Source of the DNA: Acidobacteriota bacterium
GTDB lineage: Bacteria; Acidobacteriota; Terriglobia; Bryobacterales; Bryobacteraceae
Assembly: GCA_026394075.1 (NCBI GenBank)
Contig: JAPKYX010000237.1
Span: forward strand, 1 to 64,000
Direction: 5' to 3'
DNA length: 64,000 nucleotides
The stretch's first letter is position 1. The number at the start of each line of letters is the position of its first letter. Of the stretch, positions 1 to 64,000 are shown piece by piece. The translations under genes and the position numbers were made by a program. The notes beneath the pieces were generated by a model. The model had not been told where the DNA came from, ran no database searches, and was given only the letters and a program-made list of their open reading frames with translations.

Positions 1-382
1 CCCGGTAGTGATCGGGCTGGGCGGCGACAATGGCTTCAAACTGGGTGCAAGCCGGGTCCGGCCGCGCGTTGAAGTAGTAGACCCGGCCTAGCGCGTACCG
101 CCCGTCAGAATTGAACGGCTCGCGACGGACGAGATCTTCCAGCAAGATGATCGCCTCCGCATCACGGCCCAGCAGATAAAGCAGATTGCCCTTCAGGACC
201 AGTGCCGCGCTATGGAGCGGTTCTTCTGCCAAACACTGCTCCGTATCGGCCAGGGCCGGAGCAAAACGCTGAGCGTTGATGTTGGCTTGGGCGCTAGCCA
301 ACTGCAAACGGCACGTGGGTGCGCACCAACCGGCACCGGTTCCAATCAGAAGCGCGGCCAGCCAGCGCGTCACCCACGTCAT
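1..382 (-). CDS. TPR-containing exported protein (C-terminus outside window)
   Basis: The frame opens with an ATG at 382 and stays open to the window edge (127 codons), so the 3' end is missing. The protein begins MTWVTRWLAALLIG, a basic then hydrophobic stretch ending near a Cys, which suggests a signal or lipoprotein signal peptide. It continues with helical A/L-rich repeats resembling tetratricopeptide units (LLYLLGRDAEAIILLEDL, then YALGRVYYFNARPD). The start lies 7 bases after the stop of the TonB-dependent receptor on the same strand, so the two are probably co-transcribed. TPR proteins next to Oar-like receptors are common in acidobacteria. The partner of this one is unknown. Confidence 0.7.
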   Translation of the reverse strand, partial: MTWVTRWLAALLIGTGAGWCAPTCRLQLASAQANINAQRFAPALADTEQCLAEEPLHSAALVLKGNLLYLLGRDAEAIILLEDLVRREPFNSDGRYALGRVYYFNARPDPACTQFEAIVAAQPDHYR

Positions 383-389
383 GACACCA

Positions 390-2012
390 TTAGAACTCGA
401 AGCGAGCCGCCAACTGAATGGAGCGCGGTCCGTACTGCTGCCCGGTCAAGCGGCCAAACAGCGGGCTGGCGACGTCGGTCACCAAGCCGCCACGTCCGGC
501 GCGGTTGAAGGCGTTGAACGCTTCGCCACGGATCTCGAACTTCAGCCGTTCGCGGAACAGCACGCTCTTGGAGATGCCGATATCTTCGCTGGAGAACTGC
601 GGCCCACGCACGTTGGGTAGCACGCGGGGTGCGGTACCAACGCGGCTCACGATGGCGTTGGCGGTAGCCGGTAGGCGTCCGAAAGCCAACGGGTTCAGGT
701 ACGGCGTTCCGCCATTGGTCTGCACCGCTTTCCCCTCATCAATCACACTATTGGAGCCGTTCAACCAATCGGGCCGGATGTTGCCGCTGAAGATGGCGTT
801 GTTGTAGCCAGAGATGCCCACCGAGATGGGATCACCCGACCGGTAGTTGTGCACGCCCGTCAGCGTCCAGCCACCCAGAATCGATTCGGCCAGTCCACTG
901 ACGCGGATCAGCTTGTCGCGACCGAAGGGCAAAACGTAAATCCAGGTCAGCTTCAGCACGCTGGGGAAGTTGAAGTCCACCACGGACTTCTCCAGGCGGC
1001 GGTTGTAGACATCCTGCGAAGCGATGCCATCAAGGGGGCTGGAGGCATCGGAGATGCCTTTGGAGAAGGTGTAGGCGGCCAGAATCGAAAAGTCCTTCGT
1101 CATGCGCCGCGTGGCCATGATCTGGAGCGAGTCGTAGCTGGAGCGACCGAAGTTCGGCAGGAACTGGCCGACGCCCGTGTATTGCGGGAAGCGCCGCAGC
1201 GACTGCGCGTAGCTGCCGTTAAAGGTCGGGAACGGCAGCGCTCCCAACTGCGGATTGCTGCGGAGCGGCTGGATCAGGTTGTCGCCCTGGGCCAGCGCCG
1301 ACACGGGCAGTTGGTTCAGCGCATCCAGGCCGCCGGAGTTTAGCCGTTGGCCACGGTTGCCGATGTAGGAAACTTCCATCACCGATTCGCGCGGCAGCTG
1401 AATCTGGAAGCCCAGGTTGAAGTTCTGGACAATGCCCAACTTGTTGCCGTCAGGCGAAATGTAGGTAAAGCCTTGCCCGATGGCCGGAGCCTGGGATTTA
1501 TTCGGCAGCACGCCGGCAAAGCTGGGGTAGGGATCATGCAGGTACATCACCGGATCCTGCGCAAAACGCAGCGCGGTGTTGCTGCTGTTCACCGCGATGG
1601 ATCCGTTGTAGCCAAACGAGGAGGGAGTGGAGAAGTTGGCCACGGGCGCGATATTGTTGACGCCGTAGCCGCCGCGCATCACGAACTTGGGCGTGAAGGC
1701 ATAGGCGAATCCAAGGCGAGGCGCGATCTGCGCCCAGTTGGTGTTCTGGAAGCTCTTGCGGTTCAGGTCGTCAGCGAACACCAGCGCGCCCAAACGGCCG
1801 CCGGCGGCGTCATTCGCCTTACCCGGATCAAGATTCGTCATGCGGCCCGCCCATTCGTTGAACGGCCCGATGATCTCCCAGCGCAGGCCGAGATTCAGCG
1901 TCAACTTCTTGGAAATCTTCCAGTCATCCGAGAAATAGAACGCCGGGAAGGTCAGGCGGTAGCCGGGGTTGGCCGCGACAATGCCGCGTGAAGTGTTGTC
2001 CACCGCGCCCAA
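390..2012 (-). CDS. TonB-dependent receptor, C-terminal barrel part (separated by a frameshift)
   Basis: This frame encodes about 540 residues of outer-membrane beta barrel, ending in a terminal aromatic strand (LAARFEF) typical of the last strand recognised by the Bam machinery. The annotated TTG start at 2012 is artificial: the same frame is open further upstream to about 2090 and reads LDFSPTQTQQPGFATQTGHA, which is normal receptor sequence. It is therefore the continuation of the N-terminal part at 1952-3775, displaced by a one-base deletion near 2082-2090. Either the gene is a pseudogene or the base is a sequencing error. Receptors of this Oar-like type probably move or bind large substrates at the outer membrane; no specific ligand can be read from the sequence. 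Confidence 0.85.
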   Translation of the reverse strand: MGAVDNTSRGIVAANPGYRLTFPAFYFSDDWKISKKLTLNLGLRWEIIGPFNEWAGRMTNLDPGKANDAAGGRLGALVFADDLNRKSFQNTNWAQIAPRLGFAYAFTPKFVMRGGYGVNNIAPVANFSTPSSFGYNGSIAVNSSNTALRFAQDPVMYLHDPYPSFAGVLPNKSQAPAIGQGFTYISPDGNKLGIVQNFNLGFQIQLPRESVMEVSYIGNRGQRLNSGGLDALNQLPVSALAQGDNLIQPLRSNPQLGALPFPTFNGSYAQSLRRFPQYTGVGQFLPNFGRSSYDSLQIMATRRMTKDFSILAAYTFSKGISDASSPLDGIASQDVYNRRLEKSVVDFNFPSVLKLTWIYVLPFGRDKLIRVSGLAESILGGWTLTGVHNYRSGDPISVGISGYNNAIFSGNIRPDWLNGSNSVIDEGKAVQTNGGTPYLNPLAFGRLPATANAIVSRVGTAPRVLPNVRGPQFSSEDIGISKSVLFRERLKFEIRGEAFNAFNRAGRGGLVTDVASPLFGRLTGQQYGPRSIQLAARFEF

Positions 2013-3775
2013 CAGGAAGCTGGCGAAAGCGTGTCCGGTCTGTGTGGCAAAACCCGGCTGCTGCGTCTGGGTCGGCGAGAAATCGAGCCGTTGTAGCTGA
2101 AGCCCGCATTCGTGGAGCCCAACCGTCCGCCGGCACCAATGCCGCCGCCCAAAATCGGCTGGCCGCCAAAGGTGAGCGCGGGGAAGGTGGTGGGGGCCGT
2201 GTTGATCAGCCCGATCTTGGAGGCCCAGTCCTGGTCCACAAAAACCGATTCGTTGAAGTTGCCGAACCGGTTATAGCCCACGGCGAAGTGGTTCAGGATG
2301 CTCGGCGTAATGGTCCAGTCTTCGCTAAAGCGCGCGATCGTGCCCGGAGTGCTCTGCAACTGGTAAACGCCGGTCGGGGTATTCGGCGGCGCGCCCCAAC
2401 GACCGCCGGGGGAGTTGTTCCGGACGCGGTCGTTGTAGTTGTAGGAGACCGACATGCGGTGCTTCTCGGTGAAGATGTGGTCGCCCTTGATGGTGTACAT
2501 CGTCTCGTCAAACACGGGGCAGCAGGCGCCCAGCGAGATCTGATTGTTCAACAGGTTGCCGTTGATCGGGTCAGTGATGGGTGCCAGTTCCAAAATCTTG
2601 CGCGACACCGGGCTCCAGCGGGCCTGCGGAATGGTGTTGCCGGGGAATGGATCACGGACGTTCTGTCCGTTCACCGTGCGAGTGGTCGTCGGATCAAAGA
2701 TCTGGCCGAACTGAACCGGACGCCCCTGGGCATCCACACCAACAGCGGTTCCCGAACGGGCGTCATTCGTACCGCCGGGGCTGAGCAGGCGGGTAAAGTC
2801 GCCTCGCTTGAAGTCCACGGTGGGCAGCGTAATGAAGCCGCCGGCGGAGAAATCGCGCTGGCGAGTGGTCTCATAGTTGCCATGGAAGAACGTCTTGTTC
2901 TTGCCGTTGTAGAGCTTGGGGATAATCACCGGTCCGCCGAATGATCCGCCATAGTTCGACAGCTTAAACGGATTGCGTGCCCGCCCAATGGCATTGAAGT
3001 TGAAGCTGTTGGCGCGCAGGGCGTCGTTCTGGCCGTAGTAGTAGGCCGTGCCATGGAAGGTGTTGGTGCCGGTCTTCAGCGCGAAATTGGCCACCGCCGT
3101 CTGGCCGCCGCCATACTGCGCGCCCATGGTGCCGGTTTGCAGCTTGAACTCGCTGACTGATTCGGCCGAGGGCGACATCTCGTTATTCGAGCCGCCCTGC
3201 AAATCAAAGCGCCCCAGCGCCATGCCGTCAATCAGAATTTCGTGCGAGTAAGGCTGGCCGCCATTGATGGAGCCGCGGAATTCGCCACCCACCGTGCCCG
3301 GCAGGGAGCGGAAAATGAACGACTGGATCTGCCGCCGGCCATCGCCCACGGCCACGGGCCAAGTGTCGAACTCTTTCTCTGAGACGTAACGCCCGATCTC
3401 GGAAGTTCCGGTTTCGATCAGCGGCGGAGCGCCGGTGACTTCTACCGTCTCCGTGACCTGGCCGACGTCCAGCTTGAAGTCGACGGTCAGGATCTGGGCC
3501 ACGCGCAACGTGATGTCATTGACCGCGCTGGGCCGGAAACCGGTTTTGGTGACGGTGATCTTGTAAAGGCCGGGCTGAAGATACGGGAACCGGTAGACGC
3601 CGGAATCATTGGTGAGCGCGCGGGTCTCAACCCGCGTTTGGCTCTCAATCACCAGGACATCGGCCCCCGGAAGGACGGCACCGGAACTATCGGTCACCGT
3701 GCCATTGAATCCGCCGCGTTCGCCCTGTGCCCAAATGGCACCAGTGATCGCCGCCAACAAAAAGATTATCCGCAT
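1952..3775 (-). CDS. TonB-dependent receptor, N-terminal part with carboxypeptidase-regulatory-like domain (frameshifted)
   Basis: The ATG at 3775 is preferred over the upstream frame start at 3808 because it is preceded by an AGGGAG ribosome site and begins the signal peptide MRIIFLLAAITGAIWAQ. Residues about 20-105 form a CarboxypepD_reg-like beta sandwich (GTVTDSSGAVLPGADVLV). The TonB plug follows (IETGTSEIGRYVSEKEFDTW; NGGQPYSHEILIDGMALGRF) and then the first barrel strands. The frame fails after FSYNGSIS, where the last residues become an Arg/Pro-rich non-homologous tail. With the part at 390-2012 it would make one receptor of roughly 1,120 residues, the usual size for Oar-like proteins. 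Confidence 0.87.
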   Translation of the reverse strand: MRIIFLLAAITGAIWAQGERGGFNGTVTDSSGAVLPGADVLVIESQTRVETRALTNDSGVYRFPYLQPGLYKITVTKTGFRPSAVNDITLRVAQILTVDFKLDVGQVTETVEVTGAPPLIETGTSEIGRYVSEKEFDTWPVAVGDGRRQIQSFIFRSLPGTVGGEFRGSINGGQPYSHEILIDGMALGRFDLQGGSNNEMSPSAESVSEFKLQTGTMGAQYGGGQTAVANFALKTGTNTFHGTAYYYGQNDALRANSFNFNAIGRARNPFKLSNYGGSFGGPVIIPKLYNGKNKTFFHGNYETTRQRDFSAGGFITLPTVDFKRGDFTRLLSPGGTNDARSGTAVGVDAQGRPVQFGQIFDPTTTRTVNGQNVRDPFPGNTIPQARWSPVSRKILELAPITDPINGNLLNNQISLGACCPVFDETMYTIKGDHIFTEKHRMSVSYNYNDRVRNNSPGGRWGAPPNTPTGVYQLQSTPGTIARFSEDWTITPSILNHFAVGYNRFGNFNESVFVDQDWASKIGLINTAPTTFPALTFGGQPILGGGIGAGGRLGSTNAGFSYNGSISRRPRRSSRVLPHRPDTLSPASCWARWTTLHAALSRPTPATA

Positions 3776-3886
3776 CAATTTGTACTCCCTGGCGGAAGAG
3801 ATTATCACGAGTGGGGAGCCCGATGGAAATGCGGTTCTATTTGCTGGGAAATACGGCCGGGCAGCGAGCCGCTCGCGAGCGGATTG

Positions 3887-4510
3887 CTAAACCGCCCAAT
3901 CGCGCGCCAGCATGCGCATCTGCTGCTGAATGATCCGCTCTACCTGCGCTGAGGCCGTCCCGTCCGCCGCCCATTGCGCGGTAATTCCCGACATAAGAAC
4001 CCGGAATTGCAGCACCATATCGGCGTGTTCAGCCCCCAGCCGCACCATGCCCCGTTCGCCCAGCAGGATCAATAGCTCCTCAATCGTTTCGGTGGCCGCG
4101 CGGTTGGCCTGGATCACCCAGTTTTGATCACCAGGCTGGGCGGCAAACGTCCGGGCCAGCACGGCGCGGACAAAGTTCCGGTAGGGTTGCATCAGCCGCA
4201 GCCGCTGGCGCGTGTACCAGACCAGCACTGTTTCCAGGTCCGCCTCGATCTGGGCAAACCGGCGCAGCTTCTCGCGCAGCCGGCCTTCGAGATCCGCCAT
4301 AAAGGCCACCACCATATCTTCCTTGGCCTCAAAGTGGTGATAGACCGTCCCCTTGCCCACCGCCGCATGGGCGGCGATCTGGCCAACCGTGGTCTCGCTG
4401 ATGCCTTGCTGGGAGAACAGCTCAATGGCTGAGCCGACTAGTTTGTTGCGAGTCCGCTTGCCTTGCTGTTGCCGGACGCTGAGTTGGGGTTTTGCCGCTG
4501 TGGATGCCAT
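3887..4510 (-). CDS. TetR/AcrR family transcriptional regulator
   Basis: A 207-residue protein with a classic TetR N-terminal helix-turn-helix at about residues 19-65: RNKLVGSAIELFSQQGISET, then TVGQIAAHAAVGKGTVYHHF, with the Y-H-F end of the recognition helix. The remaining all-helical part would be the ligand-binding and dimer domain. It lies 111 bases upstream of the TonB-dependent receptor on the same strand and divergent from the hydroxy-acid oxidase (64 bases between starts). It could therefore control either one; a local repressor role is inference. The inducer is unknown. Confidence 0.88.
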   Translation of the reverse strand: MASTAAKPQLSVRQQQGKRTRNKLVGSAIELFSQQGISETTVGQIAAHAAVGKGTVYHHFEAKEDMVVAFMADLEGRLREKLRRFAQIEADLETVLVWYTRQRLRLMQPYRNFVRAVLARTFAAQPGDQNWVIQANRAATETIEELLILLGERGMVRLGAEHADMVLQFRVLMSGITAQWAADGTASAQVERIIQQQMRMLARDWAV

Positions 4511-4574
4511 CGAAGCAATAGTCGGCAGTTTGCTGATATCCGATTAGAGTCCACGCGGGGATATACTCAGGGCG

Positions 4575-5729
4575 ATGAATCGCCGAGATGCTATTCGCTT
4601 GATGGGCTGGGCCGCCGGATCCCCCTTGGCCGTTCGCGCCCAGGAGATTCCCGACAACATTGATGGCCCCATCAATGTCCACGAGTTCGAGGCCGTCGCC
4701 CAGCGCAAGATGAACAAGCTGGCCTACGACTTCATCGCCGGCGGTGTGGAGGACGAGAAGACGCTCCGCGCCAATATCGCCGCCTACGAGCGTGTCTATC
4801 TGGTGCCGCGCGTCATGCGCGACGTCTCGCAAGTCGATACCTCTCAAGCGCTCTACGGCCAGACATTGCCTTCGCCATTCCTTATCGCCCCCACCGGCGG
4901 CAAGAACCTGGTGATCCCCAACGCCGATGAGATCGTCGGCCAGGCGGCGGTGAAGACCAAGACCGTTATGATCTCCGGCGGCGGTGCGGAGCGCCTCTTG
5001 CGCAATGGCGAACCGCTGAACTGGTGGACCAACGTCATCGGCTTCCGCACCAAGGCCATCGCGCAAAGCTTCGCCAAGCGCACCGAAGACAGCGGCTGCA
5101 AAGTGATCACCATCACGGTCGACAACCAGTACCAGTCCAATCGCGACCGCAACAACCGCAACCGGTTCGACTACGGCTACATGCAGTCCGGCGTACCCAA
5201 ACCCGGTGACCCGCCCTTGCCGCCGCGCAAACCGGCCAAGCCCGCCATGTGGGACCCGCACACGCCTTCGATGACGTGGGAGCAGATCGAATGGATCAAG
5301 GGTTCCTGCAAGCTGCCCGTGGTGATCAAGTGCATCATGGCGCCAGAAGACGCGGAACTGGCGGTGCAGCGCGGAGCCGACGGCATTGTCGTGTCAAACC
5401 ATGGCGGGCGCCAACTGGACGGCGTGCTGTCGACCCTCGACGCGCTGCCCGATGTGGTGCAAGCCGTAGGCGGGCGAGTCCCGGTGCTGATGGACGGCGG
5501 CATCCGCCGCGGCAACGACATCTTGAAAGCCGTTGCTCTCGGAGCCAAGGCGGTGCTGGTGGGCCGGGCCCCGCTGTGGGGCTTGGGCGCGTTTGGACAA
5601 CCCGGCGTGGAACGCGTGCTGGAGATGCTGGCGGCGGAGTTCAAGCTGGCGCTGGCCTTGGCCGGTTGCAAGAATCTCGCCGAAGCGAACAACCCCCGCC
5701 TGGTGCGGCGTCTCTATCGGGTGGGCTAA
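4575..5729 (+). CDS. FMN-dependent alpha-hydroxy-acid oxidizing protein (LldD/glycolate oxidase family)
   Basis: A 384-residue TIM-barrel flavoenzyme. The family signature SNHGGRQLDG, containing the catalytic His and the following Arg, lies near residue 275, and the FMN phosphate-binding end DGGIRRGNDILKAVALGA follows. The N-terminal match AYDFIAGGVEDEKTLRANI is also typical. These enzymes oxidise L-lactate, glycolate or other (S)-2-hydroxy acids, passing electrons to oxygen or quinone; the substrate cannot be chosen here. The start MNRRDAIRLMGWAAGSPLAV looks like a Tat-type signal, so the enzyme may act outside the cytoplasm, which is unusual for the family. Its stop directly abuts the start of the AtpZ-like gene. 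Confidence 0.9.
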   Translation: MNRRDAIRLMGWAAGSPLAVRAQEIPDNIDGPINVHEFEAVAQRKMNKLAYDFIAGGVEDEKTLRANIAAYERVYLVPRVMRDVSQVDTSQALYGQTLPSPFLIAPTGGKNLVIPNADEIVGQAAVKTKTVMISGGGAERLLRNGEPLNWWTNVIGFRTKAIAQSFAKRTEDSGCKVITITVDNQYQSNRDRNNRNRFDYGYMQSGVPKPGDPPLPPRKPAKPAMWDPHTPSMTWEQIEWIKGSCKLPVVIKCIMAPEDAELAVQRGADGIVVSNHGGRQLDGVLSTLDALPDVVQAVGGRVPVLMDGGIRRGNDILKAVALGAKAVLVGRAPLWGLGAFGQPGVERVLEMLAAEFKLALALAGCKNLAEANNPRLVRRLYRVG

Positions 5730-5954
5730 ATGGCCGACGAGCGGCCGCCCAACAAGTCCCCGATGGCCAAAGCCGGAGCCTACATGGGCCTGGTTTTTGT
5801 CATCCCGGCGGCGATGTGGGTCTGCTGGTGGATTGGCGACTGGGCGGACCAGACGTACCACACCCGCTACGGCTCAGTGATCGGCATGATGGCGGGCTTC
5901 GCTGGGGGTCTCTACGAAGTATTGCGGCAGGCGGAGCGGATTGAGCGGAAGTAG
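5730..5954 (+). CDS. AtpZ/AtpI-like small membrane protein of F-type ATP synthase
   Basis: A 74-residue protein with two hydrophobic helices (AYMGLVFVIPAAMWVCWWIG and SVIGMMAGFAGGLYEVLRQ). The arrangement is that of the AtpZ/putative F0F1-ATPase subunit family, which helps assemble the c-ring or carries magnesium. Its start codon follows the oxidase stop without a spacer, indicating translational coupling. The rest of the ATP synthase membrane genes (6676 onward) are on the same strand but are separated from it by a toxin-antitoxin pair. The assignment rests on size, topology and context. Confidence 0.75.
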   Translation: MADERPPNKSPMAKAGAYMGLVFVIPAAMWVCWWIGDWADQTYHTRYGSVIGMMAGFAGGLYEVLRQAERIERK

Positions 5955-5966
5955 TTTTTGAAAATC

Positions 5967-5996
5967 TTGACATCGTACGGTATAGCCGTACATGAT
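5967..5996 (+). promoter_or_regulatory. Probable higBA promoter with overlapping palindromic operator
   Basis: A consensus -35 TTGACA (5967-5972) is followed after 18 bases by CATGAT (5991-5996). The spacer and -10 region contain the inverted repeat GTACGG-TATAG-CCGTAC (5975-5991). An operator over the promoter just before a toxin-antitoxin pair fits autoregulation by the HigA helix-turn-helix protein; that link is inferred. Confidence 0.55.
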
Positions 5997-6013
5997 GGTG
6001 TTTGCGGGGTGCC

Positions 6014-6304
6014 ATGAGGCTGGTTCGTTTTCGCCATAAAGGGCTGCGGCAGCTTTATGAGGAAGACAGTGCGAAAGGTGTGCCGCCGGCAATGGCCGAC
6101 AAGCTCCGGAAGCTGCTACTCGCGCTCGAAACCGCCGAAGGGGTTGAGCAGCTGAGCCGGTTTCCGGGATGGCGGCTCCATCCGCTCAAGGGTGCGCTTC
6201 AAGGATTTTGGAGCCTCACCGTGACGGGTAACTGGCGGTTAATCTTCCTCTACGACCCTGAAACCAATACCGCCGGCGATATCGACCTGTTGGATTACCA
6301 TTAG
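6014..6304 (+). CDS. higB: HigB-like toxin (RelE/ParE superfamily ribonuclease)
   Basis: A 96-residue basic protein beginning MRLVRFRHKGLRQLYEEDSA and ending with the characteristic NWRLIFLYDPETN...DIDLLDYH. This matches the 'plasmid maintenance system killer' family, in which the toxin cleaves mRNA at the ribosome. The ATG at 6014 with a GGGG site just upstream is preferred over a TTG at 6002. The higA antitoxin follows after 10 bases. Toxin-first order is typical of HigBA. The pair separates the AtpZ-like gene from atpI, suggesting insertion into the ATP synthase cluster. Confidence 0.88.
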   Translation: MRLVRFRHKGLRQLYEEDSAKGVPPAMADKLRKLLLALETAEGVEQLSRFPGWRLHPLKGALQGFWSLTVTGNWRLIFLYDPETNTAGDIDLLDYH

Positions 6305-6314
6305 GAGTCCTACG

Positions 6315-6602
6315 ATGCCCATGAAGAATCCGCCCCATCCGGGCGATTTGATCAGAACCGAAATCCTGGACGCGCTCGAACTGAACGTCTCGAAAGCGGC
6401 GGTGATTCTGAAAGTGCGCCGGGCGACGCTCTCCGACCTTCTCCGCGGCAAGGCTTCATTGACTCCGGAAATGGCCCTCCGCATCGAAAAAGCATTTGGT
6501 CCGGACATGCACCATCTGCTCCGCATGCAACTGGCCTACGACGTGGCTCGAACGCGGGAGCATGCCTACGAAATCGACGTCGAGCGGTATGTCCCGGCGT
6601 GA
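6315..6602 (+). CDS. higA: HigA family antitoxin with XRE-type helix-turn-helix
   Basis: A 95-residue protein beginning MPMKNPPHPGDLIRTEILDA, the standard HigA opening. The helix-turn-helix is LNVSKAAVILKVRRATLSDL with LLRGKASLTPEMALRIEKAF after it. It should bind and neutralise the HigB toxin encoded 10 bases upstream and repress the promoter at 5967-5996, which carries a suitable palindrome. Length and order agree with chromosomal HigBA modules. Confidence 0.9.
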   Translation: MPMKNPPHPGDLIRTEILDALELNVSKAAVILKVRRATLSDLLRGKASLTPEMALRIEKAFGPDMHHLLRMQLAYDVARTREHAYEIDVERYVPA

Positions 6603-6675
6603 TCAAGCAGACTAGAATCCTTCGGAATCAAGGCCAGGCCTCGCCGACGAGTTTGCGCCGACTGAACAGAACAAA

Positions 6676-7029
6676 ATGACCCTCAAACGGATCGTCTGGA
6701 CCCAAGCCGGGCTCGCGCTGACTGGTACCTCCGCCACTGCGGCCCTGCTGGGCCGCAAAGGAGCACTCGGCTTTGTCGCCGGGGCGTTGATTGCTGCGGC
6801 CAGCTTCTGGGTGCTCCATCGCTTTGTCGCGGCGCTGGGTGGGGACCGGCCTAATCCGCTCTCTTTCGTCCTGATCTCGGTGCGCCTGATGCTGGCCGGC
6901 TGGGTGCTCTATGTTATTCTGAATACTTATCAGGTGCACCGCACGGCACTTGCGTTGGGGATTGCCACGCCCGTTGCGGCCATCACTTTAGTCGCTCTCT
7001 ACGAACTCCTCTATGCACGGTCATCATGA
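6676..7029 (+). CDS. atpI: ATP synthase protein I-like membrane protein
   Basis: A 117-residue protein with four predicted transmembrane helices (around residues 14-30, 32-50, 65-84 and 90-112), the usual AtpI layout. It sits immediately before atpB and overlaps it by 17 bases, as atpI does in many ATP synthase operons. Sequence conservation in this family is low, so the call depends on topology and position. It would act in the cytoplasmic membrane as an assembly helper for the c-ring. Confidence 0.75.
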   Translation: MTLKRIVWTQAGLALTGTSATAALLGRKGALGFVAGALIAAASFWVLHRFVAALGGDRPNPLSFVLISVRLMLAGWVLYVILNTYQVHRTALALGIATPVAAITLVALYELLYARSS

Positions 7030-7756
7030 ATCCTGGTTCACGCAACTGCTGAACCAATTTCTCGCGGGGCCCGCGAACGCCGCCCTCGAACTGGTGGGAC
7101 GTCACGCCCACGATCCGCTGAAGCCCTGGGCCGATTGGATGGCCACGCAGATTCTGGTGGCGCTGTTCATCATGGCCTTGGCGGCGCTGGTGCGCGCCGG
7201 TCTGTCGATGGACAAGCCGGGCAGCTTGCAACACACGTTTGAAGCGTTCTACAACATGATCAAGGGCCAGGCGACGGACGTCATCGGCCATCATGATGGA
7301 CCCAAGCACGTGGTCTACACGGCTACCGTGTTCCTGTTCATCCTGATGATGAACCTGATCGGCCTGATCCCGGCGTTTGAATCCCCCACGATGTTCCCGA
7401 TGGTTCCGCTGGGCTGCGCGGTAGCGACGTTCCTCTACTACAACTACTGGGGCTTCAAGGTGCAAGGTCCGATCACGTACATGAAGCACTTTGCGGGTCC
7501 GGTGTGGTGGTTGAGCTGGTTCATGTTCCCGCTGGAAATCATCAGCCACTTTATCCGGCCGATGTCGCTGACCATCCGTCTGTTTGCCAATATGTTCGCC
7601 GGTGAGCAGGTGACGATGGGCTTCATGGCGCTGATCTCGGTATCGGGCGTCGTCTTCATGGGGCTCCACACCTTTGTCAGCTTCCTGCAGGCGTTTATCT
7701 TTATGGTGCTGACGATGGCGTACGTGGGCGCGGCGGTCGAGCACGAAGAGCATTAA
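7013..7756 (+). CDS. atpB: ATP synthase F0 subunit a
   Basis: A 247-residue polytopic protein. The essential stator arginine lies in the conserved block PMSLTIRLFANMFAGEQV (about residues 183-200), and further helices include VYTATVFLFILMMNLIGLIP. Subunit a forms the ion half-channels next to the c-ring. The start at 7013 lies inside the end of atpI, so translation is probably coupled. The c subunit gene follows after a 113-base gap. Peripheral-stalk and F1 genes are absent here, so the ATP synthase genes are split over the chromosome. Confidence 0.95.
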   Translation: MHGHHESWFTQLLNQFLAGPANAALELVGRHAHDPLKPWADWMATQILVALFIMALAALVRAGLSMDKPGSLQHTFEAFYNMIKGQATDVIGHHDGPKHVVYTATVFLFILMMNLIGLIPAFESPTMFPMVPLGCAVATFLYYNYWGFKVQGPITYMKHFAGPVWWLSWFMFPLEIISHFIRPMSLTIRLFANMFAGEQVTMGFMALISVSGVVFMGLHTFVSFLQAFIFMVLTMAYVGAAVEHEEH

Positions 7757-7869
7757 TTGTTTTGAGTAGTCCGGCTTAATCGCAGCTGTTTCCAAGTGAG
7801 CCCTGGGCGTCCCCACGCACCACGGGAACCACCCCTGGGACGGTAATTTTTAGTGAAGGAGAAGTAGAT

Positions 7870-8157
7870 ATGAAAATGAAGTCTTTGTTGATGTTGGCCG
7901 CACTGATGATGGTGGCGGCTCCGATCTTCGCCCAGACCCCGGGCGGCAGCAATTCCGGTAGCGGCCTGCTGGTTCCGGCGTTCGCCATGGCGATCGCTTC
8001 CGGCATGTGCGGCCTGGGCCAGGGCAAGGCGATCGCCTCTGCCGCTGAGGGCATTGCCCGCAACCCCGGCGCCGCCGGTGCCATCCGCATCCTGTTGCTG
8101 CTGGGCTTGGCGTTCATCGAGTCCCTCGCGCTGTTCACGTTTGTGAAGGTTGGCTAA
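7870..8157 (+). CDS. atpE: ATP synthase F0 subunit c, with N-terminal signal-like extension
   Basis: A 95-residue protein whose mature part is a two-helix hairpin with the loop ARNPGA. The ion-binding carboxylate is Glu84 in [10 protein letters not shown]. Residues 1-21 ([20 protein letters not shown] then A-Q) form a cleavable-signal-like segment absent from typical c subunits. Gln51 in GLGQGKA and Ser85 next to Glu84 correspond to residues that coordinate Na+ in some c-rings, but the tyrosine of the Na+ site is replaced by Phe89, so the ion is uncertain. A GAAGGAGAAGT-type ribosome site precedes the ATG. High expression would be expected for a c-ring subunit. Confidence 0.93.
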
Positions 8158-8188
8158 AAGCCGGCTTTCGCCCTAGGGTGAAAATCAC

Positions 8189-8884
8189 TTGTTAAACCTA
8201 CAGGGGGTCTGGGTTCCGCTCACGACCCCCTTTACCTTTGAAGGCGAACTTTACCGCGCCAAAGTGGCGCATAACGTCGCACGTCTGAATCTGACTTCCG
8301 TGGCCGGCCTGGTGGTGGGTTCACTCACGGGGGAAGCCGAGACGCTGACCTGGGAAGAGTCGTTGGAGCTGTTCCATCTGGTGGCCCAAGGGGCCGATGC
8401 GGCAAAGATCAAAGTGGCGGCCGTCAGCCGCGCTGGTGTCCGTGAGGCGGTCGCGCTGGCGCACGACCTGATCACCCGCGGCGCGCAAGCCATCCTGCTC
8501 AATTCTCCCTGGACCGGCTCTGAACACGACCTGTACTGCCGCACCGTGGCTGATCGGGTGGACGTACCGGTGCTGGCTGATGTCACCGGACACCCCAACA
8601 TTCAGCCGCCACCGGCGATCCTTCCGCCGCTCGCCAACGCCCTGCCCTACGCCTACATCACCGTCTATGAAGCGACGCGGACACGCGAACCGGAAGCGGC
8701 TGATGACTGGCGCGCGCGCCTGGCCCCAGCCGAGCAAGTAATCGCCCGTCACGGCCTCCCAGCCCTGAAGTACGCCATGGAACTCACCGGCTACTACGGC
8801 GGCCCGCCCCGGCTGCCGCGCGTACCGCTCAGCCCTGCCGTGCAGGCTGAAGTGGAGCAGGCGCTGGCTGGGTTGCGGAGCTAG
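8189..8884 (+). CDS. DapA/NanA-like protein, shortened and lacking catalytic residues
   Basis: A 231-residue protein starting at a TTG eight bases after an AGGGTG site. The N-terminal half matches the dihydrodipicolinate synthase/N-acetylneuraminate lyase barrel (GVWVPLTTPF; GSLTGEAETLTWEESLELF, the G-x-x-GE loop). Family members are about 290 residues. Here the region that normally carries the active-site Tyr (YNxP) reads ADVTGHP, and the Schiff-base Lys segment (KDSSGD) is replaced by VYEATRTREPEAADDW. The C-terminal PALKYAMELTGYYGGPPRLP is again family-like. A conventional aldolase mechanism is therefore unlikely. Its role is unknown; it follows atpE by 31 bases. Confidence 0.7.
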   Translation: MLNLQGVWVPLTTPFTFEGELYRAKVAHNVARLNLTSVAGLVVGSLTGEAETLTWEESLELFHLVAQGADAAKIKVAAVSRAGVREAVALAHDLITRGAQAILLNSPWTGSEHDLYCRTVADRVDVPVLADVTGHPNIQPPPAILPPLANALPYAYITVYEATRTREPEAADDWRARLAPAEQVIARHGLPALKYAMELTGYYGGPPRLPRVPLSPAVQAEVEQALAGLRS

Positions 8885-8917
8885 TAGGCGGACAGTCGCG
8901 GGTGATACCGTAGAGGC

Positions 8918-9109
8918 ATGACCCGCCCCGCCGACACCGACGAGAAGACGTGGCAGTTCTACTTGAGCTTGATTCGCCAACTGACACCTGAGCAACGTCT
9001 GCGCCGCACCATTGAGATGATCGACATGGGCCGGGCGTTGGCCGCAGCGGGAAAGGCGGAACGTGACAGTCGCTACGGGGCTGAAACTACTGCTGGAAGC
9101 ATTCGCTGA
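8918..9109 (+). CDS. Small protein preceding a nucleotidyltransferase (possible antitoxin-like partner)
   Basis: A 63-residue hydrophilic, probably helical protein (FYLSLIRQLTPEQRLRRTIE; MIDMGRALAAAGKAERDSRY). It overlaps the start of the nucleotidyltransferase gene by 47 bases, so the two are translationally linked. Such a small helical ORF before a nucleotidyltransferase is a recurrent two-gene arrangement that may be a toxin-antitoxin-like cassette. No recognised domain can be named, and the antitoxin role is inference. Confidence 0.6.
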   Translation: MTRPADTDEKTWQFYLSLIRQLTPEQRLRRTIEMIDMGRALAAAGKAERDSRYGAETTAGSIR

Positions 9110-9617
9110 ACTGCGCATCCCGGTGGCGATCGGTGGCTCGGTTGCCTCCTCTGCTCGCGGCATGCCGCGGTTCACGGCGGATATTGACTTAGTGGCCTCA
9201 ATGGCGGGCTCGCGAGCAGAGGCATTTGTCACGCAACTCGGCCCGGATTGGTACGCCGATGCCGAGACGATCCAGGACGCAATCCGTCGCGGACGTTCGT
9301 TCAATGTGATCTACATTCCGCAAAGCTACAAGTTCGACATCTTCCCCGCCGCCACTGAGTTCCATCACACGCAATTGGAGAGGGCCACGCTCGTGCCGCT
9401 GACGCTAGAAGGCAGCACCGTCTCCTGCCCGGTCACGTCAGCCGAAGACATTCTGCTAGCCAAGCTTTCTTGGCTTCAGCAAGGCGGTGGATCCGAGAGG
9501 CAGCGTCACGACATCGAGGGCATCATCAATGCCAACCGTGGGCTTGATCGCGTATATCTGGAAAGCTGGGCGCGGCGGCTGGGTATCGCTGAGCTACTGA
9601 AGACCTTTCTTCAGTAG
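9063..9617 (+). CDS. Nucleotidyltransferase-fold protein (AbiEii/DUF6036-like)
   Basis: A 184-residue protein starting at GTG. It carries the nucleotidyltransferase signature GGSVASSARGMPRFTADIDL, i.e. a GG(S) loop followed by an R-x-T-x-DID metal-binding motif, then a further acidic strand (YKFDIFPA) and the late motif VTSAEDILLAKLSWLQ. These features resemble stand-alone nucleotidyltransferases related to AbiEii-type toxins, which modify RNA or protein with NMPs. It is paired with the small overlapping gene at 8918. The target is unknown. Its 3' end overlaps the convergent ggt gene by 7 bases. Confidence 0.78.
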   Translation: MTVATGLKLLLEAFAELRIPVAIGGSVASSARGMPRFTADIDLVASMAGSRAEAFVTQLGPDWYADAETIQDAIRRGRSFNVIYIPQSYKFDIFPAATEFHHTQLERATLVPLTLEGSTVSCPVTSAEDILLAKLSWLQQGGGSERQRHDIEGIINANRGLDRVYLESWARRLGIAELLKTFLQ

Positions 9618-11281
9618 CCCTTCACCATCCCGCCCCGCCGCCCATCAGACCAGCCTTGCTTCCAGCCGTCTTTTTCTTCCAGCAGCACCGCATTCACATC
9701 GCCCTGCGACCGCAGCGCGGGGTTTAGTTTGTGGCCCATTGCGCGGAGCTTTTCCGCCACATCGAACACCAGCGCCGCAGGCTCAGAGTCAATGCCCGTC
9801 GCCCCGCCGGCGAAGTGGATGCGGGGGAACTCCACCGCGTCGCGCAACGACATCTTGAAGTCCACCAGGTTCATCACGATCTGCATCAGTGTGGAAGGGA
9901 TGGTGAGCGCGCCCGGAGTCCCAAAGGCCACCCAAGGCGAACCATCCGGCCGCAGCAGCATGGTGGGCGTCATGGTGGAACCCGCGCGCTGATTGCCCGC
10001 AGCTTTCGGCCCGGTGAAGAACGTCATGTGGTTGTTCATCAGGACGCCCGTGCCTTTGATCACCACCTGTGAGCCGAAAAAGCCGCTCAGCGTATAGGTA
10101 TTGGTGACGACATTGCCAAAGGGGTCCGCGACGGTAAAGTGCGTGGTGTCGGGCGATTCCTGCAGGCCCGACGGAGCAGTACTCAGGCGGGGCAAGGGAG
10201 ACGCTTTGTCCAGCTTGATGCTGGACGCCAGATCGACAGCGAACTGACGGCTGACCATCTTCTCAAACGTCAGGTCACCAGCTTGAAGCCCCTGGCGAGC
10301 CGCGAAGCCGCGCCGCATGGCTTCCGCCTGCAAGTGCCGCACGGCGGAACTGCCTTCCATGCCCAGTTTCACGTCGAACTGGTCCAGCACATTCAACATC
10401 ACCGCCAGCGCGGGGCCACCGGTGGAACTGGGCGGTGTCACCAGTACGGGGGACCCGTGATAGTTCAGCTTGATCGGCTCCACTTCCTTGGCCTGATAGT
10501 TCTTCAGATCTTCCGCCGCCAGCAGACCGCCATTGGCCGCCACATCAGCCGCGATCAGACGGCCCGTCTCGCCCGTGTAGAACTCCTGCCAGCCCTTCTT
10601 CTGCATGCGCCCCAGCGTTTCGCCCAGTTCGCGCTGGATGACCAGTTCACCCTGCTTGATCGGTTGATCCGTGCCATGCAGAAAGATCTTGGCGGAGTCC
10701 GGATACTTCTTCATCACCGGCACTTCCAGCTTCAAGATCAGCTCCAGCCGCTGCGAAGCGATGTGCCCGTCCTTGGCCAGCTTGCGGGCCGGTTCCAGCA
10801 CCTCCGCCCACTTCAGCTTGCCTAACTTGGAGTGCGCTAGACCCATGCCGGCGGGCGTGCCCGGCACCGTAATCGACCGGTGCCCCACCGTCGCCTCCTG
10901 CGCGGTCTTGAAGATGCCCGGCTTCACCGCACCGGGCGAATTGGTGCCGTAATTCACCACCAGCGTCCGCCCATCGGCCATGCGGACCATCATGTAGCCG
11001 CTGCCGCCCATGTTGCCCGCTTCCGGATGCACGACGGCCAGCACAAACGCGATCGCCACCGCCGCATCCACGGCATTGCCGCCCTTCTTCATGATCTGAA
11101 TGGCCGCTTCGGTAGCCAGCGGGTTCACCGAGGCCACCATCGCCTTAGGCGACCGCTCCGGCTGCGACACCATGGGCCGGGCCGCCTGCAACTTCAAGCC
11201 ACTGGAAGCTTGCTCCTGCGCCAGCAGCGAGAAAGTGTACAGTCCAATCGCGACAACGCCCACATGGCGGAATCTGGTCAT
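9611..11281 (-). CDS. ggt: Gamma-glutamyltransferase, exported
   Basis: A 556-residue Ntn-hydrolase. The autoproteolysis and nucleophile motif PDTTHFTVADPFGNVV places the catalytic Thr near residue 379 from the chosen start. The N-terminal MVASVNPLATEAAIQIMKKG and GGNAVDAAVAIAFVLAVVHP are family landmarks, as is PSSTGGPAL. The ATG at 11281 is preferred over the frame start at 11305 because it begins a signal peptide (MTRFRHVGVVAIGLYTFSLL). The enzyme would hydrolyse or transfer the gamma-glutamyl group of glutathione or similar peptides in the periplasm. No obvious operon partner. Confidence 0.93.
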   Translation of the reverse strand: MTRFRHVGVVAIGLYTFSLLAQEQASSGLKLQAARPMVSQPERSPKAMVASVNPLATEAAIQIMKKGGNAVDAAVAIAFVLAVVHPEAGNMGGSGYMMVRMADGRTLVVNYGTNSPGAVKPGIFKTAQEATVGHRSITVPGTPAGMGLAHSKLGKLKWAEVLEPARKLAKDGHIASQRLELILKLEVPVMKKYPDSAKIFLHGTDQPIKQGELVIQRELGETLGRMQKKGWQEFYTGETGRLIAADVAANGGLLAAEDLKNYQAKEVEPIKLNYHGSPVLVTPPSSTGGPALAVMLNVLDQFDVKLGMEGSSAVRHLQAEAMRRGFAARQGLQAGDLTFEKMVSRQFAVDLASSIKLDKASPLPRLSTAPSGLQESPDTTHFTVADPFGNVVTNTYTLSGFFGSQVVIKGTGVLMNNHMTFFTGPKAAGNQRAGSTMTPTMLLRPDGSPWVAFGTPGALTIPSTLMQIVMNLVDFKMSLRDAVEFPRIHFAGGATGIDSEPAALVFDVAEKLRAMGHKLNPALRSQGDVNAVLLEEKDGWKQGWSDGRRGGMVKGY

Positions 11282-11379
11282 AGAATTAGGATACGTCTGG
11301 AGCATCCAAGTACGCGAAAAGAATCCGCGTCAAGCCATGTCACGCACGGTGGGCAACAAGCCCCAACTGGTGGAACAAG

Positions 11380-13056
11380 CTACTCGGTCACCGCAGCGTG
11401 CTCATCCTCAGCTGCCTCAAACGTCGCTTCCAGGTTGAGCTGTCGGTTAGCCCATGCCTCGCGCAAGCTGGGGTTCTCTTCAAGGGTTTTCTCGATGGCA
11501 AGCGTTTCCCTGTACTCGCGGGCCAAAGCCGTCATGGTCCACTTCGCCGTTTCTAGGCCAAGTTGTTCGACTTCATGCCTGATGGACTTGATATCGAGTC
11601 TAAAGAACTCTTTTCGATAGTTCACTTTGTTCACCTGCGTCATCACAAAATGCTTGTGTAGCTGCCGCTCCAGCGATGGGGCGTCCTCACTGAAGATCAG
11701 TGCATGAACATCAAATTCGAATGGAACACTTGAATCACCTAGCTCCCGGATGCGATCCAACGGCTCCAGCCTTCTGGTTAGACCAATCTTATAAACGTTC
11801 TCGCCGAATGAGCCAACATTGGAGATGATGTAGACATGCCCCCGGCGCGTTTGCTGAGCCATGGACATCGCTCGCTGACCTCGCTCCTCAGCGACCTTTA
11901 GTCGCTCGCCCAGGTCGCGCAATTGAGCTTCAAACTTTGAGCGCTCGGCCTCGTTTGCTTGCTCAACCTGCAGGCGCACCTTTTCGACCGCTTTGCGTAA
12001 CAGCTCCTCATCCTTTGCCGCTTCACGAATGGCGCGCTCGTACTCCCGCCGCGCGCGATCCTCCTCTCGAATCTGTTCCTTGATGCGGCGCTGTTCTTCC
12101 CGCTCTGCGTCCTTCAGTTGTTGGGCCGCAGAGCCCCAACGGAGCTCTGCCAACCGGGAGGCCAGAAACGCCTCCTGGATGCGCGCACTTCGAAAAGCCT
12201 TGCCGTGGAAGTTCACTATGCTAAACGCATCGCGAATTTCCCGCTCGAGCGTACCCACGTTGTCACTACGCAGGCGCGACAAGATAGAATCCACTTTGCC
12301 ATTGAAGGCATCCACGACAAAGTTGATCGCCGTAGTGCGCCGTTGTTCTTCCACATAATCACAGGTGGCTGCGGTCTGGTTTCGGATCATCGACTTGGTC
12401 CGCTCGCGCGCCCGCTTGAGCTCAAGTCCGGCATCTGCGTAGCTGAATTCTTCCGCGAGATCATCGAGCAAGCTTCGTTCGGGGACCAAATACCGGTCAC
12501 CATACCCCTCAATGATGTTCTTCATTGCGGTGACCGTTTCCTGAAACAGCCCCGCATTCTTCATCGCTTGGTAAGCCTGCCCGGCAATCTCCTCCGCCTG
12601 TTTTCGAGCAGCATCTACGATGGTCGCCGCCTGTACCGTTGCGTTATCCAAAAGGTTACGAGCGGTCTCTCGAATGCCCTTCGCTTCCTGGCGGGCCGTT
12701 TCGGTTAGCGTCTCCACTTCTGATTTAGCTCTCGCCTGAAAGGTCTCGGCTTCCGCTCTTGCGCGACTAGCAGACGCTTCTGCAGCTTTGAGAATGTCTG
12801 CAGCCCTGACATCCGCATCAATGACGCTTTGCCATTTCGCGAGCTGGGCAACGTCACGCTCAAGGGATGCAATTTGCCCTTTCCAGTTCAACTCCTCTGC
12901 TTTGTAGGCGGCCGCTTGATCCGCCAGCTGCTTTAGTGCGGATGCTTCGCGTTGCTCGGCAACAGCAAGTCTTCGAATTGTCATCACTAGGCGCGCAACG
13001 ACAATCACTAGGACAATGCCTAGGCACACAATTAACAGGCTCGATTCTTCATCCAT
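11380..13056 (-). CDS. Membrane-anchored coiled-coil protein with DUF4041 and GIY-YIG (T5orf172/MUG113-like) domains
   Basis: A 558-residue protein. Residues about 7-27 are a transmembrane anchor (LLIVCLGIVLVIVVARLVM). Residues 30-170 are a long Ala/Glu-rich coiled coil. Residues about 170-310 match DUF4041 (GYGDRYLVPERSLLDDLAEE). A second charged coiled coil follows, and residues about 405-490 form a GIY-YIG fold: GHVYIISNVGSFGENVYKIG, with Arg in LDRIREL and Glu in LERQLHKHF. This combination is mostly known from phages and mobile islands. Codon use looks less GC-rich than in flanking genes, suggesting transfer. A role in defence or nucleic-acid cutting is possible but unproven. It is divergent from the patatin-like gene. 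Confidence 0.82.
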   Translation of the reverse strand: MDEESSLLIVCLGIVLVIVVARLVMTIRRLAVAEQREASALKQLADQAAAYKAEELNWKGQIASLERDVAQLAKWQSVIDADVRAADILKAAEASASRARAEAETFQARAKSEVETLTETARQEAKGIRETARNLLDNATVQAATIVDAARKQAEEIAGQAYQAMKNAGLFQETVTAMKNIIEGYGDRYLVPERSLLDDLAEEFSYADAGLELKRARERTKSMIRNQTAATCDYVEEQRRTTAINFVVDAFNGKVDSILSRLRSDNVGTLEREIRDAFSIVNFHGKAFRSARIQEAFLASRLAELRWGSAAQQLKDAEREEQRRIKEQIREEDRARREYERAIREAAKDEELLRKAVEKVRLQVEQANEAERSKFEAQLRDLGERLKVAEERGQRAMSMAQQTRRGHVYIISNVGSFGENVYKIGLTRRLEPLDRIRELGDSSVPFEFDVHALIFSEDAPSLERQLHKHFVMTQVNKVNYRKEFFRLDIKSIRHEVEQLGLETAKWTMTALAREYRETLAIEKTLEENPSLREAWANRQLNLEATFEAAEDEHAAVTE

Positions 13057-13179
13057 AGGTCAATTTTAGGTATTGTACTTAACTCCTGAGGCGTCTCTTG
13101 AATAAGAAAAGCGCCCGATCGAACAATTGAAAAACCGCGATAAGCATTCATCCGGCAACGAGAGTACAATCGTCAGACC

Positions 13180-15981
13180 ATGCCCCAAGGACCCGAGCAA
13201 GAGATTCGTTTCGCCATCGTCATGTATGGCGGTGTTTCGCTGGCGATCTACATGAACGGGATCGCGCAGGAGCTGCTGCGGGTGGTGCGCGCCACGTCCT
13301 TGATCCCGGATGCGCAACTGAGCGGCACGGAGCTCATCTACCGCAAAGTAGGACGCCTGCTGCACCTGGACAGGGTGCCGGGCGCATTGTCGCCCGATCA
13401 ACAGCAGACCGAGGAAACGGCGGGGCCGGTGCGATCCCGCGTGGTGGTGGACATCTTGTCGGGCACCTCGGCCGGTGGCATCAATGCGGTGTTTCTGGCC
13501 AAGGCGCTCACCCTGGGCGCGCAGAATATGGATGCCCTGGCCACCATGTGGAAGGTCGAAGGCGACATCGGCAAACTGATGAATGACGCGGGTTCGGAGC
13601 GCAAAAAGTATGACTCCGATGACCCGCCCACCTCTTTGCTCAACAGCCAGCGCATGTACGGCAAGCTGTGCGAGGCACTGGATGCGATGGACCAGACACC
13701 GCGCTCCGGCTATGCGCCGATGGCCGATGAGATCGATCTTTTTGTGACGGCCACTGATCTGCATGGCCTCTACAAGCCAGTGCAGTTGGCCGATTCCGCG
13801 CCGGAGGAGCGCATCCACAAGATGGTGTTCCATTTCCGGACCGAGGCGGCCAACGTGGCTGACCTGCGCGACCGGATCTCGACCAACGACTTTACGGCGG
13901 ACTTTAACCCCATGCTGGGTTTCGCGGCCCGCTGCACCTCATCGTTCCCAGCGGCGTTTGAGCCCATGAAGCTGGAACATGTCCGGCGCGTGCGCCTGGA
14001 TGCCAACCTCGATTCCCACATCTTCCGCAAGTTCTTCAAGCGCTACGAGCAGTTGAATGAGCCCTGGGACCGCACCAAAACCCGGCCCTTTGCCGACGGT
14101 GGCTATCTGGACAACCGGCCTTTCAGTTACCCCATCGAAACCATCGCCCGTCGTGATGCCACCATTCCGGTGGAACGGCGCCTGCTGATCCTGGATCCCT
14201 TTCCCGAATACTCTGACCAGAAGACTGCGCTGGGGCCGCTGCCGGATGTCTCGCTGGTCGACAATCTGATTGATGCGGCCATGGCCCTGCCGCGCTACGA
14301 AACAATCCGCGAAGATCTGGAGCGCATCCAGGCGCGCAACCAGGTCCTGATCGAAGTGCGGGATCTAATGGAGCGCATCGGTCCGCTGCATAGCTGCCTG
14401 GCCACCACGATCCCCGCCAACTTCTCGTCCCTGACGCTGGATGAACTGGTGGAGCGCTTCGGCCCCACCTACCGGCCCTACCACCACCTTCGCGTCATCG
14501 ACACCACCCGGCAGATTGCCAAGTTGGTGGCGGCCCTGTTGCCGTTCAACGAAGAATCCCACGAAGTGATCGCGATCCGGCGGCTGGTGGAAATCTGGCG
14601 CGATAGCCGCTATGCCGCCCAGCCCGAGGCGGGCCAGCGCAGTGAGAACGAAATGCTGGTGAGCTTCGACGCCGACTTCCGCTTGCGCCGTCTGAATCAC
14701 ATTCGCATGGAGATTGATTGCCTGCTCCGCCAGCGGCGCGATGCGATGGACGACCTGTTGCAGGTCCAACTGGCCGTGCGCCGCAGCTTTGCCCGCATCA
14801 GCCACTTGAACGAGCAACTGAAGGAAAGTCAGCCCGTGATCGATGCCCTGGATCGGCTGGGCCAGCGACTCACCCGCGAAGGCTTGCGCACCGTGATGGC
14901 CGCGGGGGCGGCGCAGAAACAGGTCGCGCGCGAGGTCTTTGGGCAGATGGGCTCCGATATCGTCGATGAAGTGGCCAAAGCGATTGAGGCAGTGCTGGCG
15001 GCGGAGTTCGCCAAGGTCCGCTCCTCGATTTTTACCGCCCTGGACGCGCCGGGGCCCGGCTTGGGCTCAGACTACCGGGAGCATCTGCGGACTGAGTACC
15101 TGAAGTTCCCCTGCCGCGACGCGATTCTTTATCCCATCATGCGCGGCACCGGCGCGGATGAAGCTGCTCAAGTCCAGGCCTTCCGAATCGGCCCGGCGGA
15201 AGCCACGCTGTATCCGGCTGCGGTCTCCGACATGCGGGATCAGAAACTGGCGGGCATCGGGCTGGGAGCCTTTGCCGGATTCCTGTCGAAACGCTGGCGC
15301 GAGAACGATATTCTGTGGGGCCGTTTGGATGGGGCGGAGCGCATCCTGTGCGCGCTGCTGCCCGATCCGCGGGACCGCGAGCAGCGCAACCGCCTGCTGA
15401 GCGAACTGCGGCAGACCATTCTCGCCGAGCAGCCCGAAGACATGTTCCTGCGCGCCATTGCCGCCTGGCTCCGCGAGCAGTTCCATGGCGATGCCGAGCT
15501 GTCGCGCAGAGCACTGGTGGACCTGATGACCTCCGCTGATCCCGACCCCTTGGCCGAGGTCTTGAAACAGCGGCTCACACCGCCCGCGCTGGAACGCTTC
15601 ATGACCACCTACTACCGCACGCCCGACGGCCCCTCGCCTAAGGAGCAGTTGCAGTACCTGGGCCGCGCACTGCGCATCTTCTCCGCGATGCTGGGCGAAT
15701 TGGGTCCTCAAAACGGCGTCGTGGGCAAACTGGTGGGCTTCCTCTCACTGGTCGGCAGCTTGATTCTGTCGGTGCTGGCGCTGGTAACGGGTTTCGGAAA
15801 ACTGGTGGCGCGCCATGTGCTGCTGGTGGCGGGCCTGGGCGCATTGATTGTCTGGCTGATCGGCTGGGTATTGCCCGTCGGCATCTTCCAGCTCAGCACA
15901 GTTCCCTACAACTGGGCCTGGGCTCTACTTTTCTTCGGCTTAGCCGGAGTACTGGAGTGGCTGCTATCGAAGCGGAAGTAG
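13180..15981 (+). CDS. Large patatin-like phospholipase with C-terminal membrane segments
   Basis: A 933-residue protein of the 'patatin-related' (TIGR03607-like) type. The oxyanion loop is GGVSLAIYMNG (residue 17 onward), the nucleophile elbow is GTSAGG with Ser97, and the catalytic Asp is in DGGYLDNRP (Asp306), so the Ser-Asp dyad is intact. A long helical middle region of unknown function follows. The last 90 residues contain about three hydrophobic helices, so the protein should be membrane-bound. It starts 123 bases from the divergent DUF4041/GIY-YIG gene. Patatin lipases serve in lipid turnover but also as membrane-degrading effectors of antiphage systems; which applies here cannot be told. 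Confidence 0.88.
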   Translation: MPQGPEQEIRFAIVMYGGVSLAIYMNGIAQELLRVVRATSLIPDAQLSGTELIYRKVGRLLHLDRVPGALSPDQQQTEETAGPVRSRVVVDILSGTSAGGINAVFLAKALTLGAQNMDALATMWKVEGDIGKLMNDAGSERKKYDSDDPPTSLLNSQRMYGKLCEALDAMDQTPRSGYAPMADEIDLFVTATDLHGLYKPVQLADSAPEERIHKMVFHFRTEAANVADLRDRISTNDFTADFNPMLGFAARCTSSFPAAFEPMKLEHVRRVRLDANLDSHIFRKFFKRYEQLNEPWDRTKTRPFADGGYLDNRPFSYPIETIARRDATIPVERRLLILDPFPEYSDQKTALGPLPDVSLVDNLIDAAMALPRYETIREDLERIQARNQVLIEVRDLMERIGPLHSCLATTIPANFSSLTLDELVERFGPTYRPYHHLRVIDTTRQIAKLVAALLPFNEESHEVIAIRRLVEIWRDSRYAAQPEAGQRSENEMLVSFDADFRLRRLNHIRMEIDCLLRQRRDAMDDLLQVQLAVRRSFARISHLNEQLKESQPVIDALDRLGQRLTREGLRTVMAAGAAQKQVAREVFGQMGSDIVDEVAKAIEAVLAAEFAKVRSSIFTALDAPGPGLGSDYREHLRTEYLKFPCRDAILYPIMRGTGADEAAQVQAFRIGPAEATLYPAAVSDMRDQKLAGIGLGAFAGFLSKRWRENDILWGRLDGAERILCALLPDPRDREQRNRLLSELRQTILAEQPEDMFLRAIAAWLREQFHGDAELSRRALVDLMTSADPDPLAEVLKQRLTPPALERFMTTYYRTPDGPSPKEQLQYLGRALRIFSAMLGELGPQNGVVGKLVGFLSLVGSLILSVLALVTGFGKLVARHVLLVAGLGALIVWLIGWVLPVGIFQLSTVPYNWAWALLFFGLAGVLEWLLSKRK

Positions 15982-16059
15982 CCCATGGGGCCCGGTTCAG
16001 TTGCGGGGCAGGCACGCCCGGAGCGCCAGCCCCGTGCAATCCCCTTACAATAAGGGGCA

Positions 16060-17556
16060 ATGGCTTCTTCGACAATTGAGCTGGCCGCGCCCGACGTCAT
16101 CGCCAAGTATGAGGTGGTGATTGGTCTGGAAGTGCACGTGCAGCTGGCGACCAATACCAAGATCTTCTGCTCCTGCCCGACGAGCTTTGGCGCGCCGCCG
16201 AACACCAACGTCTGCCCGGTCTGCCTGGGGCTGCCCGGAGCGCTTCCCGTGATGAACCGGCGGGCCGTAGAACTGGGCTCACAGGCGGCGATGTCGCTGC
16301 ACTGCAATGTAAACGCCTTTTCGCGCATGGCCCGCAAGAACTACTTCTACCCGGACCTGCCGAAGGGCTATCAGATCTCGCAGTTCGACCAGCCGCTGGC
16401 CGAGCATGGCTTTCTGGACATCACGGTAACGCCCGAAGGCGAGCCCGCCTACAAGAAGCGGGTCGGCATCACGCGCCTGCACCTGGAAGACGACGCCGGC
16501 AAGAGCTTGCACGACGGCAGCTTCAAGGACATGGACCGCTACACCTACATCGACCTGAACCGCAGCGGCACGCCGCTGGCCGAGATCGTCAGTGAACCGG
16601 ACATGCGCTCCTCCGACGAAGCCGTCGCCTACCTGACGGAGCTGAAGCAGGTGATGCAGTACATCAATGCCTCAACCTGCGACATGGAGAAGGGCCACCT
16701 GCGCGCCGACGCCAACGTCAGCGTGCGGTTGAAGGGCGCCGAGAAGTTGGGCACGCGCGCCGAAGTGAAGAACCTCAACTCGTTCCGCTTCCTGAAGCTG
16801 GCGGTGGAGTTCGAAGTGGCGCGGCAAGTGGCCATTGTTGAAGCGGGCGGCAAGATCCACCAGGAAACTCGCCTCTACGACACCGAATCGGGCGAAACCG
16901 TGGGCATGCGCTCCAAGGAGCAGGCGCACGACTACCGCTACTTCCCGGAGCCGGACTTGGTTCCCGTCCGCGTCAGCGAAAAGTGGCGGGAGCAGTTGCG
17001 GTCCGAACTGCCGGAGCTGCCGTTTGATCGCCGTGCGCGCTTCATCAACGACTATGGCCTGCGCGAGTACGACGCCCAAGTGTTGACCGCCACGCGCGAC
17101 ATGTCGGACTACTACGAGCAGGCGGCCAAGGCGTCGGAGGACCCCAAAGGCACCGCCAACTTCGTCATGGGCGACCTGATGGGCGCGCTGAAGGGCGAAG
17201 GCAAAGAGATCGCTGAATCTCCGGTCCCGCCGGAGCACATGGGCGAACTGGCCACCCTCATCAAGCGCGGCGAAATCTCCGGCAAGCTGGCCAAGGAGAT
17301 CTTCGTCAAGATGTTCGCCGAAGGCACGCGCCCGTCCGTCATCATGGAGCGCGACGGCCTGAAACAGATCTCGGACACGGGCGCCATCGAAAAGATCATC
17401 GATGAAGTTCTCGCCGCCAACCCCAAACAGGTGGAACAGTACAAGAGCGGCAAAACCGCCGTCGCGGGCTTCCTGGTGGGTCAGGTGATGAAGCTCTCCA
17501 AGGGCCAAGCAAATCCTGGGACGGTGAATGAGATGCTGGCCAAGAAGCTGGCATAG
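16060..17556 (+). CDS. gatB: Asp-tRNA(Asn)/Glu-tRNA(Gln) amidotransferase subunit B
   Basis: A 498-residue protein with the GatB signature near the N-terminus (EVVIGLEVHVQLATNTKIFC, and CPTSFGAPPNTNVCPVCLGL with Zn-binding cysteines), then ARKNYFYPDLPKGYQISQFD and the LHLEDDAGKSLHD loop of the kinase-like domain. The C-terminal YqeY-like tail (AVAGFLVGQVMKLSKGQANP) binds tRNA. With GatA and GatC, which are elsewhere, it amidates mischarged Glu-tRNA(Gln) or Asp-tRNA(Asn). Full length, housekeeping gene; no operon partner in the window. Confidence 0.97.
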   Translation: MASSTIELAAPDVIAKYEVVIGLEVHVQLATNTKIFCSCPTSFGAPPNTNVCPVCLGLPGALPVMNRRAVELGSQAAMSLHCNVNAFSRMARKNYFYPDLPKGYQISQFDQPLAEHGFLDITVTPEGEPAYKKRVGITRLHLEDDAGKSLHDGSFKDMDRYTYIDLNRSGTPLAEIVSEPDMRSSDEAVAYLTELKQVMQYINASTCDMEKGHLRADANVSVRLKGAEKLGTRAEVKNLNSFRFLKLAVEFEVARQVAIVEAGGKIHQETRLYDTESGETVGMRSKEQAHDYRYFPEPDLVPVRVSEKWREQLRSELPELPFDRRARFINDYGLREYDAQVLTATRDMSDYYEQAAKASEDPKGTANFVMGDLMGALKGEGKEIAESPVPPEHMGELATLIKRGEISGKLAKEIFVKMFAEGTRPSVIMERDGLKQISDTGAIEKIIDEVLAANPKQVEQYKSGKTAVAGFLVGQVMKLSKGQANPGTVNEMLAKKLA

Positions 17557-17584
17557 TCGCGCCTAGGATGGGTGAATTAGAGAG

Positions 17585-17608
17585 CTGTCGCGCGCCGAGC
17601 CGCGACAG
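17585..17608. other. Perfect 8-bp inverted repeat downstream of gatB
   Basis: CTGTCGCG (17585-17592) and CGCGACAG (17601-17608) enclose an 8-base loop, 28 bases after the gatB stop. A T-run is absent on either side, so it is not a standard intrinsic terminator. It could still end or protect the gatB transcript, or belong to the vapBC control region. Confidence 0.4.
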
Positions 17609-17676
17609 AATGGACTTGGTGGCCAGCCAAAAAGCTGGCATAGGACGCCATATCGTCCATACGGTATTCTGGAGGC

Positions 17677-17895
17677 ATGAAGGAAGCTGCTGATCTGCGT
17701 AAGGTGACGGCGCTGTTACCTGCTGATCTGCTGGACCGCGCCATGGAACTCACGGGCGAAGGCGTCACACCCACCCTGCGCCAGGGTCTCGAGATGATGT
17801 CCCGTCACTTGGCTTCTCAGCGGTTGCTTGGCTTGCGAGGCAAGCTGAAGCTGGCGATCGACGTAGACGAACTGCGTCAGGATCGCGACGAGTAG
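17677..17895 (+). CDS. VapB-like antitoxin
   Basis: A 72-residue protein lying 9 bases before a PIN-domain gene. The N-terminal part (LRKVTALLPADLLDRAMELT, then GEGVTPTLRQGLEMMSRHLA) reads as a ribbon-helix-helix DNA-binding domain. The C-terminal acidic stretch KLKLAIDVDELRQDRDE would wrap the toxin. A GGAGG site directly precedes the ATG. It should neutralise VapC and repress the operon; the imperfect inverted sequence around 17651-17666 (TATCG...CGGTA) may be its operator. Confidence 0.82.
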   Translation: MKEAADLRKVTALLPADLLDRAMELTGEGVTPTLRQGLEMMSRHLASQRLLGLRGKLKLAIDVDELRQDRDE

Positions 17896-17904
17896 CCGCC
17901 AAAA

Positions 17905-18279
17905 ATGATCTGCGCGGACACTAATTGTTGGATCCGGTTCTGGGCCGGAGACCGGTACCGCGAGACGGAACTACTGGCTGCGGGCTTGCAAGCCGACCAG
18001 GTAGTGATCGCTCCGCCCGTGATTTCGGAACTGCTCAGTTCGCCACTGTTCCCTGTTCAGCACGAAGCGGACTTGCTGCGACTAGCTCTGTTGCCGCTCG
18101 ATACTGGCTATTGGCATCGCGCAGGGAAGACGCGGCTGCTGCTTTATCAGCATGGACTTCGGCCAAAACTACTCGACACGCTGATCGCGCAGCTTTGCAT
18201 TGACCACAATGTCCCGCTGTTGACGATGGACCGGGACTTCTCAGGTTTCTCGAAACACGCTGGCCTGCGCTTGGCCTAG
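17905..18279 (+). CDS. vapC: VapC family toxin (PIN-domain ribonuclease)
   Basis: A 124-residue PIN-domain protein. The expected acidic metal ligands are visible: Asp5 in MICADTNCWIRF, Glu42 in PPVISELL, Asp91 in LLDTLIAQL, and Asp109 in LLTMDRDF. The last motif, in which the protein is followed by a D-F, is typical of VapC. It would cleave RNA, usually a tRNA, when released from the VapB-like antitoxin encoded upstream. The gene ends 4 bases before the convergent msrQ. Confidence 0.9.
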   Translation: MICADTNCWIRFWAGDRYRETELLAAGLQADQVVIAPPVISELLSSPLFPVQHEADLLRLALLPLDTGYWHRAGKTRLLLYQHGLRPKLLDTLIAQLCIDHNVPLLTMDRDFSGFSKHAGLRLA

Positions 18280-18283
18280 CGCC

Positions 18284-18898
18284 TTACGCCGGTCGAGCCT
18301 TCAGACGCGCGGCTTTGTGGCGTCGCTTCTGCATCCACAGCCACACCCGGTACCCCATCAGCACGAAGAAGATCACGGCGTAGATCACGGGATCCAGCAT
18401 CGCGGCCTTGCCCTGCCAGTAGAAGTGCGCCACGCCCGCCAACGCGCTGAAATAAGCCAGCCGGTGCAGGCGCTGCCAGTTCTTGCCGCCCAGCCATTGG
18501 ATGGCTTTGTTGAAGGACGTCGCCGCCAGAGGGATCATCGCCGCCCAGCCCAGCAAACCGGCGATGAAGAAGCGGCGGAGCGTAAAGTCTGTCCAAACTT
18601 CGCTCCACTCCCACAGCTTGTCCAGCGCCAGGTAGTGGGCAAAGTGGAGCGTGCCGTAAAAGAACGCAAACAACCCCAGCGGCCTCCGGTACTCAAGCAG
18701 CCAAGTCCACCCGGGCATCAAGTGCCGCAAGGGCGTGATCGCGAGCGAGGCCAGCAGAAACCGGATCGTCCAATCGCCGGTAAACCGGGCCACGGTTTCG
18801 ATGCGGTTGAAACCCAGCTGGTTGTGGGTCCAACGCCAGACGAGCCACGCCAGCGGGGCAAAGCAGAGCAGCAGAATAACAGGCTTCAGTCGGCGCAC
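18284..18898 (-). CDS. msrQ: MsrQ-like heme-binding membrane subunit (ferric-reductase-like)
   Basis: A 204-residue protein with about six transmembrane helices and the family blocks EYRRPLGLFAFFYGTLHFAH, WQRLHRLAYFSALAGVAHFY and the repeated GW. The histidines in LHFAH, LHRLAY and AHFYWQ would ligate b-type heme. MsrQ passes electrons from the quinone pool or flavin to the periplasmic methionine-sulfoxide reductase MsrP. No msrP is adjacent; the molybdoenzyme at 22481 belongs to the sulfite-oxidase branch instead. The gene may be solitary or serve another partner. Confidence 0.9.
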   Translation of the reverse strand: MRRLKPVILLLCFAPLAWLVWRWTHNQLGFNRIETVARFTGDWTIRFLLASLAITPLRHLMPGWTWLLEYRRPLGLFAFFYGTLHFAHYLALDKLWEWSEVWTDFTLRRFFIAGLLGWAAMIPLAATSFNKAIQWLGGKNWQRLHRLAYFSALAGVAHFYWQGKAAMLDPVIYAVIFFVLMGYRVWLWMQKRRHKAARLKARPA

Positions 18899-18934
18899 AT
18901 GACAATGATCGCCGAACGGGCTAGTCTTGTTCCC

Positions 18935-19303
18935 ATGAGGTCAATTTTTCTCGCTCTCACCCTGATCGTGGCTGCCTGGGCAGCGGACGATGTTTCCGGC
19001 GACTGGAACTACGTCATGTCCGGGGGACCCAACGGCGACACTCCGGCGCTGATGAACCTCAAGCTGGAAGGCACCACCGTCACCGGCACCTTCGACTTCG
19101 GTGGCCGCAAGCTGACTATCTCGCAAGGCAGCTTCGAGAACGGCGTGCTGAAGATGACCGTCAAACGAGACCGCCCAGAAGGCGGCGCCGCCACCTACGC
19201 CATGACCGCCAAAGTGACCGGCGACAGCATGGAAGGCACGACAACCACCGACTTCATGGGCGGCCCAGCCACGGCCCCCTGGAAAGCCAAGCGCAAGAAG
19301 TAA
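18935..19303 (+). CDS. Small secreted protein of unknown function
   Basis: A 122-residue protein with a clear signal peptide (MRSIFLALTLIVAAWA). The mature part is beta-rich and Thr/Gly-rich, with GDWNYVMSGGPNGDTPALMN, LKLEGTTVTGTFDFGGRKLT and a basic end (WKAKRKK). The pattern of strands resembles small lipocalin-like or 'GDW' periplasmic domains often predicted in acidobacteria, but no family can be named. The ATG at 18935 gives the signal peptide directly; the longer open frame upstream overlaps msrQ and is not credible. Confidence 0.7.
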   Translation: MRSIFLALTLIVAAWAADDVSGDWNYVMSGGPNGDTPALMNLKLEGTTVTGTFDFGGRKLTISQGSFENGVLKMTVKRDRPEGGAATYAMTAKVTGDSMEGTTTTDFMGGPATAPWKAKRKK

Positions 19304-19335
19304 CGCTCGGCTCAGCCTGGCCGGGCTGCTTCAAG

Positions 19336-22302
19336 CTACTGGACTACGAAGGGCACTTCTTCGCTGGCGACACCGTTGCGCTCCACGACTAACTTCGCTG
19401 TGCCGGTGGTGATATCAGATGGAATCTGGAAAGCCAGCTGGCCAGGGTCAGTGTAGAGCGTGGGGCACGGGGTCCCGTTCACCTTCACCACCACGCCATC
19501 CAGCACCATTGGATAGGGCGTGGAGGAGATCAGATTGCGGCGGTCGGCGAGGTTCTGCCCGTAGACGGTGGCTAGGCTGCCGCGGCCAACCGTGCCGTTG
19601 GTCAGGGTGAGGAAGTCAAACACCCCACCGCTGACTTTGGGCGTAACCGGTGAGACCGTGTACGTCACCGGGATGCGGAGCGGAGTCACCACCTCCGAGG
19701 AGGTCACCACGATCTCCGCCTGGTAAACGCCCACTTCCGTCGGCGGTTGCTTCAGGCGCACCTCGATCTGCTGCGGAGTTTGGTTGCCCACGTTGACGAT
19801 CTCTAGCCAAGGCGAAGCGCTGGCGAGGGTATAGCCAACGTTCAAGTTCCGGGCCACAATCCACAGCTTCTGGGCCAGAGGCTCCGGCGCACCGACTTCG
19901 CGGCTGAAGTCAAGCCGGCCCGGCGTCGAGAACAGTTCGGGAGGATTGACGACGGTCAGCTGGACCAGAACTGTGCCGGCTTCGGTCGAGTTGCTGTTGA
20001 ACGAAAGCATGCTGGAGTATTGGCCGGCCGGGAGGGCGCAGTTCGCCAGGCGAAGCGTGAAGCTCCCGGCGCTGAAAACACGAGACTGGGCTAGCGTCAA
20101 CCATGGCATTTGCGGCACCAGCGTGTAGCCGCCCTGATTGACCCACAGATTAGCCGAAGGCGCGGAGCGTCCGCTAACGCAAGTCATCGAAACCATCGCG
20201 GGCGAAAGCTCCAGTGGTCCGACCGGGTTCGGGGCCACCAACTCGAAGACATACGCGGCGCCGGAGAATGAGGCGCTCGTATTCGTCTGGTCGCCGCCCA
20301 CGCCGGTGGCGTTGCTTGAGTCCCCAGGCGCACCGACAACCAGCGTGCTGCCGGAAATGGCCGGGTAACCAAAATTCGCGCTAGAACGGCTATTGGAGGC
20401 CTTCAGGTAGTTCAGCTGGGACCAGGTTGTGCCACTGCGGAGGTAAAGGTACACGGCACCTGAATTGCTACTTGTCCGGGTGGTTTGCAGGCCGTCCACT
20501 CCGGTCGCGTTGCTGTCCTCACCGATAGCCCCGACCGCCAGAAAATCACCCGACACGGCCACGTCTTCGCCGAAAGCGTCGCTCGCGAAGGTGTTCGACG
20601 CCTTTACGTAGGCCTGCTGGGTCCACGTCGTACCACTGCGCACAAACACATAGGCGGCACCGGCGCCGGAGGCACTGGTATTGGCCTGATTGCCATTCAC
20701 CCCGGTGGCGTTACTCGTTTCAGAGCGTGACCCGATAGCCACCGTGTCGCCGGAGACCGAGACGGAGTATCCAAACAAGGCCGAGCTGCGTGTGTTTGAG
20801 GCTTTCAGGTAAGCCTGCTGCGTCCACGTAGTGCCACTGCGGACGAAAACATAGGCCGCACCGGAGCCGGACGCACTGGTATCGGCCTGGTTGCCATTCA
20901 CGCCGGTGGCATTGCTGCTCTCGTTCTGTGAGCCAACCACGATCGTGTCCCCATCAATCGCCACCGGCAGACCGAAGTATCCGCCGGACCGCGAGTTGGA
21001 GGCTTTCAAGTAGGCCTGCTGCGTCCACGTGGTGCCGCTGCGCACAAAGACATAGGCCGCGCCAGAACTTGAGGCAGAGGTGTTGTTCGGGTTGCCGTTG
21101 ACGCCGGTGGCGTTGCTCGATTCACCCGGGGAGCCGACGACAACGGTGTCTCCGGACACGTAGACGGAATACCCAAAGTAGTAGACGGAGCCGGTTACTG
21201 GAGCCTTCAGATAGGCCTGCTGGGTCCAGGTGGTGCCGGTTCGCACAAAGACGTAGGCCGCGCCGGCGCCATACAGCGAATTGTCGGCGGCATTACCGTT
21301 GATGCCGGTGGCAGCTCCGCTTTCCGGTGGTGCTCCGATAACAATCGTGTCGCCCGAGATGGAGACACTGTAGCCGAAGTAGTCGCCGCCCTCTGCGTTG
21401 GAGGCTTTCAGATACGCCTGCTGCGTCCAGGTGCCGCCGTTGCGCACGAAGACGTAGGCCGCTCCAGCATTGCTGGCGGTGTTGATTGTTTGATTACCGT
21501 TCACGCCGGTGGCCGTGCTTGCTTCGCCATACGCGGTCACCACCATGGTGTCTCCCGAAATGGCGACCTTAAAGCCGAATCGGTCGTTGACATCGGTGTT
21601 GGAGGCTTTGATGTATGCCTGCTGTGCCACCGGGTCAATGGTGATGGGGTAGTGCGCGGACTGCTCATCCACCACCAAGGCGAGAGTGCCATCGGCAGCC
21701 TCCATGCGCGACGGCAAGACGCGGCCATCGCGGTCCCAGACCTTTAAGCCCGCATAATTCATGACGGAAGTGCCCTCGGAATCGACAAACGACGCCGATT
21801 GGCCGTCCGGGTTCAAGCGTGCCGTTAGTGTTCCGCGAACCGCCATGGTGAACCGCAATGGGCTGCCGTCAGCCGCTTCCGGGCTCCCGCTGGGGCGCTG
21901 GGGCAGGGTGAAACCGTGCTCCAAGCCGCGCGTGTCATTGAGCCACCACTCTTCCAAGGCTCCTCGATCGAGGCGAATGCGGTTCAAATCGTTTGACAAG
22001 GCACCCTTCTGGCTGACGCTCCGTTCGTGCCCGCTGAATCCATAGCTCGCCAGACTCAGGCCCCAGCTCCAGCGGCCGGCCTCCGGTTTGACGAGAAAGC
22101 CCTGGCTGTCAAAACGAGTGGTCCACTGCTGATTGACGTTTTGCGCCTTCAGTACCCCCGGACCATCCGCTTGGGCGGCATGGCGGTGACGTTCATGCGT
22201 GGAGCGAACATTCGCCCACTCGCCGGGGGTCAATCCGGTAGGCAATTTGTCTTTCGCGGCCGCGGCGCAGCATAGAGAAACCAGCAACAGTGTCTTCGTC
22301 AT
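19336..22302 (-). CDS. Secreted FG-GAP repeat (beta-propeller) protein with Solibacter-type C-terminal domain
   Basis: A 988-residue exported protein; the ATG at 22302 begins the signal MTKTLLLVSLCCAAAAKD. After an N-terminal beta region of about 230 residues come seven imperfect repeats of about 65 residues starting Y(L/I/V)KASN...FG and ending AAYVFVRxGTTWTQQA. This matches the seven blades of an integrin-like FG-GAP propeller with Ca2+-binding loops of the DxDxxG-like kind (GDTVVVGxxxESSNATGVNG). Two BACON/Ig-like domains follow (FSREVGAPEPLAQKLWIVAR), then the TIGR03437-like end GSLATVYGQNLADRRNLIS. Likely a surface adhesion or binding protein. Confidence 0.85.
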   Translation of the reverse strand: MTKTLLLVSLCCAAAAKDKLPTGLTPGEWANVRSTHERHRHAAQADGPGVLKAQNVNQQWTTRFDSQGFLVKPEAGRWSWGLSLASYGFSGHERSVSQKGALSNDLNRIRLDRGALEEWWLNDTRGLEHGFTLPQRPSGSPEAADGSPLRFTMAVRGTLTARLNPDGQSASFVDSEGTSVMNYAGLKVWDRDGRVLPSRMEAADGTLALVVDEQSAHYPITIDPVAQQAYIKASNTDVNDRFGFKVAISGDTMVVTAYGEASTATGVNGNQTINTASNAGAAYVFVRNGGTWTQQAYLKASNAEGGDYFGYSVSISGDTIVIGAPPESGAATGINGNAADNSLYGAGAAYVFVRTGTTWTQQAYLKAPVTGSVYYFGYSVYVSGDTVVVGSPGESSNATGVNGNPNNTSASSSGAAYVFVRSGTTWTQQAYLKASNSRSGGYFGLPVAIDGDTIVVGSQNESSNATGVNGNQADTSASGSGAAYVFVRSGTTWTQQAYLKASNTRSSALFGYSVSVSGDTVAIGSRSETSNATGVNGNQANTSASGAGAAYVFVRSGTTWTQQAYVKASNTFASDAFGEDVAVSGDFLAVGAIGEDSNATGVDGLQTTRTSSNSGAVYLYLRSGTTWSQLNYLKASNSRSSANFGYPAISGSTLVVGAPGDSSNATGVGGDQTNTSASFSGAAYVFELVAPNPVGPLELSPAMVSMTCVSGRSAPSANLWVNQGGYTLVPQMPWLTLAQSRVFSAGSFTLRLANCALPAGQYSSMLSFNSNSTEAGTVLVQLTVVNPPELFSTPGRLDFSREVGAPEPLAQKLWIVARNLNVGYTLASASPWLEIVNVGNQTPQQIEVRLKQPPTEVGVYQAEIVVTSSEVVTPLRIPVTYTVSPVTPKVSGGVFDFLTLTNGTVGRGSLATVYGQNLADRRNLISSTPYPMVLDGVVVKVNGTPCPTLYTDPGQLAFQIPSDITTGTAKLVVERNGVASEEVPFVVQ
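20231..21625 (-). repeat. Seven tandem coding repeats of about 195-200 bp (FG-GAP blades)
   Basis: Repeat units within the FG-GAP gene share the words CAGCAGGCCTAC-type (protein TQQAYLKASN) and GGTGACACG-type (protein GDTxVVG). Neighbouring units are similar at the DNA level, especially units 3 to 6. They encode one propeller blade each. The similarity suggests duplication with ongoing homogenisation. Confidence 0.75.
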
Positions 22303-22480
22303 TCTCTGGACATTTCGGTCCGCGATTGGCATATCGATAGGGCCCAGAGGCTGATTCCTGGGAGGTCAGTTTCCATGACCTGTAACCGCCGTCATCCGGT
22401 CTCAATGAGAGCCGCTCCGCCGGAGGGTGGTGCCGGGCGCAAATGATATACTCGCCTCAGTTTGGTTCAGGAGAAACTTG

Positions 22481-23635
22481 GTGCAGCCAACAAAGCTACC
22501 TTCTAGCGCCTTTGCCCGGCGGTCATTCTTGAATGCGAGTGCGGCCACGCTAGCCGCGGCGGCCCTGCCGCACTTCGCCTTCCCCGCCCTGGCGGCGGGT
22601 GAGGAAGTGATCGCCTTTGAAGACACCCCTAAGTTTGACCCGGCCAAGCCGCGCCTGCCTTGGGAGCAGACCTCGGAATGGATGACCCCGCAGGATCAAT
22701 TCTTCTTTGTGGGCCACTACGGCTTCCCGGAAGTGAAGCTGGCTGATTGGAAACTGGAATTAGGCGGCTTGGTGGGTAAGCCCATGTCGGTGACGCTCGA
22801 TGAGCTGAAGAAGCGCCCGTCGCGCGAGTACGTCGCCACCATGGAGTGCTCCGGCAACGGCCCTACGGGCGGGTTGATCGGCAATGCCAAATGGAAAGGC
22901 ACGCCGCTGTCGGGCCTGTTGAAAGAGGCTAAGGTCGCGCCGGAGGCCGTGGAAGCGGTCTTCTTTGCGGCCGACACCGGTACGGAAAAGATCCGGGGTG
23001 CGGACTACAAGCAGAACTTTGCGCGCAGCCTGCCGGTGGCCGAAGCGATGTCGAACGACGTACTGCTCTGCTACGAGATGAACGGGCAGGCATTGAACGA
23101 CAAGCACGGCGCTCCGATCCGGTTGATCGTGCCCGGCCAGTACGGCGTGGCCTGGGTGAAGTGGCTGAACCGGATCGAGCTGCACGACCGCAAGTACCTG
23201 GGCCGCTTCATGGGCCGCGACTACGTCACCATCCGCGGCGAAAAGCGTGGCACGGAAACCATCTGGCGCGAGACTTCCGTCGGCCGGATGAATCTTAAAT
23301 CCGTCCCCAGCCGCGTGGTCAAGCGCGCCGATGGCAAGCTGGTCATCCAGGGTGCTGCCTGGGACGATGGGACACCGATCAAGCGCGTGGATGTGAAGAT
23401 CGACTCGGGCGAGTGGCTGCAGGCCAAGCTGGACGAGAGCCACAAGGAGCCTTACACCTGGCGCTTCTGGTCGCTCGAATGGCCCGCCCCAACGCCGGGC
23501 GAACACACCGTCACCTCCCGCGCCACCAACGCCAAAGGCAAAGTGCAGCCAGCCGCTTCCGATGACGCGATCGCACTGAAGAAGACCTACTGGGAAGCCA
23601 ACCAGATGGCGGTTCGCAAGATCAAGCTGGCGTAA
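22481..23635 (+). CDS. Sulfite-oxidase-type molybdopterin oxidoreductase, Tat-exported
   Basis: The GTG at 22481 is chosen because AGGAG lies seven bases upstream; this gives 384 residues. A Tat signal follows (FARRSFLNASAATLAAAALP). The molybdenum ligand is Cys123 in TMECSGNGPTGG. Other landmarks are GPTGGLIGNAKWKGTPLSGL, MNGQALNDKHGAPIRLIVPG and the C-terminal dimerisation domain (WDDGTPIKRVDVKIDSGEW). The fold is that of SorA/SUOX rather than the shorter MsrP. It would oxidise sulfite or a similar oxyanion in the periplasm using a cytochrome acceptor, none of which is adjacent. A terminator-like hairpin follows. Confidence 0.9.
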   Translation: MQPTKLPSSAFARRSFLNASAATLAAAALPHFAFPALAAGEEVIAFEDTPKFDPAKPRLPWEQTSEWMTPQDQFFFVGHYGFPEVKLADWKLELGGLVGKPMSVTLDELKKRPSREYVATMECSGNGPTGGLIGNAKWKGTPLSGLLKEAKVAPEAVEAVFFAADTGTEKIRGADYKQNFARSLPVAEAMSNDVLLCYEMNGQALNDKHGAPIRLIVPGQYGVAWVKWLNRIELHDRKYLGRFMGRDYVTIRGEKRGTETIWRETSVGRMNLKSVPSRVVKRADGKLVIQGAAWDDGTPIKRVDVKIDSGEWLQAKLDESHKEPYTWRFWSLEWPAPTPGEHTVTSRATNAKGKVQPAASDDAIALKKTYWEANQMAVRKIKLA

Positions 23636-23643
23636 GGACGGAT

Positions 23644-23668
23644 CATGCCTTCATGCGGCATGGTTTTG
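23644..23668 (+). terminator. Possible rho-independent terminator after the molybdoenzyme gene
   Basis: The stem CATGCC (23644-23649)/GGCATG (23657-23662) with a 7-base loop is followed by GTTTTG. It begins nine bases after the stop codon. The stem is short, so strength is uncertain. Confidence 0.45.
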
Positions 23669-23692
23669 TCGCTTTCATGCTAGGATGCAGCC

Positions 23693-23980
23693 ATGGGCGA
23701 CGTAAAGACCATTGGCGCAAGCGGACAGATCTCATTGGGCAAGCAGTATGCCGGACGGACCGTGACCATCGACCAACCTGAAGAGGGCGTCTGGGTGATC
23801 AAGACCGCCCAAGTGATTCCGGATAACGAACTGTGGCTGCACACCCCGGAAGTGAAGGCGCAACTGGACCGGGCGTGGGAGTGGGCGATGACGCATAAGC
23901 CCGTTGAGACGGACCTCGATGAAATGGAGCGGATGCTGAAAGCGCATCACGCAAAGAAGACCAAGCGGCGTGCAAGTTGA
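23693..23980 (+). CDS. Probable antitoxin (AbrB/DUF-like) of a type II toxin-antitoxin pair
   Basis: A 95-residue protein. The N-terminal half (VKTIGASGQISLGKQYAGRT, then VTIDQPEEGVWVIKTAQVIP) has the swapped-hairpin look of AbrB/SpoVT-type DNA-binding domains. The C-terminal half (LDEMERMLKAHHAKKTKRRA) is helical and would bind the toxin. It overlaps the next gene by 11 bases. The family cannot be named firmly; the role is inferred from the partner, which resembles RelE. Confidence 0.7.
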   Translation: MGDVKTIGASGQISLGKQYAGRTVTIDQPEEGVWVIKTAQVIPDNELWLHTPEVKAQLDRAWEWAMTHKPVETDLDEMERMLKAHHAKKTKRRAS

Positions 23981-24260
23981 ACTATCCCAGCCAACATTTC
24001 TCCACGGTTGGTTGGATCTGCCAATAGAAGAAGCGCAAGCAGTACTGGTCGCGTTGCGGAAGTTGCGGCGGCTCAGCTGGGTGCAACTCTATGCCGATAC
24101 GGGCCTGAAATGGGAGGCGGTAAAGTCCCGCACGGGACCTGGTGGACGGCGCGAGTATACGCTGCGGATCACCCGGAAGATCCGGGCAGTAAGTTACCGG
24201 GAGGGAGAGACGCTGCGTCTACTCTCGCTCCATCCGGATCACGACTCCGCCTATCACTAA
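23970..24260 (+). CDS. RelE-like toxin
   Basis: A 96-residue basic protein starting at GTG inside the end of the antitoxin gene. The C-terminal half has the RelE/ParE strand pattern: REYTLRITRKIRAVSYREGE, then TLRLLSLHPDHDSAYH, with the late R-x-L-x-x-L-HPDHD replacing the usual catalytic end. RelE-type toxins cut ribosome-bound mRNA. It ends five bases before the convergent methyltransferase. Confidence 0.72.
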   Translation: MQVELSQPTFLHGWLDLPIEEAQAVLVALRKLRRLSWVQLYADTGLKWEAVKSRTGPGGRREYTLRITRKIRAVSYREGETLRLLSLHPDHDSAYH

Positions 24261-24264
24261 ACCT

Positions 24265-24879
24265 TCAGTCAGCCTGTTTCCGCAGGACCCAAGTCGTCAT
24301 CGCGCGTTGACCCTGGACAATGGTGGTCTTAATCGGCTCCAACCATTCGCCGCCCAACCGTTCCGTGACATCTTCCAGCCAGTTCGCGTCCACCATGTAC
24401 CGCTCCGCCCCATCAGGCGATTGGAAACGGCGGCCGAGGACCGGCACCATCTGTGCCTCCATACCGATGGTGGAGGCCAGGCGGCAGAAGAACAGCCCGC
24501 CGGGTTTGAGGACCCGCCAGGTACCGCGCAGCATCTCCTCAAACTGGGCATCGTTCATCGCAAAATGGAGCACGGTGTTGCTAATGACAACATCCGCGCA
24601 ACCGTCATCGAACGACATCTGCTGCACGGGCTCCACGCGAAAGTTCGACTCCGGCAGCACGGGCGCGAGGCGGCGCGCTAAGGCTCGAACGCTTGCAATG
24701 GCGTCCGGACTGGCATCGGCTCCATAGACCTCGTAGCCTTCGCGAAGAAAGTAGACGATATTACGGCCGGACCCACAGCCCGCATCCAGGATGCGCATCC
24801 CCGGCACGATGCGGCCCTTCAAAAGCTGATCGAAGAGGTAGATGTCGATCTTGCCGAACTGTTCTTGTAGGGTAGGCAA
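24265..24879 (-). CDS. Class I SAM-dependent methyltransferase
   Basis: A 204-residue Rossmann-fold methyltransferase with motif I LDAGCGSGRNIVYFLREGYE, the acidic strand-2 end VYGADASPDAI and motif IV DVVISNTVLHFAM followed by LRGTWRVLKPGGLFFCRLAS. The substrate is unknown. It starts 12 bases after sdhB and may be transcribed with sdhCAB, but nothing links it to succinate metabolism. Confidence 0.88.
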   Translation of the reverse strand: MPTLQEQFGKIDIYLFDQLLKGRIVPGMRILDAGCGSGRNIVYFLREGYEVYGADASPDAIASVRALARRLAPVLPESNFRVEPVQQMSFDDGCADVVISNTVLHFAMNDAQFEEMLRGTWRVLKPGGLFFCRLASTIGMEAQMVPVLGRRFQSPDGAERYMVDANWLEDVTERLGGEWLEPIKTTIVQGQRAMTTWVLRKQAD

Positions 24880-24891
24880 AGCTTCCCGAGT

Positions 24892-25665
24892 CTACCCGGC
24901 GCCCGCGATCTCCACCGGGGGACGCTCCTGCCAGCTGGCCGCCAGGAAGTCGCCGTTCATGCTGGCGATCACCTCGATGGGGATGCCTTTGGGGCAGGTG
25001 GCTTCGCATTCGCCGATGTTGGTGCAGTTGCCGAACAGTTCGGCGTTCATCTGCCGGACCATGCGGAGGCTGCGTTCTTTGCGTTCGGGCTGGCCTTGCG
25101 GCAAGTGGGCCAAGTGCGAGATCTTGGCCCCGGTAAATAGCGCCGCCGCGGCGTTGGGACAGCTGGCGACACAGGCGCCACAGCCGATGCAGGCGGCGGC
25201 GTCCATGGCTAGGTCAGAATCCTGTTTGCGGATGGGCAGCGCATTGCCGTCGGGCGCGGAGCCAGTGGACACGGAGACGTAGCCGCCGGAGGCGATGATG
25301 CGGTCAAAGGCGCTACGGTCGACGATCAGATCCTTCATCACCGGGAAGGCGGTGGCCCGCCACGGTTCAATGAAGACCTCATCCCCATCTTCGAAATGGC
25401 GCATGTGGAGCTGGCAGACCGTGGTGTTCTTAAAGCCACCGTGGGCGATCCCGTTGATCATGAAGCCGCAAGAGCCACAGATGCCTTCGCGGCAGTCATG
25501 TTCGAACGCAATCGGCTCGTCGCCTTTCAGGATCAGCCCTTCGTTGACGACGTCGAGCATCTCGAGAAACGACATATGCTCGCTGACATTGGGCGCGTCG
25601 TACCGCACCATCTGGCCGGGGGTGGCGACGTCTTTCTGTCTCCAGACGTGTAGGGTTAGGTTCAT
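24892..25665 (-). CDS. sdhB: Succinate dehydrogenase/fumarate reductase iron-sulfur subunit
   Basis: A 257-residue protein. The [2Fe-2S] ligands are in [15 protein letters not shown], and the [4Fe-4S]/[3Fe-4S] ligands in [13 protein letters not shown] and [16 protein letters not shown]. Within the complex it carries electrons from the flavoprotein to the quinone site. The gene starts 21 bases after sdhA in an sdhCAB operon. The layout and the single cytochrome subunit are those of the type B (Bacillus/Wolinella-like) enzymes. Confidence 0.96.
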
Positions 25666-25686
25666 GACGGTTACTGAATGGCCTGC

Positions 25687-27596
<1,910 letters not shown>

Positions 27597-27600
<4 letters not shown>

Positions 27601-28286
27601 TTCACGATTCCCAGCAGAACGGAGACCACGATGGCGATGTTGCCGCCAGCCAGCGCGATGGCGATACCAGCGGCGGCTTTCTTCACCAGCGGCGTGTAGC
27701 GCGGATGGCTTAAGCCCATGGTTTGGAACATGCTCCAAATGCCGTGGTAGAGGTGGAACAACAGCATCGACATGGCCGTGAGATAGAGGACGGCGGCCAG
27801 CGGTTGGCTTAAACCTTTCACCAGATTGGCGTGGACGGCGCCGTCGACAAAATCCGGATGGATGCCCGGGACGCCCCAGGTGAAGTGCATCAAGTGAAAA
27901 ATGATGAAGCCCAGGATGACGGGGCCGGACCAGTACATCGTCCGCGAAGCATAGGTGGACGTGGTGGCCACCTTCTTCACATAGGGTTGCGGGCGGGCCT
28001 TGGCCTTCAGGGCCATCAGCTGCAGTGCGGCCGTGATGTGGAGAACTACGCACAACAACAGTCCGCCTCGGGCCACCCAGAGCAGGGCTCCGGTGGCGCG
28101 GAGGGCTTCGCCGTATTTGTCCAGCTTGTCCGGCCCCAGGAAGACCTGCAGGTTACCCAGCAGATGAATAATGACAAAGCCCCAAAGGGCGGCACCGGTG
28201 AGGGCCATAACGGTTTTCTTGCCGTTGGTGGCTTCGTAGAAACGAAGGGTGCGATGAAGCTTACTGTCTAGCGCGGCGGATGCCAA
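27597..28286 (-). CDS. sdhC: Succinate dehydrogenase cytochrome b subunit (type B, single subunit)
   Basis: A 229-residue protein with about five transmembrane helices and conserved histidines for two b hemes (in [32 protein letters not shown] and [11 protein letters not shown]). This is the one-piece anchor of the diheme type B complex (TIGR02046-like), which replaces SdhC plus SdhD. It starts with TTG, supported by a GAGG site seven bases upstream, and overlaps sdhA by four bases. It anchors the complex and reduces quinone. Confidence 0.93.
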
Positions 28287-28368
28287 TGAGGAGCCTCTAG
28301 TGTCAAGATGTCAGAACCAACACCATTGTAGGAAAACTTTCCTGGCTCCGTGCAAAAACTATCGCCCT

Positions 28369-29745
28369 CTAGGGTTTTGCCAGGGGAAGCGCACCGGCGG
28401 GAGTGCTGCCATCGACCGGGTGCGCCATCGTCGCCTCCCAGACGCCTTGAACCACGTCCGGGAAACTGAGCAGGGCGCTTTCGACGCGGGCCCGGATTTC
28501 CGAGATCACTTGGGGTTGCGATTCGGAGCAGTCGTAGGACTCTTCGGGGTCGCTGGCCAGGTCATAGAGCTCCGGTCGAGGCAGAGGCAGGTTGACCCGG
28601 CCCCCGACGGGCTCAGGCGACCAGGGGCGCGAGTTGTACCGGGAAAAATGCACCTTCCAGCGACCCAACCGGGCGCACTGGAGGCTCCAGTAATCGAAAT
28701 AGAGAAATGGGTCGCGATGCATTTCCCCGCTATCGCCGGTGAGGCGAGCGCTGATGTCGATGCCATCAAGTGGCTTGGCCGGAAGCGCGGCGCCGGTCAG
28801 CGCGCCGATGGTGGGCAGGATGTCGAGGGCCGAAACGAAGCCGTCGTTCACTTGGCCCGCCGGGATGCGGCCGGGCATCCGGGCGATCAGGGGTACCCGT
28901 AATCCGCCCTCGTAGCTTTCGCCCTTCCTTCCGCGCAACCGGCCCGGGCTGCCCTGATACCAAGGGCCGTTGTCGCTGGTCAACAGAACGATGGTGTTTT
29001 CGTCCTGGCCGGTTTCGCGAAGCGTTCTCAGTACTTCGCCCACGCCGAAGTCGAATTCGGCCATCACATCGCCATAGGGCCCCAGCGGCGATTTCTTCTG
29101 GAAGCTGCGCCCGGCCACCAGTGGAATGTGGGGTGCGACATGCGGCAGGTAGAGGAAGAACGGATTGTCGCGATTGTTGCGAATGAAGCGGGTGGCTTGG
29201 GTGGTGAAGCGACTGGTGAGCGTGTCCAGGCCAGCTTGCTCCTCCAATACCTCGCGATTAGCCATCAGCGGACGGGGCCACATGTCGTGGCTATGCAGCA
29301 GGCCGAAGAACTCGTCAAAACCGCGGTCGTTGGGGGCAAAGCCGGGCTGTTCTCCCAGGTGCCACTTGCCCGCCAAAGCGGTCCGGTAGCCGGAGGACTT
29401 CAACATCTGGGCAATGGTGACCTCACCCGCGGCCAACCCGCCATGATCTCCGGGGCAGATCACGCCCGGCACGCCGGACCGGGTCGCGTAGCGGCCGGTC
29501 AACAGACCCGCGCGAGCCGGGGAGCAAACGGAACTGGCGGCCGCGAACTGCGTAAACCGGACGCCTTCAGTCGCCATCTGATCGATGTTGGGCGTGGCGA
29601 TGCGGGAACCGTAGCAGCCCAGATCTCCGTAGCCCAAATCATCGGCGCAGATCAGCACCACGTTCGGTCGTGGTCGCGATTGCGCGCGCACGACTGTGGA
29701 CGTGAGGGCTCCGGCGGCGGTACCGAGAAAGCTGCGTCGATTCAC
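28369..29745 (-). CDS. Sulfatase (formylglycine-dependent), Tat-type signal
   Basis: A 458-residue alkaline-phosphatase-superfamily protein. The formylglycine motif is C-S-P-A-R with Cys74 (SSVCSPARAGLLTGRYATRS), so a separate FGE enzyme is required. The metal-binding CADDLGYGDLGCYGS and the later GKWHLGEQ and TSDNGPWYQG motifs are all present. The leader MNRRSFLGTAAGALTSTVVR is Tat-like. It would hydrolyse sulfate esters, possibly of polysaccharides. It is next to an arylsulfotransferase and a SulP permease on the same strand, suggesting a sulfate-ester cluster. Confidence 0.93.
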   Translation of the reverse strand: MNRRSFLGTAAGALTSTVVRAQSRPRPNVVLICADDLGYGDLGCYGSRIATPNIDQMATEGVRFTQFAAASSVCSPARAGLLTGRYATRSGVPGVICPGDHGGLAAGEVTIAQMLKSSGYRTALAGKWHLGEQPGFAPNDRGFDEFFGLLHSHDMWPRPLMANREVLEEQAGLDTLTSRFTTQATRFIRNNRDNPFFLYLPHVAPHIPLVAGRSFQKKSPLGPYGDVMAEFDFGVGEVLRTLRETGQDENTIVLLTSDNGPWYQGSPGRLRGRKGESYEGGLRVPLIARMPGRIPAGQVNDGFVSALDILPTIGALTGAALPAKPLDGIDISARLTGDSGEMHRDPFLYFDYWSLQCARLGRWKVHFSRYNSRPWSPEPVGGRVNLPLPRPELYDLASDPEESYDCSESQPQVISEIRARVESALLSFPDVVQGVWEATMAHPVDGSTPAGALPLAKP

Positions 29746-29786
29746 TGGGGCGGGTCAGCTCCGACCCACCTAGTATCGTCGGAAAG

Positions 29787-31562
29787 CTAGTCCGGTGTAT
29801 ACAGGTCGCGCATGCGAAAAGTACGGTACTGGGGCCCGCTCGCCTGAAGTGAATAGCTTAGCCTTCCCGCGGGATCGACTTCCATGGAAAAGCTAGTGTT
29901 GGCCGGCAGTGTCCAGCCGACATCGAAGTGGTAGTTTCCGTTGCGCAGACGCTGGGCAGCGCCGAGAGCGAAGGAGAATACTCCCAGGTCAGCATTCACC
30001 ACCACGCGGGCCGTCCGGGTGATTTCATCAATCTCAAAAACCTGCCCGCGGCTGGTTACGGTGGGGTCAGACTGACGGCGGGTGTTGCCGTTGTCGAAAA
30101 GGGTCAACGTCGTGTTGTTGAGCTCGAACTCAGAATCGTGCTGATGAGAGAACCAGTCGGCTGGATTTCCGGTACTGAGCCGGAAGTCCCCGTCTTTTCC
30201 GAATCGCCAAAGGATGTTGCCGGACCCGAGGCCGTTCTGATAGTCAATCTTGATCACCCAATCCAGGTGCCGGATCGACATCACCAGGTTGCCGTCGGGA
30301 GCCAACTGCACGGAGTTGGCGTGCGTCCAATCGTTCCCGTCTGGCGCCAGGTAGAGCGGCGGGCAGCTGCCTTGGGAACAGATCTCATTGAGAATGGCGG
30401 GGCGGCTGGGGTCCAGGTAGTCAAACCCATCCCAGGTCCAGACAATCTGCAAGTCCTGATCAAAGATGATGATCATGTCACCCAGAACGTCGACGGGGCC
30501 CGGCCCCTGGACGTCAGTGAGGATCTGCTCAACGCCCGCCAGCGCCATGATCTTGCCATCGGGCAGTTCGCGCACCTCGTGATGGAATCCGTTAATCTGC
30601 CGTCGGCCGAGCGCAGCCAGCTGCTGGTTAACCCGCGCCGCGTTGGTCTCGCGCCGGGTCATCCCGGTGAGGTCGAACTCGCGGATGCGTTGCATTTCAG
30701 TGCCGCCAGGGCTCTGGATCAGGCCCCAGAAAGTGCCTTCCCGCCCGGGCCGCGTAAGGACGGAGATGGCCCCGGGGTAGTACCAGATGACATTGCCCGC
30801 CAGGTCTACCGCGGTTGGACGGTTGGGGAAGATAGGTGCTTCGAGGACGATCTCTTGATCGGTGTAACGGGTTCGCGGGCGGCTGATGGTGTGGCTCAGA
30901 AGGCCGTCCGGCAGCTCTCCGGTCCGGAACTCGACGCTGGGGCCGTAGCGGAGCGGCTGTTCGGCAGTGGCCAGAATGGGCCGGGCGAAGTATCCGGTTG
31001 ATGGCAAAAGCCCGGCCAGTTGAAAGGTGAGGCTGACACCCTCGCGGCAGGCATGGAATGGGGTAGAGGAGACGGTTCGGCTGCTGGTGCCATACTCGAC
31101 GGCCATGAAGGTCCCGCCCGCGCATGGCGGGGTACTGAAGATCCAGACGAGTGGATGGCCGGAGGCGGTGATGGCCGGCTGGCCATCCGTCGCCAGGCTC
31201 GTCCAGGAAAAGTATTCCGAGACGGCGGTGATCTCACGACTCTCCAAATCCATTCGTGACGCCTCCACTTCCGTAGTGCCATCGGCATCGGAAGGCATCC
31301 ATTCAATGGTTTCGCCGGGACCAAAGTCTCGAATCATCCGGTACTCGCCACCTGGAGAGCGGTAACGGAAGCGATAGTAGGCCGCTGAGCTACCCGGACC
31401 CGCATTGGCGGTCCAGCTAACCAGGGTTCCTACCGGCTGGGGGGAAGGGACCGAGGGCCGGAGTTCAAGATTACCGGCTCCATAGGCGAAATTGGCGAAA
31501 ACGGGAAGAAGCAGAAGAGCGTTCTGCCAGCGCAATTGAGTGGAAAACACACGTCGGGACAA
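29787..31562 (-). CDS. Aryl-sulfate sulfotransferase (AssT-like), exported
   Basis: The TTG at 31562 is chosen because a GGAGGT site lies seven bases upstream and a signal peptide follows (SRRVFSTQLRWQNALLLLPV); an upstream GTG at 31607 is less likely. The 591-residue beta-propeller protein shows arylsulfotransferase landmarks: GFHHEVRELPDGKIMAL, DWTHANSVQLAPDGNLVMSI, GNILWRFGKDGDFRLS and the histidine-rich WFSHQHDSEF. The family moves sulfate from one phenolic ester to another without PAPS. The N-terminal 200 residues look like Ig-like domains. It lies 42 bases upstream of the sulfatase gene, same strand. Confidence 0.85.
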   Translation of the reverse strand: MSRRVFSTQLRWQNALLLLPVFANFAYGAGNLELRPSVPSPQPVGTLVSWTANAGPGSSAAYYRFRYRSPGGEYRMIRDFGPGETIEWMPSDADGTTEVEASRMDLESREITAVSEYFSWTSLATDGQPAITASGHPLVWIFSTPPCAGGTFMAVEYGTSSRTVSSTPFHACREGVSLTFQLAGLLPSTGYFARPILATAEQPLRYGPSVEFRTGELPDGLLSHTISRPRTRYTDQEIVLEAPIFPNRPTAVDLAGNVIWYYPGAISVLTRPGREGTFWGLIQSPGGTEMQRIREFDLTGMTRRETNAARVNQQLAALGRRQINGFHHEVRELPDGKIMALAGVEQILTDVQGPGPVDVLGDMIIIFDQDLQIVWTWDGFDYLDPSRPAILNEICSQGSCPPLYLAPDGNDWTHANSVQLAPDGNLVMSIRHLDWVIKIDYQNGLGSGNILWRFGKDGDFRLSTGNPADWFSHQHDSEFELNNTTLTLFDNGNTRRQSDPTVTSRGQVFEIDEITRTARVVVNADLGVFSFALGAAQRLRNGNYHFDVGWTLPANTSFSMEVDPAGRLSYSLQASGPQYRTFRMRDLYTPD

Positions 31563-31742
31563 CGAAACACCTCCGACTGCGGGACAGACCTTGGATCGGC
31601 CCCACACTTGTAAGACGCCACTATTTCAACAACGTTACCGTTGCTCGATGGATAATGGCTGCTGGGCGAAAAACGTTACCCAAGAGTGTTATCGGACGGA
31701 TGTACACATTTCGTGAGGCGGAGGCGGATTGGGCCGGCGGCT

Positions 31743-33026
31743 CTAGTCGTTGGCCTTGGCAGCGCTCAACTGATTGAGCCGGCCGGGGTGGTGACTGGCG
31801 CGGTACTGGTCAATCAGCCACTGAACACCGTACATGGCGCACCCGGCGGCGACGGCAGCAGCGGCGTTGACGAGCAACGTCATGGCGGCGGTGGACAAGA
31901 AGGCCGCCGCGTCCACCCGGCGCATCTTCGCCAGGCGACGCCACGTACCCCATTCCAGCAGCAGGATGCCGACGTAGGCGGTGACTCCGGCCAGCGCCGG
32001 AATCGGGATATGGGCGACGAAGTTCGCGCCCAACGACAGGCACAGCAGCAGAGCGGCCCCGTGCATCAGGTTGGAGACGCGCGTCGTACCACCGCAGCGG
32101 ACATTGGCTAGGGAGCGGGCCGGAATACCCACCGACATCGGGGCTCCAAAGACACCGGCGCAGATGTTGGCAATGCCGTAAGCGCCCAATTCGGAATCCG
32201 CGTCAATCGGGCGCATGGGACGATGGCGGCCCCGGAAATGCTCCACCACGCGGGAGGTGATCAGCAAATTGATGGAAGCGACAAAGGCTAGCGCCAGGCC
32301 CGAGGGCAGCACCTGATAAACGTCAGCCGGAGACCAGGTAAAGCCCGCGAAGGGAGGGATCTCCAGCGGCAGCGCGCCCACTTCTTTCTCGTGCAGCCCA
32401 AAAATCACACCCACCAGGATTGCCCCGATGACGCCGATCAGCGGCGCGGGGGCCTTATTGGTGAACTTGGTTACCTGGAAGGCCACGATGATCACCACCA
32501 ATCCATAGACGAAAGGCTGCCAACGCATTTCGGTGATGTGCAGCATCACCTCCGTGAACTGGACGATGATTGCGGTGGCACCCGTCACCGGGATGTTCAA
32601 GCCGAAGATGGTCTTCAGCTGCGAGATCACCATCATGCCGCCGATGCCCACGGAAAAGCCCGAGACAACGGCCTGGGGCACCTTTCCGATAAAGCGGCCC
32701 AAGCGCAATACCGAGAACGCCATCATAAAGACCGCCGCGACCAGTGTCACTTTGGCCGCGCCACCAATACCCTGTTGCTTGACGGCAATGGCCAGGAACG
32801 GGACGGTGACGGTGGAGGTGCCGCCGATCAGAACCGGGTTGCGGCCCAGGAATGCCGTAATGGGAGCAGTAAGAAGAGAGGTGAAAAGTCCGAGAGCCGG
32901 GGGAAGGCCCATCAGGGTGGCCATGGCCAAGCCGTAAGGCAGGGCGATCAGGGCCGCAATGACACCGCCGAAGGTGTCGCCAACAAAGGCCTTAAATGAA
33001 TAGGCCGGAAGCTTCCAGGAGTTCAT
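31743..33026 (-). CDS. SulP family anion (sulfate) permease without STAS domain
   Basis: A 427-residue protein with about 12-14 membrane helices. Family blocks are AALIALPYGLAMATLMGLPP, LFTSLLTAPITAFLGRNPVL and the repeated second half. SulP carriers move sulfate, bicarbonate or other anions. The usual cytoplasmic STAS domain is missing: the protein stops shortly after the last helix (WLIDQYRASHHPGRLNQLS). The neighbouring sulfatase and arylsulfotransferase make sulfate the likely substrate; that is inference. Confidence 0.87.
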   Translation of the reverse strand: MNSWKLPAYSFKAFVGDTFGGVIAALIALPYGLAMATLMGLPPALGLFTSLLTAPITAFLGRNPVLIGGTSTVTVPFLAIAVKQQGIGGAAKVTLVAAVFMMAFSVLRLGRFIGKVPQAVVSGFSVGIGGMMVISQLKTIFGLNIPVTGATAIIVQFTEVMLHITEMRWQPFVYGLVVIIVAFQVTKFTNKAPAPLIGVIGAILVGVIFGLHEKEVGALPLEIPPFAGFTWSPADVYQVLPSGLALAFVASINLLITSRVVEHFRGRHRPMRPIDADSELGAYGIANICAGVFGAPMSVGIPARSLANVRCGGTTRVSNLMHGAALLLCLSLGANFVAHIPIPALAGVTAYVGILLLEWGTWRRLAKMRRVDAAAFLSTAAMTLLVNAAAAVAAGCAMYGVQWLIDQYRASHHPGRLNQLSAAKAND

Positions 33027-33122
33027 CGATGACTAGACCTTAGATGAAGCCTGTCCGGACCGGGGACGGGACAAAATAAGGCAGGCCGACAGGGGCTCGC
33101 CGGGAGAGGATTGCAGGCGTCC

Positions 33123-33147
33123 GGGGCGAAGCATAAAGCCTCGCCCC
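33123..33147 (-). terminator. Hairpin after the aminotransferase gene
   Basis: GGGGCGA (33123-33129) pairs with TCGCCCC (33141-33147). It is 15 bases past the aminotransferase stop on the minus strand. No T-run follows, so termination would be weak or factor-assisted. Confidence 0.4.
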
Positions 33148-33161
33148 AGACCGGGAGAAAA

Positions 33162-34316
33162 CTACACACCCATGACTTTGGAGAAAGCCGTCTTGAACTT
33201 CTCCATTTCGTCCTTGGTGCCGATCGAGACGCGAACGTGGTTCGGCCAGGCGGCCCAGGTACGGCCGATGACGACCTTTTCCTTGACCATGGCTTCGAAC
33301 ACTTCAGCGCCGGGGCGCTTCACGTCGATCATGATCTTGTTCGAAACCGAAGGCACGAACGCGATCTTCTTCTGCGTCAGGTAGTTCATGACATCCTGGC
33401 GGACGGCACCGATGATGGCGGCGCGCTCCGGAACCAGGGTCTTGGACACCTTCAGGCTGGCGGTCGCACCCACCACACCGGTGACGGGCAGAGCGCCGGC
33501 GCCGTAGGGGGTCATCTTGGCCAGCAGGTCCGGACGGCCGAACGCCGCACCGGCGCGCAGGCCAGCCATGCCGTAGAGCTTGGAGAAGGTGCGCAGGATG
33601 ATGATGTCCTTGTCCGCGGCGACGAGGTCGGAACCAGCGCCTTCACCGGAGAGGTGGATGTAGGCTTCGTCGAGCAGCAGGATGGAGCCCTTGGGCATGT
33701 TGGCGAGGACGAATTCGATGTCCTTGCGCTTGGTCAACGTACCGGTGGGGTTGTTGGGGTTGCAGATGTAGATAACGCCAGCGGTGGGGGACGCAGCCAC
33801 CATCGCCTTGACGTCGTGCGAGTAGTCCTTGGCCAGCGGGACCTTGATGGTCTTGGCGCCGACGAACTTGGCCGCGCGGTCCGCAGCTTCGTAGCCGGGG
33901 TCGCCCATCACCAGCGGACGGGAGGGCGAGGTGAACGCCATCACGGCCTGGTGCAGCGGAGCACTGGAGCCAGCGAACGGAACCACGTAGTTGGGCTTCA
34001 AGCCTTCCAGGTCAGCCTGCAGCTTGGTGAAGCCGAAGGTCTCTTCGTACAGGTAACGGCCACCCTTTTTCACCACGCCATAGATCGCTTCGGCGGCTTC
34101 ATTGCAAGGGCCGAGCGGGTTCTCATTGGCGTTAATGCGGACGGCATCCGGAGGAAGGCCACGCATGGCGGACAGGCCCTGGGCCAGGGCGGCTTCATTG
34201 TAGAACGGCAGGCTGGCGCCAGCCGTCATGAGGGTGGTGAATTTTCCAAAAGCCCGGCGGGAGAAGCCGCGCTTCAGAATGTCCCGAGAAACCTCGGTAT
34301 TGAGCAGATCGTTCAT
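33162..34316 (-). CDS. PLP-dependent aminotransferase (HisC-like) with Tat signal
   Basis: A 384-residue fold-type I aminotransferase. PLP and substrate blocks are INANENPLGPCNEAAEAI, YICNPNNPTGTLTKRK, ILLLDEAYIHLSGEG and TFSKLYGMAGLRAGAAFG, where the Lys after TFS forms the Schiff base. It resembles histidinol-phosphate aminotransferases. Unusually, it opens with a twin-arginine leader (GFSRRAFGKFTTLMTAGASL, residues 17-36), so the folded holoenzyme should be exported. A periplasmic role would exclude histidine synthesis. No his genes are nearby. Its substrate is unknown. Confidence 0.9.
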   Translation of the reverse strand: MNDLLNTEVSRDILKRGFSRRAFGKFTTLMTAGASLPFYNEAALAQGLSAMRGLPPDAVRINANENPLGPCNEAAEAIYGVVKKGGRYLYEETFGFTKLQADLEGLKPNYVVPFAGSSAPLHQAVMAFTSPSRPLVMGDPGYEAADRAAKFVGAKTIKVPLAKDYSHDVKAMVAASPTAGVIYICNPNNPTGTLTKRKDIEFVLANMPKGSILLLDEAYIHLSGEGAGSDLVAADKDIIILRTFSKLYGMAGLRAGAAFGRPDLLAKMTPYGAGALPVTGVVGATASLKVSKTLVPERAAIIGAVRQDVMNYLTQKKIAFVPSVSNKIMIDVKRPGAEVFEAMVKEKVVIGRTWAAWPNHVRVSIGTKDEMEKFKTAFSKVMGV

Positions 34317-34368
34317 GGCGTTTATCTTTCCTCTCGAAAGAGATTGCTACTGATCCTATTAGTATAAG

Positions 34369-34390
34369 CCGCCGGTTATGACACCGGCGG
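34369..34390 (-). terminator. GC-rich 8-bp hairpin between the receptor and aminotransferase genes
   Basis: CCGCCGGT (34369-34376) and ACCGGCGG (34383-34390) enclose a 6-base loop, 51 bases past the receptor stop on the minus strand. The sequence after it on that strand is CTTATACTAATAGG, which is only mildly T-rich. TATACT in it could be the -10 of the aminotransferase gene. Confidence 0.5.
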
Positions 34391-34440
34391 CCCAGGGTTG
34401 TGAAAATTTTACCGAAACAATTTCCAGCCGGTTTCCCGGA

Positions 34441-37400
34441 CTAGAAGTAGAGACGGAGGCCGAGTTGCATCATTCGCGAGAAGTTGGCTTGCGCGTTGAT
34501 CTTGCCAAAAGCGGAGTTACCCACTAGAGCATTGGGGGCGCGGAACATCGGCGTGTTCATGGCGTTGAGCGCCTCGGCACGGAACTGAGCCTTGAAGCGC
34601 TCAGTGATCGTGAAGTTCTTGAACATCGAAATGTCCCAGTTGTTCTGCCGCAGACCGCGGGTGGAGATCGTACGGCTGACGTTGCCGAAGGTCAGGGCTG
34701 GGGCGATGGAGAAGGCAGAGGCGTTCAGGTAGCCCGCGCCGTCGGTCCATTGCGTCTTGTCGCCGCCCGCGTAGGGGTTGGCACCAGTGGCATTGGGCCG
34801 CTGGCTGGAGGCGAAGATCACACCGTTGTTGTTGGAGTTCTGACGAACCTGGATCGGGAAGCCGCCGTTGATGACCGCCACCGAGTTGATCGTCCAGCCG
34901 CCGATCGCCATATCGGCCCAGCGATTAACACCGCCGCCGAAAGCCTTACCCTTACCGAACGGCAGTTCGTAGGTGATCGCCAAGCTGTTGCGGGTGGTGG
35001 CGTCGATGTTCGACAGACCATACTCCGCACCCAGGTTGTAGACGTTCTGAGGAGCAGCGCCGCCGCCATTCAGGTTGTTGCCTGCGCCGCCGGAGACGTT
35101 GTCCAGATTCTTGGACCAGGTGAACGCATAGAGGAAGTTCAAGCCTTGGCTCATGCGCTTCTGGATGCGGAAGGCCATGGAGTCGTACCGGGCCTTGCCG
35201 TAGTCAGAGAACTGGTAGTTCAGGTTGCCGAAGGCCGGGAAGGGCCGGAGCAACTGAGCCTGAGAGACCGTCGCGCCAGCCAGACCGGCCGTACCGCCCT
35301 TACCGAAGTAAGGATTAGCCGTGGCGGCGGATAGTGCACCAGCGCCCAGCGCGTAGTGGCGGGCTTCCACCTGATTGACGTTGATGGCGGCCGAATTGAT
35401 CGTCAGGTTGCTGGACCGCGAACCCACGTAGGCCACGGACATCGCCATGCTGAACGGTAGTTCGCGCTGGATGTCGACCGAGTACTGCTGCACGTAGGGC
35501 GACTTGGCGTTCGGGTCAAAAATCGTCAGAGCCTTGCCAATACCGGTCTGGTCGCCCAAACGGTTGCCCACCGGCCGGTCAAAGCCGCTGGAGAACACAT
35601 TGGCCAAAGTGGTGGCCGGGTTGGGAGTGCGGTTGCCGTCGAGAGACGTCAGCGGCTGCGTGGAAGCCGTAAAGCCCTCCGGCAGGTAGACGCCGCCCTG
35701 GGCGGTTTGCGGTGCCCAGAAGACGCCATAACCACCGCGGATGGTGGTCTTGGAATTCACCTGGTAGGCGACACCAATGCGGGGCGACAGTTTATTGTTG
35801 TTCGGGTTGCCAACGTAGGTGTTGGCACCATTCACACCCGCGAACTGGACCGCTCCACGAGTAGCAACACCCGCGGCGGTGCTGATGGAGTTCAGCGCAG
35901 AGCGGTCAAAACCGGTGATGATGCTGTTGTTGCGCTCCTTCAGGCCGGTTTCACGCTCCCAGCGGAGACCGAAAGTAATCGTGAGCTTTGAGTTAAAGCG
36001 GAAGTCGTCCTGCACGAAGGCGGAGACGTAGTCGGCGTAGTTGTGCAGCGTCGAGGGAACAAAGCCGTTGGCACCGGCCGGATAGCCCAGCAGGAGGCTC
36101 GCCAGATCCGAACCCGAGGCACCGTCGCCACGATTAAAGTCAGCGCGGGTGAACTGGTCGGTGAAGCTAAACTGGCCAGCGGAGTTACCGAAGTCAGCAC
36201 CGGAAGCCTTGATGCGGCGGTAATCCGAGCCAATCTTCACGCTATGCTTGCCGATGAACTTGGACAGCGTGCCGTGCAGGTTCTTCGAATTCGGAACCAG
36301 CAGGAAGTTGTTATTGGTGCCCATGTTATCGCCGGCGTAGAAGTTCTCAAAGGAGACCGCCGGGAAGGTGGCGGAAGGGATGGCACCCACGAAACCCTGG
36401 TTGAAGCCCAACGAAGCCACGTTGAAGCCCTGGCTCTTTTGGAAGCCGTAGTTCGGGAACCGGTTGTACCCGTAGCGGAGGGCCAGAACCGTGGTCGGGT
36501 TCAGGGTCATGGTGCTGTTGAGCTGCGTGGAGTCAACGCGACGATCCAAGCGCCACTGTGCGGGCGTCGAGACCGAATCAGGGAACCAGGTTTCGCCGGG
36601 TTCCAGAGAGTTGTAACGCAAGTACGAAGCATTCATCGACCACCAGTCAGTGATCTTGTGGTCGAACTTGAAGGTCTTCTGATCGGCCTTGGACGGGAGC
36701 TGACCGAAATACGGCATGTTGTTGTCGCCGTAGAAACGCGCGGCGCTGGTGGGCGTCGGGAAGGTGGCGGCGATGGCGCGGCCAATGGGGCTGATGCGGT
36801 CACCCGGGAGGCGGTTGCCAGCAAAGGGCGTGCGGACACCGGCAGCCGTGGTGGTCAACGGGTCATAGATCACGCGGACCGGTCCACCGGCGCGGACGAG
36901 CGACTGCGAGAAGTCGCCGGTGCGCTCAGCCGCGGTGGGAACCTGCGTGGTACCAGCATTGGCTTGGGTGTCACGGTAGCCTTCAAAGGTACCCCAGAAG
37001 AACGTGCGGTTTTTGCCGTCGTAGATCTTCGGGATCCAGACCTTGCCGCCGAAGCTGCCGTAGTAATTGCGGAAGGGCTGATCGGTGATGCCGCGACCGG
37101 CGCGGTTGGAGAAGAAGCTGTTGGCCAGCCAGTCGGTTTGGCGGACATAGCCACCGAGCGAACCGTGATAGCTGTTGCCACCGCTCTTCAAGAACGCGTT
37201 GAACATGCCACCGCCGGAACGGCCGATTTCGGCGTCGTAGGTGTTGGCCTGAACTTTCACTTCCTGCACCGCTTCCAGCGACGCGATGATGATGGCGCGG
37301 TTGGCCATGTCGGTGATGGCGACGCCGTCGATCAGGTAGTTGTTGCCGCGGACGGGGCCGCCGGCGATAGAAATCTGGGACGAACCAGACTGGTCCTGCA

Positions 37401-37929
37401 TGCGGGCGTAGGCCGGATTGCCGGTCTGCTGCACGTTCGGAGCCAGGCGGGAGAACATATAGGGGTTGCGGCCGAGGTTTGGCAGGTCGATCAGCTTTTG
37501 GCGATCAATCACCTGCCCCTGAGACGCGTTCGCCGTTTCGATCAGCGGCACTTCTTCCGTCACCATGATCGATTCGGTGACGTTGCCGACTTCCAGCTTG
37601 ACGTCTACCGTCAAAAACTGTTGGGTGGCGATAATGACGCCCTTGCGTTCCACCTTTTTGAAGCCCGGCGATTCCGCGACGATGGAATACGTCGCCGGAA
37701 CCACGGATGAGAAGTTATATTCGCCGGCGGCACTGGTGACGGTGGCACGGGAGGCATTGGTGCCTTCGTCCGTGAGCGTCACTTTCGCGTTGGCTAGTGC
37801 GCCACCGGAAGCATCGACTACCAACCCGCGCACGCCGCCATAGATCGACTGGCCATAGGAATTGATGGACAAGCCGGTCAGAAGGGCAAGAGCGGGAAGG
37901 AGCCTGACAAAATTTGAGACTGCTTTCAT
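34441..37929 (-). CDS. TonB-dependent receptor, Oar-like, intact
   Basis: The ATG at 37929 follows AGGGG by six bases and starts the signal MKAVSNFVRLLPALALLTGL; the open frame to 38007 is not used. The 1,162-residue protein has a CarboxypepD_reg-like domain (GVRGLVVDASGGALANAKVT), a plug (LPNLGRNPYMFSRLAPNV; NNYLIDGVAITDMANRAIII) and a long barrel ending MMQLGLRLYF. It is intact, unlike the receptor at 390-3775. Oar-like receptors bring in or bind large compounds using TonB energy. No SusD-like partner is present, as usual in acidobacteria. Upstream DNA holds paired inverted repeats. Confidence 0.94.
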   Translation of the reverse strand: MKAVSNFVRLLPALALLTGLSINSYGQSIYGGVRGLVVDASGGALANAKVTLTDEGTNASRATVTSAAGEYNFSSVVPATYSIVAESPGFKKVERKGVIIATQQFLTVDVKLEVGNVTESIMVTEEVPLIETANASQGQVIDRQKLIDLPNLGRNPYMFSRLAPNVQQTGNPAYARMQDQSGSSQISIAGGPVRGNNYLIDGVAITDMANRAIIIASLEAVQEVKVQANTYDAEIGRSGGGMFNAFLKSGGNSYHGSLGGYVRQTDWLANSFFSNRAGRGITDQPFRNYYGSFGGKVWIPKIYDGKNRTFFWGTFEGYRDTQANAGTTQVPTAAERTGDFSQSLVRAGGPVRVIYDPLTTTAAGVRTPFAGNRLPGDRISPIGRAIAATFPTPTSAARFYGDNNMPYFGQLPSKADQKTFKFDHKITDWWSMNASYLRYNSLEPGETWFPDSVSTPAQWRLDRRVDSTQLNSTMTLNPTTVLALRYGYNRFPNYGFQKSQGFNVASLGFNQGFVGAIPSATFPAVSFENFYAGDNMGTNNNFLLVPNSKNLHGTLSKFIGKHSVKIGSDYRRIKASGADFGNSAGQFSFTDQFTRADFNRGDGASGSDLASLLLGYPAGANGFVPSTLHNYADYVSAFVQDDFRFNSKLTITFGLRWERETGLKERNNSIITGFDRSALNSISTAAGVATRGAVQFAGVNGANTYVGNPNNNKLSPRIGVAYQVNSKTTIRGGYGVFWAPQTAQGGVYLPEGFTASTQPLTSLDGNRTPNPATTLANVFSSGFDRPVGNRLGDQTGIGKALTIFDPNAKSPYVQQYSVDIQRELPFSMAMSVAYVGSRSSNLTINSAAINVNQVEARHYALGAGALSAATANPYFGKGGTAGLAGATVSQAQLLRPFPAFGNLNYQFSDYGKARYDSMAFRIQKRMSQGLNFLYAFTWSKNLDNVSGGAGNNLNGGGAAPQNVYNLGAEYGLSNIDATTRNSLAITYELPFGKGKAFGGGVNRWADMAIGGWTINSVAVINGGFPIQVRQNSNNNGVIFASSQRPNATGANPYAGGDKTQWTDGAGYLNASAFSIAPALTFGNVSRTISTRGLRQNNWDISMFKNFTITERFKAQFRAEALNAMNTPMFRAPNALVGNSAFGKINAQANFSRMMQLGLRLYF

Positions 37930-38041
37930 GTAGATCCCCTGAAGTGCAATTTTGCGCGCTCGATGTGCGGGGAGCGCTAGGGGCTGCGACACGTGGCAGC
38001 GAGACAATCTTATGTGGAGGCCCGCTCGGGATCATTCCCCA

Positions 38042-38133
38042 ACGGTCCTCGACCGTCCCTAGGACGGATTACACGTAAGTATAGTAGAGAACCTCGGCTG
38101 TTTACCAGATCGAAATAGGAATCCGTCCGATAA
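38042..38133 (-). promoter_or_regulatory. Upstream region of the receptor gene with paired inverted repeats and a -10-like TATACT
   Basis: On the plus strand ACGGTC-CTC-GACCGT (38042-38056) overlaps CCGTCC-CTA-GGACGG (38053-38067), giving two mutually exclusive hairpins. GGACGGAT (38062-38069) recurs inverted at 38121-38128. Between them, TATACT on the minus strand (38083-38078) could be a -10 box. These could be operator half-sites or leader-RNA structure for the receptor gene. Confidence 0.4.
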
Positions 38134-38140
38134 AATTTTG

Positions 38141-38803
38141 CTATTGACCCGCTTCGGCGGCACGGGTAAAGGTGGGGCGAGAGGTACCTGAGGCATGGTG
38201 GAGCAGGCGCCGGGTGTCCTGCTCGCGGAATTCCAGATGGTCGGCGATCAACTGGGCACCGGACAGTGACTCCTTGAAAACACCGGACTTAGTGTGGGTT
38301 CCGCTCTTGGTGACGATGTGATAAAGCTCGTGCGCCACCACGCGGCCCAGCGCCCGTCCCAGCAACTGATCGCCCTGCGCCTTTTGGCCGCCAAATAAGG
38401 CGGAACCTACCGTGCGCCGAATTTTGTCGCAGGCAACCGTGCTGAACGGCAGAATCTCACCCTCTACCGTATGCGCCCAGGCCAGCGGCGACGGCCCACG
38501 TTCGTCAATGAAAGCGGCGTAAGGAATGCCGTTCATGCGGCAGGTGCCGGTGAGTTTCACCAGGACCAGGTCCTCAAACTCTTCGTTGACGCTGGTCTCG
38601 GACCGGAGGCGGACTTCGACCGAATGGCCGGTCCTTTTCATGATGGCGGCTACTTCACGGCGCATTTCGCCGAGTGATTTAGCGGCTGGGGCGTCGTCAA
38701 AATCGAGGATGACGGTGAGGCTGGGTCCGAACCCTTCACCGCGAACGGAGAGGACAGCAAGGCACGCGAAGACCGCGACAGAGCGGATGGCAACATGGCG
38801 CAT
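38141..38803 (-). CDS. Secreted HExxH metalloprotease-like protein of unknown function
   Basis: About 220 residues with a signal peptide (MRHVAIRSVAVFACLAVLSV); an ATG at 38821 is a possible alternative start. The middle to C-terminal part contains VVAHELYHIVTKSGTHTKSG, an H-E-x-x-H zinc motif followed after seven residues by another His, and then GVFKESLSGAQLI. This is the arrangement of small zinc peptidases. No family could be named. Cysteines in LTGTCRMNG and STVACDKI might form a disulfide. It stands alone between the receptor and dinB-like gene. Confidence 0.72.
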   Translation of the reverse strand: MRHVAIRSVAVFACLAVLSVRGEGFGPSLTVILDFDDAPAAKSLGEMRREVAAIMKRTGHSVEVRLRSETSVNEEFEDLVLVKLTGTCRMNGIPYAAFIDERGPSPLAWAHTVEGEILPFSTVACDKIRRTVGSALFGGQKAQGDQLLGRALGRVVAHELYHIVTKSGTHTKSGVFKESLSGAQLIADHLEFREQDTRRLLHHASGTSRPTFTRAAEAGQ

Positions 38804-38959
38804 ATTGGGAGGGACACACATGGTCCCGTACCGTATCGACGACGACCGGCAGTAATAAGATACCGGAGAAAGAGATTTTGATGGGCCCGATCAGAAAAAT
38901 TGTTGCTTAAACTTTGTCAATGAAAGCACCCGCACTACGCGTGCGAATGCTGGCCCGGC

Positions 38960-39466
38960 CTATGGCGTCCGGTCGGCTTCCGGCTTCAGCGGGAAGTTGT
39001 AGAAGCCGAAGTCCTTTTCCGTCATCGCTTTGGCGGCATAGATGATCTGGCCGGTGTGATTGGAAAAGTGTTCGATGACGTGAATGATGGCCTCAAACAC
39101 GGTCAGATCGTAGCCCTGGATGGAAGCAGGCTGTGTCAGCTGCTGAGGCTCCAGTGTCCGGATAATCCCGGTCGCCTCAGTGATAACGGTGCCCAGGAGC
39201 TGCTTCAACTCGCCAGTCGACAGGCCGCCACGCGCGGCAAATTCCGCGTCCCGGGTGCGGATGTCGGGTAGGTGGCCCACGCCGTAGCCGATCCATTGGC
39301 GGACGTTGCCGCCCAGGTGAAGCACCAGGTTCCCGACTGAGTTCGAGTTGGCGGAGCCGCGGAACCAGATCTGGTCTTCCGTCAGCGTATCCAGGCAGGT
39401 GGCGATCCGGCCGGCCAACTGCTCCAGCTTCTTGGGGGCATAGGCGAGGAACGTAGCTTCGATCAT
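38960..39466 (-). CDS. DinB family (DUF1572-like) protein
   Basis: A 168-residue four-helix protein. The metal-binding histidine pattern of the DinB/YfiT superfamily is visible: one His in NLVLHLGGNVRQW and the C-terminal IIHVIEHFSNHTGQIIYAAK. Superfamily members are thiol transferases or metal-dependent hydrolases of mostly unknown substrates. No neighbour suggests a specific job. Confidence 0.85.
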   Translation of the reverse strand: MIEATFLAYAPKKLEQLAGRIATCLDTLTEDQIWFRGSANSNSVGNLVLHLGGNVRQWIGYGVGHLPDIRTRDAEFAARGGLSTGELKQLLGTVITEATGIIRTLEPQQLTQPASIQGYDLTVFEAIIHVIEHFSNHTGQIIYAAKAMTEKDFGFYNFPLKPEADRTP

Positions 39467-39530
39467 CAGCCCATTATCGGATACGGCCCGCTGGGGCGTT
39501 CAAGGACGGCGGCGCGGTTTATAGTGGGGC

Positions 39531-40001
39531 ATGCGCAACTTCGCAGCAATCTTCATTCTGGCGGCCACACTGGTCCGGCCAGCGGCGGCGGCATCGGATC
39601 AGGAAGTGGTGGCGACGGTCCAAAAGTTATTCGATGCCATGGCAGCGCGTGACGCGGCGGCGATCACCAGCCTGAGGACGCCCACCGCGCAGATTGTCTC
39701 CATCCGGGCCAACCAGACGCTCTCCAGTTCCACCGGAGCCGAGTTCGCCACCCGCATCGGCGCGGCCAAGGAGCCGCTGCTGGAGCGGATGTGGCAGCCC
39801 AAGGTGCTGATCGAAGGCGGCATGGCGACGCTGTGGGCACCGTATGACTTTCACCGTTCGGGAAAGCTAACGCACTGCGGCGTGGATTCCGTGACGCTGT
39901 TTCAGACCGCGGACGGCTGGAAAATCTCGGGCGTCTACTTCAACGTAGTGGAGGCATCCAAGTGTGCCCCCAGCCCGTTGGGTCCACCGGCAGTGAAATA
40001 G
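39531..40001 (+). CDS. Secreted NTF2-like (SnoaL-type) protein
   Basis: A 156-residue protein with a signal peptide (MRNFAAIFILAATLVRPAAA). The mature part follows the cone-shaped NTF2-like pattern: helix QEVVATVQKLFDAMAARDAA, then strands ending in DSVTLFQTADGWKISGVYFN. Such domains bind small hydrophobic ligands or act as accessory domains. Unknown role. It is convergent with the TPR gene, one base apart. Confidence 0.75.
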   Translation: MRNFAAIFILAATLVRPAAAASDQEVVATVQKLFDAMAARDAAAITSLRTPTAQIVSIRANQTLSSSTGAEFATRIGAAKEPLLERMWQPKVLIEGGMATLWAPYDFHRSGKLTHCGVDSVTLFQTADGWKISGVYFNVVEASKCAPSPLGPPAVK

Positions 40002-40002
40002 A

Positions 40003-41490
40003 CTACTGGCCGGATTCCGCCCCGCCCGTCGCAAGTGCCCGGGCGAGACCCTTCACTGACCGGGTTCGGTTGCGCTGCCGGTCGAGTGATTTGCGGAACT
40101 GCACGGCCGCTTCCTTGGGGCGTCCGGCATCGAGCAGCATCTCGCCAAACAGCTCATGCGAGGGCTTGGTGATCTCCGGCGGGCCGCTGGGGGCTTTGTC
40201 CAGCTCTTCCAGTTGCGTGGCGCGCTGCATCAGGGCGATCATCTCGTCCGTCTTTTTGGCGCGTTGGGCTTGGGCGGCTTTGATCATGAACATGCGCGCC
40301 TCGAAGACGGCAGCGGCCACTTTGGCGCCCTTCTGATCATCGATTTGACGCGCCTGCTCCAGCAGGTCGAGCCAGGCGGCGGGGGATTCACCGCGCAAGG
40401 CGGCGGCCATCCCCTTGGTGAACGCTTCATTGGCGCGGCGTCCGGCGGCGGGGGCATGGGCGTGGTCGTCACCACCCGCGCGCCGAATCGTCACCGGATC
40501 ATTGAAGGCAGTCTGGGCTTTATCCCACTCCCCGGTTTCGAAAATGATCGCGGCCGCCAGATCGGGAAAGTAGTTGTAGACCGTACCCGCTCCCTGCGCC
40601 TCAATAATGTCCGCCTTCTTCTGCTCATAGACCTTCCAGGCATCGGCGTAGCGGCCCTGTTGCAGGTAGCCATAGGCCATCCAGAACTGGCTGTGATAAT
40701 CCCGGACCGCCAGCGCGTGTCCCTTCCGCTTCTGCCAGGCGACCGAGGCGGCCCAGGAGGATTCGTTCGACTTCACGACGTCGTCCCACATGCCCAACTG
40801 CAGAAAGATGTGCGACGGCATGTGGCGGGCATGGTGCGCTTCCGGAGCGATCTCGGCATAGCGGCGCGCGGCCGGGAGGGCGATGATGGCGTGGTCCGGG
40901 TCATCAAAGGCGTGGATGATGTAGTGGGCCGCGCCGGGGTGGTTGGAGTTCTTGCCGTAGACCTCAAGCGCGATGGCCCCGGCCTTGGCTTGCCGGGCAT
41001 AACCAGCGTCGCCGGGCCGCACCTGACCGAGCAGGGAGAGCGCGTAGAACGTGGCCGCTTCAAAGTCGCCCGGGTTCTCCAGGTAGATCTTTTCCATCGC
41101 CGCGGAGTAGGCTTTCTCCCGTTCCAGCTTGTTGCCGGTCTTGGAGAACAAAGTGCGCGCAGCGGCAATAAACGCCCGCTCCCGAGCCGTTAGCTTTGAT
41201 TCGTCCGTGATCTTGTCCAGCGCCGCCCGCGCCTCTTCCGGCCAGACGCGCATCCACAGCGAATGGTTGTAGGTCATCGCCTCACCCCAGTAGCCCATGG
41301 CGAACTGCGGAGTGGCCTTGGTGCACCGCTGGAACTGCTCGCGCGCTTCTTCAAACCAGAAGTTGTGCATCATGGCGACGCCACGTTCAAAGCAGGCCCG
41401 CGTTTCGGGCGTCCCGGTGACAGGGAAAGAGATCGAGCCGACATCGGCGGCGAGCAACGCGGTGGGGATCAGGATGGCGAACTTAAGCAT
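40003..41490 (-). CDS. Exported tetratricopeptide repeat protein
   Basis: The ATG at 41490, five bases after GGAGG, starts a short signal (MLKFAILIPTALLAAD); the open frame extending to 41709 overlaps the divergent gene and is rejected. The 495-residue protein has TPR-like helical pairs, for example FEEAREQFQRCTKATPQFAM and YADAWKVYEQKKADIIEAQG. It also carries the conserved block HPGAAHYIIHAFDDPDHAII plus EAHHARHMPSHIFLQLG, found in a group of bacterial TPR proteins. These His-rich blocks might bind metal. The function is unknown. Confidence 0.82.
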   Translation of the reverse strand: MLKFAILIPTALLAADVGSISFPVTGTPETRACFERGVAMMHNFWFEEAREQFQRCTKATPQFAMGYWGEAMTYNHSLWMRVWPEEARAALDKITDESKLTARERAFIAAARTLFSKTGNKLEREKAYSAAMEKIYLENPGDFEAATFYALSLLGQVRPGDAGYARQAKAGAIALEVYGKNSNHPGAAHYIIHAFDDPDHAIIALPAARRYAEIAPEAHHARHMPSHIFLQLGMWDDVVKSNESSWAASVAWQKRKGHALAVRDYHSQFWMAYGYLQQGRYADAWKVYEQKKADIIEAQGAGTVYNYFPDLAAAIIFETGEWDKAQTAFNDPVTIRRAGGDDHAHAPAAGRRANEAFTKGMAAALRGESPAAWLDLLEQARQIDDQKGAKVAAAVFEARMFMIKAAQAQRAKKTDEMIALMQRATQLEELDKAPSGPPEITKPSHELFGEMLLDAGRPKEAAVQFRKSLDRQRNRTRSVKGLARALATGGAESGQ

Positions 41491-41590
41491 GGAGCCTCCG
41501 CTTGGCATTGTACCCTTCGGTGCGCGTCCGATCGAAGAGGACGCCCAGCGGGAGCGCGGTGATAAAATCGCCAGCGAGGTCAATTTCAAG

Positions 41591-42871
41591 ATGAGTTCTC
41601 GCCGTACATTCTTTTTCGGAGCCGCTGCCGCCGTCGCGGCCCGGCCGGTGGCCCGGGCGGCCAATGACAAACTGCGCATTGCGGTCCTGGGCGTCAACGG
41701 ACGCGGCAAGGATCACATTGCCGGTTTTATGCCGCAACCGGACGCCGAAGTGGTGATGTTGTGCGACCCGGACCGCAGCCTGCTAGACAAGCGCTCCACT
41801 GAGTTTGAAGCCAAGTACGGCAAGAAGGTGCAGACCGAGCAGGATCTGCGCAAGGTGTTCGACAACAAGTCGATCGACGCCGTCTCCATCGCCATGCCCA
41901 ACCACTGGCATGCGCTGGCCGCCATCTGGGCGTGCCAGGCCGGTAAGGACGTCTACGTTGAAAAGCCGGGCGCGCATTCGATTTGGGAAGGCCGCAAGCT
42001 GGTGGAGGCCGCGCACAAGTACAACCGCATCGTGCAACATGGCGTTCAGTTGCGCTCCTCCACCGCGATCCAGGAAGCGGTCAGCCTGTTGCGCAAGGGC
42101 GTGATTGGCGATGTCTATATGTCGCGCGGTCTCGTGTTCCGCTGGCGCCCGTCGATCGGCAAGAAGGCCCCGGAAGCCGCGCCCGACTACTTGAACTACG
42201 ACCTGTGGACCGGCCCCGCTGAGATGGAGCCGTTCACGCGCCGCATCGTGCACTATAACTGGCACTGGACCTGGAAGTACGGCAACGGCGACGTGGGCAA
42301 CCAGGGCATTCACGAGACCGATCTCTGCATGTGGGGCCTGGGCGTGGACACGCTGCCCACCAAGGTCACCTCCATGGGCGGCAAGTTCACCTTTGACGAC
42401 GACAAGGAAACGCCCGAAGTGCAGACCGCGCTCTACATGTATCCGGGCCCGGTGGGCAAGCAGAAGATGATCCAGTTCGAGGTCCGCCACTGGAACACGA
42501 ATCTGGAAGACGGCGCGGGCGTCGGCAACCTGTTCTACGGCAAAGATGGCTACATGGTGATCAAGGGCTACGACACCTTTGAAACCTACCTGGGCCCCAA
42601 GCGCGAAAAAGGCCCGTCCGGCAAGGCTGGTGGTGACCACTACGCCAACTTCATCAAGGCCGTCCGCAGCCGCAAGACCTCCGATCAGAACGGCCCCGTT
42701 GAAACCGCCCACAACGCCAGCGCCCTGGCCCACATGGGTGCCATCAGCATGCGCGTCGGCCGCCAGCTGGACTTCGACCCGGTGAAGGAACAGTTCATCG
42801 GCGATGCGGAAGCCAACAAGCTGCTGAAGCGGAAGTACCGCGCTCCGTTTGTCGTGCCGGAGAAGGTGTAA
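41591..42871 (+). CDS. Gfo/Idh/MocA family oxidoreductase, Tat-exported
   Basis: The ATG at 41591 starts a Tat signal (SSRRTFFFGAAAAVAARP); 426 residues. The Rossmann motif is IAVLGVNGRGKDHIAGF and the catalytic segment is VYVEKPGAHSIWEGRKLVEA with the family E-K-P. The C-terminal region (NWHWTWKYGNGDVGNQGIHE, ETDLCMWGLG) fits the large group of secreted acidobacterial and planctomycete members that act on sugars with tightly bound NAD(P). Substrate unknown. The promoter must lie within the 100-base gap to the divergent TPR gene. Confidence 0.92.
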   Translation: MSSRRTFFFGAAAAVAARPVARAANDKLRIAVLGVNGRGKDHIAGFMPQPDAEVVMLCDPDRSLLDKRSTEFEAKYGKKVQTEQDLRKVFDNKSIDAVSIAMPNHWHALAAIWACQAGKDVYVEKPGAHSIWEGRKLVEAAHKYNRIVQHGVQLRSSTAIQEAVSLLRKGVIGDVYMSRGLVFRWRPSIGKKAPEAAPDYLNYDLWTGPAEMEPFTRRIVHYNWHWTWKYGNGDVGNQGIHETDLCMWGLGVDTLPTKVTSMGGKFTFDDDKETPEVQTALYMYPGPVGKQKMIQFEVRHWNTNLEDGAGVGNLFYGKDGYMVIKGYDTFETYLGPKREKGPSGKAGGDHYANFIKAVRSRKTSDQNGPVETAHNASALAHMGAISMRVGRQLDFDPVKEQFIGDAEANKLLKRKYRAPFVVPEKV

Positions 42872-42919
42872 CTGGCCGCGGGGTTGATCGCAAGACCGAA
42901 TAACATTGAGAGTCAATTG

Positions 42920-43510
42920 ATGTTGCAAGTCTGCGCACAACCCCGCCTTTACATCCAGGATCACTTTCTCACGGTCACGGAGATCCGCTATGTGCTCCAC
43001 TTGACCTCCGATGCGGCCGCCCTGGCCGCCGGCGGGGTGACGCTCAGCGACGGTCCAGCGGGGAGGCGTGCGGAGCTTCCCGTTCCTTCCGACCCCGTCC
43101 TGAAGGCAATTTCCAAGCGTCTGGACGGGGTGACGGGATTGGTGAACCGGCGCGCGCGGTCTTTCCGCTTCCGCCACTACGGGCCTGGCAACGCCCACCC
43201 AGCCCACTTTGACAACTTCCAGGCGGGGGATTACCACTTGATCGCCACGGCCATGATGTACCTAAGTGATTGCACCCTGGGTGGTGAAACCTCGTTTCCG
43301 GACGCCGAACCCGATGCCTTGGCGCTGGAGCCCCGGGCCGGGCGGCTGGTGTTATGGTTCAACCATCTTACCGATGGCTCGCCCGACACCCATGCGTACC
43401 ATGAGGCATGGGAAGTACTACAGGGCGAGAAGATTACTTTGACAGAATTCTACTTTAGTACTCTCTCCGATTGCGCCTTGGCTCCGCCATTTGTTACAGT
43501 CATGCGATGA
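42920..43510 (+). CDS. 2-oxoglutarate/Fe(II)-dependent oxygenase (prolyl-4-hydroxylase-like)
   Basis: A 196-residue single-domain oxygenase. Fe(II) ligands follow the H-x-D...H pattern: His96 and Asp98 in NAHPAHFDNF, and His161 in HEAWEVLQGEK, where Lys171 would bind the 2-oxoglutarate carboxylate. MMYLSDCTLGGETSFPDAEP is the usual P4H middle strand. The stop overlaps the start of the next gene (ATGA at 43507-43510), so the two are translationally coupled. This suggests the downstream repeat protein is its substrate or partner. The ATG at 42920 is preferred to a TTG at 42884. Confidence 0.86.
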   Translation: MLQVCAQPRLYIQDHFLTVTEIRYVLHLTSDAAALAAGGVTLSDGPAGRRAELPVPSDPVLKAISKRLDGVTGLVNRRARSFRFRHYGPGNAHPAHFDNFQAGDYHLIATAMMYLSDCTLGGETSFPDAEPDALALEPRAGRLVLWFNHLTDGSPDTHAYHEAWEVLQGEKITLTEFYFSTLSDCALAPPFVTVMR

Positions 43511-44160
43511 ATCCAAGGGTCATTCGCCGCGCCGCCTCTCCTCTCAACGCTATCGAGCAATCAGTTCATGATCGGTGCGACGGATTGACGCCGGTGACAG
43601 AGATCTCCCGCCAGACGGGTCTTTCTTCCAAGCGCGTGTTTGCCGTTCTCGACCGGCTGGCCGACCTCGGCTTGCTTGAGGTGCGGCCCGCTCCCCCGAC
43701 CGCAGCCAGCTTTGAGTCACGGCGCGGCCTGGTGGGACGTATTGCCGCAGCGGCGGGCTTGATCGTGACGGCTCCGGCGGTGATGCGCTCCGAAGTGGCG
43801 CAGGAAGTCGGATCGAAATTCAGCAACGAGGAGAGCTTAAGCAAGCTCTCTCAGACGGCAGAGGCTGAAGCCAAGGCGCAGAATCAAGCGTCTTCGGGGG
43901 ATCCCGACGCCGATCTCCGTCGTCAAGAAGAAGAAGAGAAGTTTCGCCAGCAAGAGGAAGGCCAAAAGATTCGCCAGCAAGAGCAGGCCGACAAAATTCG
44001 CCGGCAAGAACAAGCCGACAAAGCGAGTGGAGTGAGCCCCGTGCCTGAGCCGGCCACCGTCGCTATGGCCGCTGGCGCTTTGGCTGCCCTGGGGATCAAA
44101 GCCTACAAACGCACGACTGAACAGAAGGCCACTGAGGGTCCGGCCGAGCCTAAGCAGTAA
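43507..44160 (+). CDS. Winged-helix protein with four 9-residue repeats and PEP-CTERM-like end
   Basis: A 217-residue protein of novel layout. Residues 13-60 form a winged helix or PqqD-like domain (DGLTPVTEISRQTGLSSKRV, then FAVLDRLADLGLLEV). Residues about 76-95 are hydrophobic (LVGRIAAAAGLIVTAPAVM). Residues 138-173 are four tandem 9-residue units, R-[RQ]-Q-E-[EQ]-x-x-K-[FIA]. Residues 178-202 read PVPEPATVAMAAGALAALGI-KAYKR, a PEP-CTERM-like signal, but 15 more residues follow. The start overlaps the hydroxylase stop; the 3' end overlaps the convergent ATP-grasp gene by 11 bases. A peptide or protein substrate of those two enzymes is a reasonable guess. Confidence 0.8.
   Translation: MNPRVIRRAASPLNAIEQSVHDRCDGLTPVTEISRQTGLSSKRVFAVLDRLADLGLLEVRPAPPTAASFESRRGLVGRIAAAAGLIVTAPAVMRSEVAQEVGSKFSNEESLSKLSQTAEAEAKAQNQASSGDPDADLRRQEEEEKFRQQEEGQKIRQQEQADKIRRQEQADKASGVSPVPEPATVAMAAGALAALGIKAYKRTTEQKATEGPAEPKQ
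43918..44025 (+). repeat. Four tandem 27-bp coding repeats
   Basis: Units start at 43918, 43945, 43972 and 43999. Each encodes Arg-[Arg/Gln]-Gln-Glu-[Glu/Gln]-x-x-Lys-[Phe/Ile/Ala]. Units 3 and 4 are nearly identical (RQQEQADKI, RRQEQADKA). The repeats are exactly in frame with the gene. Confidence 0.9.
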
Positions 44161-44995
44161 GTCGGCGCGCCTTTTCCTGAAGGTGTTCCACCATCGCCCC
44201 GGCGATGTCTATTCCAGCCACCAGTTGGGCGTGCGCAAAGTAGCAAGGAAAGTTGCTTTCCAGCACATAGCCGCGCCCGCTGGGATGCATGAGAACGTCC
44301 ACGCCACCGAATTCCAGTCTTTCCGCCGCCACTGCTTGGCAGGCCAGCCGTACTGCTTCGGGCGGCGCCTCGACAAACGCCTCGGGCCGATCCTCGGCGT
44401 AGGTCCGGAAGTCGTCGGTATCGGTCGTGTTGCGGTACGCCGCCACCGCCCGTTCCCCCACCACCACCACGCGCCAGTGTTCGGCGTCCGCAATGAAACT
44501 CATCAGCATCGGCTGATGCCCATTGGCCAACGCGTAGTCAACAAATGAGAACAACCCGGCCATGGAATCCAGGCGTACCACGCCCACGCCGCGCGACCAG
44601 CCGCCCACCTTGGCCACCACCGGGAACCCGCCCAACTGCTCCACCCAATGCCGGATGAAGTCCCGCCCGGCGTGATGCAGGTAGACAAAGCGCGGTACGT
44701 CGATCCCCTGCCGGGCGAACAGCATTTGGGAGCCCGTTGGGGGGAAGAAGCAGCCCATGCTGTCGCGGTAAAAGGTGGCTGTGTCCGGAGCGGTCACAAA
44801 CTGTTCAACACGCATGGCCGCCCCGGAAACCGCTGGCCGGAACAACATGTCGCCCGGTTCGCAAATGCGGGCCGGGTCAAAATCGAACGCCAGTGCGTCC
44901 AGCTCCAAGTACTCTACGCCACGCTTCCGGCAGGCCGTGGAAAGCAGACCCGGAGTCTCAGGCGGCACGCGGTCGTTGATACAAACAAGTCGCAC
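44150..44995 (-). CDS. RimK-like ATP-grasp ligase
   Basis: The GTG at 44995 gives 281 residues and starts at VRLVCINDRVPPETP; frame sequence upstream of it is not protein-like. RimK-type ATP-grasp blocks are present: FPVVAKVGGWSRGVGVVRLD (nucleotide-binding Lys and glycine loop), AEHWRVVVVGERAVAAYRN, and FGGVDVLMHPSGRGYVLESN with the metal-binding Glu and Asn. Such enzymes join a carboxylate to an amine or hydroxyl, including cross-links in graspetide RiPPs and glutamate tails on proteins. Convergent and overlapping by 11 bases with the repeat protein, which suggests a functional unit. Confidence 0.87.
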   Translation of the reverse strand: MRLVCINDRVPPETPGLLSTACRKRGVEYLELDALAFDFDPARICEPGDMLFRPAVSGAAMRVEQFVTAPDTATFYRDSMGCFFPPTGSQMLFARQGIDVPRFVYLHHAGRDFIRHWVEQLGGFPVVAKVGGWSRGVGVVRLDSMAGLFSFVDYALANGHQPMLMSFIADAEHWRVVVVGERAVAAYRNTTDTDDFRTYAEDRPEAFVEAPPEAVRLACQAVAAERLEFGGVDVLMHPSGRGYVLESNFPCYFAHAQLVAGIDIAGAMVEHLQEKARRLTA

Positions 44996-45093
44996 GGAAT
45001 CAGTTTCCCAGATCGGCACAAGATGGGCGAGTCTTGATTTCTTTTGGAGTGGACTGCTGTCCGTCACCACCCGCGGCCCGCGTAAAACGCCCA

Positions 45094-45287
45094 CTCTGAG
45101 CCGCGACCAGCAGGAGCGGGCTGCCTCTGGTCCAAACCGGAGACATGGGTAACACTTTGATCCGGAGACATGGGTAACAGTCAACGAGGAGAAAGGCACC
45201 CTGGCTTTTCTGGCCAGTGATACGGTGGGCGAACTCGTCTCCGGTTTGGAACCAGGCCAGCCCGCTCCTGCTGGTCGCGGCTCAGAG
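45094..45287. repeat. 51-bp imperfect inverted repeat enclosing an IS-like fragment
   Basis: Arms at 45094-45144 and 45237-45287 match over almost their full length; the first 30 bases are identical. Inside lie two direct copies of an 18-base word (45137-45154 and 45162-45179, reading CCGGAGACATGGGTAACA), a motif typical of ends of IS481-like elements. No transposase remains. The 350-base intergenic stretch 44996-45345 holds this element and the promoter of the SDR gene; nothing else was recognised. Confidence 0.75.
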
Positions 45288-45345
45288 TAAGCATTCTCGC
45301 TCGGCTTCGACCTGTGCGGTACCCCCAACGGCATACAATGCTTCC

Positions 45346-46092
45346 ATGAAGATTGCACTCGTGACCGGAGCCGGTAGCGGCATTGGGCGCTCCGTGGCGC
45401 TGGCTTTGCACAAGGCGGGGTATGCGGTGGTGTTAGCGGGACGTCGCGCGGCGGAGCTGGACCAGACGATCGCGCTCGCGGGTTCTGATGCGGATCGCCT
45501 GTTGGCCGTGCCCACGGACATCACGCAGCCTGCCGCGGTGGAGGCTCTGTTTGCGGCCATTGGCGCGAAGTTTGGGCGGTTGGATGTACTGTTCAACAAC
45601 GCGGGCATCAACGTGCCCGCAGTGCCGATGGAGGAGCTGACGTTTGACCAGTGGCAGTCCGTGGTCAACGTCAACTTGACCGGAGCGTTCCTTTGCGCGC
45701 AAGCGGCAGTGAAGATGATGAAGGCACAGCAACCGCAGGGCGGGCGGATCATCAACAACGGTTCGATCTCGGCGCAGACCCCACGGCCGAACTCAGCGCC
45801 GTACACCACCACCAAGCACGCCATCACGGGCTTGACCAAGTGCATCGCGCTGGATGGGCGGCCTTTCAACATTGCCTCCGGCCAGATCGACATCGGCAAT
45901 GCCGCCACCGACATGACACAGCGCATGACGGCGGGCGTGTTGCAAGCCGATGGCGAATTGCGCACGGAGCCGCGGATGGACGTGCAGCACGTGGCCGATG
46001 CCGTGGTCTACATGGCCAGCCTGCCGCTGGCGGCGAACGTGCTGACGATGACGGTGATGGCCACCACGATGCCATTGGTGGGGCGCGGTTGA
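45346..46092 (+). CDS. Short-chain dehydrogenase/reductase
   Basis: A 248-residue classical SDR. The cofactor motif is [24 protein letters not shown] is at FNNAGINVP, and the catalytic Ser-Tyr-Lys appear in [20 protein letters not shown] followed by K-H-A. It would oxidise or reduce an alcohol/ketone with NAD(P). The frame is open further upstream through the inverted repeat, but the ATG at 45346 gives the normal SDR N-terminus. The next gene begins 12 bases after its stop. Confidence 0.92.
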
Positions 46093-46104
46093 TATTCTAG
46101 TGGC

Positions 46105-46749
46105 GTGAAAAACGCTGCGCTGTTCCTTCTCGCCTGCTCGACGTTCGCGTCGCTTTCTGCCCAGACCCCGGCTCCCAAAACGAAGTTGCCGGGTGAAGAC
46201 TGGGTGAACTTGTTCAACGGTAAGGATCTTTCCGGCTGGGTGGAAGTGGGCAAGGAGAAGTGGCTGGTGGAAGATGGCGTCATCCACGGCATCGCCATCA
46301 CCAAGGAGTACGGCTACCTGCAGACCGACAAGCCCTACAAGGACTTCCACCTATCGATCAAGTTCAAGTGCGATGGCGACGGCAATTCAGGCGTCTTCTT
46401 CCACACCGCCTTCAAGCCCGGCACGCCCGACATCACGCAGGGCTTGCAGTTTGAAGTGGATTGCACCATCGGCCAGCACACGGGCGGCATCTATGGCGAC
46501 GGCCGCCAGTGGATTGTCTGGCCGTCACCCGAGAACGAAACAGTGGTCCGCAAGGGCGACTGGAACGAGTACCTGCTGAAGGTGGAAGGCAACCGCTACG
46601 TGTCGCGCCTGAATGGCGTCACGCTGGTGGACTTCACCGACCCCAAGCCCAAGTCCTTTGACGGCCCCATCGCCCTGCAACTGCACTCCGGCGGCAAAGG
46701 CGACATGCGCTTCAAGGACATTCTCATTCGCGACCTGTCGAAGCGGTAG
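46105..46749 (+). CDS. DUF1080 (3-keto-disaccharide hydrolase domain) protein, secreted
   Basis: A 214-residue protein starting at GTG, with a signal peptide (KNAALFLLACSTFASLSAQ). Family hallmarks are WVNLFNGKDLSGWVEV, the strand block DFHLSIKFKCDGDGNSGVFF, GLQFEVDCTIGQHTGGIYGD and the end LHSGGKGDMRFKDILIRDL. DUF1080 proteins are concanavalin-like sandwiches, some of which hydrolyse 3-keto-glycosides made by Gfo/Idh/MocA-type dehydrogenases; one such dehydrogenase lies 3.2 kb upstream. Its stop overlaps the next start (TAGTG). Confidence 0.9.
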   Translation: MKNAALFLLACSTFASLSAQTPAPKTKLPGEDWVNLFNGKDLSGWVEVGKEKWLVEDGVIHGIAITKEYGYLQTDKPYKDFHLSIKFKCDGDGNSGVFFHTAFKPGTPDITQGLQFEVDCTIGQHTGGIYGDGRQWIVWPSPENETVVRKGDWNEYLLKVEGNRYVSRLNGVTLVDFTDPKPKSFDGPIALQLHSGGKGDMRFKDILIRDLSKR

Positions 46750-47624
46750 TGCCCGCCAGAGTCTTCTACTGCGACCATCACCAGATCCCGCTTCCGGACG
46801 GCCACAAGTTCCCGATGCGGAAATACCGGCTGTTGCGGGATCGGCTGGCCGCCACCGGTCTGTTTGACCTGCAACCGGCGCCACTGGCCTCGCTTGATCA
46901 AGTGACGCTGGTGCATGACGCCACCTATGCGCAAGCCTTTGTCGACGGCACGCTGGACCCCCAGATGATGCGGCGGATCGGGCTTCCGTGGTCGCAGGGC
47001 TTGGTGCAGCGGACGCTGGCTTCGGTCGGCTCAACGCTGGCCGCTTCGCGGGTGGCGCTTGAAACCGGGTGGGGCGGCGGCTTGGCCGGTGGCACGCATC
47101 ATGCGTTCCGGGATGCGGGTTCCGGCTTTTGCATCTTCAACTACATGGCGGTGGCGATTGCCGTGCTCCGCGCCGAACGGCGCATCGGGCGGGTGGCGAT
47201 TGTCGACCTCGATGTCCACCAGGGTGACGGCACAGCCACGCTCTTCGCGGACGACCCGGAGACGTTGACCATCTCTCTGCATGGCCGGAACAACTTTCCG
47301 TTTCGGAAGCAGCAATCGAAGGTTGATATCGAATTCGACGACGGCGCGACAGATGAAATCTACCTTCCGGAAGTGGCGCGCGTGCTGGATCGGGTGCGGG
47401 AGTTTTCGCCGGACCTCGTCTACTTCCAATCAGGCGTCGACGCACTGGCGACCGACCGACTGGGCAAGCTATCGCTGACCCACGATGGACTGAAGCAGCG
47501 GGATGCGCTGGTGCTGGCCCTGCCCTACCCGATGGTGATCGTGATGGGCGGAGGCTACTCGGAGCCGATTGAGAGCACCGTGGAAGGCCACTTCAACACC
47601 TTTGTGGCGGCGGCTGCCCGGTAG
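46749..47624 (+). CDS. Histone deacetylase family protein (zinc amidohydrolase)
   Basis: A 291-residue protein of the HDAC/acetoin-utilisation/acetylpolyamine amidohydrolase superfamily. Active-site histidines are in GGLAGGTHHAFRDAGSG, zinc ligands in AIVDLDVHQGDGTATLF and YFQSGVDALATDRLGKL, and the late glycine loop is VIVMGGGYSEP. Bacterial members remove acyl groups from polyamines, small amides or proteins. The GTG start shares a base with the DUF1080 stop, so the genes are coupled. The link between the two functions is unclear. Confidence 0.93.
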   Translation: MPARVFYCDHHQIPLPDGHKFPMRKYRLLRDRLAATGLFDLQPAPLASLDQVTLVHDATYAQAFVDGTLDPQMMRRIGLPWSQGLVQRTLASVGSTLAASRVALETGWGGGLAGGTHHAFRDAGSGFCIFNYMAVAIAVLRAERRIGRVAIVDLDVHQGDGTATLFADDPETLTISLHGRNNFPFRKQQSKVDIEFDDGATDEIYLPEVARVLDRVREFSPDLVYFQSGVDALATDRLGKLSLTHDGLKQRDALVLALPYPMVIVMGGGYSEPIESTVEGHFNTFVAAAAR

Positions 47625-47663
47625 AATTCTTGGCAGCGGGCTGCTGCGGGGAGTTCCTCGAGA

Positions 47664-47685
47664 CCGCTCCTGCTCGTCGCGGCTC
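47664..47685 (+). repeat. Third copy of a dispersed GC-rich repeat word
   Basis: CCGCTCCTGCTCGTCGCGGC and two following bases match 45262-45283 with one mismatch, and match the inverted arm starting at 45094 in reverse complement. It lies in the 134-base gap between two convergent genes, as expected for REP-like extragenic elements. Confidence 0.55.
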
Positions 47686-47758
47686 CGAACAGGATTACTG
47701 ATCAACCCGACTCAACCAGAGCCCCAACCCGCAGGAGGGGCAACTCCGAGGACAAGAC

Positions 47759-49207
47759 TTAACGGCCCTCTGTAGCTCCCAGTGGGAGGGGAAGAAAGTC
47801 GTAATCGATGATCATCTTCTCTTGCAGCGCCGTTTTCAGTTCACGCTCGACGGCAGCCATCTCAGGCTTGCCCGCGAGATTGGTCAGCTCTGCCGGATCC
47901 GCGTCCAGGTCGTAGAGCTCAACGATGGGCCGCGGCCGGGTGAAGTATGCCCGGTCGTGTTCTGGCTTCAGCAGCTTGTCGGCATGGGCCGCTTTCATCT
48001 GCTGCCAGCCGGGGTCGCGCATGCTGTCGACGGGCTGATACTCCATCCACGGCGTGCAGTTGTAGATCAGCTTGTAGCGGTCACTGCGGACCATGCGGCT
48101 CTGGTCCCATTCCGAGGCCATGGTCTCGGCGGAATAGGCGGCATTGCCGTGGGCCAGACGCGCACCAAACAGATAGCGGCGCGCCTGCTGCGGCTGGCCA
48201 CGCAGCAACGGCAGGTAGCTGCGCCCGGTCATGCCCTTAATGGCAGTCAGGCCCGCCGCATCGAGCAGCGTCGGGGCCAGGTCTTCGCCGGAAAACAGCG
48301 CCCGGTTCGAAGTACCCGGCTGGATCATGCCCGGCCAGCGCATCATCAGCGGTACGTTTGAGCCCGGATCATAGAGCGACCCTTTGCCGTGCGGAAAAGC
48401 CATGCCGTTATCGCCCATGAAGACGACGATGGTGTTGTCATCGGGGGCGCGCTTTTCAATAGTCTGGAGCACGCGGTTGAAGTCAGTATCGAGATGCTCA
48501 ATCTCGGCCAGATAACGTGCCAGATCACCGCGTACGCCGGGCAGATCGGGCAACTGGGCAGGCAGACGGACTTTGGCCGGGTCCACCGGTCCACCTGGGC
48601 CTTGGGCGTCCCACACGTGGTGCGGATCGCTGAAGTTGGCCCAGAGGAAGAACGGCTTATCGGCGGGCTTTTGATCGAAGAACGTATTGATCCGCTCGAT
48701 CAGCCGAGGCTGGCCGGTGGCATCGAGAAAATCAACGCGCTTGGAGAAGGTCATCATCCCGTGGCGGTCGACGATTTCGCGCGTGGTCGAGTTCCAACGG
48801 TCCACGCCCGGGCCATCCAGGTGATAATTGCGGCCACAGATGCCGGTGAAGTAGCCTGCCTCACGAAGCCGCTCCGGCATGGTGACGATATCGGGCGGCA
48901 GGGGTGACGAGAACCGGCCCATGCGTGCGGAGACGGGGGAGCGGCCGGTCATCAAAGCCGTTCGCGAAGGCACGCACTGCGGCGCGGCCGTAAAGGCGCG
49001 GTCAAAGCGCATGCCTTGCGAAGCAAACTTATCCAGGTGCGGCGTGCGGACCGTGGGATCGCCATAGCAGCCCAAGTAAGGGGCGCTATGGTCGTCCGAC
49101 AGCAACAGAATGATGTTCGGTTGCCGGCGGGGTTGCGCCGGGCGCAGCTGTTGGGACTGCAACAGTGGGGCGGCCGAGCCGCCCACCAGGAACTGGCGTC
49201 GATTCAT
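47759..49207 (-). CDS. Sulfatase (formylglycine-dependent), Tat-type signal
   Basis: The ATG at 49207, eight bases after AAGGAG, gives 482 residues; a TTG at 49210 is the alternative. The formylglycine motif is C-V-P-S-R (Cys78, in APQCVPSRTALMTGR). Metal sites are in LLLSDDHSAPYLGCYGD and FMGDNGMAFPHGKGSLYDPG. Both N-terminal (MNRRQFLVGGSAAP) and general layout agree with secreted type I sulfatases from polysaccharide degraders. It differs clearly from the sulfatase at 28369 and probably has another substrate. It ends convergent to the HDAC-like gene. Confidence 0.93.
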   Translation of the reverse strand: MNRRQFLVGGSAAPLLQSQQLRPAQPRRQPNIILLLSDDHSAPYLGCYGDPTVRTPHLDKFASQGMRFDRAFTAAPQCVPSRTALMTGRSPVSARMGRFSSPLPPDIVTMPERLREAGYFTGICGRNYHLDGPGVDRWNSTTREIVDRHGMMTFSKRVDFLDATGQPRLIERINTFFDQKPADKPFFLWANFSDPHHVWDAQGPGGPVDPAKVRLPAQLPDLPGVRGDLARYLAEIEHLDTDFNRVLQTIEKRAPDDNTIVVFMGDNGMAFPHGKGSLYDPGSNVPLMMRWPGMIQPGTSNRALFSGEDLAPTLLDAAGLTAIKGMTGRSYLPLLRGQPQQARRYLFGARLAHGNAAYSAETMASEWDQSRMVRSDRYKLIYNCTPWMEYQPVDSMRDPGWQQMKAAHADKLLKPEHDRAYFTRPRPIVELYDLDADPAELTNLAGKPEMAAVERELKTALQEKMIIDYDFLPLPLGATEGR

Positions 49208-49219
49208 CAATCCAACTCC

Positions 49220-50488
49220 TTACAGGTCGATGGTGCTGATGCTGACCTTCGAGCGTTTGCCTTCCACCACCACGATGGGCGAGGGCGGGCTGACGTGGAA
49301 GCCAGGACGTTTGGCGTCGGCCGCCAGGTCATGCCCGATGGTGTCACCATCAGCCACGATCACGTTCTTGTCGAGGATGGCGTTGCGGATGCGCGCGCCT
49401 TTGCCGATGATGCAGTTGTCGAAGATGATGGAATCCTCCACCACCGCGCCATCGTAGATGCGCACGCCGCGGCCCAGCACGGAGCCCTTCACGTAGCCGC
49501 CGGAGATGATGGTGCCACCTCCGACAATCGATTCCACCGCCATGCCGCGGCGGCCTTCCTGGTTGAAGATGAACTTGGCCGGCGGATCTTCGTAACCGGC
49601 CGTACGCAGCGGCCACTGCTTGTTGTAGAGGTTCAGCAGCGGGACCACGTTGCGCAGGTCCATGTTGGCTTCGTAGTAGGCATCCAGCGTACCGACGTCG
49701 CGCCAGTAAGCGGCCTGGTCCAGCGGATCTCCAGGGATGTGGTTGGTGTTGAAGTCGTAGGCGTAGATCGCAGACCGGCCCACCATGCCGGGCAGGATGT
49801 TCTGGCCGAAATCGTGCGCGGTGATGCTGGACGGCTTGCGGGCATCGTCGTAAAGTTCACGCGTCAGCGAAGGTGTCGAGAAGATGTAGTTGCCCATCGA
49901 GGCCAGCACCATCTCCGGATTGTTGGGCATGGTGGGAGCGTCGGCCTTCTTTTCATGGAAGCCGATGATGCGGCCGTCCTGATCGGTCTCGATGACGCCG
50001 AATTCGCTGGCCAGGCTCTTGTGCACCGGGATGGCGGCCACCGTGCAATCGGCGCGGCGCTGTTCATGGAACTCGATCATCTGCCGGATGTTCATACGGT
50101 AGATGTGGTCGGCGCCAAAGATGGCCACCAAGTGCGGGTCAGCCTGTTCGATCAGGTTGATGTTCTGGTAGATGGCGTCAGCGGTGCCGCGATACCAGGT
50201 CTCCCCTTCGGACCGCATTTGCGCGGGCACGGGGATGATGAACTGGCTTTTCAAGACGCCGGAAAACTCCCAGCCATCGCGCAAATGCTGCAGCAACGAT
50301 TGGCTCTTGAATTGGATCAACACGTAGATCGAATTGATCCCCGAGTTGACGAAGTTCGACAGCACGAAGTCGATGATGCGATAGCGGCCACCGAAAGGGA
50401 CAGCGGGCTTCGCCCGCTCTTTGGTCAGAGGCGAAAGGCGGGTGCCCTTTCCGCCCGCCAGAACGAATGCCATTACTTTTAGTTGCAT
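49220..50488 (-). CDS. glgC: Glucose-1-phosphate adenylyltransferase
   Basis: A 422-residue nucleotidyltransferase. The pyrophosphorylase motif is LAGGKGTRLSPLTKERAKPA, followed by VPFGGRYRIIDFVLSN; the catalytic Asp lies in FGADHIYRMN and substrate loops in SEFGVIE and YWRDVGTLDAYYEANMDL. The C-terminal left-handed beta-helix (repeated hexapeptides, VLGRGVRIYDGAVVEDSII) is complete. It makes ADP-glucose for glycogen. The sulfatase gene starts 12 bases after its stop. No other glycogen gene is in the window. Confidence 0.96.
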   Translation of the reverse strand: MQLKVMAFVLAGGKGTRLSPLTKERAKPAVPFGGRYRIIDFVLSNFVNSGINSIYVLIQFKSQSLLQHLRDGWEFSGVLKSQFIIPVPAQMRSEGETWYRGTADAIYQNINLIEQADPHLVAIFGADHIYRMNIRQMIEFHEQRRADCTVAAIPVHKSLASEFGVIETDQDGRIIGFHEKKADAPTMPNNPEMVLASMGNYIFSTPSLTRELYDDARKPSSITAHDFGQNILPGMVGRSAIYAYDFNTNHIPGDPLDQAAYWRDVGTLDAYYEANMDLRNVVPLLNLYNKQWPLRTAGYEDPPAKFIFNQEGRRGMAVESIVGGGTIISGGYVKGSVLGRGVRIYDGAVVEDSIIFDNCIIGKGARIRNAILDKNVIVADGDTIGHDLAADAKRPGFHVSPPSPIVVVEGKRSKVSISTIDL

Positions 50489-50525
50489 GTTCTAGTCCAA
50501 CGCGCCGTATGATACCGTACTTCTC

Positions 50526-51782
50526 TTGAACGACAATAGCGCTTCTTCATCCTCTCTCACCATCAGCCCCTTGCGGCGCTGGTCCATTGTGACGCTCTTG
50601 TGCGTCGCGTTTATTGTGGCGTACTTTGACCGGCAAAATCTCTCCTTTGCGCTCACAGTGCCCGACTTTAAGGCCTTTTTCAAGATCACTGAGTTGGAGC
50701 GCGGCTGGCTGAACTCCGCGTTCTTCTGGAGCTACACATTACTACAAGTGCCCGCCGGCTGGCTGATCGACCGCTACGGCGTGAAGCGGCCCTTTGCCGC
50801 CTGCTTCCTGATCTGGAGCGCGGTCTCTGGTTTGACGGCCTGGACCACGAATACGACGCAGCTGTTTTTGCTGCGCCTGTTCCTCGGTGCCGGCGAGGCC
50901 GTGAACACACCGGCCGGCATCCGCTGGATCCGGCTGAACTTCCCGTCCAGCAAGCATGGCTTTGTGATGGGCCTCTATCAGGCCTCGGCCAAGATCGGCC
51001 CGGCCCTGGGCGCCCCGTTGTCGGCCTGGCTGCTTCACGCCTATGGCTGGCAGGTGATGTTTATGGTGCTGGGCTTTGGGGCGTTGGTGTGGCTGCTGCC
51101 GTGGCTGCTGCTGGTGAAGGATAACGACCGCGAGCTGGAAAAGACGGTGATCGTCAAGACCGAGACCGGCATGCTGAGCTTCAAGCAGTTGATGAGCAAC
51201 CGAGTCACCTGGGGCATCATCATCGGCAGCTTCTGCTACCAGTACTTCAACTACTTTTGCTTGCTCGACCTGCCCAGCTACTTCGCTGAGCGCTGGAAGC
51301 TGAAGCTGTCCGATAACGGCCTCTACACCGGCTTCAGCTACCTGGGCTTCGCCATCGTGGCCATTGTGTCCGGCTACGCCGCGGACTACTTCATCCGCAA
51401 GGGTCATGACCTGGTGAAGGTGCGCAAGCTGTTCATCTGCGGTGGACTGCTGATCGCCTCAACCGAGCTACTGGGTGCTTTTGTTGACTCGCAAAGCTTG
51501 GCGCTGGCGATTGCGGTCTTCTCCTTGAGCGGCCTGGGCCTGGCCACCGGCAACTATTGGGCACTGACGCCCGCGATGCTGCCCGGCGCGCCAGCGGGAC
51601 GCCTAGCCGCCATCCAGAACACGGCCGCGAATCTGCCCGGTGTCGTCGTGCCGCTGCTGACCGCCTATCTGCGGCGGACAACGGGCGGGTGGGAAGCGCC
51701 GTTGATCGCCGTGTTCGTCTTCCTGCTGGTGGGTATCGCCAGCTACGTCTTCCTGGTTCGCAAGGAGTACGCCCCGAAATGA
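50526..51782 (+). CDS. MFS transporter, ACS (hexuronate/glucarate) type
   Basis: A 418-residue protein with 12 predicted helices, starting at TTG. ACS-family landmarks are the first helix AYFDRQNLSFALTVPD, the loop-2 motif GWLIDRYGVKRPF, and LRLFLGAGEAVNTPAGIRW. This family carries sugar acids and other organic anions with protons. The stop overlaps the next start (ATGA), forming an operon with a small cupin-like gene and a dehydrogenase. Confidence 0.9.
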   Translation: MNDNSASSSSLTISPLRRWSIVTLLCVAFIVAYFDRQNLSFALTVPDFKAFFKITELERGWLNSAFFWSYTLLQVPAGWLIDRYGVKRPFAACFLIWSAVSGLTAWTTNTTQLFLLRLFLGAGEAVNTPAGIRWIRLNFPSSKHGFVMGLYQASAKIGPALGAPLSAWLLHAYGWQVMFMVLGFGALVWLLPWLLLVKDNDRELEKTVIVKTETGMLSFKQLMSNRVTWGIIIGSFCYQYFNYFCLLDLPSYFAERWKLKLSDNGLYTGFSYLGFAIVAIVSGYAADYFIRKGHDLVKVRKLFICGGLLIASTELLGAFVDSQSLALAIAVFSLSGLGLATGNYWALTPAMLPGAPAGRLAAIQNTAANLPGVVVPLLTAYLRRTTGGWEAPLIAVFVFLLVGIASYVFLVRKEYAPK

Positions 51783-52126
51783 AGAAGATCGTTTTGACCG
51801 CTCTGATTTCCAGCGGCTTGACGGCGCTGTTGATGACCGCCGCCGCGCCGCCTACGATGAAGACCAAGCTGGAGAACAAAAAGGTCCGCATCTCCGAGAT
51901 GCTCTATTCGCCCGGCCAACCCCGCACTCCCTACATCCGGCCCACCGATCAGGTGATCGTGTTCCTGGATGACGCCAGGTATGAGCGCAAGGATTCGAAG
52001 ACGGGCGCCATCGAGATCCGCGAGCGCAAGTCCGGCGATGTCTTGTGGCACGACAAAGGCGAGGACGCGCCGCAGTTGACCGCACAAGGCAAGGCCTACC
52101 GGACCATTGTTGTGGAGATGAAGTGA
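51779..52126 (+). CDS. Small exported cupin-like protein
   Basis: A 115-residue protein with an N-terminal hydrophobic signal (KKIVLTALISSGLTALLMTA). The remainder is all beta (VRISEMLYSPGQPRTPYIRP; DQVIVFLDDARYERKDSKTG; KSGDVLWHDKGEDAPQLT), as in single-domain cupins, with His in WHDKGE but no full metal-binding set. It sits between an MFS carrier and a dehydrogenase, overlapping each by four bases. It could bind the transported compound; this is inference. Confidence 0.68.
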   Translation: MKKIVLTALISSGLTALLMTAAAPPTMKTKLENKKVRISEMLYSPGQPRTPYIRPTDQVIVFLDDARYERKDSKTGAIEIRERKSGDVLWHDKGEDAPQLTAQGKAYRTIVVEMK

Positions 52127-53073
52127 AGTTTGAGCGGGCCGTCGTGATTGGCACCGGGATGATGGGCCCCGGCATCGCCGTCACTTTGGCGCGAGGCGGG
52201 GTGGCCGTCACGATTGTGTCTCGCACCGCGGAAGGAGCGGCCGGCGGGCTGAAGAGTGCGCTGGATCAGGTGCAATACCTGTTGGATCATGGCCTGATCG
52301 ATCAAGAACTGGCCGCCGCCATTCAACCTCGGCTGAGCGCTACCCACGAACTGGACCGCGTCGCAGCTGAAGCCGACCTGGTAGTGGAATCGGCACCCGA
52401 GAACATGGAATTCAAACAGGAGTTGTTCGCGCACCTGGACCAGACCACGCGCCCGGACGCGGTTCTGGCCTCGAACACATCGGGTTTGTCGATCACCAAA
52501 ATCGCCGAACGCTGCCAACACCCGGAACGGGTGGTGACCACGCATTTCTGGAACCCGCCATACCTGATGCCACTGGTCGAAATCGTCAAGGGGACCCGCA
52601 CATCAGATGAGGTGGCGCAGGCGCTCCGCGAACTACTATCGCGATGCGGCAAGGTGCCGGTGATCGTGAAGAAGGATCGCCCCGGCCAATTGGGCAACCG
52701 GCTCCAAATGGCCCTGGTCAGGGAAGCGGTCTACATTGTCCAGGAAGGTATCGCTGATGTCGAGGACGTCGACCTGGCAGCGAAAGCCGGCTTTGGGCTG
52801 CGGCTGCCCGTCTACGGCATCTTCGAACACATGGACATAGTGGGCTTGGACTTGGGCTCAGCGGTGGTGGAGTACGCCGCGCAGGATCTCTACAGCGAGC
52901 CTCGAGCGCCGGAGCTGATGCGCGAACTGGTGCGCGACGGCCACCTGGGCGTCAAAACCGGACAAGGCTTCTATGACTGGTCCACCAAAGACGCCAGCGC
53001 GGTGAAGTCGCTGCGGGACCGGTGGTTGCGCGAGTTCCTGAAATCACCCTTCGCGGCCCAGCTGCAGAAGTAG
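52123..53073 (+). CDS. 3-hydroxyacyl-CoA dehydrogenase family protein (lambda-crystallin-like)
   Basis: A 316-residue protein starting at GTG inside the previous stop. The NAD motif is VVIGTGMMGPGIAVTLARGG, followed by DLVVESAPENMEFKQELFAH, the signature SNTSGLSITKIA, THFWNPPYLMPLVEIVKG and the C-terminal helix domain PGQLGNRLQMALVREAVYIV. The size matches stand-alone members such as L-gulonate 3-dehydrogenase or carnitine dehydrogenase as well as beta-hydroxybutyryl-CoA dehydrogenase. The coupled sugar-acid-type MFS transporter favours a hydroxy-acid substrate. Confidence 0.87.
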   Translation: MKFERAVVIGTGMMGPGIAVTLARGGVAVTIVSRTAEGAAGGLKSALDQVQYLLDHGLIDQELAAAIQPRLSATHELDRVAAEADLVVESAPENMEFKQELFAHLDQTTRPDAVLASNTSGLSITKIAERCQHPERVVTTHFWNPPYLMPLVEIVKGTRTSDEVAQALRELLSRCGKVPVIVKKDRPGQLGNRLQMALVREAVYIVQEGIADVEDVDLAAKAGFGLRLPVYGIFEHMDIVGLDLGSAVVEYAAQDLYSEPRAPELMRELVRDGHLGVKTGQGFYDWSTKDASAVKSLRDRWLREFLKSPFAAQLQK

Positions 53074-53157
53074 CCGCCGCGAACCGCCCCAGCATTATTT
53101 CCACCCACGTGAACATTCGCGGCGGCGATTCCGTATGCACTCCCTAAGGAGTATTCC

Positions 53158-54441
53158 ATGCCGTTTGCGTTTTCCTCCCCCGGGGCCTCCGATTCGTCAC
53201 CTAGCCGGCCCGTGGTGGCCGGTCTATTTGTGGCCAGTTGCTTGCTGGCGCTGGTCTCCTGGTATACGACGTTTGAGGGGATGCGGCTCTATCTGAATGT
53301 CTGGTTTGCCCTGCTGGCCTCGGCGGGCATTCAGGTATCGCTGGTGCTGGTGGCGTGGCTGGTGGGGTTCGGGCGGGCCAGGCGAGCATTGCTGATGGCG
53401 GTCTACGCGGTGACGGCTTGCGTCTCCATTGCGTTCTCCTACGTCAGCCTCTACACCTGGTTCGCCGAGCGGGAGCGTCCGGCAGAGATCCAGCGCGGGC
53501 TCTACGACAAGATCAGCACGGCCACCGGAGCAGCGGGGGAGATTCTTTCTGGAGCCACGCTGGAAGCCCGGCGGCACATTGCGGCGTTGACCGAGATGGC
53601 CGAAGCGGAGAAGTCCGTGGGCCACATTTCGCGCGCCCAGGACGCGGACCCCTATCTGGCCAGCATTCGCGATGCCATCAGCACGGAGGCGCGCACCTAT
53701 GGCGTCAGCTATCAGGAGGGCGCTGGAGCGGGCCTGCGCTACACCGCCTTTGAACGCTATGCCAAGCTGACGCGCCAGTCGCTTGAACAGATTGAGGCTT
53801 CGCAGAAAGCGCTGGCGGGCCTGCGCGCGCAACTGAAGCCGACCCAATCAAGCGAGGAGCAGTTGCGGGCGTTCCGGCAGGTCTACGACAACATCCCGTG
53901 GGCCGAAGCCGAGCGGCAGTTGCACTCCGGCCCGTTGAAGCGGCCCGAGGTGCCGGACTATGCGAGCAACCTCGACAAAACCTCCGGCGGCCAGGAGGAC
54001 CTGCTGCTGGCCTTTGCGGCGTTGGGCGCCCCCAATGGACGCCACCTCTTCGCGCTGCTGCTGGCGGCGTTCATCGACGTGATTATCTTCCTGATCGCCT
54101 ATGCCTCCGGACCCTACATCGCAGGATCATCTGAGCACCGGTTGCTGGGCGCGGCAGCGACGATCGAATCACTGGACAGCCAAGTGTTTGTGCGGGACTT
54201 TCTGCGCAAGCTGGAGCCCGACGCCACCGGCATGCTGCGAGTAGCGGCCAGCGCCCTCAATGCAGGAGAGCGGCAACTGTGCACGATCTTTGTAGCGCAT
54301 GGCCAAGCGGTCATCAGTGAAGATGAGGGCGGAATCCATTACGTCCTGGAGCCGGCCACCCATGAATCACTGCTCGATCAACTGGCGACACCGAACGCCC
54401 AAATGCGGATGAACGCCCGAAGCGCGGCCGCAGGGGCGTAG
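53158..54441 (+). CDS. Membrane protein with periplasm- or cytoplasm-facing coiled coil, unknown function
   Basis: A 427-residue protein preceded by AAGGAG. Three hydrophobic helices lie near residues 19-37, 45-72 and 76-100, then a long charged helical region (about 105-250), one more helix (HLFALLLAAFIDVIIFLIAY, about 300-320), and a C-terminal mixed domain of about 100 residues. The helical middle contains AALTEMAEAEKSVGHISRAQ and LEQIEASQKALAGLRAQLKP. No family is recognised. It may be a sensor or structural protein. It is alone, between the dehydrogenase operon and the merR gene, convergent with the latter. Confidence 0.7.
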   Translation: MPFAFSSPGASDSSPSRPVVAGLFVASCLLALVSWYTTFEGMRLYLNVWFALLASAGIQVSLVLVAWLVGFGRARRALLMAVYAVTACVSIAFSYVSLYTWFAERERPAEIQRGLYDKISTATGAAGEILSGATLEARRHIAALTEMAEAEKSVGHISRAQDADPYLASIRDAISTEARTYGVSYQEGAGAGLRYTAFERYAKLTRQSLEQIEASQKALAGLRAQLKPTQSSEEQLRAFRQVYDNIPWAEAERQLHSGPLKRPEVPDYASNLDKTSGGQEDLLLAFAALGAPNGRHLFALLLAAFIDVIIFLIAYASGPYIAGSSEHRLLGAAATIESLDSQVFVRDFLRKLEPDATGMLRVAASALNAGERQLCTIFVAHGQAVISEDEGGIHYVLEPATHESLLDQLATPNAQMRMNARSAAAGA

Positions 54442-54456
54442 CAGAAGTACAACCCG

Positions 54457-54879
54457 CTAGTGGCAGCCGTGTGAGCAGTCGGCCCGCTCTTTGGGCGGCG
54501 ACAGCGCTTCCAGCAACTTGCAATCCCGCTTGGGGGCCGCGCAGTCCTTGGCGCAGAGCATGGCTTCTAGTTCGTGTTCCAGGCGTTGCAATGTCGCAAT
54601 GCGCCCCCGGACCTCGGCCAGCTTGTGCTCCGTGGCGGAACAGACATCGCCGCACGTCGTGTCCTCGGCTCCGGCCAGGGCGAGCAGTTCTTCGATCTCG
54701 GTGAGGGAAAAGCCCAGCCGCTGGGATTCGCGGATGAAGCGGAGTTGCCGGATGGTTGATTCCGGATACTGGCGATAGCCGCCTTTGGATGGTGGCTGCC
54801 GGATCAGTCCGCGGCGCTCATAGTAGCGGATGGTTTCGACACCCACCCCTGCTTCCTGAGCTGCCGCGGAGATTGTCAT
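54457..54879 (-). CDS. MerR family metal-responsive regulator (ZntR/CadR/PbrR-like)
   Basis: A 140-residue regulator starting at 54879; the longer open frame overlaps the metallothionein and is discarded. The winged helix is MTISAAAQEAGVGVETIRYY, then ERRGLIRQPPSKGGYRQYP. Metal-sensing cysteines resemble ZntR: Cys76 and Cys80 (TTCGDVCSATEHK) and Cys109, Cys113 and Cys120 (CAKDCAAPKRDCKLLEAL). An extra CSHGCH lies at the C-terminus. It lies eight bases downstream of the metallothionein and should bind the palindrome at 55048-55063. Zn, Cd or Pb are likely inducers. Confidence 0.9.
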   Translation of the reverse strand: MTISAAAQEAGVGVETIRYYERRGLIRQPPSKGGYRQYPESTIRQLRFIRESQRLGFSLTEIEELLALAGAEDTTCGDVCSATEHKLAEVRGRIATLQRLEHELEAMLCAKDCAAPKRDCKLLEALSPPKERADCSHGCH

Positions 54880-54887
54880 TGAGTTAG

Positions 54888-55016
54888 CTACTGCTTCGGC
54901 TTGCAGCAGGAACAGCTGCATCCGCATTTGCACTGGCATTTGCAAGCAGTAGAGCAGCCTTCGCCACATCCGCCTTCGCAGATGCAGGCTTCACAGCATT
55001 TGGTGTTTTCGGCCAT
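54888..55016 (-). CDS. Cysteine-rich metallothionein-like protein
   Basis: A 42-residue protein with 14 cysteines, at positions 7, 8, 11, 13, 17, 21, 25, 27, 29, 31, 33, 35, 37 and 38, no aromatic residue and no His. Many are in C-x-C pairs. The start is fixed by a perfect AAGGAGG site seven bases before the ATG at 55016. It would sequester soft or borderline metals such as Zn, Cd or Cu(I) in the cytoplasm. It is the first gene of an operon with merR, and the promoter has a MerR-type architecture. It does not read like the known SmtA or MymT type, so it may be a new class. Confidence 0.85.
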   Translation of the reverse strand: MAENTKCCEACICEGGCGEGCSTACKCQCKCGCSCSCCKPKQ

Positions 55017-55037
55017 TGAAGTACCTCCTTCTATTCC

Positions 55038-55069
55038 ACCATAGGGTCCGTACCGTGGTACGGAGTCAA
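55038..55069 (-). promoter_or_regulatory. MerR-type promoter and operator of the metallothionein operon
   Basis: On the minus strand -35 TTGACT (55069-55064) and a -10-like TATGGT (55043-55038) are separated by a long 20-base spacer. That spacer contains the perfect palindrome CCGTACC-AC-GGTACGG (55063-55048). An over-long spacer holding a dyad is the hallmark of MerR-activated promoters. Confidence 0.8.
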
Positions 55070-55095
55070 GGGAATTTTTGAGGCACAGGAAAAAA

Positions 55096-55623
55096 CTACT
55101 TGGCTTCCAGCGGCACACTGGCCCGGACGTTCTCCCACTCCAGTTGGAGCGCGCCCTTCTTCCCTTCGCCGGTGAGCGTGTACTTCAGGTTCTCCACCAG
55201 TTCGGCCGGCTTAGACATGGTCATCTTGACACGGCCCACATCGTTGGCCGCGTTGTAGGAAAGGCCCCACTGGCCGGTCTGCTTGCTGACGATCAACTGC
55301 CACTGGGCGGGGTCGGAGAGTTCGACGAACAGCGTGTAGTCTCCTTTGGGCACCATCAGTCCGCCGAGATTGAGATCGACTTCAGTGTGCAGTGCGGTGG
55401 CGGAATTGGCTCCAGCGCGCCAGACCGGATAGGTGCGGTCGCGGCTGATCAGGCCATCCTTGGAAAATATCTTCCCCGCCCGGCCGTTGACGCGCGGAGC
55501 CGCGTACTTGATGCTGACGGTGCCCCCGCCGTAGGACTTGGCCTCAGTGGTGGTGGGGCTTTGGCCGCAGGCCGCCAAGGCCCCCACCAGAAGTCCGGTC
55601 AAAAGTCTCGTGCGCAGTCTCAT
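55096..55623 (-). CDS. DUF2911 lipoprotein
   Basis: A 175-residue protein with a lipobox (LLVGALAAC, Cys19). The DUF2911 pattern is visible: VSIKYAAPRVNGRAGKIFSK, YPVWRAGANSATALHTEVDL, MVPKGDYTLFVELSDPAQWQ and VGRVKMTMSKP. The family is widespread in Bacteroidetes and acidobacteria; its function is unknown. A palindrome GTTCG-CA-CGAAC lies at 55697-55708 in its upstream region and may be an operator. Confidence 0.88.
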   Translation of the reverse strand: MRLRTRLLTGLLVGALAACGQSPTTTEAKSYGGGTVSIKYAAPRVNGRAGKIFSKDGLISRDRTYPVWRAGANSATALHTEVDLNLGGLMVPKGDYTLFVELSDPAQWQLIVSKQTGQWGLSYNAANDVGRVKMTMSKPAELVENLKYTLTGEGKKGALQLEWENVRASVPLEAK

Positions 55624-55734
55624 ATCAATTTCTCCTTCAGATGGGAGCCGGGGGCTAGTTCAAACGAGTCAGACAGCCGGTTCCAACGGTATTGATGTTC
55701 GCACGAACGTTTGAGATGCCGGTGGATCGGCCCT

Positions 55735-57585
55735 TCAAGAGGCACTGGCGGCGGAAGCAGCCGCTTCCTGGGAGTCGGAGCGGATCTGCCGGAAGTCGCC
55801 TTCAGCGCGGAGGAATGCCTCCACCACGGCGGGGTCAAAGTGGCGGGCACTTTCAGCCTTGATGATGCGGACCGCCTCCTCATGGGAGAAGGCCTCCTTG
55901 TAGACCCGTTTGCTCACCAGGGCATCGTAGACGTCGGCAACGGCCATCAGCCGGGCGGCAAGCGGAATGCCTTCACCGGTTAAGCCTTGCGGATAGCCAC
56001 GCCCATCCCAGCGCTCATGGTGGCTGTAGACCAACTCGTAGGCCATGCGGAAGAACTTCTCATCATGCAGGCCGGAACGATCCGATGCCTTCTGCAGGAC
56101 GTCACGGCCAAACACCACATGCTGCCGGATCACCAGCAGTTCATCGGGGGTCAGAGCGCCGGCCTTGCGCAGGATATGATCCGGCACGCCCACTTTGCCG
56201 ACGTCGTGAATCGGGGCCAGTTGCACCATCAAGTGGATGGTCTCTTCCGACAACAAGGGGCGGTACCGCGGGTCCGCCGACAGCGCCCGGCACAGCACGC
56301 GCATGTAGCGCTCAATCCGCTGCAGATGGTCGCCGGTCTCCGGATCGCGCATCGTCGTCAGCAACGCCAGCGCGTTCAGAATGAAGTGCTTGGCGGAGGC
56401 CAGCTGATGGTCGGACGATTTGCTTGTTTGGCGCGCCCATCGCAACTTGAGCGTCGCGCAACTGGCCGCGCTACCGGCCAACGCCAGCGTGGCCGGCAGA
56501 GGAGAGGCAAAGGCTCCGGTAAGCGCCAGCCCGGCCAAGACCGCCAGCCAGATCACCACCCCCAACCCCGCCGAAAGGGCACTGGCGGGAACCGCCCGGG
56601 AACGGATAAACAACTGCGGCACCACGATCCAAACCAGCACCACCAGCAGCCATTCTGCTGCCCTGGCCGCGCCCGGCGGTAGGAAAAAATCCCCCGAGAG
56701 CATGTTGTCGGCCACGGTCGCGTGCACCGTCGAGGCAGCCAGAATCCGGTCCGCGCCCAGCAGCGGAGCGCCCTGGCCACCAACGGAAGTCCCGACGATC
56801 ACCAACTTGCCGCGCAGTCCAGGCTCCGGCGCGGGATCCTTCATCAACTGCCCGGCCGAATACCGCGGAAGGCCACCAGCGGACTCCCGGAACCGCAAAA
56901 CCAGATCGGCTCCCGCAGGGCTGGTGAAAGACGGCGCCGCCCCCCCGCTGGGGCGGAACTGTCGCAACGCCGCCAGCGCCAGGCTGGGATACAACTGACC
57001 GCCGTAGCGGACCACCAGCGGCGCGCGGCGCAACACACCGTCAGCATCGGGCATCAAGTTGAGAAATCCCTGACCAGCGGCCGGCAGCGCCATTGAGGGA
57101 GCACCACACACCACCGCCGTGGCCACCCGGGCACTGCCGTTCGATTCCGGTAGCGCGGACAGCGAGCAACCTCCAGCCGGTGCGGGGTGCCCTTCAAACC
57201 GGAAAAAATAGCCGGACACCACGGGCACTGCCTCCATGGCTGTGGCCAGTGATTGCTCCGCCCCCGGGGCATCAGGCTCCGAGAGCACAAAATCAAGCGC
57301 CACCGTTGAGGCTCCGGCGGCGGCGATGGCGTGGACCAGATGGGCCACCACGGGCCGCGGCCAAGGCCAACGGCCAAACTGCGCCAGGCTGATCTCGTCC
57401 ACTTCCACCAACACCACTTGGCCGGAGGCTTGCCCAGGCCCGAGGACTGCGGCAAACCGGTCGAACAACAGCAGGTCGGGACGGTCAAAGACCTTGGGAG
57501 CGAAGGCCATCATCGCCATCACAGCCACGCAAGCCGCAGTGCATGCGGCAAAGTACCGGATCGGCAGTGATGGGCGGAGATTCAT
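55735..57585 (-). CDS. CHASE2 sensor with HD-GYP c-di-GMP phosphodiesterase domain
   Basis: A 616-residue membrane protein. After an N-terminal helix, residues about 35-300 form an extracytoplasmic CHASE2 domain (VVLVEVDEISLAQFGRWPWP; GKLVIVGTSVGGQGAPLLGA). Three helices follow to about residue 385. Residues about 400-600 are HD-GYP with HDVGKVGVPDHIL, HHERWDGRGYPQGLTGEGIP and ARLMAVADVYDALVSKRVYK. The H-D, GYP and all metal ligands are intact, so c-di-GMP hydrolysis is likely. The upstream 405 bases are AT-rich and should contain its promoter. Confidence 0.93.
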   Translation of the reverse strand: MNLRPSLPIRYFAACTAACVAVMAMMAFAPKVFDRPDLLLFDRFAAVLGPGQASGQVVLVEVDEISLAQFGRWPWPRPVVAHLVHAIAAAGASTVALDFVLSEPDAPGAEQSLATAMEAVPVVSGYFFRFEGHPAPAGGCSLSALPESNGSARVATAVVCGAPSMALPAAGQGFLNLMPDADGVLRRAPLVVRYGGQLYPSLALAALRQFRPSGGAAPSFTSPAGADLVLRFRESAGGLPRYSAGQLMKDPAPEPGLRGKLVIVGTSVGGQGAPLLGADRILAASTVHATVADNMLSGDFFLPPGAARAAEWLLVVLVWIVVPQLFIRSRAVPASALSAGLGVVIWLAVLAGLALTGAFASPLPATLALAGSAASCATLKLRWARQTSKSSDHQLASAKHFILNALALLTTMRDPETGDHLQRIERYMRVLCRALSADPRYRPLLSEETIHLMVQLAPIHDVGKVGVPDHILRKAGALTPDELLVIRQHVVFGRDVLQKASDRSGLHDEKFFRMAYELVYSHHERWDGRGYPQGLTGEGIPLAARLMAVADVYDALVSKRVYKEAFSHEEAVRIIKAESARHFDPAVVEAFLRAEGDFRQIRSDSQEAAASAASAS

Positions 57586-57990
57586 CTAGAGGGCAGTACT
57601 CTATTCGGATCGCTTAATTTGTGTTACCAATCCTGAAATCATTTCGTTCGCCAACAGCTTCCCGGCTGGGATTTCAAATTCGATTTGCTAGCAAAAACAG
57701 CGATTGAAGCTGCTACCAAATCACGAGAATAAACACATTTATGATGAACAGCAAGCAGTTTATGCGATATATCAAATAGTTATCTACCTGCAATACGGTT
57801 TCTTAGCGCTTGGACCAAGTCGCGGAGGGTGATTGCCGGCGGCAGGACCGGACCCAGCGTTGCCGTAATGTTCTGAAATCAGTTTGGACGAAAGCCCAGA
57901 AATGCGACGGATTAATGCGCCAAATATCCTGGCGCGCCGAAAGCGCAAGCTTGCGACCGGACTGTGCCCGCCCGGTTCTGCTCTCGGCTG
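57586..57990. other. 405-base non-coding interval, AT-rich in its first half
   Basis: The stretch 57600-57800 is clearly poorer in G+C than the rest of the window, with runs such as TTTATGATGAACAGC and GATATATCAAATAG. No gene, tRNA or convincing promoter pair was found. It must hold the start region of the CHASE2/HD-GYP gene and the 3' end region of the binding-protein gene. A reading frame at 57810-58172 was judged spurious. Confidence 0.6.
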
Positions 57991-58983
57991 TTAGTGACCT
58001 TTGGCTTGGCCGCCCAGCCAGGGTTGAAGATCGGGGAATAGGAAGCTGCGAGTCGCCGGGTCGTCCAGCTGGCTTGAAAGAATCAACCGCGCTCCGGAAT
58101 CCAGCTTGGCCACGGGGACTTCCCCACGCAGCTTCTGCCCGATCGCGCGGGCCGATTCGTAGCCCATCTTGAAGGGGTCCTGCACCACCAGGGCGTCGAT
58201 CCAGCCCTCGCGGAGATCCTTCACCAGGGCCTCCGATGCGTCAAACGCCACCATCTTCACCTGTCGCGCCTGCCGGGATTTCAGTGCTTGCACCGCCCCC
58301 ATGGAGCTGGACTCATTGTCGGCAAACACGCCCTTCAAGTCCGGGTGCGCACTCAGTACATTCTCGGTCGCCGCCATCGACTTCGCTTGGCTGGCCATGC
58401 CGAACTGCATGGCGACAATCTGGATGCTCGGAAACTTGGCCTTGATCTCTTCCGCAAACCCTTCTTCGCGCTCCATCGTCGCCGCGCTACCGGGCATAAA
58501 GCCGATCACCGCCACCTTACCCGCACGGCCGATCACCTCTGCCAGGCGCCGCGCCGCCATTCGCCCGCCTTCGCGATTGTCCGTCGCCACATATGAAACG
58601 GGCTTGTCACTGTCGAGCGCGGAATCAAAGATCGCCACCGGAATGCCCGCCTTTGCAGCACGCTCCACCACCCCGGCCAGTGCCTTGCGATCGACCGGCG
58701 CCAGCGCGATGCCCGCCACCCGGCGGTTGATCATGCTTTCGACAATCTCAATCTGGCGGCTGGAATCGATCTCGAGAGTGGGTGCGTTCCATTCCACCTC
58801 AAAACCGAACTCTCGCGAAGCCTTCACCGCCCCGGCATGCACCGTCTGCCAGAAGATGTGATTCGCCCCCTTGGGCACCACACCGACGATAGGTGCGCCC
58901 GATCGGCCACAGCTGGCGGCCAACAGCAACAGAGCGGCCAGACAAGACTTAGCCAGACAGGGCTTCGCAAGATTGAGCATCAT
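57991..58983 (-). CDS. Periplasmic sugar-binding lipoprotein (ribose-binding-like, Peripla_BP_4)
   Basis: A 330-residue lipoprotein (LLLLAASC, Cys25) with the type I periplasmic-binding fold: VVPKGANHIFWQTVHAGAVK, INRRVAGIALAPVDRKALAG, AGIPVAIFDSALDSDKPVSY, VATDNREGGRMAARRLAEVI and the hinge-end DALVVQDPFKMGYESARAIG. It matches ABC-transporter receptors for ribose, xylose or autoinducer-type sugars. No permease or ATPase genes are adjacent, so it is orphan here or pairs with a sensor. Its start codon lies eight bases from that of the divergent Rieske gene. Confidence 0.9.
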   Translation of the reverse strand: MMLNLAKPCLAKSCLAALLLLAASCGRSGAPIVGVVPKGANHIFWQTVHAGAVKASREFGFEVEWNAPTLEIDSSRQIEIVESMINRRVAGIALAPVDRKALAGVVERAAKAGIPVAIFDSALDSDKPVSYVATDNREGGRMAARRLAEVIGRAGKVAVIGFMPGSAATMEREEGFAEEIKAKFPSIQIVAMQFGMASQAKSMAATENVLSAHPDLKGVFADNESSSMGAVQALKSRQARQVKMVAFDASEALVKDLREGWIDALVVQDPFKMGYESARAIGQKLRGEVPVAKLDSGARLILSSQLDDPATRSFLFPDLQPWLGGQAKGH

Positions 58984-58991
58984 GGAACAGT

Positions 58992-59297
58992 ATGCCTCTA
59001 GTGAAGGTGGCCAGTCGTGCCATGCTCGAACGGTTCGGGTTGACCGAGCACCTGATCGGTGACGACCGCGTTGCCATCTGCCGGGTCGGCACCGAGATCC
59101 ATGCCGTCGATGGGCTGTGCCCGCATCGCGGCGGACCGCTGGCGCAAGGCGCGTTGCATGGCCGGATGCTCGTGTGTCCGTGGCATGCCTGGGAGTTTGA
59201 TTGCGTCACCGGTGAAAGCGACTTTCTGCCAGCAGCCAAGCTGAAGACCTATCCGGTCACCGTTGATGGCGACGACGTGCTGATCGAGATCGAGTAG
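58992..59297 (+). CDS. Rieske [2Fe-2S] ferredoxin-like protein
   Basis: A 101-residue protein with both halves of the cluster-binding motif: CPHRGGPLAQGALHG and CPWHAWEFDCVTGES, i.e. C-x-H...C-x-x-H. This is the soluble single-domain type, like the ferredoxin of ring-hydroxylating dioxygenases or NirD-like proteins. No oxygenase is nearby. The mutM gene begins eight bases after its stop, so the two probably share a transcript. Confidence 0.92.
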   Translation: MPLVKVASRAMLERFGLTEHLIGDDRVAICRVGTEIHAVDGLCPHRGGPLAQGALHGRMLVCPWHAWEFDCVTGESDFLPAAKLKTYPVTVDGDDVLIEIE

Positions 59298-59305
59298 GAC
59301 TACGC

Positions 59306-60031
59306 GTGCCCGAACTGCCTGAAGTCGAAACCATTGCCCGCGTGCTGCGGCAGCACCTGCTCGGACAGCGGCTGGACGGCGCGCGACTGACAGCGATCAG
59401 CCGCCACGGCAAAGCGCTGCTGCTCGACTTCAGCGGCGCCGCCCCGGGTCGGGAAAGGTTGGTGGCACGCCTGGGCATGACCGGTACCCTGCGATTGAAC
59501 GCAACGCCCGACAAGCATACGCAAGCCGTGCTCCAGTTTGAGCGCGACACGCTGGTCTATAGCGACATCCGCAAATTCGGGCGCTTGGTCTGGTCCACCG
59601 AGCCGCTCCACCTGGGCCCGGATATTCTGGCGATGCCCGCCGAGCAACTGGCGGCGAAGCTGACCCACCGCGAGCGGGCCATCAAGCCGTTGCTGCTCGA
59701 CCAAGCACTGGCGTCCGGCCTGGGAAACATCTATGTCGACGAGTGCCTGTTCGCCGCCCGCACGCATCCGCTCACCCCAGCCAGCCGGGTGGATGCGAAG
59801 GCGCTCAGCCAATCCGTCACCCGCATCCTCGAAGCCGCCATCGCAGCCGGAGGCTCCACGATCTCAGACTTTTTTGACCCGCTAGGCCGCGCCGGACGCT
59901 ACCAGGAGCAGCATCGAGTCTATGGCCGGACCGGGCAGCCCTGCGGCAGGTGCGGAACGACGATCATCCGCCTTCTCGTCGCCCAGCGTGGAACGCACAT
60001 CTGCCCGCAGTGCCAGATCGCGCTGACGTAA
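59306..60031 (+). CDS. mutM: Formamidopyrimidine-DNA glycosylase
   Basis: A 241-residue protein starting at GTG. The catalytic N-terminus PELPEVETIARVLR is intact (Pro2, Glu3). Further landmarks are VARLGMTGTLRLN, DIRKFGRLVWS, LLLDQALASGLGNIYVDECL and the four-cysteine zinc finger CGRCGTTIIRLLVAQRGTHI-CPQC. It removes 8-oxoguanine and other oxidised purines. It is about 30 residues shorter than E. coli MutM, mainly through a short N-terminal domain, but no key residue is missing. Confidence 0.94.
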   Translation: MPELPEVETIARVLRQHLLGQRLDGARLTAISRHGKALLLDFSGAAPGRERLVARLGMTGTLRLNATPDKHTQAVLQFERDTLVYSDIRKFGRLVWSTEPLHLGPDILAMPAEQLAAKLTHRERAIKPLLLDQALASGLGNIYVDECLFAARTHPLTPASRVDAKALSQSVTRILEAAIAAGGSTISDFFDPLGRAGRYQEQHRVYGRTGQPCGRCGTTIIRLLVAQRGTHICPQCQIALT

Positions 60032-60102
60032 AGCGATTGCAGTCGAAGTTGGCTATACTGCAAATCGTTCGCGAATACTGAACTGCAACCTGGAGCTAAC
60101 TG

Positions 60103-60834
60103 ATGCCGAAAACTCGATTGGGAATCCTGGCCGCTCTGCTGGCCAGCACTCTGACGCTGCCCGCCACCGCTGGCCACCTTACCTGGGACATGAGCGCCGT
60201 CGGGCTACCCGGTTCATCCTCATTTTCCGCCGACGCCCTGAAAGCGACCGAAGTGTCGCACATCATGTTCACGGGCCCCACCACCTGGATTGAGCACGGT
60301 TTCGCCAAGATCACCGGAGTTCTGAACGGCGGCGTGCAGTCCGTGCCAACCGGCCTGAACTCAGACTACTCGCTCTACTTTGACTTCACGGCCACCGGTG
60401 ACCTGATGACCGGGACGATCGACACCCTGGCGATGACCCTTTATGGCGTGGCCGGTGTGGCCAACTTCGGCCTGGATGCCAGCAACAATGCGTTCGTCGA
60501 CAATGGCGCGAACCTGCCGCTCGCACTGGCCACGATCACTTTCCTGAAGGGCACCATCGGCGGAGCACCCGGCACCGATTTGTCGGCCAATATCTGGGGC
60601 ACTTTCGCGGCCACTAAAGGCGGCGCGCCCGCCTTCTTGAGCCCGTCACTGCCCGCGCCCTTTTACGGAAAGTTCTTCCATCCGGTCAGCGAACCGGGAG
60701 GAATTACGCTAGTGGCCGATGGCATCGTGCTCAATGGCGGTGATGACACACTGCAGTTTGTACCGGAGCCCTCGTCGCTGGCCTTGCTCGCCAGTGGCTT
60801 GACCGGGGCGCTTTGGCTGCGTCGCCGCCGCTAG
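60103..60834 (+). CDS. PEP-CTERM sorting-domain protein (possibly PepA-like)
   Basis: A 243-residue exported protein with signal peptide MPKTRLGILAALLASTLTLP. The end VPEPSSLALLASGLTGALWL-RRRR is a textbook PEP-CTERM signal for exosortase processing. The middle (LNSDYSLYFDFTATGDLMTG; PAPFYGKFFHP) resembles the flocculation-associated PepA group, a tentative comparison. Such proteins are anchored or released with exopolysaccharide. An exosortase gene is not in the window. Confidence 0.85.
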   Translation: MPKTRLGILAALLASTLTLPATAGHLTWDMSAVGLPGSSSFSADALKATEVSHIMFTGPTTWIEHGFAKITGVLNGGVQSVPTGLNSDYSLYFDFTATGDLMTGTIDTLAMTLYGVAGVANFGLDASNNAFVDNGANLPLALATITFLKGTIGGAPGTDLSANIWGTFAATKGGAPAFLSPSLPAPFYGKFFHPVSEPGGITLVADGIVLNGGDDTLQFVPEPSSLALLASGLTGALWLRRRR

Positions 60835-61034
60835 CTTGATTGCTGACGGCGGAAGTCGTCGGTCAACATGCCCGCATAGCCCCAGTTTTCGTCGTCGATT
60901 TCTTCGATGACGATGTGCGTGTGCTCGGGCTTTTTGCCCAGGACACGGACCAGGGTGCCGGTGAACTCCGCCACAATCTGCGCCTTCTGATCGCGCGTGG
61001 CGCCTTTGGTGATTTGAAGATTGATGTAAGGCAT
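60831..61034 (-). CDS. 4-oxalocrotonate tautomerase family protein
   Basis: A 67-residue protein. After loss of Met, Pro1 is the catalytic base (MPYINLQITKGATRDQKAQI). The rest matches the small tautomerase subunit (VAEFTGTLVRVLGKKPEHTH, IVIEEIDDENWGYAGML). The ATG at 61034 is required because Pro must follow directly; the upstream open frame is ignored. Members form hexamers and act on enol/keto acids. Its 3' end overlaps the PEP-CTERM gene by four bases. Confidence 0.92.
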   Translation of the reverse strand: MPYINLQITKGATRDQKAQIVAEFTGTLVRVLGKKPEHTHIVIEEIDDENWGYAGMLTDDFRRQQSS

Positions 61035-61090
61035 AAAAATGGAAGGGCGGCCTGCAAATGCCAGGCCGCCCATTTTAGTATCTCCGTCAG

Positions 61091-62060
61091 CTAGTCGCGC
61101 CGTGGCGGACGTCCCCCGCCTCCGCGAGGCGGACCGAACCGCTTGCCGCCATCACCACGCGGCGGGCCACCACTGCCCCGGAATCCCCCGCCCCGAGGCG
61201 GACCAAAGCCACCCCCGCGCGGCGGACCGTCACCGCCACGGGGAGGGCCACCCTCGCCACGCGGCGGACCGAACGGCTTACGGCCACCAAACCCACCACC
61301 ATCACGGCCGAAACCGCCACTGCGGGGCGGGCCGAATTTAGGCGGACCAAACGGACGCTGGCCTTCGCCCGAGAAGCCACCAGAGCCGCGGTCATCCCGC
61401 GGCCGGTCATCCCGGCGATCCTGATACGGGCGAGGCGGGCCATCCCCACGCGGGGGACCATCGCCACGCGGCGGGCCAAACGGCTTGCGGCCACCGCCAC
61501 GATCGTCAAACGACGGACGGCCACCATATGGCGGACGCTGTCCGAAAGAAGGCCGGTCACCGCGATCCTGGCCCTCGCGGTCACGATAAGGCGGACGCGG
61601 GCCATCACCACGCGGAGGACCATCGCCACGAGGCGGGAAACTGCCGCGCGGAGGACCGTAAGAGGGGCGCGAGCCACCATCACGGTTCTCATATGGCGGA
61701 CGGCTTCCTCCACCGCCACCATACGGCGGACGGCCCGCGTACGGCGGGCGCTGTCCGTAGGAAGGCCGATCCCCACGATCCTGCTGTGGCGGACGGTCGT
61801 CGCCCTGATCACGGTTGCGCGGCGGCGGACCCTGGAAGCGCGGACGGTCCCGGTCAAACGGCCGGCGGGCCGGTGGTTCAAAACCGCCGGAGCGGCCCGA
61901 CGGACGATCCTGCGAATCGCCCCGACCCTGATAGGGGGGACGGCTCTGGTAACCGCCACGATCCTGGTAGCCGCCACGGTCGCCACCGCGATCCTGGTAC
62001 GGAGGCCGATCCTGATACTGGCGATCCTGATACTTCGGCGGAGCCTGCGGAGGCCGGCTC
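61091..62060 (-). repeat. Low-complexity coding repeats (RGG/PPRG and YQDR units)
   Basis: Short imperfect repeats such as GGCCCGCCGCGTGGCGA (minus strand) recur many times and encode GPPRG, DRPPY or YQDR. They make reading frames open on several strands, which explains other long frames here. Not a CRISPR: no constant-spacing repeat. Confidence 0.8.
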
Positions 62061-63304
62061 TCAATCGCCGGTTGCGGGCGGATCGGACGCTGGCTGGCGG
62101 GAGTATCCGCCATCTTCGTCTCGCCCGGCGCTTCGGAGCCCACTGCTTCAGCGGACTCCAGCTCCTCAGCCAACAGTTCGGCGGCAATCTCACTATCCAC
62201 CGCCGCCGTCATTTCCACCGGCTCCCGCGCATCATCACTGAAGGCCGCCGGAGCAGTCGCTTCCACGGGCGTAACATTCATCGCGGGTAGCGGCGGCGCA
62301 GTATTCACCGGAACGCCCGTATAGACATCCGGCGCACGCCAGACATCACGAACAGGCAGATCCAGCGGCTTCACCGGCGGGCGCACGGCGCGCGGCGCTT
62401 CAGGCTCATTGCTGCCGTAGCCTCCGCGTTCGCCACGTTCCCGGCCCGGCTTGGGCAATAGAGCCTCGGCCGCTTCGGTCTTGGCGGCCACGGCGGCTTG
62501 GTTGGCCAGCACTTCGTCGGCCAGATCGGCCGCCGCGCGCACCGCCTTCACGTCGGTGGTCCGCACCATGTGCGCACCGGAGAAGATCGCGATGGTGGCA
62601 ATAGCCGCACTCGCCGGACCCTCCGCGCTCACCATCAACGGCACATCCAGCTTGGTGAACCGGCCCAAATGGGCAATGATCTCGATGTCCTGGTCGTGAC
62701 GCTTGCCCCAACCCAGGCCCGGATCGGCCACCAGGCTGCGAGGCTTCACCAGGTCGCGCCGGGCGCGGCCCAGGCTGGCGTCGAGGTCCGAGAGCAGCGT
62801 GCCCACCGGCTCTTTCGACGGCGGCAGCTTCGCCCAACCTTCTGGTGACCCGCGCATCTGGCCGACAACCAGTCCGCCATCGTGCTGCACCACCATCTTG
62901 GCCAGCGAGGAATCCGTCGTCAGCCCGGCCGGGTCAAAGATCACTTCGACGCCCATCGAGAAAGCCTTCTCGGCGATCGACGTACGGTCGGTAAAGATGC
63001 CCACCGGGATGGCCATCCGCTCCCGCAGACGCTTCAGGATCGGCACCAGACGGCGCTGCTCTTCGGCCTCGGTGATGCGTTTGGCACCGGGGATCAGTGC
63101 CTCAACGGAGATTAAGAGAAGGTCTGCGCCTTCCTCTTCCATGCGGGTGGCCAGCTCAAAGGCTTCGTCACCGCTTAACGGGTCAAGCGCGCCATCGGAG
63201 CGAAACTCCGGAGCGGCATTGATGACACCTGCCACCAACGTCCGGTCCCCCAGCATCAAGCGGCGCTGCTTGATCTGCCATTCCAACCTTTTTCGATTAC
63301 TCAT
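61091..63304 (-). CDS. Degenerate dihydropteroate-synthase-like protein with long RGG/PPRG disordered tail
   Basis: A 737-residue protein. Residues about 15-275 follow the dihydropteroate synthase barrel (AGVINAAPEFRSDGALDPLS; SLVADPGLGWGKRHDQDIEI; AHMVRTTDVKAVRAAADLAD). Key motifs are altered: D-x-G-x-ES-T-R-P-G is ISVEALIPG, and the S-R-K loop is SAEGPAS. Folate synthesis is therefore doubtful. After an Ala/Glu-rich linker, residues about 415-737 are a disordered tail of repeated YQDR, RPPY, and at least ten PPRG units. Such tails bind RNA and drive condensation. The start overlaps the MacB-type permease stop by eight bases. Confidence 0.82.
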   Translation of the reverse strand: MSNRKRLEWQIKQRRLMLGDRTLVAGVINAAPEFRSDGALDPLSGDEAFELATRMEEEGADLLLISVEALIPGAKRITEAEEQRRLVPILKRLRERMAIPVGIFTDRTSIAEKAFSMGVEVIFDPAGLTTDSSLAKMVVQHDGGLVVGQMRGSPEGWAKLPPSKEPVGTLLSDLDASLGRARRDLVKPRSLVADPGLGWGKRHDQDIEIIAHLGRFTKLDVPLMVSAEGPASAAIATIAIFSGAHMVRTTDVKAVRAAADLADEVLANQAAVAAKTEAAEALLPKPGRERGERGGYGSNEPEAPRAVRPPVKPLDLPVRDVWRAPDVYTGVPVNTAPPLPAMNVTPVEATAPAAFSDDAREPVEMTAAVDSEIAAELLAEELESAEAVGSEAPGETKMADTPASQRPIRPQPAIESRPPQAPPKYQDRQYQDRPPYQDRGGDRGGYQDRGGYQSRPPYQGRGDSQDRPSGRSGGFEPPARRPFDRDRPRFQGPPPRNRDQGDDRPPQQDRGDRPSYGQRPPYAGRPPYGGGGGSRPPYENRDGGSRPSYGPPRGSFPPRGDGPPRGDGPRPPYRDREGQDRGDRPSFGQRPPYGGRPSFDDRGGGRKPFGPPRGDGPPRGDGPPRPYQDRRDDRPRDDRGSGGFSGEGQRPFGPPKFGPPRSGGFGRDGGGFGGRKPFGPPRGEGGPPRGGDGPPRGGGFGPPRGGGFRGSGGPPRGDGGKRFGPPRGGGGRPPRRD

Positions 63305-64000
63305 AACGTAGACAAACGATCGGGTCCAAGTTGGCCGCGCGGTTTGCCGGGTAATAACCGAAAAAGAGCCCGACCCCGATGGAGATTCCGACTCCCAACG
63401 TGATCCATAAATAGGATAGCGTGGCTGGTACCGATGGGACCAGTGTTCGGATAAGAAATGCCACTAAAGCCGCCAGCGCGATGCCAATAGCACCGCCCAC
63501 AAGCGTCAACACCACCGCTTCAATCAGAAATTGCGCCCGAATTTCGCTGCGCCGTGCGCCAACCGCTTTACGAATGCCGATTTCTTTTGTCCGCTCCGTC
63601 ACCGAGATCAGCATGATGTTCATCACGCCAATGCCCCCCACCAGCAGTCCAATGGAGCTGATCACCGTCGTCAGAATCACCACCGCACCGGTCAATTGAT
63701 TCCATAGCGTGCTCAGAAAGTCGGACGAGATCACCTCAAAATCGTCCTCCGCCGCCACCGGCGTGTGGCGCAACCGCCGCATCGCCTCCACCACCTCATC
63801 CCGCGATTGCTCCATCGGAATCTCCGGTGGCGTCAGGTAAGCCAGGAACACCTCTTTCGATTCCGGGTACCGTTTGCGGAACTCCGTCAGCGGGATGATC
63901 ACGAAATCATCGACACCGCCAAAGCCAAACAAGCCCGGGTCATGCGCAAAGACGCCAATCACCTCGTAGAGCTTGCCGTTGATCCGCACCGTTTTGCCGA
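63297..64000 (-). CDS. MacB-type ABC transporter permease (5' part outside window)
   Basis: About 234 residues of the C-terminal half are present; the frame is open beyond 64000 (reading GKTVRINGKLYEVIGVF). The MacB periplasmic-core end (DDFEVISSDFLSTLWNQL) is followed by the FtsX domain with helices TGAVVILTTVISSIGLLVGG, the coupling helix VTERTKEIGIRKAVGARRSE, and the end LFFGYYPANRAANLDPIVCL. Such permeases export peptides, lipoproteins or drugs with a MacA-like adaptor and an ATPase, which should lie beyond the window. Confidence 0.9.
   Translation of the reverse strand, partial: GKTVRINGKLYEVIGVFAHDPGLFGFGGVDDFVIIPLTEFRKRYPESKEVFLAYLTPPEIPMEQSRDEVVEAMRRLRHTPVAAEDDFEVISSDFLSTLWNQLTGAVVILTTVISSIGLLVGGIGVMNIMLISVTERTKEIGIRKAVGARRSEIRAQFLIEAVVLTLVGGAIGIALAALVAFLIRTLVPSVPATLSYLWITLGVGISIGVGLFFGYYPANRAANLDPIVCLRYE

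Follow-up and report, generated by a model that had tools for sequence, protein, structure and literature searches.

In a 64,000-nucleotide stretch of an Acidobacteriota genome of the family Bryobacteraceae (contig JAPKYX010000237.1; here called the window) we found a block of three genes, in which the gene for a PEP-CTERM protein (P0002) lies tail to tail with the gene for a RimK-like ATP-grasp ligase and directly behind the gene for a 2OG-Fe(II) oxygenase. The block occupies an insertion site, the pairing of the PEP-CTERM and ligase genes is repeated elsewhere in the same genome and the charged PEP-CTERM protein is under constraint. The reading that we tentatively favour, at somewhat short of an even chance, is a mobile protein-tailoring cassette with the PEP-CTERM protein as core substrate, the ligase as its dedicated enzyme and the oxygenase as an optional local addition.

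Organisation of the locus and of its insertion site

The oxygenase gene (42920..43510, + strand, 196 aa) encodes an enzyme of the prolyl-4-hydroxylase type and its stop shares the ATGA at 43507-43510 with the start of the P0002 gene (43507..44160, + strand, 217 aa). The ligase gene (44150..44995, - strand, 281 aa, GTG start) is convergent with the P0002 gene, with an 11-bp tail-to-tail overlap at 44150-44160. The original prediction of an oxygenase, a repeat protein and an ATP-grasp enzyme arranged in this way, overlaps included, agrees with the open reading frames found.

The three genes are carried by an inserted segment (42871..45345) placed between a Gfo/Idh-type gene on the left and an SDR gene on the right. 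These flanks align with those of two genomes of the same genus, G070 and G110, at ~86-94% identity, while the segment itself is unaligned. The equivalent site of G070 is empty, with ~88 bp between the flanks, and that of G110 holds a different insert of 3.3 kb (L044:2264-5187) encoding a short Argonaute (pAgo) and a TIR-APAZ protein, which is SPARTA-like (PADLOC E 4.4e-193 and 2.2e-121). Since the flanks align and the three-gene segment is absent from both genomes, the alignments indicate that the cassette was gained here, or lost elsewhere, in one piece. The right edge of the insert contains a 59-nt imperfect inverted repeat (45086..45295; arms 45086-45144 and 45237-45295), a possible remnant of a mobile element, whose arms enclose two copies of GGAGACATGGGTAACA and of which a third arm copy is found at 47660-47684. 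Base composition gave no signal of foreign origin (GC 0.615 for the insert, 0.618 for the window).

The presence of the Argonaute insert at the same site in G110 would suit a cassette with a role in conflict or defence, placed in a slot for such systems. We consider this very unlikely, as just this one slot is shared, PADLOC run on the cassette gave no more than a generic 2OG match and a weak Csa3 match, and the second pair of genes described below has a different location, with an Oar-type receptor gene and an amidohydrolase gene as neighbours.

The repeated gene pair and its distribution

The same genome contains one paralogue of the ligase, on contig C126, which is 57-58% identical to that of the window. 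A Lys/Glu-rich PEP-CTERM protein is again encoded tail to tail with it, 8 bp from the 3' end of the ligase gene. This protein opens at the contig end with RRQMLRRL, and its N-terminus was assigned to the end of contig C74 (MKPTGAPCSDVRNLGPDLSQLWTLCDGTRTVAELAGATGWSREVVWQRL), behind the Oar-type receptor gene, a join that was inferred from the intact homologue in G070 and not from reads. A 150-nt overlap search returned no contig overlapping the C126 end, and the end of contig C54, considered as the missing N-terminus, proved unrelated, the C74 end being the one that fits. Both of these PEP-CTERM proteins of the genome belong to one family with a winged helix, an SRR motif, a charged region and a PEP-CTERM end. 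The contig of the second pair also encodes two tandem paralogous PEP-CTERM proteins (L020:8467-9225 and 9358-10188).

No oxygenase was found upstream of the second pair (C74/C126). Because the pair is present there without it, the PEP-CTERM protein and the ATP-grasp ligase are the repeated unit and the oxygenase is an extra. That this genome has a second convergent pair supports the idea that these two genes belong together. The fixed three-gene neighbourhood, which a co-occurrence search was expected to reveal, did not appear: at E<=1e-10 the other 236 genomes of the family contain no homologue of the oxygenase, leaving one copy in 237.

The ligase is itself rare, with three copies in the 237 family genomes, two of them in the genome of the window and the third in G553, where it is placed between dusB and a methyltransferase gene and has no PEP-CTERM neighbour; the corresponding site of G124 is empty. 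At the site of the C126 pair, G070 encodes the PEP-CTERM protein, with 61% identity across the common part, but not the ligase, of which no family member was found anywhere in G070 at the thresholds used, and G110 has neither. Since G070 has a lone PEP-CTERM protein and G553 a lone ligase, the pairing is not obligate. No further member of the ligase family was found in 396 genomes of the phylum and 399 of the class, nor were relatives found in plasmids and viral contigs. A phylum match in G450 turned out to be a RimK-like ligase of a generic kind with unrelated surroundings, and three distant RimK-like loci (29-32% identity) from a scan of the genome contigs were set aside. As only three of these ligases are known, the conservation statistics are thin.

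For the charged PEP-CTERM protein, comparison of G000 with G070 gave a dN of 0.31 and a dS of 1.63, which points to purifying selection, the ratio (~0.19) being rough because dS is near saturation. The adjoining amidohydrolase gave a dN of 0.02 and a dS of 0.42. This pair of PEP-CTERM proteins seems older than its flanks, which fits an exchanged or separately acquired gene.

The lone ligase of G553 and the lone PEP-CTERM protein of G070, together with the fact that every site examined is an insertion slot, would also be expected if the genes were co-mobile and functionally separate, both travelling in variable slots. The ligase would then attach amino acids to some other protein or to a small molecule, and the PEP-CTERM product would be an ordinary surface protein. 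RimK-like enzymes do act on many substrates. We regard this as a serious alternative, if a somewhat unlikely one, since it has to explain why genes this rare are paired tail to tail at two unrelated sites of a single genome.

Architecture of the PEP-CTERM protein

P0002 begins with a winged helix (residues ~10-60), followed by S71-R-R73, a hydrophobic segment (75-93), a charged region, the 9-residue repeats and the PEP-CTERM motif (178-197), beyond which the C-terminal tail comprises 17 residues. The PF07589 score is 20.7 bits, exactly the Pfam cut-off (20.7), and its relatives fall slightly under it (20.6 and 18.2 bits). With the motif and a hydrophobic stretch both present, P0002 has the features of a PEP-CTERM protein, as had been foreseen for the end of the repeat protein. 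An N-terminal signal peptide is missing, as the first hydrophobic segment begins at residue 75, behind the winged helix. This segment and the adjacent SRR motif (43717..43785, + strand; SRRGLVGRIAAAAGLIVTAPAVM) form a candidate Tat-like internal signal or anchor. The segment is the hydropathy maximum of P0002, SRR is conserved in all four aligned relatives, and the match to TIGR01409 is weak (E 0.92). The product is predicted to be targeted to the membrane or envelope.

With PEP-CTERM/exosortase substrates, many of which are encoded in this genome, P0002 shares the motif at the cut-off. It differs from them by its N-terminal winged helix, by a hydrophobic signal that is internal rather than N-terminal and by a C-terminal tail that is longer than in most. 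The tails of P0002 and its relatives exceed those of most PEP-CTERM proteins examined. The window itself encodes an ordinary PEP-CTERM protein at 60103-60834, ending in VPEPSSLALLASGLTGALWLRRRR. Long C-terminal tails also occur outside the P0002 family, an example being the PEP-CTERM-like protein at L087:7430-8189 (RYRSSKQTSPSRSNQ).

The repeats (43915..44022, + strand) consist of four 27-nt units encoding LRRQEEEEK, FRQQEEGQK, IRQQEQADK and IRRQEQADK, rich in Glu, Gln, Lys and Arg. TRF reported a 27-nt unit in 3.0 copies, and at the protein level the identity at lag 9 was 0.56 (z 7.9), a value that none of 5000 shuffles reached. The four Glu/Lys units that had been claimed are therefore periodic beyond chance. 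They are nevertheless peculiar to P0002, being missing from both relatives (the C126 and G070 proteins), and because of this they cannot be the general target of a modification. A weak 11-residue, LEA-like periodicity in the relatives was discarded, as its best lag was matched in 245-327 of 5000 shuffles. The C-terminal tail was likewise rejected as a conserved modification site, the tails of P0002, C126 and G070 being no more similar than shuffles. With repeats and tail both unconserved among relatives, no modification site stands out. Of the envelope-anchored, modified product that had been proposed, the predicted targeting is retained, and the 9-residue unit as its conserved modified element is given up.

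The N-terminal domain and its relation to the HPr-rel-A system

The N-terminal domain of P0002 (codons 1-65; 43507..43701, + strand) was modelled by AF2 with a pLDDT of 77-91 across residues 1-60 and the G070 protein starts with a homologous domain (BLASTP 8e-7). No direct match to PF05402 (PqqD) was obtained for P0002. However, a profile built from the domain and SRR segment of two sequences (P0002 and the G070 protein) and run on the 237 family genomes matched proteins that do have a PF05402 domain (best E 4.9e-6). In these PqqD-SRR proteins SRR comes after the PqqD domain and leads into a hydrophobic stretch rich in alanine, which closes with APTPAMAQ or a similar sequence; behind it lies a short tail rich in Pro, Lys and His. 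By hhalign the P0002 domain is only slightly closer to PqqD (4.5e-7) than to IclR (1.8e-6), Foldseek placed Lrp/AsnC wHTH regulators on top with no match at E < 0.001, and weak Pfam matches to MarR_2, TrmB and IclR were seen. The PqqD-like winged helix of the original prediction is thus upheld as probable by the SRR layout and the profile link, with the reservation that the fold is a generic one, to which DNA-binding wHTH folds and PqqD correspond about equally well.

The weak MarR_2, TrmB and IclR matches, the Lrp/AsnC folds and the IclR score close to that of PqqD are what a membrane-anchored transcription regulator would give, one that would bind DNA through its winged helix, be held in the membrane by the hydrophobic segment and sense through the charged region, with the enzymes as its regulon or modulators. 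We think this quite improbable: the best profile matches that share the SRR layout are to PqqD proteins and not to regulators, and a C-terminal PEP-CTERM motif is atypical of regulators.

The PqqD-SRR genes are flanked by a gene for an HprK-related kinase (TIGR04352, under the cut-off at E 4e-14 to 2e-17) and one for a nucleotidyltransferase (PF14907, NTP_transf_5; two were tested, giving E 4.5e-61 and 2.7e-60), an arrangement that NCBIfam names the 'HPr-rel-A system' (TIGR04352/TIGR04353). Examples are L088, L090 and L092 (in G579, G101 and G069, respectively), where PqqD-SRR proteins with Pro/Lys/His-rich tails lie between the two genes. In lasso-peptide clusters the peptide C-terminus is modified by HPr kinases and nucleotidyltransferases (PMC7533575). 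The term 'HprK-related kinase' was found in none of the open-access papers searched.

P0002 and the HPr-rel-A proteins have in common a PqqD-type domain, which is probable in the case of P0002, an SRR hydrophobic segment, a tail, adjoining putative peptide-modifying enzymes and the same bacterial family. The partners differ, being an HprK-related kinase and a nucleotidyltransferase in one case and ATP-grasp and 2OG enzymes in the other, and the PqqD-SRR proteins lack the Lys/Glu-rich region and the PEP-CTERM end of P0002. No kinase or nucleotidyltransferase of this kind was observed in the neighbourhood of the window cassette, of C126/C74 or of the G070 gene, so the cassette is not a member of this system despite the alike layout of the substrates.

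The ligase and the oxygenase

The ligase carries a RimK-type ATP-grasp domain (PF08443, 48.5 bits against a cut-off of 21), matches rimK_fam (E 6.4e-18) and has RimK as its best PDB match (E 4e-15). It is nevertheless far from RimK proper, scoring 53.9 bits against a cut-off of 331 with the S6 glutamate ligase equivalog model NF007764 and 65.1 against 143.4 bits for the RimK subfamily; moreover, no match covered its N-terminal ~88 residues, and it is paired with a PEP-CTERM protein. An AF2 model of the ligase had a pLDDT of 38 and was set aside. The curated graspetide ligase model TIGR04187 gave 31.1 bits against a cut-off of 350. The RimK family scores higher and fits best, and a ligase of the graspetide type, as first suggested, is not supported.

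The oxygenase matches PF13640 (43.3 bits, cut-off 27), and human P4HA2 is its closest PDB match (E 5.9e-14). As in prolyl 4-hydroxylases, the HxD...H...K set is kept (H96, D98, H161 and K171, corresponding to the iron ligands and the distal Lys for 2-oxoglutarate). The adjoining repeats, however, contain no proline, which speaks against their prolyl hydroxylation. P0002 may still be a substrate of the oxygenase, which, if a prolyl hydroxylase, would act elsewhere than on the repeats.

Comparison with graspetides

The original prediction was of a graspetide-like product, in which the ATP-grasp enzyme cross-links the four Glu/Lys repeats and hydroxylation is added. An ATP-grasp gene does adjoin a gene with Glu/Lys-rich repeats, as in graspetides, each unit has Glu and Lys, and the 9-residue periodicity is significant. 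We now hold this to be highly improbable, given that relatives of the same layout lack the repeat, that the curated models place the ligase outside the graspetide type and that the repeats are devoid of proline. The leader motif Phhx(1,2)h is carried by about half of known graspetide precursors (PMC8939145) and was not found, by reading, in residues 1-30 of P0002. Moreover, graspetides have a short leader whereas P0002 has a folded N-terminal domain, no transporter or C39 peptidase lies next to the cassette, and the cassette proteins are predicted to be membrane-targeted and are 217-335 aa in length. On the features examined, judged from sequence, the cassette is not a graspetide locus.

Proposed mechanism

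The relation of substrate to enzyme, the docking, the chemistry and the export that we infer for the tailoring cassette would be as follows. The PqqD-like winged helix of P0002 would stay in the cytoplasm and serve in cis as the docking site for the ATP-grasp ligase, which would form amide bonds on the PEP-CTERM protein there, ahead of export. By analogy with RimK the simplest chemistry would be to add an amino acid, for example Glu, with Glu-Lys cross-links inside the protein as another candidate. The SRR hydrophobic segment would then act as export signal or anchor, leaving the Lys/Glu-rich region and the PEP-CTERM end outside the cytoplasm. In the window copy the P4H-like oxygenase, putatively coupled in translation to the substrate, would be a second, optional tailoring enzyme.

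In favour of the tailoring cassette are the two tail-to-tail pairs in one genome, the ligase being otherwise present in one of the 237 family genomes, the common family of the two PEP-CTERM proteins, the grouping of the three genes in one segment that two same-genus genomes lack at this site, the ATGA coupling of the oxygenase and substrate genes, the constraint on the charged protein, the ATP-grasp and P4H domain scores above cut-off, the conserved P4H residues, and the PqqD-SRR relatives with their HprK-related and NTP_transf_5 neighbours. Against it are the lone ligase, the lone PEP-CTERM protein, the unconserved repeats and tail and the wHTH-like fold.

A broader and more speculative proposal, which we rate as unlikely, is a class of self-docking exported substrates in which a PqqD-type domain is fused ahead of the export signal, the tailoring enzymes are exchangeable, the PEP-CTERM end gives placement in the envelope and spread occurs as mobile cassettes. 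One branch would have the HprK-related kinase and nucleotidyltransferase, the other the ATP-grasp ligase with or without the 2OG oxygenase.

In the open literature searched we found no paper combining PEP-CTERM with ATP-grasp or PqqD in a tailoring sense; the subscription literature may differ. Should the ligase indeed modify its partner, ATP-grasp tailoring would here act on a large protein that is targeted to the membrane and contains its own recognition domain, and not on a small, leader-bearing peptide. It would then also join PEP-CTERM sorting to the PqqD-SRR proteins found in HPr-rel-A loci, both areas being uncharacterised.
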